A DNA stretch of 64,000 bases from Granulosicoccus sp. (GTDB lineage: Bacteria > Pseudomonadota > Gammaproteobacteria > Granulosicoccales > Granulosicoccaceae). Below are positions 1 through 64,000 of the stretch, in pieces (the first letter of the stretch is position 1; each line of letters opens with the position of its first letter). Below the pieces are notes generated by a model that was not told the DNA's origin, did not search any database, and worked only from the letters and a program-made list of their open reading frames with translations. Both the position numbers and the translations under genes were made by a program. The stretch is from positions 1 through 64,000 of the forward strand of contig JALZWO010000055.1 of NCBI GenBank assembly GCA_023300375.1, read 5' to 3'.

Positions 1-1676
1 CATCGATGAGTGGTATTGAAATAGTTGACCAGCAAGTCTGGCAACAACAACCAGAACTCGAGGCGTTAGAAATAGAAATACCGGTCTTGTATACCGAACG
101 GGCGACGCCCACGTTGCGCACTACAGAGTCTCGCGCCATGATGATAAGAGCTCTGCAATCGGTTTATGATCGCTCTGGCAATCGAGTGGCTATTCTTGAG
201 GCCGGTTTGTTGTTAAACAATAACATTGAGTTCGTCGATCGGATTAGGGAATTGGTGTATGGCCCAGGCAGCCTGACTTCGGGAGGGCGTGGCACGGTAA
301 CGGTCTTTTTTGAAGACGTGAGGATCACGACCAATGTCATGTTTGACGATGGTTCACGAGCATTAGGCACGCGTGTGTCTTCTGAAGTGCGTAATGCGGT
401 GCTTGAGCGCGGTGAGACTTGGGTTAATCGAGCATTTGTTGTTAACGACTGGTACATCTCTGCCTATGAACCCATCGTGGATGTTGGGGGAGAGCGTGTT
501 GGTATGCTATACACAGGTTACCTAGAGAAACCGTTCCGAGATCAATTTTTCAAAGCAATTGCCGTATTGTCGGCGTTAGTGGTAAGCGGTAGTTTGGCAG
601 CTGCGGGAGCGGCGGTACTTGGAGCGCGCTCAATTTTTTCACCCATTGAAAATATATCAGCAGTGGTGCGTGCCACTGCCCGTGGTGATTACAAGCGCAT
701 TGGTCCGCTGCCTACTGGAAATGAGATTGGAGAGTTGGCCTTTCAATTTGATGCCATGCTCGACAGTCTCGAGCATCAGCGACAGCGCATCGAGCAAGGT
801 GCTCAAGAACTGGAATATAAGGTTCAAGAACGGACAGAGGAGATTGAGCAGCAGAATAATCACCTGCAAGATTCAATCAATTTGCTGCAACAAACGCGTC
901 AACGTCTGGCGAGTGCTGAAAAGCTGGCAGCGCTGGGTGAATTTACCGCGGGGGTGGCGCATGAAATTAACAACCCTACAGCGGTTATTCTTGGCAACAT
1001 GGAGGTGGTCATTGCAGATTTGGGTAGCCGTGCGCCTGAATTTGCCACTGAAACTGATTTGATTTTTGAGCAGGTATATCGTATTCGCGCCATTGTCGAG
1101 TCTTTGCTGCAATACTCGCGATCTGCGCAACAGCAGCACGACATGCAGACTGCGCCACGAGTATCAGAATACCCGCTTGAGCCTGTGAGCCCAAAGGCCT
1201 TGTCAGACGCGGGTGGAATTGAACCGATACGCGCTTTGCAAACCGACCTCGAAGAACTTGTTAATGACGCGTTAACGATGCTGGCGCATGAGTTCAAAGG
1301 CCGGCAGATTACTGTACACATTGATATTCAGTCGGATTTGTCGGCGCTAATAGACAGACAGGAGTGTCAACAGGTGCTTATTAATTTGATCAGCAATGCA
1401 ATCCACGCGATAGAGGAAGGCGGGAACATTACAATAGTTGCCCAAAATCAAGGACGTCGATCTATAACATTGGAGGTGAAGGACACTGGAAGAGGCATAG
1501 AGCCAAAGCATCTTAGTCGCATCTTCGATCCGTTTTTTACAACGGGTAAGGCGCTGGGGACAGGCTTGGGGCTCTCGGTCAGCTACAGCATCGTGCATCG
1601 CAATGGGGGAGATATTGAGGTCTCATCTGAGCTCTTGAAGGGCAGTGTTTTTACAGTCACACTACCCGCAGCCTAA
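1..1676 (+). CDS. Membrane sensor histidine kinase (extracytoplasmic sensor region, TM, HAMP, HisKA, HATPase_c); 5' end probably truncated by window
   Basis: ORF 6..1676; H-box 'GEFTAGVAHEINNPTAVILGNMEV', N-box 'QVLINLISNAIHAIEEGG', G-boxes 'DTGRGI...GTGLGLSVSYSIV'; HAMP-like region after hydrophobic segment. No TM helix or signal peptide at the ORF start, so the true start is likely upstream of the window. Confidence 0.9.
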   Translation, partial: SMSGIEIVDQQVWQQQPELEALEIEIPVLYTERATPTLRTTESRAMMIRALQSVYDRSGNRVAILEAGLLLNNNIEFVDRIRELVYGPGSLTSGGRGTVTVFFEDVRITTNVMFDDGSRALGTRVSSEVRNAVLERGETWVNRAFVVNDWYISAYEPIVDVGGERVGMLYTGYLEKPFRDQFFKAIAVLSALVVSGSLAAAGAAVLGARSIFSPIENISAVVRATARGDYKRIGPLPTGNEIGELAFQFDAMLDSLEHQRQRIEQGAQELEYKVQERTEEIEQQNNHLQDSINLLQQTRQRLASAEKLAALGEFTAGVAHEINNPTAVILGNMEVVIADLGSRAPEFATETDLIFEQVYRIRAIVESLLQYSRSAQQQHDMQTAPRVSEYPLEPVSPKALSDAGGIEPIRALQTDLEELVNDALTMLAHEFKGRQITVHIDIQSDLSALIDRQECQQVLINLISNAIHAIEEGGNITIVAQNQGRRSITLEVKDTGRGIEPKHLSRIFDPFFTTGKALGTGLGLSVSYSIVHRNGGDIEVSSELLKGSVFTVTLPAA

Positions 1677-1722
1677 ATGAACGTGTCTCGAACATTACTG
1701 TCTGTAATACATTGTCAAGTTA

Positions 1723-4008
1723 TTGCTCGAAGGGGCGCTGTATACCCGAGTTCTGAGATATTCTTGTCCGGAGCAACTATGCTTTTACTTTCACGGAAAC
1801 CTTATTAACGTGGCGCGTGCCTACCCGCTCACAGATCTCGTCAAGCTAGTCAGAGCCTATGGGGTTCTGGCGGGCACTTCTGATATGGAAAGAGTCATAG
1901 CTGGCACCTTGAGCAGGCAATGGATTGCTAAGGAAGTCGAGCACCTTGTTACATTGTCCAGTTTGCCACGCCCACTGTTCAAGACACTACGAGGCAGAGA
2001 CCTGTTGGCTGCGGAGCTTTTCCCAGATCAGGATATCGACCCAGAAACCATTGACCCAGACGCCTTGGATATCGATTCGGTCGGTCGTCGTAAACTTATT
2101 AACACTAACCGATTGCCAAAGCTGGAGCCCACTATTCATGCGTCGGTTCTAACAGCCAACATATTGCTCGGGGTGCGCTTGTACGGCTGCCACGGTAAAG
2201 GCATGCAAAGTATGTCGCACGATATGATCGTCGCGGCGATGCTTCAACAGGCCTATGGCAAAGCGCACCGATACAGTTCGTTCTCCACACACGATAAAGA
2301 GCTAGTAGACGATACCTACTTGCTCACTTGGTTTGGCGATAATGTCGCAAGGCTTGTGGTGGAGCTGTCTGATTACCTCAAAGTGTTTGAGAAGGCTGTA
2401 CTTTACGATGAGCCTGTGCCGGCCGCTCCTAGTGCGCAGATCGCATCAGCTGTGGCTGCTATCCATGCGGGCCACTTGCGTTTAACTGCTCGCGCTGCAG
2501 GTGACCAAGTTATTAGTTTTCTGGATAGTGAACAACGTCAGGAACTTGAGGCCTTGGGTGTGAACTGCTCAGACGATTTTCCTGAGTTGCCTTTCCTAGA
2601 AACCGATTACAAGCTCACTCTTGCGGCCTTTTCATTAAAAGGGGTCGATCACTACGCACTGTGTGAGCCTTTGCGCAACACCTTACTCATGTCAGTCCGT
2701 GATGTGCTTGATGATCATGGCAAGCGGGAACGCCTATCTGGCAGACGTGGAAAAGCGGTACACGAGGTCCACATCAATCTGCCAGTAATGGAATATTTTG
2801 TTGTTGCAGAGGCACCTAACTCTATAGAGGCTGTTCACGTGGCCAGCTTAGAGATGATGCGTTCTCTAGAGAAGGGCAGGCGCAAATCATTGAGCACCAT
2901 GGTGTCGCATGCGTTTCATATAGCGACTATTGCCGAGTGTGTACTAGGCAGAGCCTTGGAGCCGTTGATCGTCACGTTAGCCATGCTGCACGATGTAGTG
3001 GAAGACGGATCTTCGCGAGTCACAGGCTATGGACATTCTTTGCGCAAAATACAATTTAGGTTCGGTGGTCCTATTGCTGCCATGGTGTCTGAGCTTACAG
3101 ACTCGTCAGTGCAGTCTGCTGGCGTTAGTAAAGCCAATCTGACCTTCAAATTGCCGCATCTGTTATTGCCACAAGCACAATACAATGTTGGCAGATTTAC
3201 CGATATGACGGTGGAGGCTACCGAGGCTGAGCAGCCCTATACCTTGGCTGGCATTGTCATCAAGCTACTCGATACAGTCGTCTCGCTAAAAGAAGGTATT
3301 CGAGACCCAGAATTAATGAACGGGCATTGGCGTCACAGTGGCGCTCGAATTTACTGGGCTGAACGCGATCGCGGTAGCATTGTGCAGCCACTGCTTGAGC
3401 GCCTAGTTATCGAGATTAAAGAAAGTGTTGCTGATCCCAAATATGCCAGACGTCCTCATCATGTCAATACTGTTCGATTAAAAGCAGGTGCTGCAATTAT
3501 TGAAACCGTCATGACCTATCAGGATATGTATGCGGTGCAGAATCTTGCCATTCTGGCTTATGAATACCGGCTTGATACAGTCGAGCGCGATACACTAATC
3601 GGATTGTTTTTCGACAGAAATGTTGATAACGAGCAGTTTGCAGAGAGGGTGCTGAACGGTATTCTTGATGATCAAAAGCTTAGGCAATCGGTTGAAGAAG
3701 GACGATTACCCTGCATTGGGTATTCCACCTTGTTCTCCAAAGATGCGTTGCTGGATGCCGCTCGTGGTGAGCAAACTTTTATTGCTTACCGGCACAGTGC
3801 TTTGCGGCGTCAGGAAATGCGACGAGAGATGCTTGTAGATACGTCAGAGAAAATCAACTCTATGGCTATGCGTATGGAGCAAGTGCTTCGTGTATTTGAC
3901 CAAACTGTGGAGCTAGGTGCCGACGTGGGCGATGCGAATGATCAAGATAAACTTGCTGTTCCGTCACTGGAGGAGTTGTACAGCGATCTGGAGGTTGTGG
4001 GAAATTAA
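1723..4008 (+). CDS. Large protein with RelA/SpoT-type HD hydrolase-like domain and possibly a second, degenerate HD-like domain; no synthetase domain seen
   Basis: 761 aa ORF; 'SHAFHIATIAECVLG...VTLAMLHDVVEDGSS...IQFRFGGPIAAMVSELTDSS...VIKLLDTVVSLKEG' matches the SpoT/MESH1 HD pattern (H...HDxxED...D); earlier 'SHDMIVAAMLQQAYGKA...VDDTYLLTWFGDNVARLVVELSDYLK' resembles a degenerate copy. Start codon (TTG 1723) uncertain. Confidence 0.7.
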   Translation: MLEGALYTRVLRYSCPEQLCFYFHGNLINVARAYPLTDLVKLVRAYGVLAGTSDMERVIAGTLSRQWIAKEVEHLVTLSSLPRPLFKTLRGRDLLAAELFPDQDIDPETIDPDALDIDSVGRRKLINTNRLPKLEPTIHASVLTANILLGVRLYGCHGKGMQSMSHDMIVAAMLQQAYGKAHRYSSFSTHDKELVDDTYLLTWFGDNVARLVVELSDYLKVFEKAVLYDEPVPAAPSAQIASAVAAIHAGHLRLTARAAGDQVISFLDSEQRQELEALGVNCSDDFPELPFLETDYKLTLAAFSLKGVDHYALCEPLRNTLLMSVRDVLDDHGKRERLSGRRGKAVHEVHINLPVMEYFVVAEAPNSIEAVHVASLEMMRSLEKGRRKSLSTMVSHAFHIATIAECVLGRALEPLIVTLAMLHDVVEDGSSRVTGYGHSLRKIQFRFGGPIAAMVSELTDSSVQSAGVSKANLTFKLPHLLLPQAQYNVGRFTDMTVEATEAEQPYTLAGIVIKLLDTVVSLKEGIRDPELMNGHWRHSGARIYWAERDRGSIVQPLLERLVIEIKESVADPKYARRPHHVNTVRLKAGAAIIETVMTYQDMYAVQNLAILAYEYRLDTVERDTLIGLFFDRNVDNEQFAERVLNGILDDQKLRQSVEEGRLPCIGYSTLFSKDALLDAARGEQTFIAYRHSALRRQEMRREMLVDTSEKINSMAMRMEQVLRVFDQTVELGADVGDANDQDKLAVPSLEELYSDLEVVGN

Positions 4009-4155
4009 GCGCGTTGCAATGCTGGGCTTTTGATTCTTAGGTTTCTCAAGATCTTACCTCTGGCTGGGAGTTTTTTTCGCCGATCCCTAGGGCAGCAAAC
4101 TATCTAGCCGTGAACTCTAAAGCCGTGAGCTGCGACTCTAAGGGCTTGTGAGCTT

Positions 4156-5133
4156 CTAGGTCGTACCGTCCACTGTAAACAATTCTGCTCCCTTCCGCAG
4201 TGTATAGCCGCCTAATTGTTCCACCATAGTCAACGCTTGCGCATCATGTAATCGTTCTAAAAAATCTTGCATTAAGGTTCGAAAATACGTTTTTCGAGTC
4301 ATGACAAGATCAAGCGAGACTTCGGCTGCTGGAAGAAAATTAAGATTGAAATCACGTGCAGTGCTGAGCTGTCCGCAGCACAGGTCGGCTGAACCTTTGT
4401 TAATAGCAGCAGCCGAGCTGCCTTCACTGTTGCAATGAGTTGAGACTCGAAGGCTTGCCAAGCTTAAGGCATGGGTAGAGCATAGATCCTCTAGTAATCT
4501 TTCGGTGCCAGAATCGTTTTGACGCATTGCCCAGCGCAAATTGCTGTCGCTTATAAGGGTCTTTATTTTTTCCTGTGCGCTTACTTGCTTCTCCAGAACA
4601 GTACTCAGGCCTGCATGATAAATAAGTCCTTGAGCTCGTTGCACAGCACGAACCACAACCCAGTTGCCATGATTTCGGTAGCAGCGTAGCAAGCCAAGGT
4701 GACGTCTGGCGGTATCTTCAGTGGGGCCCCAGTTAATGAAGCAGGCATCAATTCTGCCCGAATCCAGCATGCGCAAGCCATGGCGTGTACCGGCAGGGCT
4801 GTAGCTAATAAGCGCGCGTTGTTGCCACTCTATGGCCGCGTGATTACAGATCTGATGGACCAGTTGATCCTCACTTCCGGCAATCAACAATCTATCGTGC
4901 ATCACTCCACCGTGACTATTTTCCACCAGCCAATCTTCTATAAGTCGGCGGGGAAATATCCACTTACCTGTTACTTTTGTACCGGGAATTTCCCCACAAC
5001 CTGCCAGCTGGTAGATTTTCTTTTCGTTGACGTGAAGTAGTTTTGCAAGCTCTGGAACAGTCAGAAATGCCGGTTCCAGACTGTAGTTGATGTTGCTACC
5101 AGGCAACAGAGTTTTCGATGCGCTAGAGTCCAT
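4156..5133 (-). CDS. Excisionase/MerR-type HTH DNA-binding domain fused to a periplasmic-binding-protein-like ligand domain (one-component regulator)
   Basis: N-term 'LTVPELAKLLHVNEKKIYQLAGCGEIPGTKVTGKWIFPRRLIEDWL' (HTH_17-like), followed by PBP-like C-terminal region; directly downstream of fdhD on the same strand. Confidence 0.75.
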   Translation of the reverse strand: MDSSASKTLLPGSNINYSLEPAFLTVPELAKLLHVNEKKIYQLAGCGEIPGTKVTGKWIFPRRLIEDWLVENSHGGVMHDRLLIAGSEDQLVHQICNHAAIEWQQRALISYSPAGTRHGLRMLDSGRIDACFINWGPTEDTARRHLGLLRCYRNHGNWVVVRAVQRAQGLIYHAGLSTVLEKQVSAQEKIKTLISDSNLRWAMRQNDSGTERLLEDLCSTHALSLASLRVSTHCNSEGSSAAAINKGSADLCCGQLSTARDFNLNFLPAAEVSLDLVMTRKTYFRTLMQDFLERLHDAQALTMVEQLGGYTLRKGAELFTVDGTT

Positions 5134-5142
5134 TGTTGATAG

Positions 5143-6099
5143 TCACACCAGATCGCGCATGCCTTTAGTGGGCGCTGGGCTGCGCCTTTGCGTTGGAATG
5201 TCGTCGAAGGTTAGGTTGTTCACTCCGTTATAGATCAGGAAGTGGCGTCCTTTTGCGCGGGCAATAATGGTCATGCCGATCTCTTTTGCCAGCTCGAGAC
5301 CCATGTGAGTGACGCCGGAGCGAGACAGCAGTGTAGGTATGCCCATGAAAGCTGTCTTCATAACAATTTCGGAGGTGAGTCTGCCCGTTGTATAAAATAT
5401 TTTGTCTTCTCCTTCAATGCCTTGTAGCCACATTTTTCCAGCGATTGCATCAGCGGCATTGTGTCGGCCAACATCTTCGATGTGCATTATTGACTCTGTG
5501 TTGGTGCAAAGCCCGCATCCGTGTACAGCTCCAGATATGCGATACACCCCATTGAGTTGGCTAACATGGCTTATCAATTGGTATATTTCTGATTGTTTTA
5601 ATGCAGGGGTTTTCAAGTTAACTTCGTAAAGTTTGTCCACCGTGCAACTGAATATAGTGCCTTGGCCGCAACCACTGGTCACGATTCGGCGTTTCATTTT
5701 TTCCTGCCAGTCAGCGATGCCCGTTCCAGCGTGCGTCGTGACATCAACCAATTCTCTGTCCCAGTCCACAACAACCGATGCGATCAAAGAAACATCTTCA
5801 ATAAGTTTTTGGTTGTGGATATAGCCCAGCGTCAGTGCCTCAGGTTCGGTGCCCAAGGTCATTAAGGTAACAACCTCCATTCCATCTACCCGGATGGTTA
5901 GTGGTATTTCGCCTGGCAGGTGCGCGTTGACAATGTCACCGAACTCATTAGTAGCCTCGATGGCGTGAGTTGGCGTTAGTGACTCGTCACTCAGGATGGG
6001 GAGGTGAGGGCTTGCAGCGTTAAGGGGCATGAAAAAAACCGAAAGTTGGACGACTGCTAACACTGTAAGCGTCTGACAACACCAAGTCAGCTTAATCAT
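5143..6099 (-). CDS. fdhD: Formate dehydrogenase accessory sulfurtransferase FdhD
   Basis: 'GEIPLTIRVDGMEVVTLMTLGTEPEALTLGYIHNQKLI', 'VTSGCGQGTIFS', 'VHGCGLCTNTESIMHIEDVGRHNAADAIAGKM', 'FYTTGRLTSEIVMKTAFMGIPTLLSRSGVT' are FdhD hallmarks. ORF track starts at a TTG (6138); ATGs at 6099 or 6030 look more plausible. Confidence 0.93.
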   Translation of the reverse strand: MIKLTWCCQTLTVLAVVQLSVFFMPLNAASPHLPILSDESLTPTHAIEATNEFGDIVNAHLPGEIPLTIRVDGMEVVTLMTLGTEPEALTLGYIHNQKLIEDVSLIASVVVDWDRELVDVTTHAGTGIADWQEKMKRRIVTSGCGQGTIFSCTVDKLYEVNLKTPALKQSEIYQLISHVSQLNGVYRISGAVHGCGLCTNTESIMHIEDVGRHNAADAIAGKMWLQGIEGEDKIFYTTGRLTSEIVMKTAFMGIPTLLSRSGVTHMGLELAKEIGMTIIARAKGRHFLIYNGVNNLTFDDIPTQRRSPAPTKGMRDLV

Positions 6100-6133
6100 T
6101 GTTGGATACTGCTTGGTTGATCGTTTTAATTGC

Positions 6134-6154
6134 GACAAATTGTCTCAATTTGAG
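6134..6154. promoter_or_regulatory. Two abutting 11-bp palindromes in fdhD/DUF3305 divergent intergenic region (candidate operator)
   Basis: GACAAATTGTC (6134-6144) and CTCAATTTGAG (6144-6154), both perfect around a central base. Confidence 0.4.
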
Positions 6155-6277
6155 CTTGATTAATCATTTTATTTCGATTTTCTACCGTATGCACTCGTAG
6201 ATCGTTGCCAAACTGGTTTAACAGTTATGAATATCGTGCAATAGTGGTTACTAAGTTTAGAGGCTTGAACCGTGTGA

Positions 6278-6982
6278 ATGTCTAGTGAAAAACCGATAGC
6301 TCAGGACAACGACAAGAGACCTGAAACAAAGACGACGTTGGCAATTGAAAATGCGCCAGTGACTAAAAAGATCGACGACTCGCGCTTAGTGACTTCGATG
6401 CCGAGGAGTCTGTCAATTCCAGCAACCGTCATTCTCGAAAGACGCATGATCAGCCGTTCGTTCTGGTCCATGCCTTCGTGGTACTTGCATGCAGTAGCCA
6501 CTGGCAGTCACTTGGTAGCAGGTGATGCAAGAGCCCATGCTCGAGGAACGCCTACTGGCGAGAGTGAGCAAGGCGCTTTATTTGCTTGGTCAGGTCTTGA
6601 GGTCACCTTGTATAAAGATGCCTGTGAGCGCTATTGGCATGCGCTGATTGGCGATAAACCTTTGGTTTATGTTGTTTGTCGTGATTTGACTGACGAGAGC
6701 GTGGGCGAAGATAGCTGCGATCTCACTATGAGGCCGGTATCAGTGACCGTCGACTACGATGAAGCCTCGGCTGCGGCTGAAACTGATGATCCTGTGTTTA
6801 GCAGACCCATTACAGGTGAGCTCTACAAGTACATGGAAGAGTTTGTTCTCGCTCATTACAAGCCGCAAGAGTTTAAAAAACGCAAGCGGCGCGATTGGTC
6901 AGCTGAAGGTAGTCGTCGTCAAAATAGCACAGCTGATTCGCATGAAAAAGATCATGGGCAGTTGAGTCGAGGCAAAGGGTGA
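6278..6982 (+). CDS. DUF3305-like formate-dehydrogenase-associated protein
   Basis: 'ATVILERRMISRSFWSMPSWYLHAVATG...LFAWSGLEVTLYKDACERYWHALIGDKPLVYVVCRD' as in DUF3305; position ahead of DUF3306 and ferredoxin. Confidence 0.75.
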   Translation: MSSEKPIAQDNDKRPETKTTLAIENAPVTKKIDDSRLVTSMPRSLSIPATVILERRMISRSFWSMPSWYLHAVATGSHLVAGDARAHARGTPTGESEQGALFAWSGLEVTLYKDACERYWHALIGDKPLVYVVCRDLTDESVGEDSCDLTMRPVSVTVDYDEASAAAETDDPVFSRPITGELYKYMEEFVLAHYKPQEFKKRKRRDWSAEGSRRQNSTADSHEKDHGQLSRGKG

Positions 6983-7788
6983 CTGATCAAAAACCCTTTT
7001 TAAATCGTTGGTCACAGCGTAAGCAACAGGCTAAAAACGCTGACTCCAGTGCCAGTGCTGATGTGAGTGCTTTAACGGATAGCCAGTTACATAATTTGAC
7101 TGATGATTCAGTGGGTACAAATGGTATTTTGTTGTCAGGTTCCGCCGAAGGATTAGATGAACTGCACCTCGACGATTCCCCATCTGGCGATACAGAAATA
7201 ACGCAAGGCCCGTCTTCCGAAGATGAGCTGCTGCTTACAGATGATGACATGCCTGCTATCGACTCTCTAGCGGCGGATAGCGATTTGAGTGCATTCTTTA
7301 ACAAGGGTGTGAGTGCTGCACTTAGAAAGTCGGCATTGCGGCATGTATTCCAATTGCCTCAATTTAATGTGCGCGACGGTCTCAACGACTACGACGGCGA
7401 TTACACTGTTTTTGAGCCTCTGGGCGATATCGTAACTTCTGATATGAAGTGGCATACAGCCAGAAAAGAGCGAGCACGGCTTGAAGCCGAAGAATTAAAG
7501 CAGCAAGAATTAAAGCAGCAAGAACTAGAGCAGCAAGAACTAGAGCAGCAAGAACTAGAGCAGCAAGAACTAGAGCAGCAAGAACTAGAGCAGCAAGAAA
7601 CAGAATCGCAAGTGGTTGACACAGACGAGCCAGAGATTCTTGAGGTTGAAGCTACGGAGCAGGCGCTGGATAACAGTGAATCCGATCATCTTACAGCCAA
7701 TGATGCTATCAGTCTCGAGCAAGAAAGCCACGAAGCTCTGGCTATTGAAAGTAAAGATGCAAATATCGACACAGAGATAAACACATGA
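6979..7788 (+). CDS. DUF3306-like formate-dehydrogenase-associated protein with C-terminal EL(K/E)QQ repeats
   Basis: 'FLNRWSQRKQQAK' N-terminal signature; 'RHVFQLPQFNVRDGLNDYDGDYTVFEPLGDIVTSDMKWH'; 4-bp overlap with upstream and downstream genes suggests translational coupling. Confidence 0.75.
   Translation: MTDQKPFLNRWSQRKQQAKNADSSASADVSALTDSQLHNLTDDSVGTNGILLSGSAEGLDELHLDDSPSGDTEITQGPSSEDELLLTDDDMPAIDSLAADSDLSAFFNKGVSAALRKSALRHVFQLPQFNVRDGLNDYDGDYTVFEPLGDIVTSDMKWHTARKERARLEAEELKQQELKQQELEQQELEQQELEQQELEQQELEQQETESQVVDTDEPEILEVEATEQALDNSESDHLTANDAISLEQESHEALAIESKDANIDTEINT
7492..7596 (+). repeat. In-frame 15-bp tandem repeat, 7 units (2x gaattaaagcagcaa, 5x gaactagagcagcaa)
   Basis: Read directly; encodes (ELKQQ)2(ELEQQ)5 inside the DUF3306 gene. 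Confidence 0.97.
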
Positions 7789-9461
7789 ATAATCAAGAAC
7801 CCCAAACAGTGTCTTTTGTGCGTGATGCAAAGAATTTTTCAGGACAATCGCTGGGCGAGGCGACAACGCAAATTCAGTATGAGTCACAAGGTCATGCTCT
7901 TATCATTGGCACATCTGCCGAAGCATTGAAGGCGGCAAAGGCTCTGGTTCAAAACGGGGTGACCGTGGTCGAAATAGATCCTGCAATCGACGGCACTCAT
8001 AAGCAGTTGACCGATGATGGCATCGCGGTGTTTACCGTTCCCGCCCTAATCCTTCATGGGTACCTAGGTGCGTTCAAAGCGACGGTTCCATCGACTAGCG
8101 CAACCGAGCAAGCGTATGACCTTGCTGTGTCTGTTTATTTGCAGTCAGGTTGTTTCGATGTAGTACTGGATTTGAGCGAGCAGTCGCTAATGCCTATGTT
8201 GTTGCCACCATTTGGTTATAAGCACGCATCTTCCGTCGAACAAATACAACACGCGATTCTCGAATTGCAAGACATGAAAGGCGAGTTCGAAAAGCCGCGT
8301 TACTTTGACTATAACGCGTCTATTTGCGCGCATAGCCGAAGCGAGCTTAGCGGCTGTACGGCTTGCATAGATGTGTGTTCTACAAACGCAATTGTGTCGG
8401 TAGGAGAGGGTGTACAGGTGGATCCTTTTTTATGCCAAGGCTGTGGCAGCTGCGCCACTACGTGCCCGACTGGTGCAATGAGTTACTCCTATCCGCGACC
8501 TAGCAATGCAATAGATCGAGTACGAACTGCTTTGGTGGAGAACGCGGCCAGTGTTGTTTTGTTGCATAGCGAAGCTCATGAAGCCGATGCTAATGCCAGT
8601 TCCTTGCCCGATGGTGTGCTAGCTTTTCAGGTTGAGGAGGTCACGGCTTTCGGTGCAGATTTCTGGCTATCCTTGCTCGCGGGTCCGGCTTGCCGAGTTG
8701 TTCTGATGCACGACATGATTCCAACCGATCCTGGGTTACAAGCATTGAAGACTCAAATTGAGCTGGTTGACCATCTGCTGGCTGGGCTGGGAGTTGATGA
8801 ACACACTGTTGTTCTTGCTGGTACAGATTGTTTGAATGCGACTGACATTGCCAGTGCTCTGCATACGGACAATTGGTCAGCCAGCGTTCTAAAGTCGTTA
8901 AAGCCTGCGAGTTATGCAACACATAATGACAAGCGTCAAACCATAAGGCTTGCATTGGATGCGTTAAGCGAACAATTGACAGCTATCGACACTAAGGTTC
9001 TGCTACCTGCGCAAGCACCTTTCGGTCAAGTCGTGGTTAACTCTGATAACTGCACACTATGCATGGCTTGCGTATCCACTTGTCCTGCCAAGGCGTTGCT
9101 AGATGGCCAAGATACGCCCGCCTTACGGTTCGTTGAGGCCAATTGCGTGCAATGCGGTTTGTGTGAGCAGGCTTGCCCAGAATCAGCCATTTCTCTTAAT
9201 TCACGTTATGTGTGGAACAGTATCGAGGCAAGGAAGATCGAAACGCTGAATGAAGAAGAGCCGTTCAATTGTCTCGTATGCCACACGCCGTTTTCCACAC
9301 GAAGCATGCTGGAGACGATGACTGCCAAACTCAGTGGTCATTGGATGTTCAAGGACGAGAAAGCGTTGCGCCGCCTCAAAATGTGTGGTGATTGCCGCGT
9401 GCGAGACATGTTTGAAGATGACCAAGCTGGTATTGATGTTCGTTCCCCTAGTGATGTGTGA
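7785..9461 (+). CDS. 4Fe-4S polyferredoxin associated with formate dehydrogenase
   Basis: Multiple CxxCxxCxxxC clusters: 'CTACIDVCSTNAI', 'CQGCGSCATTCPTGAM', 'CTLCMACVSTCPAKAL', 'CVQCGLCEQACPESAI'. Confidence 0.88.
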   Translation: MNNQEPQTVSFVRDAKNFSGQSLGEATTQIQYESQGHALIIGTSAEALKAAKALVQNGVTVVEIDPAIDGTHKQLTDDGIAVFTVPALILHGYLGAFKATVPSTSATEQAYDLAVSVYLQSGCFDVVLDLSEQSLMPMLLPPFGYKHASSVEQIQHAILELQDMKGEFEKPRYFDYNASICAHSRSELSGCTACIDVCSTNAIVSVGEGVQVDPFLCQGCGSCATTCPTGAMSYSYPRPSNAIDRVRTALVENAASVVLLHSEAHEADANASSLPDGVLAFQVEEVTAFGADFWLSLLAGPACRVVLMHDMIPTDPGLQALKTQIELVDHLLAGLGVDEHTVVLAGTDCLNATDIASALHTDNWSASVLKSLKPASYATHNDKRQTIRLALDALSEQLTAIDTKVLLPAQAPFGQVVVNSDNCTLCMACVSTCPAKALLDGQDTPALRFVEANCVQCGLCEQACPESAISLNSRYVWNSIEARKIETLNEEEPFNCLVCHTPFSTRSMLETMTAKLSGHWMFKDEKALRRLKMCGDCRVRDMFEDDQAGIDVRSPSDV

Positions 9462-9589
9462 GTGCGACATTTTGGCGCATGTGCTGTTGAACACTGTTTG
9501 CGAGGCGGTTTTGTCGGACCTTGCGTAACTTGACTGTCTTCTGAAATCCATAGTTGAACACTATGTAGTTTCGTTTAAGAATATGAGGT

Positions 9590-10243
9590 ATGTACCCTGT
9601 GACCAACATAACGCTTGCGGACAAGCCAGTCATCGCCATCAAAAGCGATCAGGAATTTATTGATGATCAGGCTCAGCTGCTCAGAGCTTCCGTCTATGAG
9701 TTGCTTGGCAGGCTTTTGGCGCGTGAGCCTAGTGAAGCAACCCTTCAAAGCTTGCGAGATATTGGTGAGGTAGACGCCAGCGAAGGCAAGGTGGCGATGG
9801 GCTGGCAATTGATGAAGCAATCTGCACAAAAGAGCGATTTGCAATCGATTCATGCCGAATATTTCACATTACTATTGGGTGTTGGGCGTGGGGAGCTGGT
9901 GCCATTTGGCTCGTGGTACATAACAGGATTCCTAATGGAAAAGCCGGTCGCCGTGTTGCGATCAGACTTGCAAGTCTTGGGTATTGAGCGCCAAAGCGGA
10001 GTGGTTGAGTCTGAAGATCATATTGCTGCCCTGTGCGACGCCATGGCCTTGATCATTCGACATTCCAGTGAAATACCTCTAGCGACCCAACAGCAGTTTT
10101 TCAGTGATCACTTGGCGCCGTGGGTACAACAATTTTTTAGTGATATGCAAAGCGCCAGAAGCGCTCATTTCTACCGATCGGTGGGATTTTTTGGCGAAAG
10201 TTTTTTCGAATTTGAACACCAATTGCTATCCATGCAAAGTTGA
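9590..10243 (+). CDS. TorD/DmsD-family molecular chaperone
   Basis: 'LLRASVYELLGRLLAREPSEATLQSL', 'EYFTLLLGVGRGELVPFGSWYITGFLMEKPVAVLRSDLQVLGIER...EDHIAALCDAMALII', adjacent to Tat molybdoenzyme gene. Confidence 0.82.
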   Translation: MYPVTNITLADKPVIAIKSDQEFIDDQAQLLRASVYELLGRLLAREPSEATLQSLRDIGEVDASEGKVAMGWQLMKQSAQKSDLQSIHAEYFTLLLGVGRGELVPFGSWYITGFLMEKPVAVLRSDLQVLGIERQSGVVESEDHIAALCDAMALIIRHSSEIPLATQQQFFSDHLAPWVQQFFSDMQSARSAHFYRSVGFFGESFFEFEHQLLSMQS

Positions 10244-10286
10244 ATTGAACACTTTGCATTGCAGCAGTACTTTGAGGAAAAGAGGC

Positions 10287-10517
10287 ATGAGTAAAAAAGC
10301 GAAAAGCACCAACACGGATCCCGTTTTCATCAATGCTAATCGACGTGGGTTTATGCAAGGCGCAGCCGTTGCTAGCGGTGTTGCGGCAACTGGCGTTGCT
10401 AGCGCTATCGAGAGTGTCAATACACCGTTTGATGAGAAAAACGATGTGGTCAGTGGCAGCAAGGGTTATGAGCTAAACGACTATGTACGCAGTTATTACA
10501 AGCGCTTGCGTTCGTAG
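10287..10517 (+). CDS. Small twin-arginine signal-containing formate dehydrogenase locus protein (76 aa)
   Basis: ATG at 10287 after 'gaggaaaagagg'; protein MSKKAKSTNTDPVFINANRRGFMQGAAVASGVAATGVASA...YELNDYVRSYYKRLRS; RRGFMQG Tat motif; short protein preceding fdhA as in other FDH operons. Confidence 0.82.
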   Translation: MSKKAKSTNTDPVFINANRRGFMQGAAVASGVAATGVASAIESVNTPFDEKNDVVSGSKGYELNDYVRSYYKRLRS

Positions 10518-10547
10518 TTCTAACCCTAAACATTTGGAGATACAGCT

Positions 10548-13460
10548 ATGAAACTCAAACGTAAAGTCGCCGAAACCCAAGCTCACGCGTCAGGTTCAAC
10601 ACAGGATTTGGCCAGCACTTCACATGGATTGCTCGGTGTCACTATCAATCGCCGATCGTTTCTAAAAAATTCAGGCATTACTGCCGGCGGTGCAGCACTA
10701 GCGGTTGCCTCTGGCCCAAGCATGTTGAAAAAATCTCATGCCGCTGAAAACTATGCCAAAGAAGGCGTAGAAACAACCAAAGTACATTCTATTTGTACAC
10801 ATTGCTCTGTTGGCTGTGGTGTTGTTGCCGAAGTACAGAACGGTGTTTGGACAGGCCAAGAGCCGGATTGGGATTCTCCGATAAACATGGGTGCCCATTG
10901 CGCCAAAGGTGCTGCCGTGCGTGAGCATGGCCATGGCGAACGACGTCTTAAGTACCCCATGAAAATGGTTGATGGCAAATGGACACGCATAGATTGGGAT
11001 ACAGCGATTACTGAAATCGGTGACAAGATGCTCGAAATTCGTGAGGAGTCATCCCCAGATTCTGTGTACTGGCTAGGTTCTGCCAAACACAACAATGAGC
11101 AAGCGTATTTGTTCCGAAAATTTGCGGCCTTGTGGGGCACTAATAACGTGGACCACCAAGCGCGAATATGTCATTCAACCACCGTAGCGGGTGTTGCCAA
11201 TACCTGGGGTTATGGCGCGATGACAAATTCTTACAACGACATGCAATTGTCAAAATCCATGTTTTTCATTGGCTCAAATGCAGCAGAGGCACACCCTGTT
11301 GCCATGCAGCATGTACTAAAAGCTAAAGAAAATGGATCCAAGCTTATTGTCGTTGATCCGCGCTATACACGCACCGCCGCCCATTCTGACCAGTTTGTTC
11401 AGATACGGCCTGGCACTGACGTGCCAGTGGTGTGGGGCCTTTTGTGGCACATCTTTGAAAACGGTTGGGAAGACACTGAGTACATCCAGCAGCGGGTTTA
11501 CGGTATGGATGATATTCGTGCCGAGGTCGCCAAATGGACGCCAGAAGAAGTCGAGCGCGTCTCTGGTGTGCCTGGTGCACAGCTAGAAGAGGCAGCCCGA
11601 ACCATGGCAGAAAACCGTCCGGGTACCATCGTTTGGTGTATGGGTGGTACGCAGCACACCATCGGCAACAACAACACACGTGCTTATTGCATCCTTCAAT
11701 TGGCATTAGGCAATATTGGTGTTTCTGGTGGTGGTGCCAACATATTCCGTGGGCATGACAATGTGCAGGGCGCTACAGACATGGGCGTGTTATCGCATAC
11801 CTTACCGGGCTACTACGGATTGGCTGACGGATCTTGGAAACATTGGGCTGGCGTTTGGGATCTTGAACATGAGTGGGTTAAGGACCGCTTTGATCAGAGC
11901 TCTTATGAGAAAAAGGGAGATGACGATCTCAAGCCCATGAATACGGCGGGCATGCCGGTGTCTCGATGGATAGACGGTGTTCTTGAAGACAAAGAAAACA
12001 TTGCGCAAAAAGATAATATCCGCGCAATGGTGCTCTGGGGACATGCTCCGAACTCGCAAACCCGTGGGCCTGAGATGAAGGCTGCGATGGAAAAACTAGA
12101 ATTGCTGGTAGTTATAGATCCGTATCCCACTCACACAGCTGTTTTACCAGACCGCAAAGAGGGTATGTATTTGTTGCCAGCAACCACGCAATTTGAGACC
12201 TATGGTTCGGTGACTGCATCGAACCGCTCATTGCAATGGCGCGATAAAGTCATTGAACCATTGTTTGAAGCTTTGCCCGATCACACCATCATGTACAAGT
12301 TTGCTAACAAGCTTGGATTTGGTGCCGAATTAACCAAAAACATCGAGGTTAGCAACGACGAGCCACTCATTGAAGATATCACGCGTGAGTTTAATCGCGG
12401 CATGTGGACTATTGGGTACACCGGGCAAAGCCCTGAACGCATTAAGGCACACATGGAGCATCGAGGCACGTTCAATACCACGACACTCAAAGCTGAAGGC
12501 GGTCCGCTTGACGGTGAGTACTTTGGCATGCCATGGCCTTGTTGGGGCACAGCCGAAATGGGCCACCCAGGCACGCCAAACTTATATGATCCAAGTAAAC
12601 CGGTAGCTGAGGGTGGGCTTAACTTCCGTGCTCGTTTCGGAGTTGAACGCGACGGTGTGAACTTACTAGCTGAGGATTCTTACCCTGTAGGAAACGAATT
12701 GGAAGAGGGGCACCCAGAATTTACTGCCGATATGCTTAAAACTCTTGGCTGGTGGGATGATCTCACCGCTGACGAAAAAGCAGCAGCCGAAGGCAAGAAC
12801 TGGAAAACTGATGTATCTGGAGGCATTCAACGTGTTGCTATAGCGCATGGCTGTGCCCCGTTTGGCAATGCTAAGGCGCGTGCGAACGTTTGGACTTTCC
12901 CTGACCCCGTTCCGGTTCATCGTGAGCCTTTGTACACGTCGCGCAGAGACCTAGTAGAAGACTACCCGACCTACGAGGATCGCAAATCACACTACCGACT
13001 TCCTACCCGGTATTCCTCGATTCAAGCAGAAGACTACTCTGCGAACTATCCGCTGATTCACACCAGTGGTCGCTTGGTTGAATATGAAGGTGGAGGTGAA
13101 GAGAGTCGTTCCAACCCTTGGTTGGCTGAGCTACAACAAGAGATGTTCGTTGAGATTAATCCTGCCGATGCCAACGATTTGAGCATCAAAGATGGACAGG
13201 ATGTTTGGTTGGAAGGACCGGAAGGTGGCAAGATAAACATCAAAGCCATGGTTACCGATCGTGTTGCTCGTGGTGTTGTGTTTACACCGTTCCACTTTGG
13301 TGGACACTACCAGGGGGAGGATTTGTTTGACAAATATCCTGAAGGAGCTGCGCCGTATGTGCGCGGTGAGTCTGATAACACCACAATGACTTACGGCTAC
13401 GATTCTGTTACGCAGATGCAAGAGTCAAAATGTTCATTGTGCAAAATAACTGCAGCATAA
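10548..13460 (+). CDS. fdhA: Formate dehydrogenase catalytic (alpha) subunit, Tat-exported molybdopterin enzyme, Cys-type
   Basis: Tat motif 'RRSFLKNSGITAGG', [4Fe-4S] 'CTHCSVGCGVVAEVQNG', 'ARICHSTTVAGVANTWGYGAMTNSYNDM' with Cys rather than Sec, C-terminal molydopterin-dinucleotide-binding region. Confidence 0.95.
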   Translation: MKLKRKVAETQAHASGSTQDLASTSHGLLGVTINRRSFLKNSGITAGGAALAVASGPSMLKKSHAAENYAKEGVETTKVHSICTHCSVGCGVVAEVQNGVWTGQEPDWDSPINMGAHCAKGAAVREHGHGERRLKYPMKMVDGKWTRIDWDTAITEIGDKMLEIREESSPDSVYWLGSAKHNNEQAYLFRKFAALWGTNNVDHQARICHSTTVAGVANTWGYGAMTNSYNDMQLSKSMFFIGSNAAEAHPVAMQHVLKAKENGSKLIVVDPRYTRTAAHSDQFVQIRPGTDVPVVWGLLWHIFENGWEDTEYIQQRVYGMDDIRAEVAKWTPEEVERVSGVPGAQLEEAARTMAENRPGTIVWCMGGTQHTIGNNNTRAYCILQLALGNIGVSGGGANIFRGHDNVQGATDMGVLSHTLPGYYGLADGSWKHWAGVWDLEHEWVKDRFDQSSYEKKGDDDLKPMNTAGMPVSRWIDGVLEDKENIAQKDNIRAMVLWGHAPNSQTRGPEMKAAMEKLELLVVIDPYPTHTAVLPDRKEGMYLLPATTQFETYGSVTASNRSLQWRDKVIEPLFEALPDHTIMYKFANKLGFGAELTKNIEVSNDEPLIEDITREFNRGMWTIGYTGQSPERIKAHMEHRGTFNTTTLKAEGGPLDGEYFGMPWPCWGTAEMGHPGTPNLYDPSKPVAEGGLNFRARFGVERDGVNLLAEDSYPVGNELEEGHPEFTADMLKTLGWWDDLTADEKAAAEGKNWKTDVSGGIQRVAIAHGCAPFGNAKARANVWTFPDPVPVHREPLYTSRRDLVEDYPTYEDRKSHYRLPTRYSSIQAEDYSANYPLIHTSGRLVEYEGGGEESRSNPWLAELQQEMFVEINPADANDLSIKDGQDVWLEGPEGGKINIKAMVTDRVARGVVFTPFHFGGHYQGEDLFDKYPEGAAPYVRGESDNTTMTYGYDSVTQMQESKCSLCKITAA

Positions 13461-13472
13461 GGAGACAACACA

Positions 13473-14063
13473 ATGGCTAGAATGAAATTTTTGTGCGACG
13501 CCGAGCGTTGTATCGAATGCAATGGTTGTGTCACTGCGTGTAAAAACGAGCATGAAGTGCCTTGGGGTGTAAACCGACGTCGTGTGGTGACGCTTGGTGA
13601 TGGTCAACCAGGTGAAAAATCAATATCGGTTGCGTGTATGCATTGCTCAGATGCACCTTGCCAAGCGGTGTGCCCAGTCGATTGCTTTAACACCACTGAC
13701 GACGGCATCGTACTTCACGATAAAGATCTGTGTATCGGATGTGGTTACTGTTTTTATGCGTGTCCATTTGGTGCACCACAGTACCCACAGCAAAGCTCAT
13801 TCGGAGCTCGTGGCAAAATGGATAAATGTACATTTTGCGCAGGTGGCCCTGAAGAGGCAGATCTTAGCGATGCCGAGTACGAAAAATACGGACGCAATCG
13901 CATTGCCGAAGGCAAGCTACCGCTTTGTGCGGAGATGTGTGCAACACGCGCACTGATCGCTGGCGACGGTGACGAAATTGCTGATATCTATCGTGAGCGT
14001 GTGCTTCGCCGCGGTGGCCGTTCTCAAACTTGGGGCTGGGAAACTGCTTACACTGAGGGGTAA
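13473..14063 (+). CDS. fdhB: Formate dehydrogenase iron-sulfur (beta) subunit
   Basis: 'FLCDAERCIECNGCVTACKNEHEVPWG', 'CMHCSDAPCQAVCPVDCF', 'CIGCGYCFYACPFGAPQYP' ferredoxin clusters. Confidence 0.93.
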   Translation: MARMKFLCDAERCIECNGCVTACKNEHEVPWGVNRRRVVTLGDGQPGEKSISVACMHCSDAPCQAVCPVDCFNTTDDGIVLHDKDLCIGCGYCFYACPFGAPQYPQQSSFGARGKMDKCTFCAGGPEEADLSDAEYEKYGRNRIAEGKLPLCAEMCATRALIAGDGDEIADIYRERVLRRGGRSQTWGWETAYTEG

Positions 14064-14068
14064 TAGTC

Positions 14069-15187
14069 ATGACGCATAAAAAAATGAGTCCGGCTCGCAA
14101 ACAGCGTATGGCATGGCTTGGTTTGTTAGCAATATTAGCACTGGCAATAGTTCTGCCTCTGGCTAGCTACTCTGTGCATTGGCTAGGCAATGATGCGATT
14201 GCTCAAGATGCAGCGACCGTGGTCAACCCGCGCTCTAATTACTGGCGTGCGGTGGAAGGTGGTGTAGGCGGTTACACAGCAATCAGCGGTCGCGAGGCGG
14301 GTGTTCTGGTAGCTGCGGGTGGCATCGAATGGCAACAACGACGTGATGGCCCGGTGGCCAAATACCTGCCTTGGGCTATCTTGGGCATGTTTGCTGTTGT
14401 GCTTCTCTATCACCTTATTCACGGAAAAAATAAGCTAGATGCAAAACAGCTTTCGGGGCGCAAGATCAAGCGCTGGTCTTGGTTCGATCGTTCCGTGCAT
14501 TGGGTAACAGCAATTTCGTTCATTTTCTTAGCCATCACAGGTCTGAGTATGCTGATCGGTAAAAATCTATTAATTCCTCTACTGGGTAAGGAAGGATTTT
14601 CTTGGTGGGCGCAAGCATCTATCACTATTCACAACGTGGTTGGGCCCGTGTTCTCTCTTGGGGTTGTGTTTATGATTTTGCTTTGGATCTGGCACAATTT
14701 TCCAACCAAGGTCGATATTGAATGGTTCAAGCAAGGCGGTGGAATGTTCTCTAATGCGCATCCATCAGCAGGGCGCATGAATGGTGGTGAGAAGGTTTGG
14801 TTCTGGGTGGTAGCAGTTGTTGGGCTGGGTGTTTGCGTTACTGGTCTGATAATGCTGGTGCCAATTTACAATCTTCCTGTACCTTCATGGTTGGCGTGGG
14901 TGCCCTTAATCGATGGCACACGACCGCAAATGCAAGATGCTAATCTTTTGCATGCCATTATGTCTCTTGGCTGGACAGCTCTGGCGGTGGGTCACGTCTA
15001 CATTGGCACTGCTGGAACTGAAGGCGCTTTTGAAGGGATGAAGACAGGCTATGTGTCTGAGGAATGGGCCAAACAGCATCATGACCTTTGGGCAGAAAAG
15101 GCCGCTGCGAATGGTAAGGTTGTGGTTTTGGACGATGACACATCGGTCAGCACTGCCAATCATGAGGCTAGTCAATCGACTGCCTAA
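14069..15187 (+). CDS. fdhC: Formate dehydrogenase cytochrome b (gamma) subunit
   Basis: 'RSVHWVTAISFIFLAITGLSMLIGK', TM-rich, 'HNVVGPVFSLGVV', 'LLHAIMSLGWTALAVGHVYIGTAGTEGAFEGMKTGYVSEEWAKQHH' FDH gamma C-term. Confidence 0.92.
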   Translation: MTHKKMSPARKQRMAWLGLLAILALAIVLPLASYSVHWLGNDAIAQDAATVVNPRSNYWRAVEGGVGGYTAISGREAGVLVAAGGIEWQQRRDGPVAKYLPWAILGMFAVVLLYHLIHGKNKLDAKQLSGRKIKRWSWFDRSVHWVTAISFIFLAITGLSMLIGKNLLIPLLGKEGFSWWAQASITIHNVVGPVFSLGVVFMILLWIWHNFPTKVDIEWFKQGGGMFSNAHPSAGRMNGGEKVWFWVVAVVGLGVCVTGLIMLVPIYNLPVPSWLAWVPLIDGTRPQMQDANLLHAIMSLGWTALAVGHVYIGTAGTEGAFEGMKTGYVSEEWAKQHHDLWAEKAAANGKVVVLDDDTSVSTANHEASQSTA

Positions 15188-15226
15188 TTCGTTCTTTGTA
15201 CGGCTTTTGTCCTGTAATATTGCGCA

Positions 15227-15760
15227 ATGAAGAAGTTTCCTGATGACGTGTTGGTGGCATTGCACCATGCTAATGCCACCGTCAGCTGCGTGCCGGTGCA
15301 GATTGATGACAACGATGAGTGGCAAGCCGCTGTGTTTTTCGTACTAGCGGCTGATGCTCCTTGTTTGGCGAAAGGCCGGCTTGCTCCAGGGCCTTATCCT
15401 GTCGAGATTGATGCAGATCTTCACGAACATGCCAACGGTTCGTTAATTGAGATTGGTGTTGATATTGCCACACCAGCTGAGCGAAGCCGAGGCACGCTGT
15501 TGTTCATCACTGGTCATAGTTCGGCACAGTTCGACACCTTCAAATTATTGAGCACGCAAAACGAATTACCTCTTTTTATTGGTGATGAATATTGCAACGT
15601 GCTGGCTCAGCAACGCGTTATTCTCAGTGATGTTATGCGAGCTGGATTCAAGCAATTGCTTGATGAGGCATTGGCAAGAGATGCAGTTATTAGAATGACG
15701 GGGCGCTTCGACCCAGACCTTGTATTTAATGACGTTGTTAAATCTTTAAACCTAGCGTGA
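15227..15760 (+). CDS. Hypothetical protein downstream of fdhC
   Basis: 177 aa ORF, same strand, 39 bp after fdhC stop; no family recognised. Confidence 0.65.
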   Translation: MKKFPDDVLVALHHANATVSCVPVQIDDNDEWQAAVFFVLAADAPCLAKGRLAPGPYPVEIDADLHEHANGSLIEIGVDIATPAERSRGTLLFITGHSSAQFDTFKLLSTQNELPLFIGDEYCNVLAQQRVILSDVMRAGFKQLLDEALARDAVIRMTGRFDPDLVFNDVVKSLNLA

Positions 15761-15932
15761 TTTGATGCAAAGCAATCGATGGACACCGAATGTATCAATA
15801 CTCAGTATATGTGATGGGTTAACAGCGACAACGCCTAATAGAAGCTGCCAAGACCGATAAAGATTTTTCTGACACTTTTTAGCGTAATAGCAAAGACGCG
15901 AGTACACCGTCGTTTAGTGTTCAGCCAATGCA

Positions 15933-18191
15933 TTAAGTATGATCTTCGATAGGAGGCTCATTAATTAGTCTATGTCGTGAGAACACACGCTGTGCCTCTC
16001 TGTAGCCAATCTCGCTGATCATTTCATAGGCTTTGAAATCAAGCAAAGACACTGCTCTGACATTGGGTTCAATCAGTACATCTAAGCCGTTTCTTGCAAT
16101 GTTTAAGGATTCAACACTTTTAATATCAGTGGAGCGCAATAGGGTTTCTGCGATACGCGGAATTTTTGTAGTTGGCTCAAATGGATTGATGCGCGATAAA
16201 AATACACGCCAACCTGAAAGTACTGTTCCAAAATCATAGTAGTTAAATTGTTCTGAAATTTGGCTGACGTTCACGCCAATGATAAATCCTTTACCGCTTA
16301 GTCGACGTTTCATGATGTCAACAGGGAAAGTGTTTAATACAGCGCCATCGATTAGGAGGTCGCCGTTGGCTGTAGGTACTGGGGAAAATATTCCGGGTAG
16401 GGATATTGTTGTGCGCACGATTTTCCACAAAGGCCCTCTGTCATGAATAACCTCTTGGCCATCAGCTAGATTAGATGATACGCAAAAGTATGGAATCCAA
16501 AGATCCTCGATGCGTTGTTCTCCATAGACTGATCTACAAAAACGCGACAACTTTTCTGACTTCATTAGAGATGCCAGAGGAAGGGTGTAGTCAAACAACG
16601 CTTTTTTATTGGCAAAACGTTTAGACAATCTCTGGATGTCTTTGTGTGAGGCCCCCATAGCCATTGATGCACCAAGCAAGGCCCCCATGCTGGACCCACC
16701 TATATAGTCAAGCGGCATGTTTTGTTCTTCGATAAGTTTATAGGCGCCTAAATGAGCATACCCACGTGCGCCCCCACCACTTAATACTAGGCCAGTTGCA
16801 ACATTTCGTAAGCGTCTGGCGAGGCGTGCAAAGTGCTGCTTATCGTTCAAGCGCACATGATAATAAGCATCTAGCTCTCGTGGCTCTAACCACTTCGCTG
16901 TATTTTTAGGCGAAACAGTATCTGTGGGGTGAAGTAAGACAAGGTCAACACTGGGTCTTATTCTAGCTCCATCGAATTGTTTATTGAACTGCCGTTCAAC
17001 CTCCCTGAGTTCAGCGGTATTATCAGCGCTGGCACTGACAACCAGAATAATTCTATCTGCTCTATTTACGCATCGTTGTGTCCATGAGCTCCACTGCCTA
17101 TCGGTTAGGTATAGCATGGAGTCGAATCGACTATCTTTGTCGTCTAGCCATTCAGCAACAGCTGAATTGAATACGCTATCAAATTCTGTTTGCGAAGCGC
17201 CAGTTCGCCCATACCAAGTGTCAAAGCTACGAGAGTTTAACGAGACCGCAGAGCCAAGTTCTCTCAAAGCACTTTTTAATTGATGAACAAAGCGGCGTAC
17301 AGGTAGTTTGACATCCATAGGTATGATGACGAAATTTTGATCTGCACTGACATTATCTTTTTTTCTGGAAGTATCTATATGCCGACGTACTACGAGTCTT
17401 GATAATCGCAAAAGCATGCTTGCGTTTGTTGCAATCAAACTATCAAAGTCATTTTTTTTAAGCAATGCAACTGTGGATTCTCGTGCTGCAATAACTGTTG
17501 CACTGCGTGTTGTATCTGCCAAGAGCGCTAATTCGCCAACAGTTTCTGGCGAATTCACTACCGCCGTACTTTGTGTTTCACCCGTACTAGATAGTGTCTG
17601 TGTGATAATTTTCCCCGACACAAGCACATAAACACCGTCGGCGATATCACCTTCCCTAAATAACGTTTGCCCACTGTGAAAATGCATCACTGTGGATTTT
17701 TCAAGCAAGGCATTCATGGTGGAATGACTGATATCGCCAAACAACTTGAGATACGACCTTGCAAGAGTTACACGCCGTGATAGATCTGCGGCAACATCGT
17801 AAACACTTGCCAAAATGTTTGGATCAATTTCGGTCAGATGTTCGAAAGCAAATCGGGGGAATAGGGCAACGGACGTTTTTTTCGTAGCAACCGCATTGAC
17901 TAGCATCTGACCGCCGTTCAGCACAGCGAAATCCCCAGCTGTTTCACCTTTGTAGCGTGATTGAAGAAAAAACGATGCACTGCTGTCAACAGACGGCATA
18001 TAGAGTGCCAGTTCACCGTCAATGACCAGATAAAGGTTCAGACTCTTGCTTCCCGCTTCGAACAGTGTCTCGCCTTCTTGAAGTTGAGCGAAGTCAATAT
18101 GGGGAAGTATCGTGCTCCAGAATTCTTCGTTGATACTCTGCAACAACGTTAGTTTTTTGAGAGCCCGTATGAGGCGAGCATCTTTCAACAC
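15933..18191 (-). CDS. Patatin-like phospholipase with two cyclic-nucleotide-binding-like domains (NTE family)
   Basis: Patatin motifs 'GLVLSGGGARGYAHLGAYKLIEE', 'GGSSMGALLG', 'DGAVLNTFPVD'; two cNMP-like domains 'GETLFEAGSKSLNLYLVIDGELALY' and 'GQTLFREGDIADGVYVLVSGKI'. Confidence 0.9.
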   Translation of the reverse strand: MLKDARLIRALKKLTLLQSINEEFWSTILPHIDFAQLQEGETLFEAGSKSLNLYLVIDGELALYMPSVDSSASFFLQSRYKGETAGDFAVLNGGQMLVNAVATKKTSVALFPRFAFEHLTEIDPNILASVYDVAADLSRRVTLARSYLKLFGDISHSTMNALLEKSTVMHFHSGQTLFREGDIADGVYVLVSGKIITQTLSSTGETQSTAVVNSPETVGELALLADTTRSATVIAARESTVALLKKNDFDSLIATNASMLLRLSRLVVRRHIDTSRKKDNVSADQNFVIIPMDVKLPVRRFVHQLKSALRELGSAVSLNSRSFDTWYGRTGASQTEFDSVFNSAVAEWLDDKDSRFDSMLYLTDRQWSSWTQRCVNRADRIILVVSASADNTAELREVERQFNKQFDGARIRPSVDLVLLHPTDTVSPKNTAKWLEPRELDAYYHVRLNDKQHFARLARRLRNVATGLVLSGGGARGYAHLGAYKLIEEQNMPLDYIGGSSMGALLGASMAMGASHKDIQRLSKRFANKKALFDYTLPLASLMKSEKLSRFCRSVYGEQRIEDLWIPYFCVSSNLADGQEVIHDRGPLWKIVRTTISLPGIFSPVPTANGDLLIDGAVLNTFPVDIMKRRLSGKGFIIGVNVSQISEQFNYYDFGTVLSGWRVFLSRINPFEPTTKIPRIAETLLRSTDIKSVESLNIARNGLDVLIEPNVRAVSLLDFKAYEMISEIGYREAQRVFSRHRLINEPPIEDHT

Positions 18192-18449
18192 AGTACTTGC
18201 TGCATCGAAAAAGCAACCGCAATTGTCATTGTTGTTCTGTAACCTGGATACGCTCGCAAGTCAGATACTTCATAGCTAGGCACCAGCTGATATTGTGCAT
18301 GCAAGTCCTTGATGGTACGCCGTGTGGCAAGACTGCTTTTCAGGCTTTTGCATAATTTGTGGAAACAACATCGATCCATTGTCATTCTCTATCCGCTACG
18401 CCTTCTTAGTATATAGAGAGTATAGCGAGCTGAGTCCGCCAGTACGAGT

Positions 18450-19058
18450 CTAGCGCAACAGGCTAATGGCTATGCCGAGCATAACAAATCCGACCAGGAT
18501 ATCCAAAATCCGCCACGCGCTGGGTTTTGCAAAGATTGGCTGTAGCAATCGAGCCCCAAAGCCTAAGGCATAAAAGAAGCTGAATGACGCGGTTACTGCC
18601 CCTATCGTGAACCACAAACGCATGTCTTCGTAGCGTAGAGAGGCGGCGCCGAGTAGAACAACGGTGTCAAGGTACACATGAGGGTTGAGCCAAGTGAGTG
18701 CCAAACAGGTGCCAACGGCTGCCTGCCACGATGGTGCCTTGTGACCTGCGGCGGTGAGGGTTGCGCCACCTCGCCATGCAGAGCGAAAAGCCACAAGGGC
18801 GTAACCGAATAGAAATGCTGCGCCGCCCAGACTGGCCAATTGGGCAAACCAAGGCACGGCAACAACTAGAGTGCCAAAGCCCAAGACGCCGGCAACAATA
18901 AGTAATGCATCTGAAAACGCACACACAAAGCACAGTAAACCAACATGCTCACGCCTTAGCCCTTGCCTGAGTAAAAATGCATTCTGCGCACCAATGGCTA
19001 GTATGAGCCCAGCACCTAGCAAAAATCCTGCGCCAAGGGCCGCGAACTGGCTTGTCAT
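18450..19058 (-). CDS. LysE/ArgO-family amino acid exporter
   Basis: 'LGAGLILAIGAQNAFLLRQGLRREHVG', 'CLALTWLNPHVYLDTVVLLG' LysE/ArgO signatures. Confidence 0.9.
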   Translation of the reverse strand: MTSQFAALGAGFLLGAGLILAIGAQNAFLLRQGLRREHVGLLCFVCAFSDALLIVAGVLGFGTLVVAVPWFAQLASLGGAAFLFGYALVAFRSAWRGGATLTAAGHKAPSWQAAVGTCLALTWLNPHVYLDTVVLLGAASLRYEDMRLWFTIGAVTASFSFFYALGFGARLLQPIFAKPSAWRILDILVGFVMLGIAISLLR

Positions 19059-19080
19059 CTGGGGGATGATGCGTACCGAG

Positions 19081-19776
19081 CTATTCCGATGCGGCAGAGA
19101 ATTTTATATTGCCAAACCAAGCGTTGCCTTCAACACCGGTGTTGTCGCCATCGAGCATAACCGCGTAGGCAGAAATTTCATCAAGATCAACGTCAAACAA
19201 CGTTTTGAAATCGTCCGCTAGGTTACGCGACTCCATGGCCCATTGTCCGACGAATTCGTCGCCGGACTGTAACGCCATCATGACGCCTTTCTCGGTGAAG
19301 GGATTGGTCCATGTTTCACCTTTTGGGGTATCTGACGCCCAAACATAAGTGATCGCTAGTGTTTCCCATGGCAAAAAGCCGATTTGCGCGGCAACATAGA
19401 CTCTGGCGGGGAAATCATCTCCCGCGCGAACCTTCTCTTTATCATTAGGAAATGTTCTGTCTATCTTCCAAGACCAGGTGATCTGTGGCGTATCTTTAAG
19501 ACTAATGACTTGCTCGCGGTATAGCAGGGATGCTGTGCCATTGGTGTAGGCATGCAGGACTTTGGCGCCGTCCAGATCAACGATATTATAATCTGTGTTT
19601 TTTCGAAAACTGCGTTCTTCCCAGTCGTCCTTCAAGGAGGATGGTGTGAAATCGCCAGTCAATTCGCTGATGTTTGCATCGGTATCAGTATTGTTGGCAA
19701 AGGCAATTTGAAAAGCCGCTGAGCCTGCCAATACACCGATAGCCAGAATGGCGGGGAATCGAGGTTCGAATTTCAT
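19081..19776 (-). CDS. DUF3047-like exported protein
   Basis: Signal peptide; 'ASLLYREQVISLKDTPQITWSWKIDRTFPN...AGDDFPARVYVA' DUF3047-type pattern. Confidence 0.75.
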   Translation of the reverse strand: MKFEPRFPAILAIGVLAGSAAFQIAFANNTDTDANISELTGDFTPSSLKDDWEERSFRKNTDYNIVDLDGAKVLHAYTNGTASLLYREQVISLKDTPQITWSWKIDRTFPNDKEKVRAGDDFPARVYVAAQIGFLPWETLAITYVWASDTPKGETWTNPFTEKGVMMALQSGDEFVGQWAMESRNLADDFKTLFDVDLDEISAYAVMLDGDNTGVEGNAWFGNIKFSAASE

Positions 19777-19884
19777 GAGTCTTCGTCTGTTTTGTTGGTA
19801 ATAAAGTTCAATGGATTACATGCAATAACCACACAATCTGCACCTACATGAACTTCGTACGGATAGAATAGTTGTTATTGCTCA

Positions 19885-20934
19885 ATGGTTCAGATTTTAA
19901 TGGTCACCGGTACAGTTTCAGATAAAGGCCGCGTTCGGCAATTTTGGTGGTGTGCGATATTAACGGTTGCTACTATTTACGCCCTAATCATGGTGGGTGG
20001 TATCGTTCGCGCCTCTGGCGCCGGTATGGGTTGCCCTGATTGGCCAACCTGCTTCGGACAGTGGGTGCCACCTACACACGAGTCACAATTACCCGCTAAT
20101 TATCAGGAAATATATGCTGATCGTGGGTACGCAGACACAACATTTAACGTACGCAAAACTTGGACCGAATACCTCAATAGACTATTGGGGGTATTCACAG
20201 GTTTTACAATACTGCTAACTCTTTTGTTTGCCATACCGCTTCGTGGCAAGGATCCCAAAGTGGTTTGGTTGTCGTTAGCGGGGTTTATTCTGGTAGGAGT
20301 GCAAGGGTGGCTAGGAGCCCAAGTCGTTGCTACCAACCTGAAAGTAGGCATGATTACTATCCACATGCTGCTGGCTCAGGTTATTGTCGGCATCGTTATT
20401 GCGGCAGTCATTCGCGTCCGTCGAGAAAACTACCGTCTTATCAATCTTGAGAGTATGCCGCGTTTGTTTTATCCATTGATGCTGCTCGCCATGGGGGCGG
20501 GGTTACTTCAGCTACTCATGGGTACACAGGTTCGCGAAGCAATGGACCTCATTGCCCGCAGTCACGAGCACGACAACCGCCATCTGTGGATAGACAGTTT
20601 GCCTTTCATCTTTACATTGCACAAATACTACACTGTGCCGCTCGTGGCATTGAATGGCTGGTTAGCCTATACAGTGCTGACCCATTCAGATTCAGTGGTA
20701 TTGCGTCGGCTGTGCATCGCACTTATGGTGTTTATTCTAGGGGCCATCGCCATCGGTCTGAGCATGGCTCGGTTACATGTACCCATTTTTTCCCAGCCAA
20801 TGCATTTGTGGTTGGCCTCTGTCATTTTCGGCACACAGCTTGCGATTTTGCTGATTGTTCAGCACGCTCGAGATACGCGTTCGCAGGCGCTCAGCGACGC
20901 ACCTGATCTAACATTTGCAACTGCAAACAAGTGA
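19885..20934 (+). CDS. ctaA: COX15/CtaA-type heme A synthase
   Basis: 'VGGIVRASGAGMGCPDWPTCFGQWVPP', 'EYLNRLLGVFTG', 'GVQGWLGAQVVATNLKVGMITIHMLLA'. Confidence 0.88.
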   Translation: MVQILMVTGTVSDKGRVRQFWWCAILTVATIYALIMVGGIVRASGAGMGCPDWPTCFGQWVPPTHESQLPANYQEIYADRGYADTTFNVRKTWTEYLNRLLGVFTGFTILLTLLFAIPLRGKDPKVVWLSLAGFILVGVQGWLGAQVVATNLKVGMITIHMLLAQVIVGIVIAAVIRVRRENYRLINLESMPRLFYPLMLLAMGAGLLQLLMGTQVREAMDLIARSHEHDNRHLWIDSLPFIFTLHKYYTVPLVALNGWLAYTVLTHSDSVVLRRLCIALMVFILGAIAIGLSMARLHVPIFSQPMHLWLASVIFGTQLAILLIVQHARDTRSQALSDAPDLTFATANK

Positions 20935-21035
20935 GCCACTGTAGGCCTGCCCAGTAATAACCCACATTGCTCTAGTGGCTGAGTGCCAAACGCGGCACAC
21001 TAGCTTTTCAACACGGCAACGACAAGGAAGTCGTT

Positions 21036-21509
21036 ATGAAAACAATTGTCACAGCAATGTGGGCAGGGTTACTTATTGCATTTTTTGCTCTTTCCAGTAT
21101 GGCTCACGCCAACGAGCGTCAGACGAATTCAGTGTCGTTACTCGACATCAATACGGCCACTCAGGGGCAGCTCGCAGAGCATCTACCGGGTATTGGCCCA
21201 GCGAAAGCCGCTTTGATTATCGAATTCAGAGAAAAAAATGGCGCATTCACCCATATTGATCAGTTGCAGCAAGTTAAGGGCATAGGGCCGAAAACAGTTG
21301 AAAAGCTTCGCACTCTAGTGCGCGTTGGCAGCGCGGCCAACGCCCGTCAATCGCAGCTGAAACACCAGCAAATGGAAAATACATCTAAGGTTGATTTCCG
21401 CCGCGTAATTTCTTCAGCTAATTCGTCTGCTCAGGCGATCAGCACCAACACACGTCGAGAAAGGGCGTGGTATAGACGTTCTCTGCTGGAAATTATGCGT
21501 TCGCACTAG
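21036..21509 (+). CDS. ComEA-like helix-hairpin-helix protein, exported
   Basis: Signal peptide; 'LLDINTATQGQLAEHLPGIGPAKAALIIEFREKNGAFTHIDQLQQVKGIGPKTVEKLR'. Confidence 0.88.
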   Translation: MKTIVTAMWAGLLIAFFALSSMAHANERQTNSVSLLDINTATQGQLAEHLPGIGPAKAALIIEFREKNGAFTHIDQLQQVKGIGPKTVEKLRTLVRVGSAANARQSQLKHQQMENTSKVDFRRVISSANSSAQAISTNTRRERAWYRRSLLEIMRSH

Positions 21510-21543
21510 AGGCTACTGCTACCCAATTTCCTAGATCTCGAGC

Positions 21544-22071
21544 TCAGTCGCCCTCAAACTCCACTAATACATGTACTGGCACATCGAGCGCTTCGATTTT
21601 AGCTCGGCCCCCCAGCTCGGGTAGGTCGATTATGAATCCGCAGCCAATTACAGATGCTCCAGCTCGCCTGATGAGCTTGATGCCTGCCTCGCACGTACCG
21701 CCAGTCGCGATTAAGTCATCCACCAGAAGCACACGTTCGCCCGGTTGCAATGCATCCTCGTGCAACTCCATCGTGGCCTCTCCATATTCAAGCGTGTAGG
21801 ATTCACTGAGGCTAGGTCCGGGCAATTTGCCAGCTTTGCGGATCGGCACAAAGCCCACGCACAGTTGATGCGCAATAGCGCCACCCATAATGAACCCTCG
21901 CGCCTCTAATGCGGCCACTTTGTCGATACGCTGCCCAGCGAAGAGATGAATCAGGCTGTCAGTGGCTTCGCGGAATGCCCGTGGATCGCCAAACAGGGTG
22001 GTCACGTCACGAAACTGAATGCCCGGTTTGGGGAAATCAGGAATAGTGCGTATGGAATTTCTAATATTCAT
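21544..22071 (-). CDS. apt: Adenine phosphoribosyltransferase
   Basis: '[27 protein letters not shown]', '[17 protein letters not shown]', '[21 protein letters not shown]'. Confidence 0.95.
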
Positions 22072-22220
22072 AGAGTTTTTGGTGTTTTGAGCGTAGCAAG
22101 ACTAACACCTCGTCAGCTCAACTTCAGAGCGACATACTGCAAATCATGATTCCTGAAGCGTCAGTGCATTGCCTCTTGCGTGATACCATTTGTGCGGGCT
22201 CTTTATTTGGCAGAATTCAC

Positions 22221-22862
22221 ATGCAGTTTTTTTTACGTGCAGCTACCATGGTATCCATCGTGGTGCTTTCGGGTTGTGCCACCATAAAGTACAACACCTT
22301 GGAAAAAGTCGGCATTCACAAACGTGACATTCTTGTGGCCAACGTTGAAGACACGCGCGATGCACAGCAAGATGCACAAGAACAGTTCCAAGATGCGCTT
22401 GAGCGTTTTGGCACGGTGATGACCATCGAAGAGACCGAACTCAAGGAGGCCTACGACCAGCTTAAAGATGAGTACGAGGATAGCGTCGATGCCGCCGAAG
22501 AGGTGTCAGATGAGATTCAGGATGTTGAGCAGGTTGCCGGCGATTTATTTGAAGAGTGGGCCGAGGAGAACACAACCTACACCGACGCGGCTTTGCGCCG
22601 TAACAGTGAGGGCCAACTGCTCGATACGAAAGCCAGATATACCGACATGCTGAAAGCGATGAAAGACGCTGAGGCTAGTATGAAGCCGGTGCTATCAACC
22701 ATGCGCGACAACGTGCTGTATCTCAAACACAATCTCAATGCTCAGGCTATTGGTTCTTTGGAAACCACCTTCGCTGAACTCGAAGGCGACATTGAAGTGC
22801 TTATTTCACGTATGAATCAATCTATTGAACGCTCGAATGAATTCATCAGTCAAATGCAATAA
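22221..22862 (+). CDS. DUF2959-like lipoprotein
   Basis: Lipobox 'VVLSGCATIKYNTLEKVGIHKRDILVANVEDTRDAQQDAQEQFQDALERF'; ATG at 22221 gives signal peptide. Confidence 0.85.
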   Translation: MQFFLRAATMVSIVVLSGCATIKYNTLEKVGIHKRDILVANVEDTRDAQQDAQEQFQDALERFGTVMTIEETELKEAYDQLKDEYEDSVDAAEEVSDEIQDVEQVAGDLFEEWAEENTTYTDAALRRNSEGQLLDTKARYTDMLKAMKDAEASMKPVLSTMRDNVLYLKHNLNAQAIGSLETTFAELEGDIEVLISRMNQSIERSNEFISQMQ

Positions 22863-22871
22863 GGCGTGTTG

Positions 22872-23204
22872 ATGAGTAAAGAACCCGACGATCAGCTTTC
22901 ACTAGCAGATAGGCTCAATCAAGAGACCGCCGTTATTGCTTGGTCAGATTTGGTAAAACACTTTGCCCGAGGTGTCGTGATACACGTATCGCCCAATCTT
23001 GACCTGATAGACGCTGCTATCTGCTTGATTGAGGATGATGCAGCTCAACTAGAGAGTTGGGCTGGCGATAGTAAAGTCAGGCGCGCCAGCGATGATGATG
23101 CACGCGACTGGACGGCAAGAGAGCCAGAATTTTGGTGTGTTGTTACTGCGCCTTGGGTGTTGGTACAGGAAAAGACACACGCCACGCGTCAAACAGTGCA
23201 TTAG
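22872..23204 (+). CDS. DUF2288-like protein
   Basis: 'LADRLNQETAVIAWSDLVKHFARGVVIHVSPNLDLIDAAICLIEDD...WTAREPEFWCVVTAPWVLVQE'. Confidence 0.75.
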   Translation: MSKEPDDQLSLADRLNQETAVIAWSDLVKHFARGVVIHVSPNLDLIDAAICLIEDDAAQLESWAGDSKVRRASDDDARDWTAREPEFWCVVTAPWVLVQEKTHATRQTVH

Positions 23205-24156
23205 CGGCCTGCAGAGATGTGACGCTTTGCGAGCGAACAGCTTCCTCTGTACTGGCTAAAAGCTCTGCCAGTTCGGGTTGACTGTGCAGCGAGTTGCTCA
23301 CCATTTGATCCAGCATTGACCACATCCAGCAGATGCGTTGTTTTTCGCGCAAAGCAACCAGTTCGCCTGTATCAATCAGCTGCCGCCTATGTGTGCGCAC
23401 TTGCTGCCACAACTCATCCAAACCTTGACCGCCAACAGCGCTACAAGTCATAGCCAGAGGACTCCAACTACCCGTAGGCTGAAGAATGGATAATGCGCGT
23501 TGGTAGGCAGCCTTTGCGTGCTGAGCGTCGTTAAATGAATTGCCATCAGCTTTGTTGACCGCGATGATATCTGCCAGCTCAAGCACGCCTTTCTTAATTC
23601 CTTGCAGCTCATCGCCAGCGCCCGGCAACATAAGAACAAGATAGCAATCGACCATTTCTGAGACGATGGTTTCTGATTGGCCCACACCGACTGTTTCAAC
23701 CAAGATGACATCAAAGCCTGCGGCTTCGCAAAGCAGCATTGATTCTCGTGTAACCCGTGTGACACCGCCTAGATGCCCGCTGGTCGGTGATGGCCGTATA
23801 TACGCATCCTGCTCCATAGACAGCTGCGCCATGCGCGTCTTGTCGCCCATAATGCTGCCACCTGTCCGCTGGCTGCTAGGGTCAATGGCTAACACAGCTA
23901 CCCGATGCCCCATGCCGAGAAGCTTGAGTCCTAGAGCCTCTATAAAGGTGCTTTTTCCTACTCCAGGAACCCCGCTGATTCCCACACGTATCGCTTTGCC
24001 CGTGCGAGGTAACAGGAGTTGTAATACATCTTGGGCAATGTTTTGGTGTTTAGCTAAACTTGATTCGGTCATGGTGATTGCGCGGGAGAGCATGGCGCGA
24101 TCACGGGACAATACACCGTAGGCCAGTCCTGCGGCATTGAGTGGCTGCTCGATCAT
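23143..24156 (-). CDS. meaB: Methylmalonyl-CoA mutase-associated GTPase MeaB/ArgK
   Basis: 'RVGISGVPGVGKSTFIEALG', 'VLAIDPSSQRTGGSIMGDKTRM', 'VETVGVGQSE', 'NKADG'; adjacent to mutase. Confidence 0.94.
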   Translation of the reverse strand: MIEQPLNAAGLAYGVLSRDRAMLSRAITMTESSLAKHQNIAQDVLQLLLPRTGKAIRVGISGVPGVGKSTFIEALGLKLLGMGHRVAVLAIDPSSQRTGGSIMGDKTRMAQLSMEQDAYIRPSPTSGHLGGVTRVTRESMLLCEAAGFDVILVETVGVGQSETIVSEMVDCYLVLMLPGAGDELQGIKKGVLELADIIAVNKADGNSFNDAQHAKAAYQRALSILQPTGSWSPLAMTCSAVGGQGLDELWQQVRTHRRQLIDTGELVALREKQRICWMWSMLDQMVSNSLHSQPELAELLASTEEAVRSQSVTSLQAANALFDAWRVSFPVPTPKAQ

Positions 24157-24161
24157 TAGGT

Positions 24162-26336
24162 TTACGTAGTTGAATTTGAGGACGGTAGTGCAGGGTGGCC
24201 AAGTGATGCACCCAGAGAGTCAAGTAAAGTCATGGCGGCTTTTGCAATCACGGTTCCAGGAGGAAACACTGCTGCAGCCCCGGCATCTAATAATGCGGGC
24301 ACATCTTGTGGAGGAACCACGCCACCAACGACAACCTGAATGTCTGGACGGCCAGCGCTTGCCAGTGCCGATTTCAATTCGGGAACCAGAGTCAAGTGAC
24401 CTGCCGCTAATGAACTTGCGCCAACAATATGTACGTCATTGTCAACGGCTTGTCGTGCTACCTCTGCAGGTGTCTGGAATAGTGGGCCAATATCAACATC
24501 AAAACCAAGATCAGCAAATGCGGTAGCGATAACTTTTTGACCGCGATCATGTCCATCTTGTCCCATCTTTGCAATCAGCACGCGTGGTCTGCGCCCTTCG
24601 TGTTCCATAAAATGTGTGACGCGTTTTTTTATTTTGGGTAAATATTCGCTGGTAGACATGGATTTTAGATAAACCCCTTGGATAGATTGGATACGCGCAG
24701 TGTGTCGACCATAAACCTGCTCCAATGCAAGAGAGATCTCGCCAACTGTAGCGCGTGCTCGAGCAGCATCAACAGCCAACGCTAGCAGGTTGCCAGACTG
24801 ATCTCTAGTCCCGAATTTTAGCGCTGTGATTGCTGCTGCATGCTTGTTGTGGTCACGGGTACTGCGTAGTGTCTGCAGCCGTTCTATCTGCTGTCCGCGA
24901 ACCTTCGCATTATCGACCTTTAACACATCAACTGGGGGTTCATTAGCCAGTACCAACTCGTTGACACCGATAACGCTTTGTTCACCCGCGTCTATACGTG
25001 CCTGAGTGCGTGCGGCTGCTTCTTCAATGCGCAATTTTGGAATGCCCGCTTCGATAGCCTTTGCCATGCCACCTTCACGCTCAACTTCTTCAATATGTTG
25101 CCACGCTTTGTCAGCTAGTTGTTGTGTGAGTGTTTCCATGAAGTAACTTCCACCCCACGGATCAACTGTGTTGCACAAACCACTCTCATGCTGCAGAAAA
25201 AGCTGAGTGTTGCGAGCGATGCGTGCAGAAAAATCGGTAGGTAGCGCGAGTGCTTCATCAAAGGCATTGGTATGCAGTGACTGTGTGTGACCGGCAACCG
25301 CTGCCATCGCCTCTATACCCGTTCGCGTGACATTGTTATAAACATCTTGTGCAGTGAGGCTCCAACCGGAAGTTTGACAATGTGTGCGTAAATTCAGTGA
25401 TTTTGGGTTCTTAGGGTTGAACTGTTTGACTAGCCGCGCCCAGAGCAATCTAGCTGCGCGCAGTTTGGCAATTTCCATATAGTGGTTCATGCCAATGGCC
25501 CAGAAGAACGATAGGCGAGGCGCGAAACTGTCAACTGGCATGCCCGCTGCTATTCCGGTGCGAAGGTATTCGATACCGTCAGCCAAGGTATAGGCTAACT
25601 CCAGATCAGCGGTCGCCCCTGCTTCCTGCATATGATATCCAGAGATGCTTATGCTATTAAAGCGCGGCATGTTCTTGGAGGTGTACGCAAAAATATCTGC
25701 AATAATTTTCATCGATGGTGCAGGTGGGTAGATGTACGTGTTGCGGACCATGAATTCTTTCAAGATGTCGTTTTGAATAGTACCAGTGAGTTTTTCTGGT
25801 GAAACACCTTGTTCTTCAGCGGCAACAATGTATAGCGCAAGAATAGGCAGAACCGCACCGTTCATTGTCATTGATACGCTCATCTGGTCCAACGGTATCT
25901 GGTCAAATAGAATTTGCATATCGAGAATTGAATCGATGGCTACTCCGGCCATGCCAACATCGCCAGTGACTCTGGGATGATCAGAATCGTACCCACGATG
26001 GGTGGGTAGATCGAATGCTATGGACAAACCTTTCTGGCCAGCTGCCAGGTTGCGCTTATAAAACGCATTACTGTCTTCAGCTGTTGAAAAGCCTGCGTAT
26101 TGTCTTACCGTCCAAGGTTTGTTTACAAACATTGTGGGGTAAGGCCCACGAGTAAATGGGGCTATTCCCGGGTAATCAAGTTGGTAACCCGATTCAACTC
26201 TGTCAGTTTTGGTGTATCGGGACTGTAAAGATATACCTTCTGGGGTATCACCAGAAGCTGAAGCTTTACCAACAGCCACAGAGCTTGGCTCCGGCATACT
26301 GTTGTTCTTGAAGCTGAAAGGGGGGCGGCTGCTCAT
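24162..26336 (-). CDS. scpA: Methylmalonyl-CoA mutase large (B12-binding) subunit
   Basis: '[42 protein letters not shown]', B12 motif '[36 protein letters not shown]'. Confidence 0.96.
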
Positions 26337-27793
26337 ACCTTGTCTCCCGCATTGGCATGATGCTCGAATTCGGCCGATTCTCTGACAGCTTGTAAGGCGG
26401 GTGGCAGGGCTGTTTCTTGGCCTATAGAAGCTGATGCTGCATCGTCAGTAAACACATAGCGATTCACGCCAACACACACGCTTTTATCTTCTTTTAGAAG
26501 GTTTATACGTTTTTGGTGTGTTTGCTGTAAGCGTGCTTGCCATCGCCCACTAGCTAGTTCATTGAGCCAACCTTCGCTGGTATCAGTTTGTGTTAGTGAT
26601 TGCCAGGTATTGTGCACAAGTTGCTCGGTCAGGTTTTCCATGGCGTACGACCCAGACATTGGATCATGTACTTTGCTCAAGCCACTTTCGCGTTCGAGAA
26701 TGATAGCTATGTTGCGTGCCATACGATCGCTTAATGTTCTTTCCTCATCGGCTACATCCGATAGCAAATTGTCGTGTGGATGCACTAGTAGTGTGTCTGC
26801 ACTGCCCAGCATAGCGGCTGTGCTGGCGGCCAGATTTCTAAGGTGATTGTTCCAAGGTTGTAATGTACTTAAATGACGCTGTGAAGTTTCTACAACCACA
26901 AGAGCTGCCGTATTATCAACATAGCTTTTGTCGATGGAGCGCAGCAAGCCTTGCCATAAACATTGTAATGCCCGCAATTTTGCCACACCAAGCAATACAT
27001 CACTGTCTGTAGCCAGTTGGAACACAATTTGAGTTCTGGCATCGTGTGTCGACATACCGCTATCCAGCATTGTTTCCAAATACACTAATGCCGTGGCAAG
27101 TGCGGCGTGTAGCTCCTCTACAATCGACGCTCCCGCATTGTGGTGCACGGCAACGTCGACAAGTACACTCTGGGAGTTAGGCAGCGTTGACACGATGGTT
27201 TTTGCGTGTTGCGCTAAGGCTGTTAACTGCGAGGGTAGCGTTTGCTCAGACACGTTGCCAGCGAGCATCAGGCCAAGTGGATCTGAGCCTAGCAAGCAGT
27301 GTAGTGTATTTAGGGGTGCCTCTGAAGCTGTGACGTGATCTATGAACTTAGCTGCGCACGTTGAAAAATGATGTCCAGCGCGTAAAGAGATCTGTGCAAG
27401 GTCAAGTTGCACATCGTTAAGGCACGCTGACAGAGCATTCTCATCTTGTATGTGCAATTCAATCGATTTAGCGCCGCCCGCAAGAGCCTGCAAAATAGCT
27501 GAGTTGGCCTTTTTTGAATCTGAAGCTTTCACCAGAACGCGATTGTCTATTGCGCTTTCAACTCCTGCGGTATGTGGCTGTGTGAAATCGTAACTATTGG
27601 AATCGTAGAGAACTTCAATTGGGATTCCGTCAAGCGTGGTTTGGCGAAGGGCTTGAAGTGCTTCTGCATCGTTTTTGTCTGATTTAAGCCCTGCCACTGC
27701 CAGCGTCGTCCATTGCGCCTGGGTTGCCTGCTCAAAGTCTGCACGGTGATTTTCGAGTGGTGCTTTTGTGAGCGCTTCTGATTTCATGAACAA
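26333..27793 (-). CDS. mutA: Methylmalonyl-CoA mutase small subunit
   Basis: MM_CoA_mutase-like protein ('[26 protein letters not shown]') overlapping the large-subunit gene by 4 bp. Confidence 0.88.
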
Positions 27794-27946
27794 TCCGCAA
27801 GAGTTGGTAGGTCAAGTATAGCGCTGAGTTGTAACGTACCGCAAAGCGCACGACCATGTATGCGATAGTGTTCTTCACAAGCCCTGAACTAAACCCAATT
27901 TTCCGCATTGTTCTGGGTAGAGTACTGACTTCGAGGAGTAATTATT

Positions 27947-29557
27947 TTGCGTTTTCCATCACCTCCACCGTATCTTTCGCAGCGTTCCGCAGTGATGGCT
28001 GACAACATGGTAGTGGCGTCCCAACCATTGGCTGGTCAAGCCGGTTTGTCGATGTTGGCTCAGGGTGGAAATGCCGTTGACGCAGCGATCGCCACAGCAA
28101 TAACGCAGACGCAGGTTGAGCCCACTGGCAATGGACTTGGGTCTGACGCATTTGCCATTGTTTGGGATGGTCAGAAACTTCATGGTTTAAATGCATCGGG
28201 TCGTGCGCCACAAGCTTGGAGTCCGGAGTATTTTCAACGGCTTGGAGGAATTCCCGGGCGCGGCTGGGATACAGTGACCGTGCCAGGTGCTGTGTCCGCG
28301 TGGGTAGAACTTCATAAAAGATGGGGCAAACTGCCATTTGATCGCTTGTTCGAGCCTGCCATTAATTATGCTCAGAACGGGTTCGTTGTATCACCTATTA
28401 TCGGTAAGTTATGGGGGCAGGGTGCCGCGATCTTGAAAGACCAACCGGGTTTTGCGCAGCATTTCATGCCTGATGGCCGAGCGCCAAAGGCCGGCGAACG
28501 ATATATCAATACATCAGCAGCGAAGACATTAACGTCTATCGCTGAAACCTACGGTGAGTCTTTTTACCGAGGAGCCATCGCTGAGACGATTGTTGCGAAC
28601 GCTCAGCAACACGAAGCAGCTCTTACGCTAAATGATTTTGGCGCGCACGAGGCTGATTGGTGCGGCACAGTGTCCCAATCTTTTGATGCATTTGCATTGC
28701 ATGAAATTCCGCCCAACGGGCAGGGAATAGCAGCATGTATGGCACTTGGAATGTTGGCCCACACCGACATCCGCAATTGTGGTGGTCCTGATGATGTACA
28801 AAGCCTGCATTTCATGTTTGAAGCTATGAAGCTTGCGTTCAGGGACTCAGCCGCATTTGTAGCAGACCCTGCCAGCATGACTGATGTGTCTGCTGAACAA
28901 TTACTGGATCCAGATTACCTAGCCATGCGCGCTCAACTAATTGATCCTGATAAAGCACAGAATTTCCACAGTGGTTCTCCTCGCAAAGGCGGCACTGTTT
29001 GCTTATCTACAGCGGATTCCAGTGGCATGATGGTGTCGTTCATCCAGTCAAACTATGATGGTTTTGGTTCAGGTGTCGTGGTGCCAGACACAGGAATCCA
29101 CATGCAAAACCGAGGTTGTGGATTCTCTATGCACGCTGGCCATCCAAATGAGGTGGGTGGCGGCAAACGACCTTTCCACACAATTATTCCCGGTTTTCTG
29201 ATGGGCAGTGACGCCTACTCTCATCAGCCGATCATGGCTTTTGGTGTTATGGGAGGCATGATGCAGGCACAAGGGCATGTGCAAATGGCATTGCGTACCC
29301 AGCTTTGGGGGCAAGATGTGCAAACAGCCGCTGACGCGCCTCGTTGGCGTGTAACCGAAGGGTTAGGTGTGGGTTGTGAGGAAGCCATTGCTCCGTCAAC
29401 TATTCAGGCGTTGAAAGACAGGGGACACGATATCACTGTGCAACAAAACGATCTGGCTTTCGGCTTTGGCGGAGCACAGTTGATTCATCGGCTTGATGCT
29501 GGTGGATACACGGGAGGTTCTGATCCCCGAAAGGACGGCGGTGCCTACGGCTTCTAG
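27947..29557 (+). CDS. ggt: Gamma-glutamyltransferase family protein
   Basis: 'MVVASQPLAGQAGLSMLAQGGNAVDAAIATAITQTQVEPTGNGLGSDAFAIVWDG', 'GGTVCLSTADSSGMMVSFIQSNYDGFGSGVVVPDTGIHMQNRG'; TTG start preceded by GAGGAG, or ATG at 27992. Confidence 0.9.
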   Translation: MRFPSPPPYLSQRSAVMADNMVVASQPLAGQAGLSMLAQGGNAVDAAIATAITQTQVEPTGNGLGSDAFAIVWDGQKLHGLNASGRAPQAWSPEYFQRLGGIPGRGWDTVTVPGAVSAWVELHKRWGKLPFDRLFEPAINYAQNGFVVSPIIGKLWGQGAAILKDQPGFAQHFMPDGRAPKAGERYINTSAAKTLTSIAETYGESFYRGAIAETIVANAQQHEAALTLNDFGAHEADWCGTVSQSFDAFALHEIPPNGQGIAACMALGMLAHTDIRNCGGPDDVQSLHFMFEAMKLAFRDSAAFVADPASMTDVSAEQLLDPDYLAMRAQLIDPDKAQNFHSGSPRKGGTVCLSTADSSGMMVSFIQSNYDGFGSGVVVPDTGIHMQNRGCGFSMHAGHPNEVGGGKRPFHTIIPGFLMGSDAYSHQPIMAFGVMGGMMQAQGHVQMALRTQLWGQDVQTAADAPRWRVTEGLGVGCEEAIAPSTIQALKDRGHDITVQQNDLAFGFGGAQLIHRLDAGGYTGGSDPRKDGGAYGF

Positions 29558-29661
29558 TTTAACTTCCGTGTTGAGTTGCCGATAACGATCCTTTAGTTCT
29601 TCAGGATGTCTTGTGTGCTCCTCGCCACAGCGAGGCATCCGAGCTGCAATAGAGTTTAGGT

Positions 29662-29976
29662 ATGACAGTTAAGACAACAAAAACAGGTCAGCAATTGCGT
29701 GAACAGGTACTAAAGGAAGGTCCCGAAGCTCGTATGCGAGCTATCCAGGCACTTTCTAATAGCTATAGCTTGGGAAGTGAGGCGGCGCTCGCGAACTTGC
29801 TTTTGGCAGCGTTAGGCGGCAATGAAGCTGACCAGCCAGCTGTGCGTCCCAAGGTAAGTGTGATTATGCAACCTGGTGATATGAAACCGGCGCTGTTAGG
29901 TGAAGTGGCTTTGCCGATGATGCAAAGTGCCAATGATGACGACTTTGATGAAAGCGAGGTAAATGAGGTGAGTTAG
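29662..29976 (+). CDS. Small hypothetical protein
   Basis: 104 aa ORF in otherwise empty interval; no family recognised. Confidence 0.5.
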   Translation: MTVKTTKTGQQLREQVLKEGPEARMRAIQALSNSYSLGSEAALANLLLAALGGNEADQPAVRPKVSVIMQPGDMKPALLGEVALPMMQSANDDDFDESEVNEVS

Positions 29977-30014
29977 GAGCCGTAGCTGCAGACATCGATT
30001 ATTTGCGCAGCTTT

Positions 30015-31229
30015 CTAGGCCTTTTCACCAGATCGTTTTAGCTGTCTAACAATGAAACGTGCCGGATTGATCAACGGCATCCATTCGCTGATCGCTTGCC
30101 CACCCAATATAAAATCGCTGAGCAAACTGGCCGCAAAGGGTGCTGTAACGATACCGCGTGAACCTAGTCCGGCGATGGCATACAGCCCTCTGTGCACGGG
30201 TAAAGGTGGGTAGTGATCGAGTTGCCGTCCGTGACGAATATCTGCATACACATCGTTGCAAAGGTCGATATCGGGCACAGGCCCGACCATTGGAAGCCTG
30301 TCAGGGGTGGTAGCTCGTACTCCTGAGTAGGCGTTGATCGCTTGAGGGGTAACCTTATACTCAGGGATCGTGTCGCTAAGACCCTTCAAATTAAGCGCAT
30401 TGTCGAGCTCTGATACAGAGTTATCATTGACACCGCGTTCGAAGGTCGCGCCAACGACAATGGAATCGCCATCCGGAATGACATAACTTTTTCCATTGAC
30501 GACTTTGCCGAGCTTGCTCGCGCCCTCGGCTAAAGAAAAGCGAGACAACTGTCCGCGTGCAGGTATTGTGGTTAACGCCTTAGCAACGTCAAGCCCTGTG
30601 CTGGCAGCACCTGTTCCGAGCACAATATGTTCAGCAATCAGCTCTGTTTGAGCATCAACACTGATTTTCCACTGGTGGTCTGATGCAGCACTTATATCAA
30701 TGATCCGTTGCTGGCAACGTACTGTGATATTCATGTGTCCGAGCAAGGCACGACACAACGCCGCCGGATTTAACCAGCCCGCGCTGTTGAACAATAGGGC
30801 ATCCGCGTCGAGATCACTGCCTGTTTGTTGCCTAGTCTCAGACGCGGGAATAGATTGGTAGTGGTGCGATTGCGGATAGGCGCTTTCTACCAACTGCAAC
30901 ACGCCGCAACCAGTGTAGTTGCTTGCATCGTGCAAACCCCATTGATGAAGACGATGTTGCAAACACCGATAAGCCTCTAGATAAAACTGCATGGCAAAGG
31001 AATTACTGCGTGTCACGTAAGGCTTGAACAGGCCCACCGGGTTGGACGACCCGGCGCTTGCAACCTGAGTGGACGCGTCCAGCACCAGAACGTTCACGCC
31101 ACGCTCGGCCAGAGTCCTTGCTATCCAACACCCCGCCAAGCCTGCGCCGACAACAACAACGGGGGGCGTGTTTTTGAGCTGCAGTGGCTTGGGGTTACTG
31201 ATCTGATCCCAGGGCAGGGGCTCAGGCAT
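30015..31229 (-). CDS. FAD-dependent oxidoreductase resembling MnmC C-terminal domain (MnmC2), stand-alone
   Basis: '[68 protein letters not shown]', '[18 protein letters not shown]', '[23 protein letters not shown]'. Start at 31229 overlaps the ispG stop by 8 bp. Confidence 0.82.
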
Positions 31230-32433
31230 GCGTGTAGTTGGTTTTGACGTACTGGGACACGATGTCTTGAAACTCTTCGGCAATGTGATCGCCTTTGAGT
31301 GTCATTGCCTTTTCGCCATCAATATAGACAGGTGCTATGGGGCGCTCTCCTGTTCCCGGTAAACTGATGCCAATATTAGCGTGCTTGCTCTCTCCCGGGC
31401 CATTGACCACACAACCCATAACGGCAACTGACATGTCTTCAACGCCTGGGTGACTGGCCTTCCAGTCTGGCATGCTGTCGCGCAGGTAGGTCTGAATTCG
31501 ATCAGCTAGAACTTGAAAATACGTGCTGCTGGTGCGTCCACAACCTGGGCATGCCGTAACCATCGGTGTGAAAGAACGTAAGCCCATAGTTTGAAGTATT
31601 TCTTGGGCAACGATGACCTCTTTGGTTCTGTCGCCATTGGGCTCGGGTGTTAGCGAAATTCGGAGGGTATCGCCAATACCTTGCTGTAAAAGTACAGCTA
31701 AGGCTGCGGTTGAGGCAACGATGCCTTTGGAGCCCATGCCAGCTTCGGTTAAACCCAAATGTAGCGCATAGTCAACTTGCGATGCGAGGTCTTGGTACAC
31801 CGAAATGAGATCTTGTACACGGGACATTTTGCATGACAGAATGATGTTTTCGGCAGGCAAACCGAGTTCAACGGCCCTGGCAGCGCTGTCTACCGCCGAT
31901 TTAATGACAGCTTCACGGTTGATTTGATCAAGCGGTTTTGGGTGTTTGCTTTTGGCATTGTCGTCGAGCATGAGTGCCAGAAGCTCTTGGTCCATACTGC
32001 CCCAGTTGGCACCGATACGCACGGGCTTATCCAATTTTGCCGCTATTTCGATCATTTGCGCAAACTGCTCGTCGCGTTTTGCACCCCGCCCTACATTACC
32101 CGGATTAATTCGGTATTTGGCGAGTGCTTCCGCGCAATCGGGAACAGCTGTCAGTAATTTGTGACCGTTGAAGTGAAAGTCGCCCACCAAAGGGACCTCG
32201 AGGCCCATAGCGGCTAGCCGGTCGCGAACCTCGGGGACAGCGTTTGCAGCGGCCTCCGTATTCACTGTGATTCGGACAATTTCGGACCCTGCACGTGCCA
32301 GATCAGCGACCTGAGCTGCAGTGCGGATAGCATCTTCAGTGTCAGTGTTAGTCATGGATTGAACAACGATAGGGGAGGCGCCACCAACCGTCACTGGGCC
32401 AATATTTACCGCACGAGTAGTTTTACGGGGCAT
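31222..32433 (-). CDS. ispG: 4-hydroxy-3-methylbut-2-en-1-yl diphosphate synthase
   Basis: '[29 protein letters not shown]', '[15 protein letters not shown]', '[18 protein letters not shown]', 'CPGCGRT', '[24 protein letters not shown]'. Confidence 0.96.
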
Positions 32434-32547
32434 TGTTTCTCGTTTTGTGTGAAGTTAGGGCTTGATCGTAGGCCTGATACACCTTAGTTTATCTTGGAAA
32501 CGGCAGATGTGAAACTTGATTATTAAATCGTGTTCAACAAAGACACC

Positions 32548-33603
32548 ATGACAGCGAATCCGATATTTGAGTTCTCAGATCGAGAGCAGCGAATTCTCAA
32601 GCTATTGGTCGATCACTACATAAAAGATGGAACGCCGGTGGGTTCCAAGACGTTGTCGCGCCTGCCTGGTATAGACATCAGCGCAGCGTCGGTGCGCAAT
32701 GTCATGGGCGACCTAGAGCACATGGGTTTGTTGAAATCGCCACACACATCGGCAGGGCGCATTCCCACCTCTGCAGCGTTCCGTGTATTTGTCGATCAGC
32801 TACTTGAAGTTAAAAAGCCGGACTCTGATACGGTCGAACACATTCGCGCATTACTTGACCCATCATTAAGCGATCAGGCGCTGGTAAAGGTTGCGTCGAA
32901 CTATTTATCTGGTTTTACAAAAATGGCTGGCATGGTTACTGTGCCTAAGCGTGAAGAAAAACCGCTGCAGCAGGTTGAGTTTCTGCCGCTGTCCGACCGT
33001 CGCGTCCTAGTCATTCTGATTATCAGTGACACCGAAATTCAAAATCGAATTATTCACGTGGAGCGCGATTACTGCAAAGACGAGTTGGCTGAATTTGCAC
33101 GTATGCTCAATACCGAACACCTAGGACGTTCGCTTGCCGAGGTGCGTGACCATATGCGTTCCGAGTTGCAAAGCACTCGTGAATATATGGATAACACCAT
33201 GCAGATGATGATCGATGTAGCCGGGCAGGTATTTACAGCTGAAGACAGCGATGATGAGAACGCAATGCTGGTGGCTGGCGAAACCAATTTGATGGATCAT
33301 GCCGACTTGGGAGATGTCTCCAAGTTGCGTGAATTATTTGACGCCTTTGAGCAAAAACGCGATATTTTTCATCTGCTTGAACGCTGTGTAGCAGCCGATG
33401 GTGTGCAAATTTTTATTGGTCGTGAATCGGGTTACGACGCTTTGGGAGAGTGCAGTGTTGTCACAGCCCCTTATGAGATCAACGGTAAGTTATTGGGTGT
33501 GATTGGTGTCGTCGGCCCAAAACGTATGTCCTACGAGAATGTTATCCCTGTTGTTGACGTGACATCAAAACTATTGGGTGCGGCCTTGAATCTGCGCAGT
33601 TAA
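32548..33603 (+). CDS. hrcA: Heat-inducible transcription repressor HrcA
   Basis: 'REQRILKLLVDHYIKDGTPVGSKTLSR', 'SAASVRNVMGDLEHMGLLKSPHTSAGRIPT', 'GVIGVVGPKRMSYENVIPVVDVTSKLL'. Confidence 0.95.
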   Translation: MTANPIFEFSDREQRILKLLVDHYIKDGTPVGSKTLSRLPGIDISAASVRNVMGDLEHMGLLKSPHTSAGRIPTSAAFRVFVDQLLEVKKPDSDTVEHIRALLDPSLSDQALVKVASNYLSGFTKMAGMVTVPKREEKPLQQVEFLPLSDRRVLVILIISDTEIQNRIIHVERDYCKDELAEFARMLNTEHLGRSLAEVRDHMRSELQSTREYMDNTMQMMIDVAGQVFTAEDSDDENAMLVAGETNLMDHADLGDVSKLRELFDAFEQKRDIFHLLERCVAADGVQIFIGRESGYDALGECSVVTAPYEINGKLLGVIGVVGPKRMSYENVIPVVDVTSKLLGAALNLRS

Positions 33604-33677
33604 GAACTATATTTTCGCGATAATGAGTTTGAGCTGCTCGAACTCACCATCAATGAAGTGCGGATATCGGGAGTTTT

Positions 33678-34415
33678 TTGATGATGCCAGACAATAAAGA
33701 CACGTCTGACACGACAGGCCAAGAGCCAGCCAACGAAGAAATTATCGATTCTTCAGATAACGAAGTTGATGCAGGGGCTGAACAGCCGGGGCAAGTCAGC
33801 GACATTGACGCACAGTCTGTAATAGACCCTGAAGGTCAAATAGAAAGCGATGAGTCTGTAAGCGAAGAGGAGGATCCTCTGGGCTTTGGCGACGATCGGA
33901 TGACTGCAGACGACGCTGACGCTGACGCCGAAGCTGAGGACGAAGACGAGGTGACGGTATTGCAGAGGCAGCTGGTTGAGGCTGAGTCTAAATCAGCCGA
34001 CTATTGGGACCGGCTTTTGCGCTTGCAGGCAGACATGGAGAATCAACGTAAACGCGCTCAGAACGACGTTACTAAGGCGCGTAAATTTGCACTAGAAGGG
34101 ATTGTTGGCGATTTGCTACCGGTCAAAGATAGCCTCGAGTTGGGCCTCGCTGCTGCCGCCGCAGAAGATGCCGATCCCAAGTCTATCGTTGAGGGTGCCG
34201 AGCTGACTCTAAAAATACTTGCTCAGGTGCTAGAGAAAAATAATGTTGTTGAGGTGAACCCCGTTGATGAAAAATTCAACCCGGAGTTCCATCAGGCGAT
34301 GTCCATGCAAGAAGTAGAAGGCAAGCCTGCCAATATTGTTACAGGCGTGATGCAAAAAGGCTACACCTTGAACGATCGACTGGTTCGACCTGCGCTGGTT
34401 ATGGTCTCAAAGTAG
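33678..34415 (+). CDS. grpE: Nucleotide exchange factor GrpE (long acidic N-terminus)
   Basis: 'DYWDRLLRLQADMENQRKRAQNDVTKARKFALEGIVGDLLPVKDSLE', 'PEFHQAMSMQ', 'VTGVMQKGYTLNDRLVRPALVMVSK'. Confidence 0.95.
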   Translation: MMMPDNKDTSDTTGQEPANEEIIDSSDNEVDAGAEQPGQVSDIDAQSVIDPEGQIESDESVSEEEDPLGFGDDRMTADDADADAEAEDEDEVTVLQRQLVEAESKSADYWDRLLRLQADMENQRKRAQNDVTKARKFALEGIVGDLLPVKDSLELGLAAAAAEDADPKSIVEGAELTLKILAQVLEKNNVVEVNPVDEKFNPEFHQAMSMQEVEGKPANIVTGVMQKGYTLNDRLVRPALVMVSK

Positions 34416-34417
34416 AT

Positions 34418-34440
34418 TTACTGCACGGATTTTGCAGTAA
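34418..34440 (+). other. Inverted repeat TTACTGCA-N7-TGCAGTAA just after grpE (hairpin, possible weak terminator)
   Basis: 8-bp perfect arms read directly; starts 3 bp after grpE stop; no clear T-tract. Confidence 0.5.
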
Positions 34441-34620
34441 CCGCTGTTGCGTTTGCTGTTCTTATAACTCGATCTGTCGGTAAATTCCGGCGGATCGGGG
34501 GTAGAAAACCGCTTTTAAGTATTGAAATAGGCCTCACGGTCTACATCATAGCTTCAACGATCAGTATGCCTCGCTAAAGGTGTCTGATTACCATATTAGA
34601 CTAAGTTAGGGATTTTTATC

Positions 34621-36555
34621 ATGGGTACCATTATCGGAATCGACCTCGGTACGACGAACTCGTGTGTCGCGGTCATGGAAGGGGGAAAACCCCGAGTCAT
34701 CGAGAACGCCGAAGGTGACCGCACCACTCCATCGATTGTCGCATTTGCAGACGATGGTGAGGTCGTTGTTGGGCAGCCGGCCAAGCGCCAGGCAGTAACC
34801 AACCCCAAAAACACGCTTTACGCTGTCAAGCGGTTAATCGGTCGCAGGTTTGACGAGGAAGCGGTTCAGAAAGATATCGAACTGGTCCCTTACAAAATTA
34901 TCAAAGCGGACAACGGCGATGCTTGGGTAGAGGCGGCAGGCAAGGGCATGGCGCCTCCTGAAGTCGCTGCGCGCGTACTCATGAAGATGAAGCAAACAGC
35001 TGAAGAGTACCTCGGCGAGACGGTCTCAGAGGCAGTTATCACGGTTCCTGCATACTTCAATGATTCGCAGCGTCAAGCAACTAAAGACGCTGGTCGAATC
35101 GCAGGCCTTGAAGTCAAACGGATTATCAATGAGCCTACTGCGGCAGCACTTGCCTATGGCATGGATAAGCAGAGAGGCAATAAGACTGTCGCGGTGTATG
35201 ACCTTGGCGGTGGAACGTTTGATATCTCAATCATAGAAATCGCAGAGGTTGATGGCGAGCACCAGTTTGAAGTGCTTTCCACTAACGGAGACACGTTCCT
35301 TGGTGGTGAAGATTTTGATAACCGGCTTATCGACTACCTCTCAGACGAATTCAAGAAAGAAAGCGGCATCGATTTGCACAGCGATCCGTTGGCATTACAG
35401 CGCCTGAAAGAGGCCGCTGAAAAGGCTAAGATCGAGCTGTCAAGCACGCAACAGACTGACGTTAACCTGCCTTACATCACAGCAGATGCTAGTGGCCCTA
35501 AGCACCTGAACATCAAAGTATCTCGCGCTAAGCTCGAGTCGTTAGTTGTGGACTTGGTTTCACGCACTGTAGAGCCGTGCAAAACAGCATTGAAAGATGC
35601 AGGATTGTCAGCCTCTGAGATTCAGGATGTCATCATGGTGGGCGGTCAAACTCGTATGCCCAAAGTTCAGGAAACCGTTAAAGATTTCTTTGGCAAAGAT
35701 CCACGTAAGGACGTTAACCCTGATGAAGCTGTAGCGGTGGGTGCAGCCATTCAAGGCGGTGTTCTCGGCGGTCAGGTGAAAGATGTACTTCTTCTGGACG
35801 TTACGCCACTGTCTCTGGGTATCGAGACACTGGGCGGCGTCATGACCAAACTTATCGAGAAGAACACAACGATCCCCACGAAAGCACAGCAAGTATTTTC
35901 AACAGCAGATGACAACCAGACAGCGGTTACCGTTCATGTGCTTCAGGGCGAACGTGAGATTGCCAACACGAATAAATCTTTGGGTAGATTTGATCTTGCA
36001 GACATTCCTCCTGCGCCACGAGGTGTGCCTCAGGTAGAAGTCACTTTCGACATTGATGCTAACGGCATCATGAACGTCTCCGCTCGTGACAAAGCAACAG
36101 GCAAGCAACAGTCGATTGTTATTAAAGCTTCTAGTGGTCTTTCTGATGAAGAGATCGACGCTATGGTGCGTGATGCTGAAGAGCACGCGGCCGAAGATGC
36201 GAAATTGCGTGGTTTGATAGACAAGCGCAACCAAGGCGAACAGCTAATCCACGCCTCTGAGAAGTCTATGTCTGACTTGGCAGAGCAACTGGACGAAGGC
36301 GAGAAAGGAGACATCGAGGGTAAAATCACAGAACTCCGTTCGGTTCTTACCGGTGATGACGAAGAAGCTATCGACGCTAAAATAACTGATCTCAGTGAAG
36401 CTGCAGGGAAACTTGCAGAACGAGCTTATGCTCAACAAAACGCTGAAGGCGGTGTAGCTGATGCTGCTGAAGCAGAGCGTGGTGAGAAGTCTGCGAACAC
36501 TGACGACGCTGTAGATGCGGAGTTTGAAGAAGTAAAGGAAGATAAGGCGTCGTAG
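34621..36555 (+). CDS. dnaK: Molecular chaperone DnaK
   Basis: '[42 protein letters not shown]', '[16 protein letters not shown]', '[11 protein letters not shown]'. Confidence 0.98.
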
Positions 36556-36585
36556 GATTTAGTTTTAGTCTTTTAATTAGTTGAC

Positions 36586-36654
36586 AGGAAAGGTCGGAAA
36601 GCAAGCCAAACAGAGATTCTGTTTTGTGCACTTAGAGCTTGCCGGCCTTTTCCT
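36586..36654 (+). other. Extended imperfect hairpin in dnaK-dnaJ spacer
   Basis: Outer arms AGGAAAGGTCGG / CCGGCCTTTTCCT (one bulge, one G-U), inner CAAGC / GCTTG, apical AACAGA-GAT-TCTGTT. Confidence 0.6.
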
Positions 36655-36687
36655 CGTTATATCGGGTCAATCGGGTTCTACTAGAAA

Positions 36688-37824
36688 ATGTCGCAGCGTG
36701 ACTATTACGAAGTTTTGGGTGTGTCGAAAGATGTATCTGACGCCGATCTGAAAAAGGCGTACAGACGCCTAGCTATGAAGTACCACCCAGATAGAAATCC
36801 AGACGACGAAGATGCGTCTGAAAAATTCAAAGAGGCTAAAGAAGCCCATGAAATACTAAAGAACAAAGAAAAGCGTGCGGCCTACGACCAGTTTGGCCAC
36901 GCAGGTGTGAGTAATCAGCCTGGCGCCGGTGGTTTCGGTGGTGGAGCCGATATCAACGATATATTTGGTGATGTTTTTGGCGATATATTCGGTGGTGGGC
37001 GACGCGGTGGCGGTGGCCAGCGTGTATATCGCGGCGACGACCTGCAATACAACCTCGAAATTACTCTCGAAGAGGCTGTTACTGGAACGTCCACTGAAAT
37101 CAATATTCCCAACTTGGTTGCCTGTGACGCCTGCGATGGCAACGGCGCTAAACGCGGAACCAACCCGACTAGTTGTGGCACTTGTCATGGAGTAGGTCAG
37201 GTGCGTATGCAACAAGGTTTTTTCTCTGTTCAGCAAACATGCCCGTCTTGCAGAGGCAAAGGTAAGGTCATCACTGATCCATGCCCAAAATGTCGAGGCC
37301 AGGGACGTACACAGAAGGAAAAGAAGCTTGCGGTCAAGATTCCTGCCGGTGTCGATAACGGCGATAAAATTCGTTTGTCTGGTGAGGGCGAAGCCAGTGA
37401 TAGTGGTGGCCCAGCGGGGGATTTGTACGTGGCTATTCGGGTCAAAAAACACCCGATTTTTGAGCGTGATGGAGCCGATCTGCTGTGTACGGTTCCAATT
37501 AATTACGCGACGGCTGCTATCGGTGGAGAGCTAGAAGTTCCCACACTTAATGGTCGGGTTAAACTGAAAATTCCGGCTGGCACTCAAACCGAGAAATCAT
37601 TCCGCTTGCGTGGCAAAGGCGTTAAGCCGGTGCGTGGTGGAGCGGTGGGTGACTTACTCACCAAAGTACGTATCGAGACTCCAGTAAATCTAACAGCTGA
37701 GCAACGTGACCTGCTGCAAAAATTTCACGACACGATCAGTGGAAGCCACGCTCAAAAGCATAGTCCCCAAGCGCACAGTTGGCTTGGCGGCGTAAAAAAG
37801 TTCTTTGACGAGCTTCGAAGCTGA
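36688..37824 (+). CDS. dnaJ: Chaperone DnaJ
   Basis: J-domain '[34 protein letters not shown]', four zinc-finger CxxCxG motifs, G/F region. Confidence 0.98.
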
Positions 37825-37931
37825 ATTAAGGGGGGGGTGTACGCAGCTAGACTGCGTCACACTATGGACATTGTCTCTCGGGCGTGGTCAACTATGGCAA
37901 CCATGTAACCCAACGAGAGAAGAGGAAGACA

Positions 37932-39257
37932 GTGTCTATATTAAAAAAAGAAAGAGCTTTTATCCCACTTGCTATCGCAACATTTCTGCTAGCTACGCCG
38001 GTCGCGCAAGCGGCCACTGAGATTCAATGGTGGCACGCTTTCACAGGTCGCTTAGGAGAGCTGCTCGACGAGCAGGTTGCCACCTTCAACGAGTCGCAAG
38101 ACGACTACGCGGTTGTTGCCATTAACAAAGGCAACTATTCCGAAACCCTTAATGCGGGTATTGCGGCTTTTCGCGCTAGCGAACACCCTACGTTGTTACA
38201 GGTATTTGAAGTGGGTACGGCGACCATGATGGGTGCAAAGGGCGCTATTAAGCCAGTGTACGAAGTTATGGCTGAATCTGAGGCAAAGTTCGAACCTGAT
38301 GCCTATCTAGCAGCGGTTGCAGGATATTACACAACCACTGATGGACAAATGCTGTCGCTACCTTACAACAGCTCAACCCCTGTACTCTTCATTAACAATG
38401 ACGCATTGGAAGAGGCTGGCATTGATTCATCGTCGCCACCTGCCACATGGGAAGAAGTGGGTGAGATTCTCACTACACTCAAAGACAAAGGCCATGAGTG
38501 CCCGTTGACCACTGCATGGCAGTCATGGGTTCACTTGGAGAACCTCAGTGCCTATCACAATGTGCCGTTTGCAACTAAAGCCAATGGCTTTGAAGCGGCG
38601 GATACCGAGCTGGCATTTAATAGCCCAGCACAGGTAAAACATATCGAAACCATGGGCCAATGGGCACAGGATGGTAAATTTGTTTACCTCGGACGACGCA
38701 ACGAAGGCGGTGCTAATTTCCGCAGTGGTGAATGTGCTCTATTCACAGAGTCTTCTGCTGGCTACGCGGGCATTAAATCGGAAGCACAGTTTGATTTCTC
38801 CATAGCGCCACTTCCTTATTGGGGCGATGTAGAGGGTGCGCCACAAAATACAATTATTGGCGGCGCCTCGTTATGGGCACTTGCTGGCAAGACTGATGAA
38901 GAATATGAAGCTGCTGCAGCATTTTTAAGCTTCCTTTCGTCGTCTACTATCCAAGCTAAGTGGCATCAGAACACAGGCTATCTACCTATTACCATGGCCG
39001 CTTATGAGCAGTCTAAGGGCGAAGGTTATTACGAAGCCAATCTTGGTACTGAAATTTCCATTATCCAGATGACTGGCAAGGCGCCTACTGAAAACTCCAA
39101 AGGCCTGCGTCTTGGTAGTTTTGACCAAATTCGTGGAATCATCGATGAAGAGCTAGAAGGTGTTTGGAACGGTAGCAAAGATGCGCAAACGGCACTCGAT
39201 ACTGCTGTGACCAGAGGTAATGAGTTGCTGCGTCGCTTTGAAAAATCTCAGCGCTAA
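37932..39257 (+). CDS. ugpB: Extracellular solute-binding protein, UgpB-like (sn-glycerol-3-phosphate type)
   Basis: Signal peptide; 'TEIQWWHAFTGRLGELLDEQVATFNESQDDYAVVAINKGNYSETLNAGIAAFRA'; GTG start at 37932 with upstream AGAGGAAG; ATG 37884 alternative. Confidence 0.85.
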   Translation: MSILKKERAFIPLAIATFLLATPVAQAATEIQWWHAFTGRLGELLDEQVATFNESQDDYAVVAINKGNYSETLNAGIAAFRASEHPTLLQVFEVGTATMMGAKGAIKPVYEVMAESEAKFEPDAYLAAVAGYYTTTDGQMLSLPYNSSTPVLFINNDALEEAGIDSSSPPATWEEVGEILTTLKDKGHECPLTTAWQSWVHLENLSAYHNVPFATKANGFEAADTELAFNSPAQVKHIETMGQWAQDGKFVYLGRRNEGGANFRSGECALFTESSAGYAGIKSEAQFDFSIAPLPYWGDVEGAPQNTIIGGASLWALAGKTDEEYEAAAAFLSFLSSSTIQAKWHQNTGYLPITMAAYEQSKGEGYYEANLGTEISIIQMTGKAPTENSKGLRLGSFDQIRGIIDEELEGVWNGSKDAQTALDTAVTRGNELLRRFEKSQR

Positions 39258-39301
39258 GCTCATTGCTGAATAGGGATTGATTGTTATTTGCTGCTATAGC
39301 G

Positions 39302-40183
39302 ATGCAAAAGAAAGTCTATTTTCGCGGTACTTGGTTACCGTGGCTATTGGTTGCACCCCAGTTGATCATCACTGGGGTGTTTTTCATGTGGCCTGCTGTG
39401 CAGGCCGTGATGCAATCAACCCAGCTGCCTGATCCTTTTGGGTTAAGTAGTCAGTATGTAGGGATGGAGAATTTCCAGTTCCTGCTTAATGACTCCACTT
39501 ATCTAGAATCTTTTGCCACCACCGCATTATTTAGTGTAAGTGTGACGCTGATGGCGATGGTGCCTGCGTTATTTTTTGCGGTGTTGGCGGATAGCGTCAT
39601 AAAAGGGTCAGGCTTGTACCGTACCTTTCTGATCTGGCCCTATGCTGTGGCGCCCGCTATTGCGGGAATTGTCTGGTTATTTATGTTCAACCCATCGATA
39701 GGTGTAGCGTCGTACTATCTGAAATTTCTCGGCGTTAAATGGAATCACGTACTTGACGGTGATCAAGCCATGCTTCTTGTTGTATTGGCCGCCGCATGGA
39801 AACAGGTCAGCTATAACTTCCTGTTTTTTTTAGCAGGTTTACAGGCTATTCCAAAGAGCTTGATAGAAGCTGCCACCATAGATGGCGCTAGTCCTTGGCA
39901 CCGTTTTCGAACTATCACGCTACCGTTGCTGTCTCCCACCACATTCTTTTTGCTGGTTGTTAACATTATTTACGCTTTTTTCGACACGTTTGGTGTGATT
40001 CATACCATTACGCTAGGCGGCCCAGAGCGCGATACCAGCATTCTGGTTTACAAAGTGTTTGCCGATGGTTTTGTTGGCCAAGACCTAGGATCATCAGCAG
40101 CTCAATCAGTAATTTTGATGGTATTGGTCGGCGCACTTACCGTGGTGCAATTCCGTTACATAGAAAAAAAGGTGCATTACTGA
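39302..40183 (+). CDS. ugpA: ABC transporter permease, UgpA-like
   Basis: TM-rich MalF-like permease with EAA loop '[25 protein letters not shown]'. Confidence 0.87.
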
Positions 40184-40205
40184 TGTGCGGGAGGAATAGG
40201 CGCTG

Positions 40206-41048
40206 ATGGCCATTGTAGGTCGACATCCTTGGCGAACAGCTACCGTTCATATCTTGTTGATATTGGGTATTGTTCTTTTGTGCTTTCCTTTGTATCTGAC
40301 GTTTGTGGGTTCTACGCTGACACGTCAGGAAGTATTGCAAGTGCCCATGTCGCTGATGCCCGGTGATCAGTTTCTGGAGAATTATAAACGCGCATTATTT
40401 CGCGGTACTAATGCGCCTGTGCTTGGAATGCTCTGGAACAGCCTTGTCATGGCAATGGGCATAGCGATTGGCAAGATAGTTATTTCCTTGCTGTCGGCTT
40501 ATGCCATCGTCTATTTTCGGTTTCCTTTTCGTATGTTGTGCTTCTGGACCATTTTCATGACGTTGATGCTGCCAGTAGAAGTACGCATACTACCCACCTA
40601 TGAGATTGCTGCAAAGCTGGGTTTACTCAACAGTTACACGGGGCTTATTTTGCCGTTGATCGCTTCGGCAACGGCTACGTTTTTGTTTCGGCAATTTTTC
40701 ATGACAGTGCCAGACGAACTAGTAGAAGCTGCTCGAATGGATGGTGCAGGGCCCATCAGATTCTTTAAAGATATATTGCTGCCATTGTCGCGCACTAATA
40801 TAGCGGCTCTGTTTGTCATACTTTTCATCTATGGCTGGAATCAATTCTTGTGGCCATTACTGATAACCACAGACCCATCCATGAACACCATCGTTATGGG
40901 TATCAAGCAAACGGTGCCACAAGCAGATGACTTTGCCGACTGGCCTTTAACGATGGCAACATCGGTGATGGCTATTATTCCACCTGTGCTGGTTGTTTTG
41001 TTAATGCAGCGTTTATTTATCAAAGGGCTGGTTGATTCAGAAAAATGA
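40206..41048 (+). CDS. ugpE: ABC transporter permease, UgpE-like
   Basis: MalG-like permease, EAA loop 'EAARMDGAGPIRFFKDILLPLSRTNIAALFVILFIYGWNQFLWPLLIT'. Confidence 0.87.
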   Translation: MAIVGRHPWRTATVHILLILGIVLLCFPLYLTFVGSTLTRQEVLQVPMSLMPGDQFLENYKRALFRGTNAPVLGMLWNSLVMAMGIAIGKIVISLLSAYAIVYFRFPFRMLCFWTIFMTLMLPVEVRILPTYEIAAKLGLLNSYTGLILPLIASATATFLFRQFFMTVPDELVEAARMDGAGPIRFFKDILLPLSRTNIAALFVILFIYGWNQFLWPLLITTDPSMNTIVMGIKQTVPQADDFADWPLTMATSVMAIIPPVLVVLLMQRLFIKGLVDSEK

Positions 41049-41100
41049 TGACACCACGTATACCCATTACATCGGTTAATACAATTGAGTTCAGGCACTG

Positions 41101-42168
41101 ATGGCCACTATTGATTTACAGAATATCCGTAAAAGTTACGGTAAAAATCAAGTCATACACGGTGTTGACGCCTCCATAGCAGACGGCGAGCTCATCGTTA
41201 TTGTCGGACCTAGCGGCTGTGGCAAATCAACACTACTACGTATGGTTGCTGGTTTAGAAGAAGTCACTGAGGGCGAACTACGCATTGATGGTCGACGGGT
41301 GAATGATGAAGAGCCCAAGGATCGAGATATCGCCATGGTGTTTCAGACCTACGCCTTATATCCGCACATGAGCGTTTTTGACAACATGGCGTATGGTCTT
41401 AAAATCATGCGATTGCCAAAGGCTGAGATACGCTCAAGGGTCGAGGAAGCTGCGCGCATGCTGTCGTTATCTGAGCTGCTTGACAGAAAGCCGAAGGCAT
41501 TATCTGGAGGTCAACGTCAGAGAGTGGCTATGGGTCGCGCTATTGTGAGACAGCCTAGTGTGTTTTTGTTTGACGAACCCTTATCTAATCTTGATGCGCT
41601 TTTGCGTGTTCAAATGCGGTTGGAAATAAAGCAGTTGCAGAGACGTTTAGGTGTTACGTCTCTCTACGTAACTCACGACCAGGTTGAAGCCATGACACTG
41701 GCTGATAGGCTTATCGTCATGAACGGTGGAGTTGCCGATCAGGTTGATGAAGCTATGAAAGTCTATGAGCGTCCAGCTACGCGTTTTGTTGCTAGCTTTA
41801 TCGGCTCACCTGGTATGAATTTTCTTAATAAAGTGCCTATAGCATCATTGCCACCTAATCTCGATTTACCGGAGTTGGCCGAGCAGGCGCAAGCTAGGCA
41901 AACTATTGATTTAGGTATACGACCTGAGAACCTTGCGCTGTGTGACCCGGGTGAGGCGCAATTGACTCTGCGTGTGCTTACTGTAGAAACACTGGGCGCA
42001 GATACCTTAGTGCATGGGCATAGTGAGTTGGTGCAGGGGCATCCCGAGCCGATGGCGTTACGGCTAGTGGGTACGCATCGGTTTGAAGAAAACTCAACGC
42101 TACCGCTGAAGGCTGATGCATCGCATTGGCATGTGTTTGATTGTGAGACGGGTGATCGTTTGAATTGA
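41101..42168 (+). CDS. ugpC: ABC transporter ATP-binding protein, UgpC-like
   Basis: Walker A '[16 protein letters not shown]', signature '[17 protein letters not shown]', Walker B '[12 protein letters not shown]', C-terminal TOBE. Confidence 0.92.
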
Positions 42169-42319
42169 TCACGATTTGCAAGTTCGTGCGGGTCGATGTC
42201 TCTATGAGGAACTTCAGTATCTGATCATTGAAGTGGCGTTGCGCACCAATCATGATAGCGGTGCCTTTATGCAGATACCCGTGTTTACGCATTGACCCAT
42301 TCCACCGTTTAAAGGTGCC

Positions 42320-43465
42320 ATGAAAATAGTTGATGTCATTGCTCACGCCATCTCTGTGCCATTGGAGACAGTCTTCTACTTCTCACAAGGATGGGTGACC
42401 AAACGCAGCTCCTTGATCGTTGAGCTTGTGACTGATGAAGGCGTCACTGGTTGGGGGGAGGCCCTGTGTCATGGACAGCAGCCACCACAAATAGCGGCAG
42501 CGTTTATCGACCATGTTTTTAAGCCTCTTTTGCTTAATCGTGACCCCTTCGATGTTGAGGTGTTGTGGGAAGAGATGTACAACACTACTCGTCCTTTTGG
42601 GCAGGGTGGTGCAGCCGTGAACGCTATCAGTGGTGTGGATATTGCGCTGTGGGACGTTATGGGAAAATCACTGAATAAACCAGTGCACGCTCTAATAGGA
42701 GGCGCATTTAGAACCAGCGTACAACCTTACGCTACAGGATTTTATCGGGTAGAGGATGGCAACTACCCTGCGGATGCCATTGATGAAGCACAGCGTTATA
42801 TCAATGCAGGTTTTACTGCTTTCAAACTCAAGATTGGCTTTGGCATAGAGGAGGATATTGCTTTTATCAAAGCGATAAGAGGGGCGGTAGGTGAAGGTGT
42901 GCGAATAATGGCTGATGCCAATGGAGCCTATAATGTTGCTAGCGCTCGCCGCATCATAAAAGCGACTGAGTCGTGTAATGTCTACTTTTTTGAAGAGATG
43001 CTATCTCCCGAAAACCTAGAGGGCTACCAACAAATTAAAAATCACTCGGGTTCATTCATAGCGGCAGGTGAACAATTGTTTGGTAAACATGGCTATCAAC
43101 CTTGGTTGTCTGCGTCAGCCCTTGATATCATCCAACCCGATTTATGTTCTTCAGGTGGTTTTACCGAATGTAAGAAAATTGCTGCCATGGCACAAGCATC
43201 GCACACAATGCTAGTGCCTCATGTTTGGGGGTCAGGAATTGGACTTGCTGCATCCCTGCAATTCATAGCGTCCTTGCCCAGCATGCCTTTAGCACTCTAC
43301 CCGGTAGAACCCATGCTCGAATTTGATTGCTCATCGCATCCATTTCGCGAAGACTTGATTATCGACAGTATTGATATACAAAATGGTAGAGTGCAAATTC
43401 CATCAAGGCCGGGCATTGGTGCGGATGTTGATCGTACTGTTATTGATCAATACAAGGTGAGCTGA
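42320..43465 (+). CDS. Mandelate racemase/muconate lactonizing enzyme family (enolase superfamily) protein
   Basis: 'AISGVDIALWDVMGKSLNKPVHALIGG', 'FKLKIGFG', 'IMADANGAY', 'FFEEMLSPENLEGYQ', 'AAGEQLF', 'HVWGSGIG'. Confidence 0.9.
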   Translation: MKIVDVIAHAISVPLETVFYFSQGWVTKRSSLIVELVTDEGVTGWGEALCHGQQPPQIAAAFIDHVFKPLLLNRDPFDVEVLWEEMYNTTRPFGQGGAAVNAISGVDIALWDVMGKSLNKPVHALIGGAFRTSVQPYATGFYRVEDGNYPADAIDEAQRYINAGFTAFKLKIGFGIEEDIAFIKAIRGAVGEGVRIMADANGAYNVASARRIIKATESCNVYFFEEMLSPENLEGYQQIKNHSGSFIAAGEQLFGKHGYQPWLSASALDIIQPDLCSSGGFTECKKIAAMAQASHTMLVPHVWGSGIGLAASLQFIASLPSMPLALYPVEPMLEFDCSSHPFREDLIIDSIDIQNGRVQIPSRPGIGADVDRTVIDQYKVS

Positions 43466-43489
43466 TTCATAAAGGCCACACCCAATTGC

Positions 43490-44395
43490 CTATGGACGAA
43501 TAAATGAGCCGTTTTGCAGGTCCTGCATAGCTTGTTTGATTTCAGCATCGGTGTTCATAACGATAGGGCCATGCCACGCCACGGGTTCTTTGATGGGTGC
43601 ACCAGAGACCAATAAAAAGCGACAACCTTTGTCGCCAGCTTGGACGACGATACTATCACCGGTGTCAAACAGAATCATGGTGCGATCGCCAGAAAGGTCG
43701 CGTATGTTCAGCTCGTGACCTGCAATTTCTTTTTCCACAAGAACACCTTGTGGTTTCGATGCATCCTTGAACCAGGCATCACCTTCAAACACATAGGCAA
43801 ATGCTGAGCGGTAAGCATCAATAGGGATGCGTTTGCGGACACCGGCAGGAATACTGACATCCAGATATTGTGGGTCGGCAGCTACGCCATCAACTGGCCC
43901 GCGTTTGCCACGCCACTCACCGGTAACAACGCGAATCACGGTGCCATCGTCGTCGCAATACTCGGGTATGTGCTCTCCTGCAATATCTTGATAGCGGGGG
44001 GCTGTCATCTTTAGAGAGGCAGGTAGATTAGCCCACAGCTGGAAGCCGTGCATTCGTCCCTGAGCGTCCCCCTTTGGCATCTCCTGATGCAGTATGCCAG
44101 AGCCTGCGGTCATCCATTGAACCGATCCAGGCCCTAGTGAACCGCTATTTCCTAGGCTGTCTGCATGGTCCACTGAGCCAGCCAACACATAGGTAATAGT
44201 CTCTATGCCACGGTGTGGATGCCAAGGGAATCCGGCCGTGTATTTTTCAGGTTCATCGTTTCGAAAATCGTCCATCATTAGAAATGGATCAGTGTGACTG
44301 GTGTCGCCAAATCCGAATACACGATGCAGGTGTACACCAGCTCCTTCTAATGTAGGTTGCGTTCCTGAGATGTTTTTTACTGGCCTTATGGACAT
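43490..44395 (-). CDS. Pirin family protein
   Basis: 'LMMDDFRNDEPEKYTAGFPWHPHRGIETITYVLAGSVDHADSLGNSGSLGPGSVQWMTAGSGILHQEMP'. Confidence 0.93.
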   Translation of the reverse strand: MSIRPVKNISGTQPTLEGAGVHLHRVFGFGDTSHTDPFLMMDDFRNDEPEKYTAGFPWHPHRGIETITYVLAGSVDHADSLGNSGSLGPGSVQWMTAGSGILHQEMPKGDAQGRMHGFQLWANLPASLKMTAPRYQDIAGEHIPEYCDDDGTVIRVVTGEWRGKRGPVDGVAADPQYLDVSIPAGVRKRIPIDAYRSAFAYVFEGDAWFKDASKPQGVLVEKEIAGHELNIRDLSGDRTMILFDTGDSIVVQAGDKGCRFLLVSGAPIKEPVAWHGPIVMNTDAEIKQAMQDLQNGSFIRP

Positions 44396-44667
44396 GGTGG
44401 ATACCTTGTAAATATGTATAAAAATTAAGACTTACGGCGCACAATAAAGCGAAAATATCAGGAAACGTCATTCCCGTGCATGCTAAGAATCCAAGATCAT
44501 TAGCCAGAGGGATCGCCACTTACATGGGGATGACGAGAATCAGTTAGCGTAATTAAGGTTAAGACTGATTTTCACTGATAAACGTGGATGGTCGACAATT
44601 ATCATTCAAATTTTACACGTTATGATTTTGACGGTAGCAAATATTACAAAGAAATTAAAGCAGCCGT

Positions 44668-44727
44668 AGTGAGCAATGATAGTAGGCAATGATAGTAGGC
44701 AATGATAGTAAGCAATGATAGTGAGCA
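44668..44727. repeat. 13-bp tandem repeat, about 4.6 units (consensus agtRRgcaatgat)
   Basis: Read directly: agtgagcaatgat agtaggcaatgat agtaggcaatgat agtaagcaatgat agtgagca. Confidence 0.92.
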
Positions 44728-44740
44728 GCAAGCAATAGTT

Positions 44741-45871
44741 TTAACCGTGATAGGAGGGTGGAAGGCAGGCTTGCGTTATTCGCTCGCACACTTTATCAAT
44801 ATCTACGTTTGGATTGGCAGCGACTTGTCTGAGCCAAACCTCGTTGTCTATGACTGTATGCGAGGCCACATCTCTCAATTCTAAAATAACTTTTTCTATA
44901 TCTTGATGAGTAGGCTGCCAGTTTAGAACACCCGATGTGGGCTGTTGCTTAAGTGACATCGTTGAATCTGCATCGATGTAGGCAGCCAGACGAGCAGCGT
45001 TTTGCATGTCATTTTCTATTCTGCTGGCGAGGCCTGATTGCCCCCAAGCAAGCAAGGTGGCCATCAGTGGAATGGCAGCGGCACTGCGCGAACCTTGAAT
45101 GCCGATATTTGGGGTCACTAGATAGTCCCCGCTAAAGCTAATGTTGTCTCGTGTTTTTGATGACTTGAACAAAACCAAAGCGGAATCTTTAGCTTGATAA
45201 AACCATTTGTGTGCTGAAATAACCAAACTGTCGGCTCGGTCTATCCCAACTAGCAAATTGTTATGTGTGGTTAACATTAAGGGGGCTGCCCACGCTGCAT
45301 CTATGTGTATCCACAATGCGTTGTATTTTTCGTCCAATGGATCAATCGCGCCTCGTCCGGTGGTACCCGCTGTAAGCACCAATGCCGCGTTTGATAGGTC
45401 ATTAGGCAGTGCAGAGCTGTTCATCTGACCGTTTGGTAGTGTGGGCACACTTTGGTAAGGTAAGCCCAGCAAGTGCGCCGCCTTTGGAATTGAGAGATGA
45501 GCATCACAAGAGCCAATGACATGAGTAGCGCCTGCCTCTCGTGCAGCCCATAGACCTGTCAGGTTACCAATGGTGGATCCGCTACACATGTGTCCGTCTG
45601 ACATGCCGTACATGGGCGCCAGCCATTCCATCAATCGGTGCTCTACCAATGATGCAAAAGGGCTGAGATCGGGGTGTAAAAGGTTTTGGTTATGCTCCGC
45701 ATTGAGCCCAACAAGATGAGACGCAATGGAAGGCGTGGGAGGATCCATGTGCGCAAAAAACACATGACTTCCTAACGCTGCCGATCTCTCTGTGATGGCC
45801 ACTTCAAAGAAGTTTTGCGCTTTTGTTTCGCCCCAGCCAACAATTGGCCAGTTCTTTTCGAGAATATCCAT
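44741..45871 (-). CDS. PLP-dependent decarboxylase/aminotransferase family protein (group II decarboxylase-like)
   Basis: 'HIDAAWAAPLML', 'DSLVISAHKWFYQAKDSALVLF' PLP-lysine motif, 'MCSGSTIGNLTGLWAAREAG'. Confidence 0.85.
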   Translation of the reverse strand: MDILEKNWPIVGWGETKAQNFFEVAITERSAALGSHVFFAHMDPPTPSIASHLVGLNAEHNQNLLHPDLSPFASLVEHRLMEWLAPMYGMSDGHMCSGSTIGNLTGLWAAREAGATHVIGSCDAHLSIPKAAHLLGLPYQSVPTLPNGQMNSSALPNDLSNAALVLTAGTTGRGAIDPLDEKYNALWIHIDAAWAAPLMLTTHNNLLVGIDRADSLVISAHKWFYQAKDSALVLFKSSKTRDNISFSGDYLVTPNIGIQGSRSAAAIPLMATLLAWGQSGLASRIENDMQNAARLAAYIDADSTMSLKQQPTSGVLNWQPTHQDIEKVILELRDVASHTVIDNEVWLRQVAANPNVDIDKVCERITQACLPPSYHG

Positions 45872-46032
45872 ACTCTGATGATTCTCCTAGATAGGATTAC
45901 CAGACTATCACCATGCGCCTTGAGGGGCAATCGGTGGATTACACTTAAAAAGCATTACGAAGTGATAAAACTCGGTATTGACTGAGTTTTATCATCACTC
46001 TAGCTATCGTTAGAACTGACTGTGGAAAATGT

Positions 46033-46806
46033 ATGCAAAGATTAAATGGAAAGTGCGCTTTGATCACCGGATCTGCCCGAGGTATAGGTCGTGCGTTTGC
46101 GCAAGCCTATATTCGCGAAGGGGCCAAGGTGGCGATAGCCGATATTGATTTCAACGCGGCCACCGATACGGCTAAGCAACTAGGTGATAGTGCTATCGCT
46201 ATTCATCTAGATGTCACTTCGCAGTCGAGTATCGATAAGGCCGTTGCACAAACTATTGCCACTTTGGGGGAAATCGATATCCTCATTAATAATGCTGCAT
46301 TGTTTTGTGCTGATGGCATTGTCGATATCAAGCGAGAGGATTATCAGAAACTTTACGACGTCAATGTGGCTGGTTCCTTGTTTACGCTTCAGGCTGTAGC
46401 CCGGCACATGGTTGATCGCGGCGAAGGTGGAAAAATTATCAACATGGCCAGCCAAGCTGGCAGGCGAGGTGAGCCTTTGGTCGCTGTTTATTGTTCGACC
46501 AAAGCTGCCATCATTTCCTTAACTCAGTCAGCGGGTATGAATCTCATACAACACGGCATAAACGTCAATGCGATTTCGCCGGGAGTGGTAGATGGCGAAC
46601 ATTGGGTTGGCGTTGATGCAGAATTTGCTCGGTTAGAAAACTTGCAGCCGGGTGAAAAGAAAAAGCAGGTTAGTGCAGGAGTACCTTTTGGGCGTATGGG
46701 TACGGCAGAAGATCTCACTGGTATGGCTGTGTTTCTGGCATCGACGGAGGCTGATTACATTGTTGCCCAGACTTATAACGTTGATGGTGGACAGTGGATG
46801 AGTTGA
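46033..46806 (+). CDS. Short-chain dehydrogenase/reductase (polyol/sorbitol dehydrogenase-like)
   Basis: 'ALITGSARGIGRAFAQAYIREGAKVAIADID', 'NNAA', 'YCSTKAAIISLTQSAGMNLIQHGINVNAISPGVVDGEHW'. Confidence 0.9.
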   Translation: MQRLNGKCALITGSARGIGRAFAQAYIREGAKVAIADIDFNAATDTAKQLGDSAIAIHLDVTSQSSIDKAVAQTIATLGEIDILINNAALFCADGIVDIKREDYQKLYDVNVAGSLFTLQAVARHMVDRGEGGKIINMASQAGRRGEPLVAVYCSTKAAIISLTQSAGMNLIQHGINVNAISPGVVDGEHWVGVDAEFARLENLQPGEKKKQVSAGVPFGRMGTAEDLTGMAVFLASTEADYIVAQTYNVDGGQWMS

Positions 46807-46912
46807 TGGGTCAATTACCCCTTGTCACTGCTAGTGCAAAACTCTCGAGTTATACCAATGAAAATGTCCCACTCTGGGGCATTTCTGGCGAAGGTCTTTG
46901 CTTGGCTAAATT

Positions 46913-46954
46913 TTCTTGCGAGTTGTAGATGTTACGTCCTTGGACTCGCAAGAA
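46913..46954. repeat. Perfect 10-bp inverted repeat TTCTTGCGAG-N22-CTCGCAAGAA
   Basis: Read directly in the intergenic interval after the SDR gene. Confidence 0.85.
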
Positions 46955-47015
46955 CACATACTCAACTTTTCTGTTTGACAATGAAGACGTTTTTATAGGT
47001 CATGGCCAGGAGGAC

Positions 47016-47786
47016 CTACAGGTGGTTAAATTTAAACCACCTGATTTCATTCATAGCGTGTTTTGCGTTGATAGCAGCATACGTTCCGTTCTGCTTAATG
47101 GTCTTTAGGCCCTCATTGAAGGCTGCAATTATTTTTTTGATTTAACGTTGTTCAATTCAATGCACTAGTGACGTGCAAATCATTGGTTGAGAGCGCATTC
47201 TTGGTGTATGCACGTTTGCTCTTCAATTCTGGCGCTTCGGTTGCTATTTTAGTACGGGCTACAAGTTCATCTTCAACCGTGTAATCGAGTCTGCCAGCAT
47301 CGACCTTCAACAGATTATTTAGCAAGTTGTTAGTCTCTATCCGCTCGAAGTTGCTTGCATTCAAAAATTGCTCGCTGTAAGCGTAATCTGGAATAACTCC
47401 AATATTTTTCCCAGTCAGGCTTTCCAGGCCTTCACACTCAAAATCATCATCAATACGCTTTATGATTTTGATTTGGTTTTGCAGGTACATATCGCTATAT
47501 CTTAAAGTCTCAGTTCGCTCTTCTGTCCACCAGACAGCAATCAGTACATCGTATTTTCTCGATCTAACACCACTTATTGCTTGCGCCCAAGGGATGAATT
47601 TCATCTCAAGTTCATAACCTTGTGATTCGAAAGCCGCACGGACAATTTCTACCATAATACCCTGGCCTGGAAGGTCAGGGCCCTTTAAACGATAAGTATG
47701 GGTTAGCCACTCCTGTAATTTTTTGCGTAACTGATAGGCGACACAATCGCCATCAAAAGTAGCGCCGTAACCAGTATTATTTTCAT
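47016..47786 (-). pseudogene. Frameshifted amino-acid-type (family 3) ABC solute-binding protein
   Basis: ATG 47786 signal peptide 'MKIILVTALLLMAIVSPISYAK', then shifted frame 'QKITGVANPYLSFKGP', then ORF 47152..47655 'GPDLPGQGIMVEIVRAAFESQGYELEMKFIPWAQAISGVRSRKYDVLIAVWWTEERTETLRYSD', then another frame 'IKKIIAAFNEGLKTIKQNGTYAAINAKHAMNE' ending at TAG 47016-47018. Confidence 0.85.
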
Positions 47787-48053
47787 GATAAATACCTCAG
47801 TAGGTTGCCTTGTAAATTCACTCTGCGATGCCTGTGGATTCAACGAGACTAGATTGCCCGATGTTCACAAGCGGGGTAGTCGAATAGCGACTGTGTGTAA
47901 AAGCAATTGAGTCGTGTATGTAAAGTAAAAATTGTATTGAAGTTGATCAATATTCCTATCAGGTTAGTGGGCGTCATTAATGCGCAGCCATTGCTATCAA
48001 TTCGTTATTGATCGTTCTAGATGACAAAAACGAAAGTAAGTCATGCTATTGCA

Positions 48054-48181
48054 TTAATACGTTAATACGTTAATACGTTAATACGTTAATACGTTAATAC
48101 GTCAATACGTCAATACGTCAATACGTCAATACGTCAATACGTCAATACGTCAATACGTCAATACGTCAATACGTTATTACG
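48054..48181. repeat. 8-bp tandem repeat, 16 units: 6x TTAATACG, 9x TCAATACG, 1x TTATTACG
   Basis: Counted directly from the sequence; exact 128 bp. Confidence 0.97.
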
Positions 48182-48464
48182 TCACTGGGGTAGTGCATAA
48201 GATTGTCATAGGGTGATCTTGAGTCGCTGTGTTAGTACCGTTTTCAACCTGCTGGCACTGCAACGCTTCTGTCCGTTTTTTCTCGTTGTGTACACGGTTT
48301 CACCACTGTATCGCGCTCAACCTTGCGGGTAACCGTGTCAAAAACTGTTTGGCGAGTATCTTGTCGATCGTTCACGCGGCGATGAGTAGTTTTAATGAGC
48401 TAGTTATATCGCTTGAGTGCCTATGTGTGAGTAATTACACCAGATCGATAACAGCTTCTCCCGG

Positions 48465-50293
48465 ATGAGGAAACGCCCTGATATGTTGCCTATGACAGAC
48501 AACGATAATAATGGCCCAGTTAATTTGAGCTGGCACAGTCGTTTGCAATTTAGGGTAAGCGTCTTGCTTGTTGTTCTAGTAACTGCAGTCATGCTGAGCT
48601 TCAGCATATACGGCGCTTTGAGTGTCAATTCAGAACTGCAAGCTAACCTTGAAAAACATCTGAACACTGTGACCTTGCGAGCTTCAAGCAGTGTCAAATC
48701 TTCCGTCTGGGACATGGATCAGGGAAATTTACTTTTGGCGTTGGAAGCAGAGCTATTAGATGTGCGCGTACATACACTGGAAGTGTTGGATGTTGACGGA
48801 AGACTGCTCGCATCTTTGACTCGGGATTTGCAAGGTAACGTTGTTGGCTATGGAACTACAGATCAACCCGCAGGTAAGCTTCTACAAGAGCAGAGTGAAA
48901 TCGTCTTCGAAGATGAGGTCATAGGGACGATGAAGGTTTATGTCGATATGAGTTATAAAGACCTTGCTTTAAAAAATTATTACTATGATCAGAGTCTGCG
49001 GACCATATTGCTGATTATCATATTGGTGGTGGCAGTGGGTGGGGCGTTACGCGTTATGCTTATAAAGCCTTTATCGAACCTGACAGTGGCAGCAGAATTA
49101 GTCAGTAAGAACAAGTTTGATATCGATATCGATATTGGCTCACGTGATGGAGTGGGAAGGTTGGCAAAAGCACTCGAAGTGTTCAGACAGAATGTTCTCG
49201 AGAAACTACGCCTGCAAGAGAGACAGGAGAATGCAGCAAAGATTCAGCAGAAGCAGGCAGCTGAAAATCAACGTATGGGCAGTGTAAGGCGAAAGGCCGA
49301 GGAGCAACAAAGGCAAGAGCAGATTGAGATAGCTGCAAAAGAGTCTGTACAAGCCCGTGAATTACAACTTCGCGCAGATGAGCTATTGCCGATTGTTGAT
49401 GCTGCAGCGTCAGGTGATTTGTCACAGCGGATAAGCCTCAAGGGAGACGATGTTATCGGGCAAATCGGTATTAAATTAGAAACCTTGTTTGAACGTCTAC
49501 GTGGAAGCCTTGGCAGTATTGGTGGCAGTGCAGTAGCGCTGGGCTAAGCTTCAAACACGCTGACAACAATTAGCTCTGATATGTCAGGTAATGCAGAGGA
49601 GATATCGTCCCGGGCAGCAATGGTTACTGCCGTGGCGTCTGATATTGGCGATGGTGTTGAAAACGTAGCCGTTGCTGTTGAACAAAAGCGAATAACGATC
49701 AAAGGAATTGCTGATAATGCGGTTTAAGCAACCACAGTGGTGACAGAAGCTGCGACGATTACCGAAAGCACCAATGCGGTGGTAAAGAATCTTGCAAAAT
49801 CCTCTATGGGTATTGGTGAGGTAATCAAAGTTATAACGTCGATAGCTGAGCAAACTAACCTACTTGCACTCAATTCGACAATAAAAGTAGCCCGTGCTGG
49901 AGACGCTGGTAAAGGCTTTGCTGTCGTGCCAATGAAGTGAAAGAACTGGCTAAGGCTACCAAGGAAATCAGTCAACGAATAGCTGCGATTCAGTCAGATA
50001 GCCATAGCGTTAACGATTCTATCGGCGGTATCAGTCAGATCATTGGTCGTATCAATGAGCTGCAGGGTGTGATCTCGGGATCTGTTGATGAACAAGCGAA
50101 TGCTACAGGCGAGATATCTCGCTCAGTGATTGAGGCCGCACGAGGTAGTGGCGACATTACGGGGAGCATCACGGCAGTAGCGAAAGCTGCTAACGGGACT
50201 CTATAAAATGCTCAGAACGCTCAGAATGCGGCCTTTGAGCTTGATGAAATGGCGACACGCGTGAACGAGCAGCTCGCCCAGTTCAATCTGTAG
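48465..50293 (+). pseudogene. Methyl-accepting chemotaxis protein, degraded (three in-frame TAA stops and one 1-nt deletion)
   Basis: ORF 48465..49547 has TM-periplasmic-TM-HAMP; TAA at 49545-49547, TAA at 49725-49727, hairpin '[30 protein letters not shown]' then frameshift near 49928 ('gtcgtg-ccaatgaagtgaaagaa' for expected VANEVKE), continuing '[23 protein letters not shown]...', TAA 50204-50206, tail 'NAQNAQNAAFELDEMATRVNEQLAQFNL' to TAG 50291-50293. Confidence 0.9.
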
Positions 50294-50527
50294 AAGCCGC
50301 TGAAAGGCCTGTGCGGGTCGTAGTCCGCCAAGTAGAGGCCTGCGAGCGATTTTTATTAACGTTTAGCGGATTGCGTTCTAAAGCTTGATGAACAGCAAGA
50401 AGTAACCCACTTGTGAGTGAAATAGCTCTAAATCGGCCATTATTCCAAGATTATGTTCTTTCAAGGCATCAATTAGGCAGTGAATTGGCCGTATAAAGGC
50501 ACAATACTTTTACTTGACCATTTTATT

Positions 50528-50896
50528 ATGTCTTTTTTTAATACTTTCACTACCCGCTTTGTAAACACAATGGAAAAGCGTGCAGCTGTTCGCGCTTGGT
50601 ACCACTTGCAAAGTGTAGATGCCAGTTCTATTCAACAAGCAGGGTTATCAGCAGAGCTATTGGCCCAAGGTCCATCAGCCTACCCATGGCGTGCGACAAA
50701 AGACATTGTCAGCGCTACAGTTACCACTATTGGATACAACAAGAAGCAACTGCGCCAAGCCGCCGCTGAGCTTCGTGCCTGCTCAGACGCAGAACTGAGA
50801 GATCTCGGTATTGCTCGACATTCCATTGAGTATGTAGTGCGTCACGGTCGAGGCGATACCGACCTGCAGGTTGGTCAAGACAAACGCGCTGCGTAA
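50528..50896 (+). CDS. DUF1127-domain protein
   Basis: C-term 'QLRQAAAELRACSDAELRDLGIARHSIEYVVRHGR' is the DUF1127/YjiS-type motif. Confidence 0.8.
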   Translation: MSFFNTFTTRFVNTMEKRAAVRAWYHLQSVDASSIQQAGLSAELLAQGPSAYPWRATKDIVSATVTTIGYNKKQLRQAAAELRACSDAELRDLGIARHSIEYVVRHGRGDTDLQVGQDKRAA

Positions 50897-50994
50897 GTGT
50901 CTTTGGATTCCTAAGCGCTTCTGGCGGAAGGTACGTCAAAGCGCTTGGGACAGTCGATACACATTTCGCCCTTCAATAGATCGTGAAATGCCTA

Positions 50995-52293
50995 TTATTT
51001 TGACTGTTGATCGATTGTTAGTGACAGTACCGCAGCGTCATCAGTTGCGATATTGGCTGCCTCATTGAACCAGTCTCCCGGTTCAGAGATGGGATTCCCG
51101 CTTGTAGATATTCGGGCGCCCACGGTCACTGAAGAAAATGCTGACAGCGTCATGTTCGGTATCATGGCCATCGAATCATCTAACGTTATGGTTGTTGGCA
51201 GATCGGCAACCGTGAGTCGGCTTACAGCCAGCGGCATGGGAGGACCTTCGCTGGCGGTTGCGTAAATAAACACTGACTGGTCGTCAGTAGATGCTGCCCG
51301 TGCCTGCTCTGACAAATTAACAGTGACCTCTATGGTGGCATTTCCAGCTGGACCGTTCGGCGCTTGCTCGGTACTCTGCTGTGACTGGTCACTTGAAGCA
51401 CTTTCAGGATGAGTTGTTTGTTGCTCGGCTGGTGGACTCTCTTCAGACAACGCAGCTACCGAGCGAGATCGCATCTGTTCAACTGTAGCCAGAGCTTCTG
51501 GGTTGCCCGCAGCCATGGCAGTGAGCCTGTCGAAGCCCTGCATAGCGGCTTCGTGATTACCGATCTGTTGCTGTGCGATAGACATCAACCAAATTGCATG
51601 TTCATTGTCTGGCTCTATCTCAAGGGCGCGTTCAATAAACTGCACGGGTTCGCCAGATAATTCACCTTGTTGAGTCATTGCAATGGTCTCGGCCATCTGC
51701 GCAAGGGTAGGGGCATCGTTCTCGTCTAATGCGACGGCTTGTTCGAACGCAGATCGTGCGTTCTCAAACTCTCCAACTGATAGATAACTACGCCCTAATA
51801 AACGCCAGCCTTCGATATCGTCTGGCTGCTCTCGCAGCCGCTGTTCCATTTGTGGCAAAAGTTCAGTCAGCGCGGGTGCGTCTGGGTTAGCTGCATTGTT
51901 CACACCTGCAACATTGCTTTGAGAACCAGCAGATTGTGTGATTGCACCTGGATTCCCTAGTTGCAAATACAATGCACCCGCAGCCAAAGGTACGAACAGG
52001 GTAACGATGGCTGCTGCGCTTATCTGTCCGCCTGAGCGCGTTTTATCAACATTTGTTGAACGCAAATCGGCAGCTAAGTCGTATTCAAGCTGCTCGCGCT
52101 CGTAGTCGAAAGTTGGCTGATCTATAGAACCATCTGCGAGTGCATCATCTAGCGTTTTTCCACGCTCTCGTGCCAAGGTGATGTTGACCGCTTCTTGATC
52201 GGTAGACTGCGTGTCACTGCGAAAAATGCCAGCGAGGATCCACCCCATAGACAAAAAAACCAGCAGCGCAGCACTTATAAAAAATAAAGTCAT
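50995..52293 (-). CDS. ccmI: CcmI-like cytochrome c biogenesis TPR protein
   Basis: N-terminal TM and 'DTQSTDQEAVNITLARERGKTLDDALADGSIDQPTFDYEREQLEYDLAADL', then TPRs. Confidence 0.83.
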   Translation of the reverse strand: MTLFFISAALLVFLSMGWILAGIFRSDTQSTDQEAVNITLARERGKTLDDALADGSIDQPTFDYEREQLEYDLAADLRSTNVDKTRSGGQISAAAIVTLFVPLAAGALYLQLGNPGAITQSAGSQSNVAGVNNAANPDAPALTELLPQMEQRLREQPDDIEGWRLLGRSYLSVGEFENARSAFEQAVALDENDAPTLAQMAETIAMTQQGELSGEPVQFIERALEIEPDNEHAIWLMSIAQQQIGNHEAAMQGFDRLTAMAAGNPEALATVEQMRSRSVAALSEESPPAEQQTTHPESASSDQSQQSTEQAPNGPAGNATIEVTVNLSEQARAASTDDQSVFIYATASEGPPMPLAVSRLTVADLPTTITLDDSMAMIPNMTLSAFSSVTVGARISTSGNPISEPGDWFNEAANIATDDAAVLSLTIDQQSK

Positions 52294-52359
52294 TCTTTGA
52301 TAGTCGAAGCGAGTGAAGGATCGTGCATTGCAAGTAGCTGCAAAGCGCGTAATTAAATA

Positions 52360-52785
52360 CTAAGGTAGCGGATTAGGGACGTGCTCGAGTTCGATAAGAG
52401 TGCCGTTGAAGTCTCCCGGATGCATGAATATCACCGGGTTACCGTGAGCGCCAATTTTTGGTTCTCCATCACCAAGAATACGAGCTCCTTTGGCTAATAG
52501 CTCATCACGAGCTTTGATAATGTCAGTCACTTCCATGCACAAGTGATGCATACCGCCGCCGCGATGCTTTTCAAGAAATTTACTAACTGGTGAACCGTCC
52601 CCTAAAGGTTCTAGAAGTTCGATGCGGGTATTAGGGAGGTCAATAAAAACAACTTTCACACCATGCTCGTCGAGGTTCAAGGTGTCGCTAGTTGAAGCGC
52701 CAAACATGTCTCTCCAGCGTTGGCTGGCTTGTTCCAGGTCGTCGACCACGAGGGCGACATGGTTGAGCCTTCCCAACATGCTCAT
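52360..52785 (-). CDS. mce: Methylmalonyl-CoA epimerase
   Basis: Glyoxalase fold: 'LNHVALVVDDLEQASQRWRDMFGA', 'GGGMHHLCMEVTDI', 'VIFMHPGDFNGTLIELE'; adjacent to acyl-CoA carboxylase. Confidence 0.92.
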   Translation of the reverse strand: MSMLGRLNHVALVVDDLEQASQRWRDMFGASTSDTLNLDEHGVKVVFIDLPNTRIELLEPLGDGSPVSKFLEKHRGGGMHHLCMEVTDIIKARDELLAKGARILGDGEPKIGAHGNPVIFMHPGDFNGTLIELEHVPNPLP

Positions 52786-54788
52786 GATTCGAATTCTATA
52801 ATAATGTCGTCAACAGCTAAGCTTGCTCCTGCACTCGCTACGATGTTGGCAACGGTGCCATTAACAGCAGCCGTTAAGGTATTTTCCATTTTCATCGCTT
52901 CAATCACTGCCAAATCCTGCCCTGCAGTGACTTTATCTCCCTTGTCAACCATCACCTTCATCAGTAGACCTGGCATGGGTGATAAAAGGAACTTGGACAT
53001 ATCTTTTGATTCCTTCACTGGCATGTGGTGCATCAACTTGGCCACGTGCGGATCGACTACGCGGAACTGTCGTACTGAGCCACCCTGTGTTAACTGCCAT
53101 TGATTGCCTAAGCGCTGTGTTTCTACGCGAACCTCGATGCCATCAATAAATCCATGAAACAGCCAGTCTCCTGGTGCCCAATTGGTGTCGATGCCTGTTA
53201 GGCGGTTCATGCTCACATTGATCTGTTCGCCGGAGGTGAATACACACAAGTGATCGCCGAGTGATTCATCGGTGTCAGTGTGATCAAGGCTAGCCATAAC
53301 CGATGAGGTTGCCAATGCAGGGGAATTAACAACTTGCCTGTCGCGAAGACGCGTGCGCCATTCAATCCACGCAGCCACCATGGGCATAACTTCGACTGTT
53401 TCACTAGCGTACTGTGTGCTGTCGAATCCATCCGGAAAATGATCTTCGATAAAGCGAGTGGTTAGATTGCCGCTTTGTAGTTCATGGTGTGCAAACAGTG
53501 CAGATAAAAAGGGCAAATTACTTTGAACGCCTTTGATGCGGTAAGAGTCGATGGCTGCTTGCATGTGCTCAATCGCTTGCATTCGATCTGGCGCCCAAGT
53601 CACTAATTTGGCAATCATTGGGTCGTAAAACATGGAAATCTCACCACCTGCATCAATGCCTGTGTCGATACGTGTGTAGGCGCCGTTTTTAGCCTCCGAG
53701 GTATCAGGTGGCGCGTAGTGAGTGATTCTGCCAGTTGAAGGCAGAAACCCTCGATCTGGATCTTCGGCATAAACACGAGCTTCAAATGACCAACCGTTAA
53801 TACGCACATCGGCTTGTGTAAGCGGTAGCGGTTGTCCATCAGCCACATGAATCATGAGTTCTACAAGATCAACTCCAGTGATGCACTCTGTTACAGGGTG
53901 TTCAACCTGAAGCCGAGTATTCATTTCCAGAAAGTAAAAATTCTGTTGCGCATCAACAATAAATTCGACAGTGCCCGCTGATTGGTAATCGACCGACTTG
54001 GCTAGCGCTACTGCTTGTTCTCCCATAGCTTTGCGAGTGTCTTCACTGATGAACGATGAAGGTGCTTCTTCGATGACTTTCTGGTGCCGTCGCTGTATGG
54101 AGCACTCACGTTCGCCAAGGTAGACGCAGTTTCCGTGAGCATCGCCAATCAATTGAATTTCGATATGGCGGGGCTGTTCAATAAATTTTTCGACGAATAC
54201 GCGATCATCTCCAAACGCATTGCGAGCCTCGTTTTGTGCAGCGATAAATCCGTCTTTCACTTGTTCCAGAGTTTCGGCAACACGCATGCCTTTGCCACCC
54301 CCGCCCGCTGATGCTTTGAGCATAACTGGGCAGCCGATCTTGCTTGCAGCTTCATAGGCCTCATCGGCGTCCGCCATGGCATCTGGGCTGCCTGGTACGG
54401 TATTTACACCAGTGCTTTCTGCCAGTTTTTTCGACTCGATTTTGTCGCCCATTATTTCAATGGCGCGAGTACCTGGACCAATAAATACAATGCCTGCTTC
54501 TGCGAGTGCTCTAGCGAATGCCGCATTCTCTGAAAGAAAACCGAAGCCAGGGTGAACTGCATCTGCACCGGTTTGTTTTACTGCACTGAGGATGTTATCG
54601 ATGCGCAGGTAGCTGTCAGCTGAGGCGTTTGTGCCAATGCGCACGGCTTCATCGGCTTGCCTAACGTGGAGCGCGTTTGCGTCTGCATCTGAATACACAG
54701 CAACGGTAGCTATGCCTAATTGCTTGGCCGTACGAATGACACGACAAGCAATTTCTCCACGATTTGCTATGAGTATTTTTTTAATCAT
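52782..54788 (-). CDS. pccA: Acyl-CoA (probably propionyl-CoA) carboxylase biotin carboxylase/BCCP subunit
   Basis: 'MIKKILIANRGEIACRVIRTAKQLGI', ATP-grasp 'KASAGGGGKGMRV', BCCP 'VIEAMKMENTL'. ATG at 54788 preferred over the track start 54908. Confidence 0.93.
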   Translation of the reverse strand: MIKKILIANRGEIACRVIRTAKQLGIATVAVYSDADANALHVRQADEAVRIGTNASADSYLRIDNILSAVKQTGADAVHPGFGFLSENAAFARALAEAGIVFIGPGTRAIEIMGDKIESKKLAESTGVNTVPGSPDAMADADEAYEAASKIGCPVMLKASAGGGGKGMRVAETLEQVKDGFIAAQNEARNAFGDDRVFVEKFIEQPRHIEIQLIGDAHGNCVYLGERECSIQRRHQKVIEEAPSSFISEDTRKAMGEQAVALAKSVDYQSAGTVEFIVDAQQNFYFLEMNTRLQVEHPVTECITGVDLVELMIHVADGQPLPLTQADVRINGWSFEARVYAEDPDRGFLPSTGRITHYAPPDTSEAKNGAYTRIDTGIDAGGEISMFYDPMIAKLVTWAPDRMQAIEHMQAAIDSYRIKGVQSNLPFLSALFAHHELQSGNLTTRFIEDHFPDGFDSTQYASETVEVMPMVAAWIEWRTRLRDRQVVNSPALATSSVMASLDHTDTDESLGDHLCVFTSGEQINVSMNRLTGIDTNWAPGDWLFHGFIDGIEVRVETQRLGNQWQLTQGGSVRQFRVVDPHVAKLMHHMPVKESKDMSKFLLSPMPGLLMKVMVDKGDKVTAGQDLAVIEAMKMENTLTAAVNGTVANIVASAGASLAVDDIIIEFES

Positions 54789-54837
54789 GAGAATTTTTGA
54801 CTCAATGCGGGAGCTGAAGTACTTTTCAGATAAGTGT

Positions 54838-56370
54838 TCAAAGCGGAATGTTGTTGTGTTTTTTCCAAGGATTTTCCAGTTTCTTGCTACTGAGCATGTC
54901 CAAATCACGGCATATATGTGCCCTGGTGCTTTGCGGTCGAATCACATCATCGATAAAGCCTAAGCTGCCAGCGACGAATGGGTTAGCAAATTTCTCGCGG
55001 TATTCTGCGGTACGGGCTTCTATGCGTTCAGGGTCGTCTTTATCAGCACGGAAAATGATCTCCACGGCGCCCTTTGGACCCATGACGGCAATTTCTGCAC
55101 TAGGGTAGGCATAGTTGACATCACCACGTAAATGTTTGGACGCCATAACATCGTAGGCACCACCGTAAGCCTTGCGCGTGATGATAGTAATTTTTGGCAC
55201 GGTGGCCTCACCGTAAGCAAACAAGAGTTTGGCGCCGTGTTTAATGATGCCGCCATACTCTTGAGCGGTGCCTGGAAGAAAGCCAGGTACATCGACGAAG
55301 GTAACTATAGGGATACTGAACGCATCGCAAAAACGCACGAACCGGGCAGCTTTGCGACTCGCATTGATATCAAGGCACCCAGCAAGCACCATAGGTTGGT
55401 TTGCTACAAAACCAACAGTGTCGCCGTTCATTCGTCCAAAACCTACGACGATGTTGGCTGCAAACTCAGCTTGTATTTCGAAGAAGTCTTCTTCATCACA
55501 AACGCGGGATACCAGTTCTCGAACATCGTAGGGCAGATTAGGGTTTTCTGGTATTAGATTATCCAATGCCGGAATTTGTCTCGCAGCACTGTCCATGGTC
55601 TGACGTTTAGGTGCAGGTTCCCGATTATTTGGTGGCAAGAAATGCATGAATCGTCGGACTTGCATTAACGTGTCGATGTCGTTGTCATAAGCACCGTCGG
55701 CAACACTGCTTTTAGTGGTGTGCGTACCGGCACCTCCCAGCTCCTCTTGGGTCACCTCTTCATGCGTCACTGTTTTAACCACCTCGGGGCCGGTAACAAA
55801 CATGTACGAGCTATCACGCACCATAAAGATGAAATCGGTCATGGCTGGGGAGTAGACAGCACCGCCTGCACACGGTCCCATGACCAGAGAAATCTGCGGT
55901 ACCACACCTGAGGCAAGCACGTTTTTCTGGAAGACATCGGCGTAGCCACCCAGCGAGGCAACACCCTCTTGAATACGTGCCCCACCTGAATCGTTGATGC
56001 CAATGACCGGTGCCTGAACCTTCATGGCGTGATCCATGACTTTGCATATCTTGCGCGCATGGGCGGCCGACAACGATCCTCCAAGAACGGTGAAGTCCTG
56101 GCTAAAAGCGAATACTAATCTGCCATCAATACGTCCGTAGCCAATAACGACCCCGTCGCCAGGTACTCGATTGTCTTGCATGCCGAAGTCGTGGCAGTCG
56201 TGTTCCACGAACATGTCCCATTCACGAAATGTGTGCGGGTCGAACAACACCGCAAGTCGTTCTCGTGCTGTCAGCTTGCCTTTGCTGTGCTGTGCATCGA
56301 CGCGCTTAGGTCCTCCACCGGCAAGGGCGGCTTTTCGCTTTTCATCCAGTCTAGTATCTATCGAACTCAT
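54838..56370 (-). CDS. pccB: Acyl-CoA (probably propionyl-CoA) carboxylase carboxyltransferase beta subunit
   Basis: '[34 protein letters not shown]', '[24 protein letters not shown]', 'PNNREPAP', '[27 protein letters not shown]', '[30 protein letters not shown]'. Confidence 0.94.
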
Positions 56371-56977
56371 TATTTGCTCGTTGCAAAACCCAGTATGTTC
56401 AAATTATCCCTCACGTTTTAGAGCCAGCGAAAGATGTTGACCAGGTCTGTGGTTGGTTGGTTCTGTGGATTTCTTGCGCCGTTTTTAGCGGGTGGTGCGG
56501 ATCGTTATTGTACTGGTCAGGATGTTGGGCCATCGGTACATGGCCTGCTGAGTCGAATATAGCATCGTGCCAAGCTCGCGCAGAGCAAAGTATATAATCA
56601 TTGTTGTCAGATTAGTGCTGACTCGCCAGCGTCGGCTTTTGAAATATCAACCTGAGGTTGGCTAGCGAGAAACCCGGCAACAAATTAATTTTGCCGACGG
56701 CGTGCTAGTCGGTTTATATCTGCGGTCGGGTAAATTACTGGCGACGATTTGACATGCAAAATAATGCATAATTTTGCGAGTTGCAAAATGAAAAATTGGA
56801 GTTACAGCAAGCATTCGTGTCCGAATCGGCACTTTATTGAAACCAGATTTGCATTCACGTTGACAGCGCACACCCTAAGCGGTGACAATCACGCATCCCG
56901 TTCATGATGATCGCGACCGTTGAGTGTTAAGTTGTCCTCGGTTCGACACAGTAAACACGCATCGCGCTAGGACATAA

Positions 56978-57226
<249 letters not shown>

Positions 57227-57355
57227 TCGTCTGCGGTTGCACGCAAGCTGGTTGCTGTAACGGAAGCTCCCGTTCGCGATCTACCAGCAGAAAGCGACCA
57301 GTAACAGCCAACCTAAGCACCCAGAAACCTTAATATTAAATGAGCTTTTTCGAAT

Positions 57356-58825
57356 TTGTTTGATCGCCCGGATAGTGGCGACAGGGCGCTACTTGTTCAT
57401 ATAGACACTAGCAACTGGCGACGAAATAACGCAGCTTCAGGTGCGGCCGCGCATGCAAATTCTGCAGGTAAGACCCAGCGAATGCCCTTCGCTGATCCTG
57501 CTAAAACCCGCACGTTTATTGACATAGAAGACGATCGGGCGGAGTTTGTAGAACTCGCGCGCTCGGCAGGGCTTACTGTGCTTGACACCATAGTGGGTAG
57601 CAGCTCAAAACCTGTCGCGCGACACTTTATCGGCTCGGGCAAAATAGAAGAAATAAAGGTGGCTTTAAACCACCATGAGGCCGACGTTGTCTTGTTTGGA
57701 CAGACCCTTACGCCCAGTCAAGAGCGCAACCTAGAGCGCGAACTCAGCGTCAGGGTGCTCGATCGTAACAGCCTTATTCTTGATATTTTTGCCCAGAGAG
57801 CCCGTACTTTTGAGGGCAAGCTGCAAGTGGAATTGGCGCAACTGGTACATCTATCCACAAGGCTTGTCAGGGGATGGACGCATCTGGAGCGACAAAAAGG
57901 CGGCATCGGCCTTCGCGGTCCGGGTGAGACCCAGTTGGAAACGGATCGCCGTTTGCTCAATGAGCGGGTTCGAGTACTGAAAAAACGATTGACAAAAGTG
58001 CGCCAGCAGCGCGAGCAGGGAAGAAGCCAGCGCGGTAAGTCTGGAATAAGCACTGTTGCTGTTGTCGGATATACTAATGCTGGTAAATCGACATTGTTCA
58101 ACCGAATCACCGACGAAACCGTCTATGCGGCGGATCAGTTATTTGCAACGCTAGACCCAACACTACGGCGACTGGAGCTTGACGGCGGTGTGTCGGCGGT
58201 TTTGGCGGATACGGTCGGGTTTATACGTGACCTGCCTCATGAGCTTGTTGATGCATTTCGGTCGACGTTAACCGAAACTCTTGAGGCCGACCTATTGCTA
58301 CATGTTGTTGACCACAGCGATGCCGAAAGAGAGCAACGTCGAGACGAAGTTGATAAAGTGTTGCTTGGAATTGGGGCACAGAACGTGCCTCAACTTATGG
58401 TTTTTAATAAGATCGACTTAACAGGTCACAGCGTAACAGTTGAGCGTTCAGAGGCTGGTGATGCTCAGGCAGTATGGGTTTCTGCGATCAAGGGCGACGG
58501 CATTGCGTTGCTTCGCCAGCTTATTGGCGAACGATTGAGTGCAGAGCGCATTACCGGCTGGCTAAAGTTGCTGCCGTCGCAAGGCAGACTTCGAGCTAGA
58601 CTGTATAGTGCGTTGGCTGTACAAGAAGAGGTTGTTCTTGAGGACGGTTGTGCACAGATTAAGATAGACATGGATTCGGTGGAATTTGCTCGGCTGGGCA
58701 GGGAATATCGGTTCAATTTAGAAGACATAGTTAGTCACATAGCCCCCGATCGGGAGTCGTTGGATTCGTCCGACGCCAACACGATCGGGCTTAATTCAAT
58801 CGCCGGAACATCGGCAACGGAGTAA
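57356..58825 (+). CDS. hflX: Ribosome-associated GTPase HflX
   Basis: 'RPFIGSGK'-like 'ARHFIGSGKIEEIK', 'GERDLGLRGPGETQLE'-like 'IGLRGPGETQLETDRRLL', 'VAVVGYTNAGKSTLFNRIT'. TTG start. Confidence 0.93.
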   Translation: MFDRPDSGDRALLVHIDTSNWRRNNAASGAAAHANSAGKTQRMPFADPAKTRTFIDIEDDRAEFVELARSAGLTVLDTIVGSSSKPVARHFIGSGKIEEIKVALNHHEADVVLFGQTLTPSQERNLERELSVRVLDRNSLILDIFAQRARTFEGKLQVELAQLVHLSTRLVRGWTHLERQKGGIGLRGPGETQLETDRRLLNERVRVLKKRLTKVRQQREQGRSQRGKSGISTVAVVGYTNAGKSTLFNRITDETVYAADQLFATLDPTLRRLELDGGVSAVLADTVGFIRDLPHELVDAFRSTLTETLEADLLLHVVDHSDAEREQRRDEVDKVLLGIGAQNVPQLMVFNKIDLTGHSVTVERSEAGDAQAVWVSAIKGDGIALLRQLIGERLSAERITGWLKLLPSQGRLRARLYSALAVQEEVVLEDGCAQIKIDMDSVEFARLGREYRFNLEDIVSHIAPDRESLDSSDANTIGLNSIAGTSATE

Positions 58826-58833
58826 ATACCCTT

Positions 58834-60057
58834 ATGGCTTGGAATGAGCCAGGTGGAAACGACAACGATCCTTGGGGCAACCGAAACAAAAATAACGGTG
58901 GCCCGCCGGATCTTGACGAAGTGATAAAAAATGTGAAGAACTGGTTCAACCAGCTGACAGGCGGCCAAGGTGGTGGTGGCCCTAACAGCGGTGGCGGTTC
59001 TGGTCAGATTCCCGGTGGTGGCTTTGGACAAAGCCTCGGTGGAAAAGGTATCGGTGCTATCGCGGGTATTCTCGGCATTTTGTGGCTGGCGACTGGTGTT
59101 TTCGTTATTCAGCCTGCCCAAGCAGGTGTGATCACGCAGTTTGGTGCGTTTGTCAGAACAACAGCGCCGGGGCCGCATTGGCACTTGCCATGGCCTTTCC
59201 AATCGGTCGAAAAGGTTGACGTAGAAGAGATCCGCAGCACAAAATTGACTAACCAACTGATCCTCACCCAGGATGAGAACATCGTCGACATCGATCTTGC
59301 GGTCCAATACAACATCAAGAACGCAGAAGATTATCTGTTCAACGTGCGCAGCCCAGATCGCACACTTGAGGAGGTAGTGGAGAGTGCAGTTCGCGAGGTT
59401 ATTGGTGCAACCACTCTCGAATCCGTAATCACGACGGGCAGGGACGAGGTTTGGAATACCACCGCTACGAGCTTGCAAGATGTGCTTGATGTTTACGAAG
59501 CCGGTATTTTTATCACTGCGGTCAATCTGGAACGAGCTCAGCCACCTGAACAAGTGCAGGCTGCTTTTTCTGACGCCATAAAAGCCCGAGAAGACAAGCA
59601 GCGATTTATTAATGAGGCGCAGGCCTACAGTAATGAGGTTCTTCCTCGTGCGCGTGGTGATGCACAGCGAGCTCTTGAAGAGTCTGAAGCCTACAAAACC
59701 CGAGTAGAGCAAGCAGCGTTGGGTGAATCTGAGCGTTTCAAGTCGTTACTGATCGAATACACCAAGGCGCCGGAAGTCACCAGAGAGCGGCTTTATCTTG
59801 AGGCGATGGAAACGGTCATGAGCAACACCAGCAAAGTGATGGTGGATAGCAAAGCCGGTGGTAACAGTCTCATGTACTTGCCCATTGATCAGCTGGTCAA
59901 CCAGAACCGGTCCAATCCAAGCAACAATACGCTGAGTGGAGATTCACCTTTGAACAGTGGGAGTAATGATTCTCCTAGGTTCTCAGATCTACCCCGTGAA
60001 GTGACAATACCCAATCGTGAAGAACTTCGTTCACGTGCCAGAGGAGCTCTGCGATGA
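58834..60057 (+). CDS. hflK: FtsH protease modulator HflK
   Basis: 'MAWNEPGGNDNDPWGNRN', SPFH domain 'GVITQFGAFVRTTAPGPHWHLPWPFQSVEKVDVEEIRS'. Confidence 0.95.
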   Translation: MAWNEPGGNDNDPWGNRNKNNGGPPDLDEVIKNVKNWFNQLTGGQGGGGPNSGGGSGQIPGGGFGQSLGGKGIGAIAGILGILWLATGVFVIQPAQAGVITQFGAFVRTTAPGPHWHLPWPFQSVEKVDVEEIRSTKLTNQLILTQDENIVDIDLAVQYNIKNAEDYLFNVRSPDRTLEEVVESAVREVIGATTLESVITTGRDEVWNTTATSLQDVLDVYEAGIFITAVNLERAQPPEQVQAAFSDAIKAREDKQRFINEAQAYSNEVLPRARGDAQRALEESEAYKTRVEQAALGESERFKSLLIEYTKAPEVTRERLYLEAMETVMSNTSKVMVDSKAGGNSLMYLPIDQLVNQNRSNPSNNTLSGDSPLNSGSNDSPRFSDLPREVTIPNREELRSRARGALR

Positions 60058-60935
60058 ACAAACTTGCCAATCCATTGGTAATGATCGGTGCAGCGTTAGT
60101 TTTGCTGCTCGGCAGTACCATGATATTCACGGTTAGCGAACGTGAGCGAGCGATCAAATTGTTTCTTGGTGAAATCACTGAGGCCGATTACCAGCCAGGT
60201 CTGCACTTCAAGCTACCTTTGCTCGAGCAAGTTTACAAATTCGATAGGAGAATACTGACACTCGATGTCCAGCCTGAGCGAGTACTGACCAACGAGAAGA
60301 AGAACGTTATGGTCGACTCTTTCGTGAAGTGGAAAATTTCTGACTCAGAGGCGTTCTACACGCGTCTGGGTGGTATTGAGTCCAGAGCAAATAGTCGTCT
60401 TACACAATTTGTGCGTGAAGGTGTGAAGGATGCTTTTGGTCGGCGAACAATTCAAGAAGTTGTAGCTTCTGCGCGCTCTACTTTGCGTGAAGAGATTCAA
60501 GCGTCCGTTAATCTCCAAGCTTCGAGTTTGGGCATCGACATCATTGACGTTCGCATCAAAAAAGTCGAACTGCCTGACGACGTGCGTGAATCGGTGTACC
60601 AGAGAATGGAAAAGGATAGAGCGCAGATCGCACGTGGTATCCGTTCTGAGGGCGAAGAGCAAGCCAAAATCATCCGAGCAACGGCTGATCGAGCCAGAGA
60701 AGAGCTTTTGGCCAGAGCGTATGCGACAGCAGAGCAAACGCGCGGTGTGGGCGACGCGGAAAGCACGCGTATTTACGCAGAGGCCTACACTCAGGACCCT
60801 GAGTTTTATAGCTTGTATCGAAGTTTGAGTGCTTACCGATCAGCTTTTAGTGGCGGTGGTGATGTATTGCTGCTAGACCCTAGTTCGGAGTTCTTCAGGT
60901 ACTTCAACGGCCCGAGCCAAGGTACAAATCCTTAG
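60054..60935 (+). CDS. hflC: FtsH protease modulator HflC
   Basis: SPFH domain 'SERERAIKLFLGEITEADYQPGLHFKLPLLEQVYKFDRRILTLD', 'ALGIDIIDVRIKKVELPDDVRESVYQRME'-type sequence. Confidence 0.95.
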   Translation: MNKLANPLVMIGAALVLLLGSTMIFTVSERERAIKLFLGEITEADYQPGLHFKLPLLEQVYKFDRRILTLDVQPERVLTNEKKNVMVDSFVKWKISDSEAFYTRLGGIESRANSRLTQFVREGVKDAFGRRTIQEVVASARSTLREEIQASVNLQASSLGIDIIDVRIKKVELPDDVRESVYQRMEKDRAQIARGIRSEGEEQAKIIRATADRAREELLARAYATAEQTRGVGDAESTRIYAEAYTQDPEFYSLYRSLSAYRSAFSGGGDVLLLDPSSEFFRYFNGPSQGTNP

Positions 60936-60981
60936 CACGACCATTGGGCTTTGCCCCGCAATTGGCCAAGTCTGAGCGCTC

Positions 60982-61032
60982 GATAGAAAGTCGCCTGTCC
61001 GAATAATCGCTATTCTCGGACAGGCTTCTATC
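60982..61032 (+). terminator. Long inverted repeat downstream of hflC (candidate terminator/processing hairpin)
   Basis: GATAGAA-agtc-GCCTGTCCGA ... TCGGACAGGC-TTCTATC: 10-bp perfect core arms plus 7-bp outer arms; no strong T-tract. Confidence 0.6.
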
Positions 61033-61207
61033 AACGCTTGCAGTTGTTTGCGTTTAGCTGGCCAAGCCTGAGCGACTCGGTCCCAGTCGTGCCTCCGTGC
61101 GATTCCCTAGCTGCCTTTTTGGCGCTGCAGCTCCCCCAGGGCAATATACTGTTGCTTTATGGTGCCGTCCTTAATTAATTCCATCAACGCTTTTTTGCCG
61201 GTGCCCT

Positions 61208-61393
61208 ATGCTTGTAGAAATTTTTACAGCGATTTGCCTCGTATTGGTGCTGGAAGGCATCTTGCCGTTCCTAAGTCCCAACCTATACAAAGCATCTGTG
61301 CGCTCAATGCTCGATTTACCCGATAGACAGCTGCGCATTGCCGGCTTGTCGAGTATGATTGTCGGTGTCTTAGTCCTCGCCATAGTGCGCTGA
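61208..61393 (+). CDS. DUF2065 (YjeT-like) small membrane protein
   Basis: 61 aa, 'CLVLVLEGILPFLSPNLYKASVRSMLDLPDRQLRIAGLSSMIVGVLVL'; conserved position between hflC and hisZ. Confidence 0.88.
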   Translation: MLVEIFTAICLVLVLEGILPFLSPNLYKASVRSMLDLPDRQLRIAGLSSMIVGVLVLAIVR

Positions 61394-61406
61394 AGCTGAA
61401 CTTCTT

Positions 61407-64000
<2,594 letters not shown>

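Follow-up and report, generated by a model that had tools for sequence, protein, structure and literature searches.

The tandem array at positions 48054–48181 of the window, the 64,000-nucleotide stretch of Granulosicoccus sp. DNA analysed here, is very probably a lineage-specific octanucleotide repeat of the VNTR type. It would have expanded through slippage during replication, in an intergenic region that is decaying, and is probably neutral. No present function of the array is indicated.

Sequence and setting of the array

Direct reading together with Tandem Repeats Finder (TRF) gave the structure (TTAATACG)6(TCAATACG)9(TTATTACG)1, sixteen 8-bp units spanning 128 bp. The location, number of units, length and block order are all as given in the preliminary description of this DNA. 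That description also called the array perfect, which holds inside the 48-bp and the 72-bp block but not for the 16th unit, which carries one mismatch against the T block and two against the C block. The count of 16 is the copy number as assembled, in a draft assembly of 247 contigs. The features of the locus are as follows.

47152–47788, minus strand: SBP_bac_3 (solute-binding protein family 3) pseudogene, frameshifted after the signal peptide
47814–48285, no strand assigned: 472-bp segment with the array, missing at the syntenic locus of the nearest congener, G008 (comparison with G008)
48054–48101, plus strand: array block 1, six units of TTAATACG (direct reading, TRF, unit list)
48102–48173, plus strand: array block 2, nine units of TCAATACG (direct reading, TRF, unit list)
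48174–48181, plus strand: terminal variant unit TTATTACG (direct reading, unit list)
48465–50290, plus strand: methyl-accepting chemotaxis protein (MCP) pseudogene, with internal stops and a frameshift

The array is far longer than expected by chance. TYAATACG occurs 19 times in the window against 2.95 expected, a count reached in none of 100 shuffles, and the longest exact period-8 run measures 79 bp, whereas the longest in 20 windows simulated with a third-order Markov model were 15–21 bp. Head-to-tail 8-bp units so far above chance are the mark of a VNTR-type repeat.

The array occupies the common 5′ region of two divergent genes, SBP_bac_3 and MCP, both of which are degraded, as had been noted before. 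The SBP_bac_3 gene is a pseudogene because its signal peptide and mature part lie in different frames, and the MCP gene is interrupted by stops and a frameshift relative to its orthologue in G008, the top match within the genus, which is intact and encodes 612 aa. The array stops 283 bp before position 48465, where the MCP gene starts, in agreement with the earlier figure of about 280 bp.

These features allow us to propose how the array may have arisen. An 8-bp word would have been duplicated by chance where two dying genes left the DNA between them unconstrained, and the repeat would then have grown through slipped-strand mispairing in replication, or through unequal recombination. If one unit acquired a T-to-C change and further local slippage passed it on to adjacent units, two homogeneous blocks would result. 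The invariant ACGT at each unit junction could pair with the next one, and the resulting 4-bp hairpins, which either strand could form, may facilitate slippage. Single-strand folding of the array gave only such 4-bp ACGT hairpins, repeated along its length (z-scores of −2.2 and −2.6), and no difference between units affects the ACGT core. Slippage is supported by the block-wise homogeneity of the units and by the pseudogene flanks. The stepwise expansion that the preliminary description read from the two blocks is the natural reading and is consistent with their homogeneity, although we infer slippage itself from one genome of the species.

Distribution of the unit and of similar arrays

Within the assembly, 48054–48181 is the sole TYAATACG array; further arrays of the unit, which had been suggested as something to look for, are absent, and a single locus is at odds with a dispersed octamer family of the HOOF-Print kind. 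Arrays of the unit were found in none of the 26 congeners over two genus-wide runs, G017 being the only one with two adjacent units, and in none of 368 other genomes of the class. This confinement to one locus in one lineage favours slippage.

Among 38 relatives searched, G008 alone matched the locus. Gene order there is the same, but the 472-bp segment is missing and the solute-binding protein remnant directly abuts the MCP upstream region; this arrangement also supports slippage. The missing segment could equally reflect loss in G008. Such loss is at least as likely, since most of the solute-binding protein pseudogene is gone from G008 too and the segment would carry the upstream region of that gene.

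A TRF survey of about 289 kb of other stretches of the source genome, together with the window, returned three further arrays, perfect or near-perfect: TTAGCTGTA in 9.6 copies, ACTCAA in 20 and a 10-bp unit in 3.3.

L065, 8921–9006: 9-bp array, at a contig end
L084, 1–121: 6-bp array, at a contig end
L073, 1–33: 10-bp array, at a contig end

The position of all three suggests that the draft assembly may break at repeats; no arrays were present at 20 further contig starts. TRF analysis of 400 kb of the complete congener G023 gave AAGAAC in 14 copies, GAATCT in 9.5 and a 12-bp unit in 21.5. Given the perfect arrays in both genomes, short-unit arrays are a regular feature of these genomes, as would be expected if slippage had produced the present one.

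The window itself holds two arrays of longer period. At 44667–44727 a 13-bp unit, TAGTAAGCAATGA, is repeated 4.7 times between genes; the gap measures about 345 bp here and about 80 bp in G008. At 7490–7612 a 15-bp unit, AAGAACTAGAGCAGC, is repeated 7.3 times and may be coding, its period being a multiple of three.

One scan of genome_contigs found TYAATACG in tandem (at least three exact units) in 14 contigs from distant, mostly unrelated taxa. The neighbouring genes were likewise unrelated, the Photorhabdus group excepted, and the occurrence of the tandem octamer in unrelated contexts supports slippage. Three Photorhabdus species carry (TTAATACG)n at one locus with similar flanks, in 7.6, 7.5 and 12.5 copies.

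L028, 3571–3877: Photorhabdus locus with (TTAATACG)n
L039, 1557–1835: Photorhabdus locus with (TTAATACG)n
L040, 432–531: Photorhabdus locus with (TTAATACG)n

The same octamer unit is therefore able to change in number, which favours slippage and lends indirect support to the suggestion in the preliminary description that the locus is highly mutable. By analogy the present array may also vary in length; Brucella offers known examples of hypervariable octamer loci (PMC1183211). With 16 units it is the longest of its kind in the survey, a point that we counted against the slippage explanation. L028 and L039 also carry a second perfect octamer array some 80–90 bp away, with the unit TGCTTAAA in 20.8 and 16.5 copies.

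In viral_contigs, TYAATACG was present in four contigs; three control octamers were present in 3, 5 and 39. The controls being about as frequent or more so, nothing points to an enrichment of the unit, and over-representation in nature is unsupported; this too is in keeping with slippage. The control with 39 contigs, TYATAACGTYATAACGTYAT (L141–L179), owes its number mostly to a few recurring phage contexts, most of the contigs falling into two, one of which has ATGACGT words downstream. A literature search for the doubled unit returned no match.

Alternatives to neutral slippage

A position between two divergent genes, in the 5′ region common to both, would suit a relict promoter spacer or length-dependent switch, active on the MCP or solute-binding protein gene before these genes decayed, much as the preliminary description had imagined a past promoter-spacing switch. 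We consider this very unlikely. A sigma-70-type scan of 47600–48600 found no promoter-like site at or around the array (2.8 expected in shuffles), 283 bp separate the array from the MCP start, and G008 keeps an intact MCP gene without the array or the 472-bp segment. With both flanking genes pseudogenes, there is also no functional gene for phase variation to switch. A structured RNA was rejected for lack of any Rfam match in 46800–48700 up to E = 1. The earlier proposal of a protein-binding array would make the repeat an operator, an iterated site for a DNA-binding protein, for which KfrA-type repeat operators offer a precedent. The KfrA operator of RA3 is built of five 9-bp direct repeats (PMC7783346), and in a Comamonas contig (CAMELV010000004.1; L033, about 6510–6595) about 11 TTNATACG octamers immediately precede a KfrA_N gene and are a candidate KfrA operator whose unit is 8 bp and not 9 bp. 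KfrA_N is the sole repeat-binding family that the data suggest, yet no KfrA_N protein is encoded in the source genome (97.5% complete) or in G008, and the KfrA_N loci of congeners lack octamer arrays. The lack of a KfrA_N protein led us to reject a KfrA operator in the source genome. The array is also not conserved in the genus and its neighbours are pseudogenes, and an operator of any kind is very unlikely. A broader version, in which many bacteria have a repeat-binding protein, KfrA-like or from another family, that recognises TTNATACG octamer arrays, the present array being such a site relocated or left as a relict, seems to us more doubtful still.

The 472-bp segment, array included, might instead be a small inserted mobile element. 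Its absence from the G008 junction would fit this, as would the direct repeat of 4 bp (TTGT) that borders it (47810–47813 and 48286–48289) and that G008 has as a single TTGT. No further copies exist in the genome or genus, however: the non-repeat parts of the segment gave no above-background match in the genus and none in plasmids. The TTGT match is equally consistent with a microhomology deletion in G008, where most of the neighbouring pseudogene has been lost as well, and we regard an insertion as highly improbable. Least credible is an assembly artefact, which would concern the exact copy number or block order and not the existence of the array. The draft state of the assembly and the three other perfect arrays at contig ends speak for it, but here the contig runs on at both sides and both the block boundary and the terminal variant are resolved.

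Comparison with known repeat systems

If the locus is a neutral product of slippage, it has little significance in itself, would be usable as a strain-typing marker, and adds to the cases in which a long-unit repeat has arisen in intergenic DNA under decay. It would acquire a wider meaning only with a specific binding protein. The array resembles the KfrA operators of broad-host-range plasmids (PMC7783346), in which short units are directly repeated in a 5′ region, and the likeness extends to the near-identical octamers upstream of the one Comamonas KfrA_N gene. It differs from them in lacking a kfrA gene, in having many more copies and in lying between pseudogenes, whereas RA3 has a 9-bp unit in five copies.

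The heptameric simple sequence repeats of Xanthomonas and Nostoc (PMC4692102) are likewise long-unit and mostly intergenic, and vary between close relatives. Those heptamers are G-rich, form G-quadruplexes and exist in many dispersed copies, in contrast to the AT-rich, single array described here. Another parallel is offered by the HOOF-Print loci (hypervariable octameric oligonucleotide fingerprints) of Brucella (PMC1183211). The Brucella unit is found at at least eight loci with copy-number variation shown between isolates, whereas the present one is seen at one locus in one strain. Both consist of 8-bp units in tandem at chromosomal loci, and by this analogy the array probably belongs with the Brucella octamer loci.
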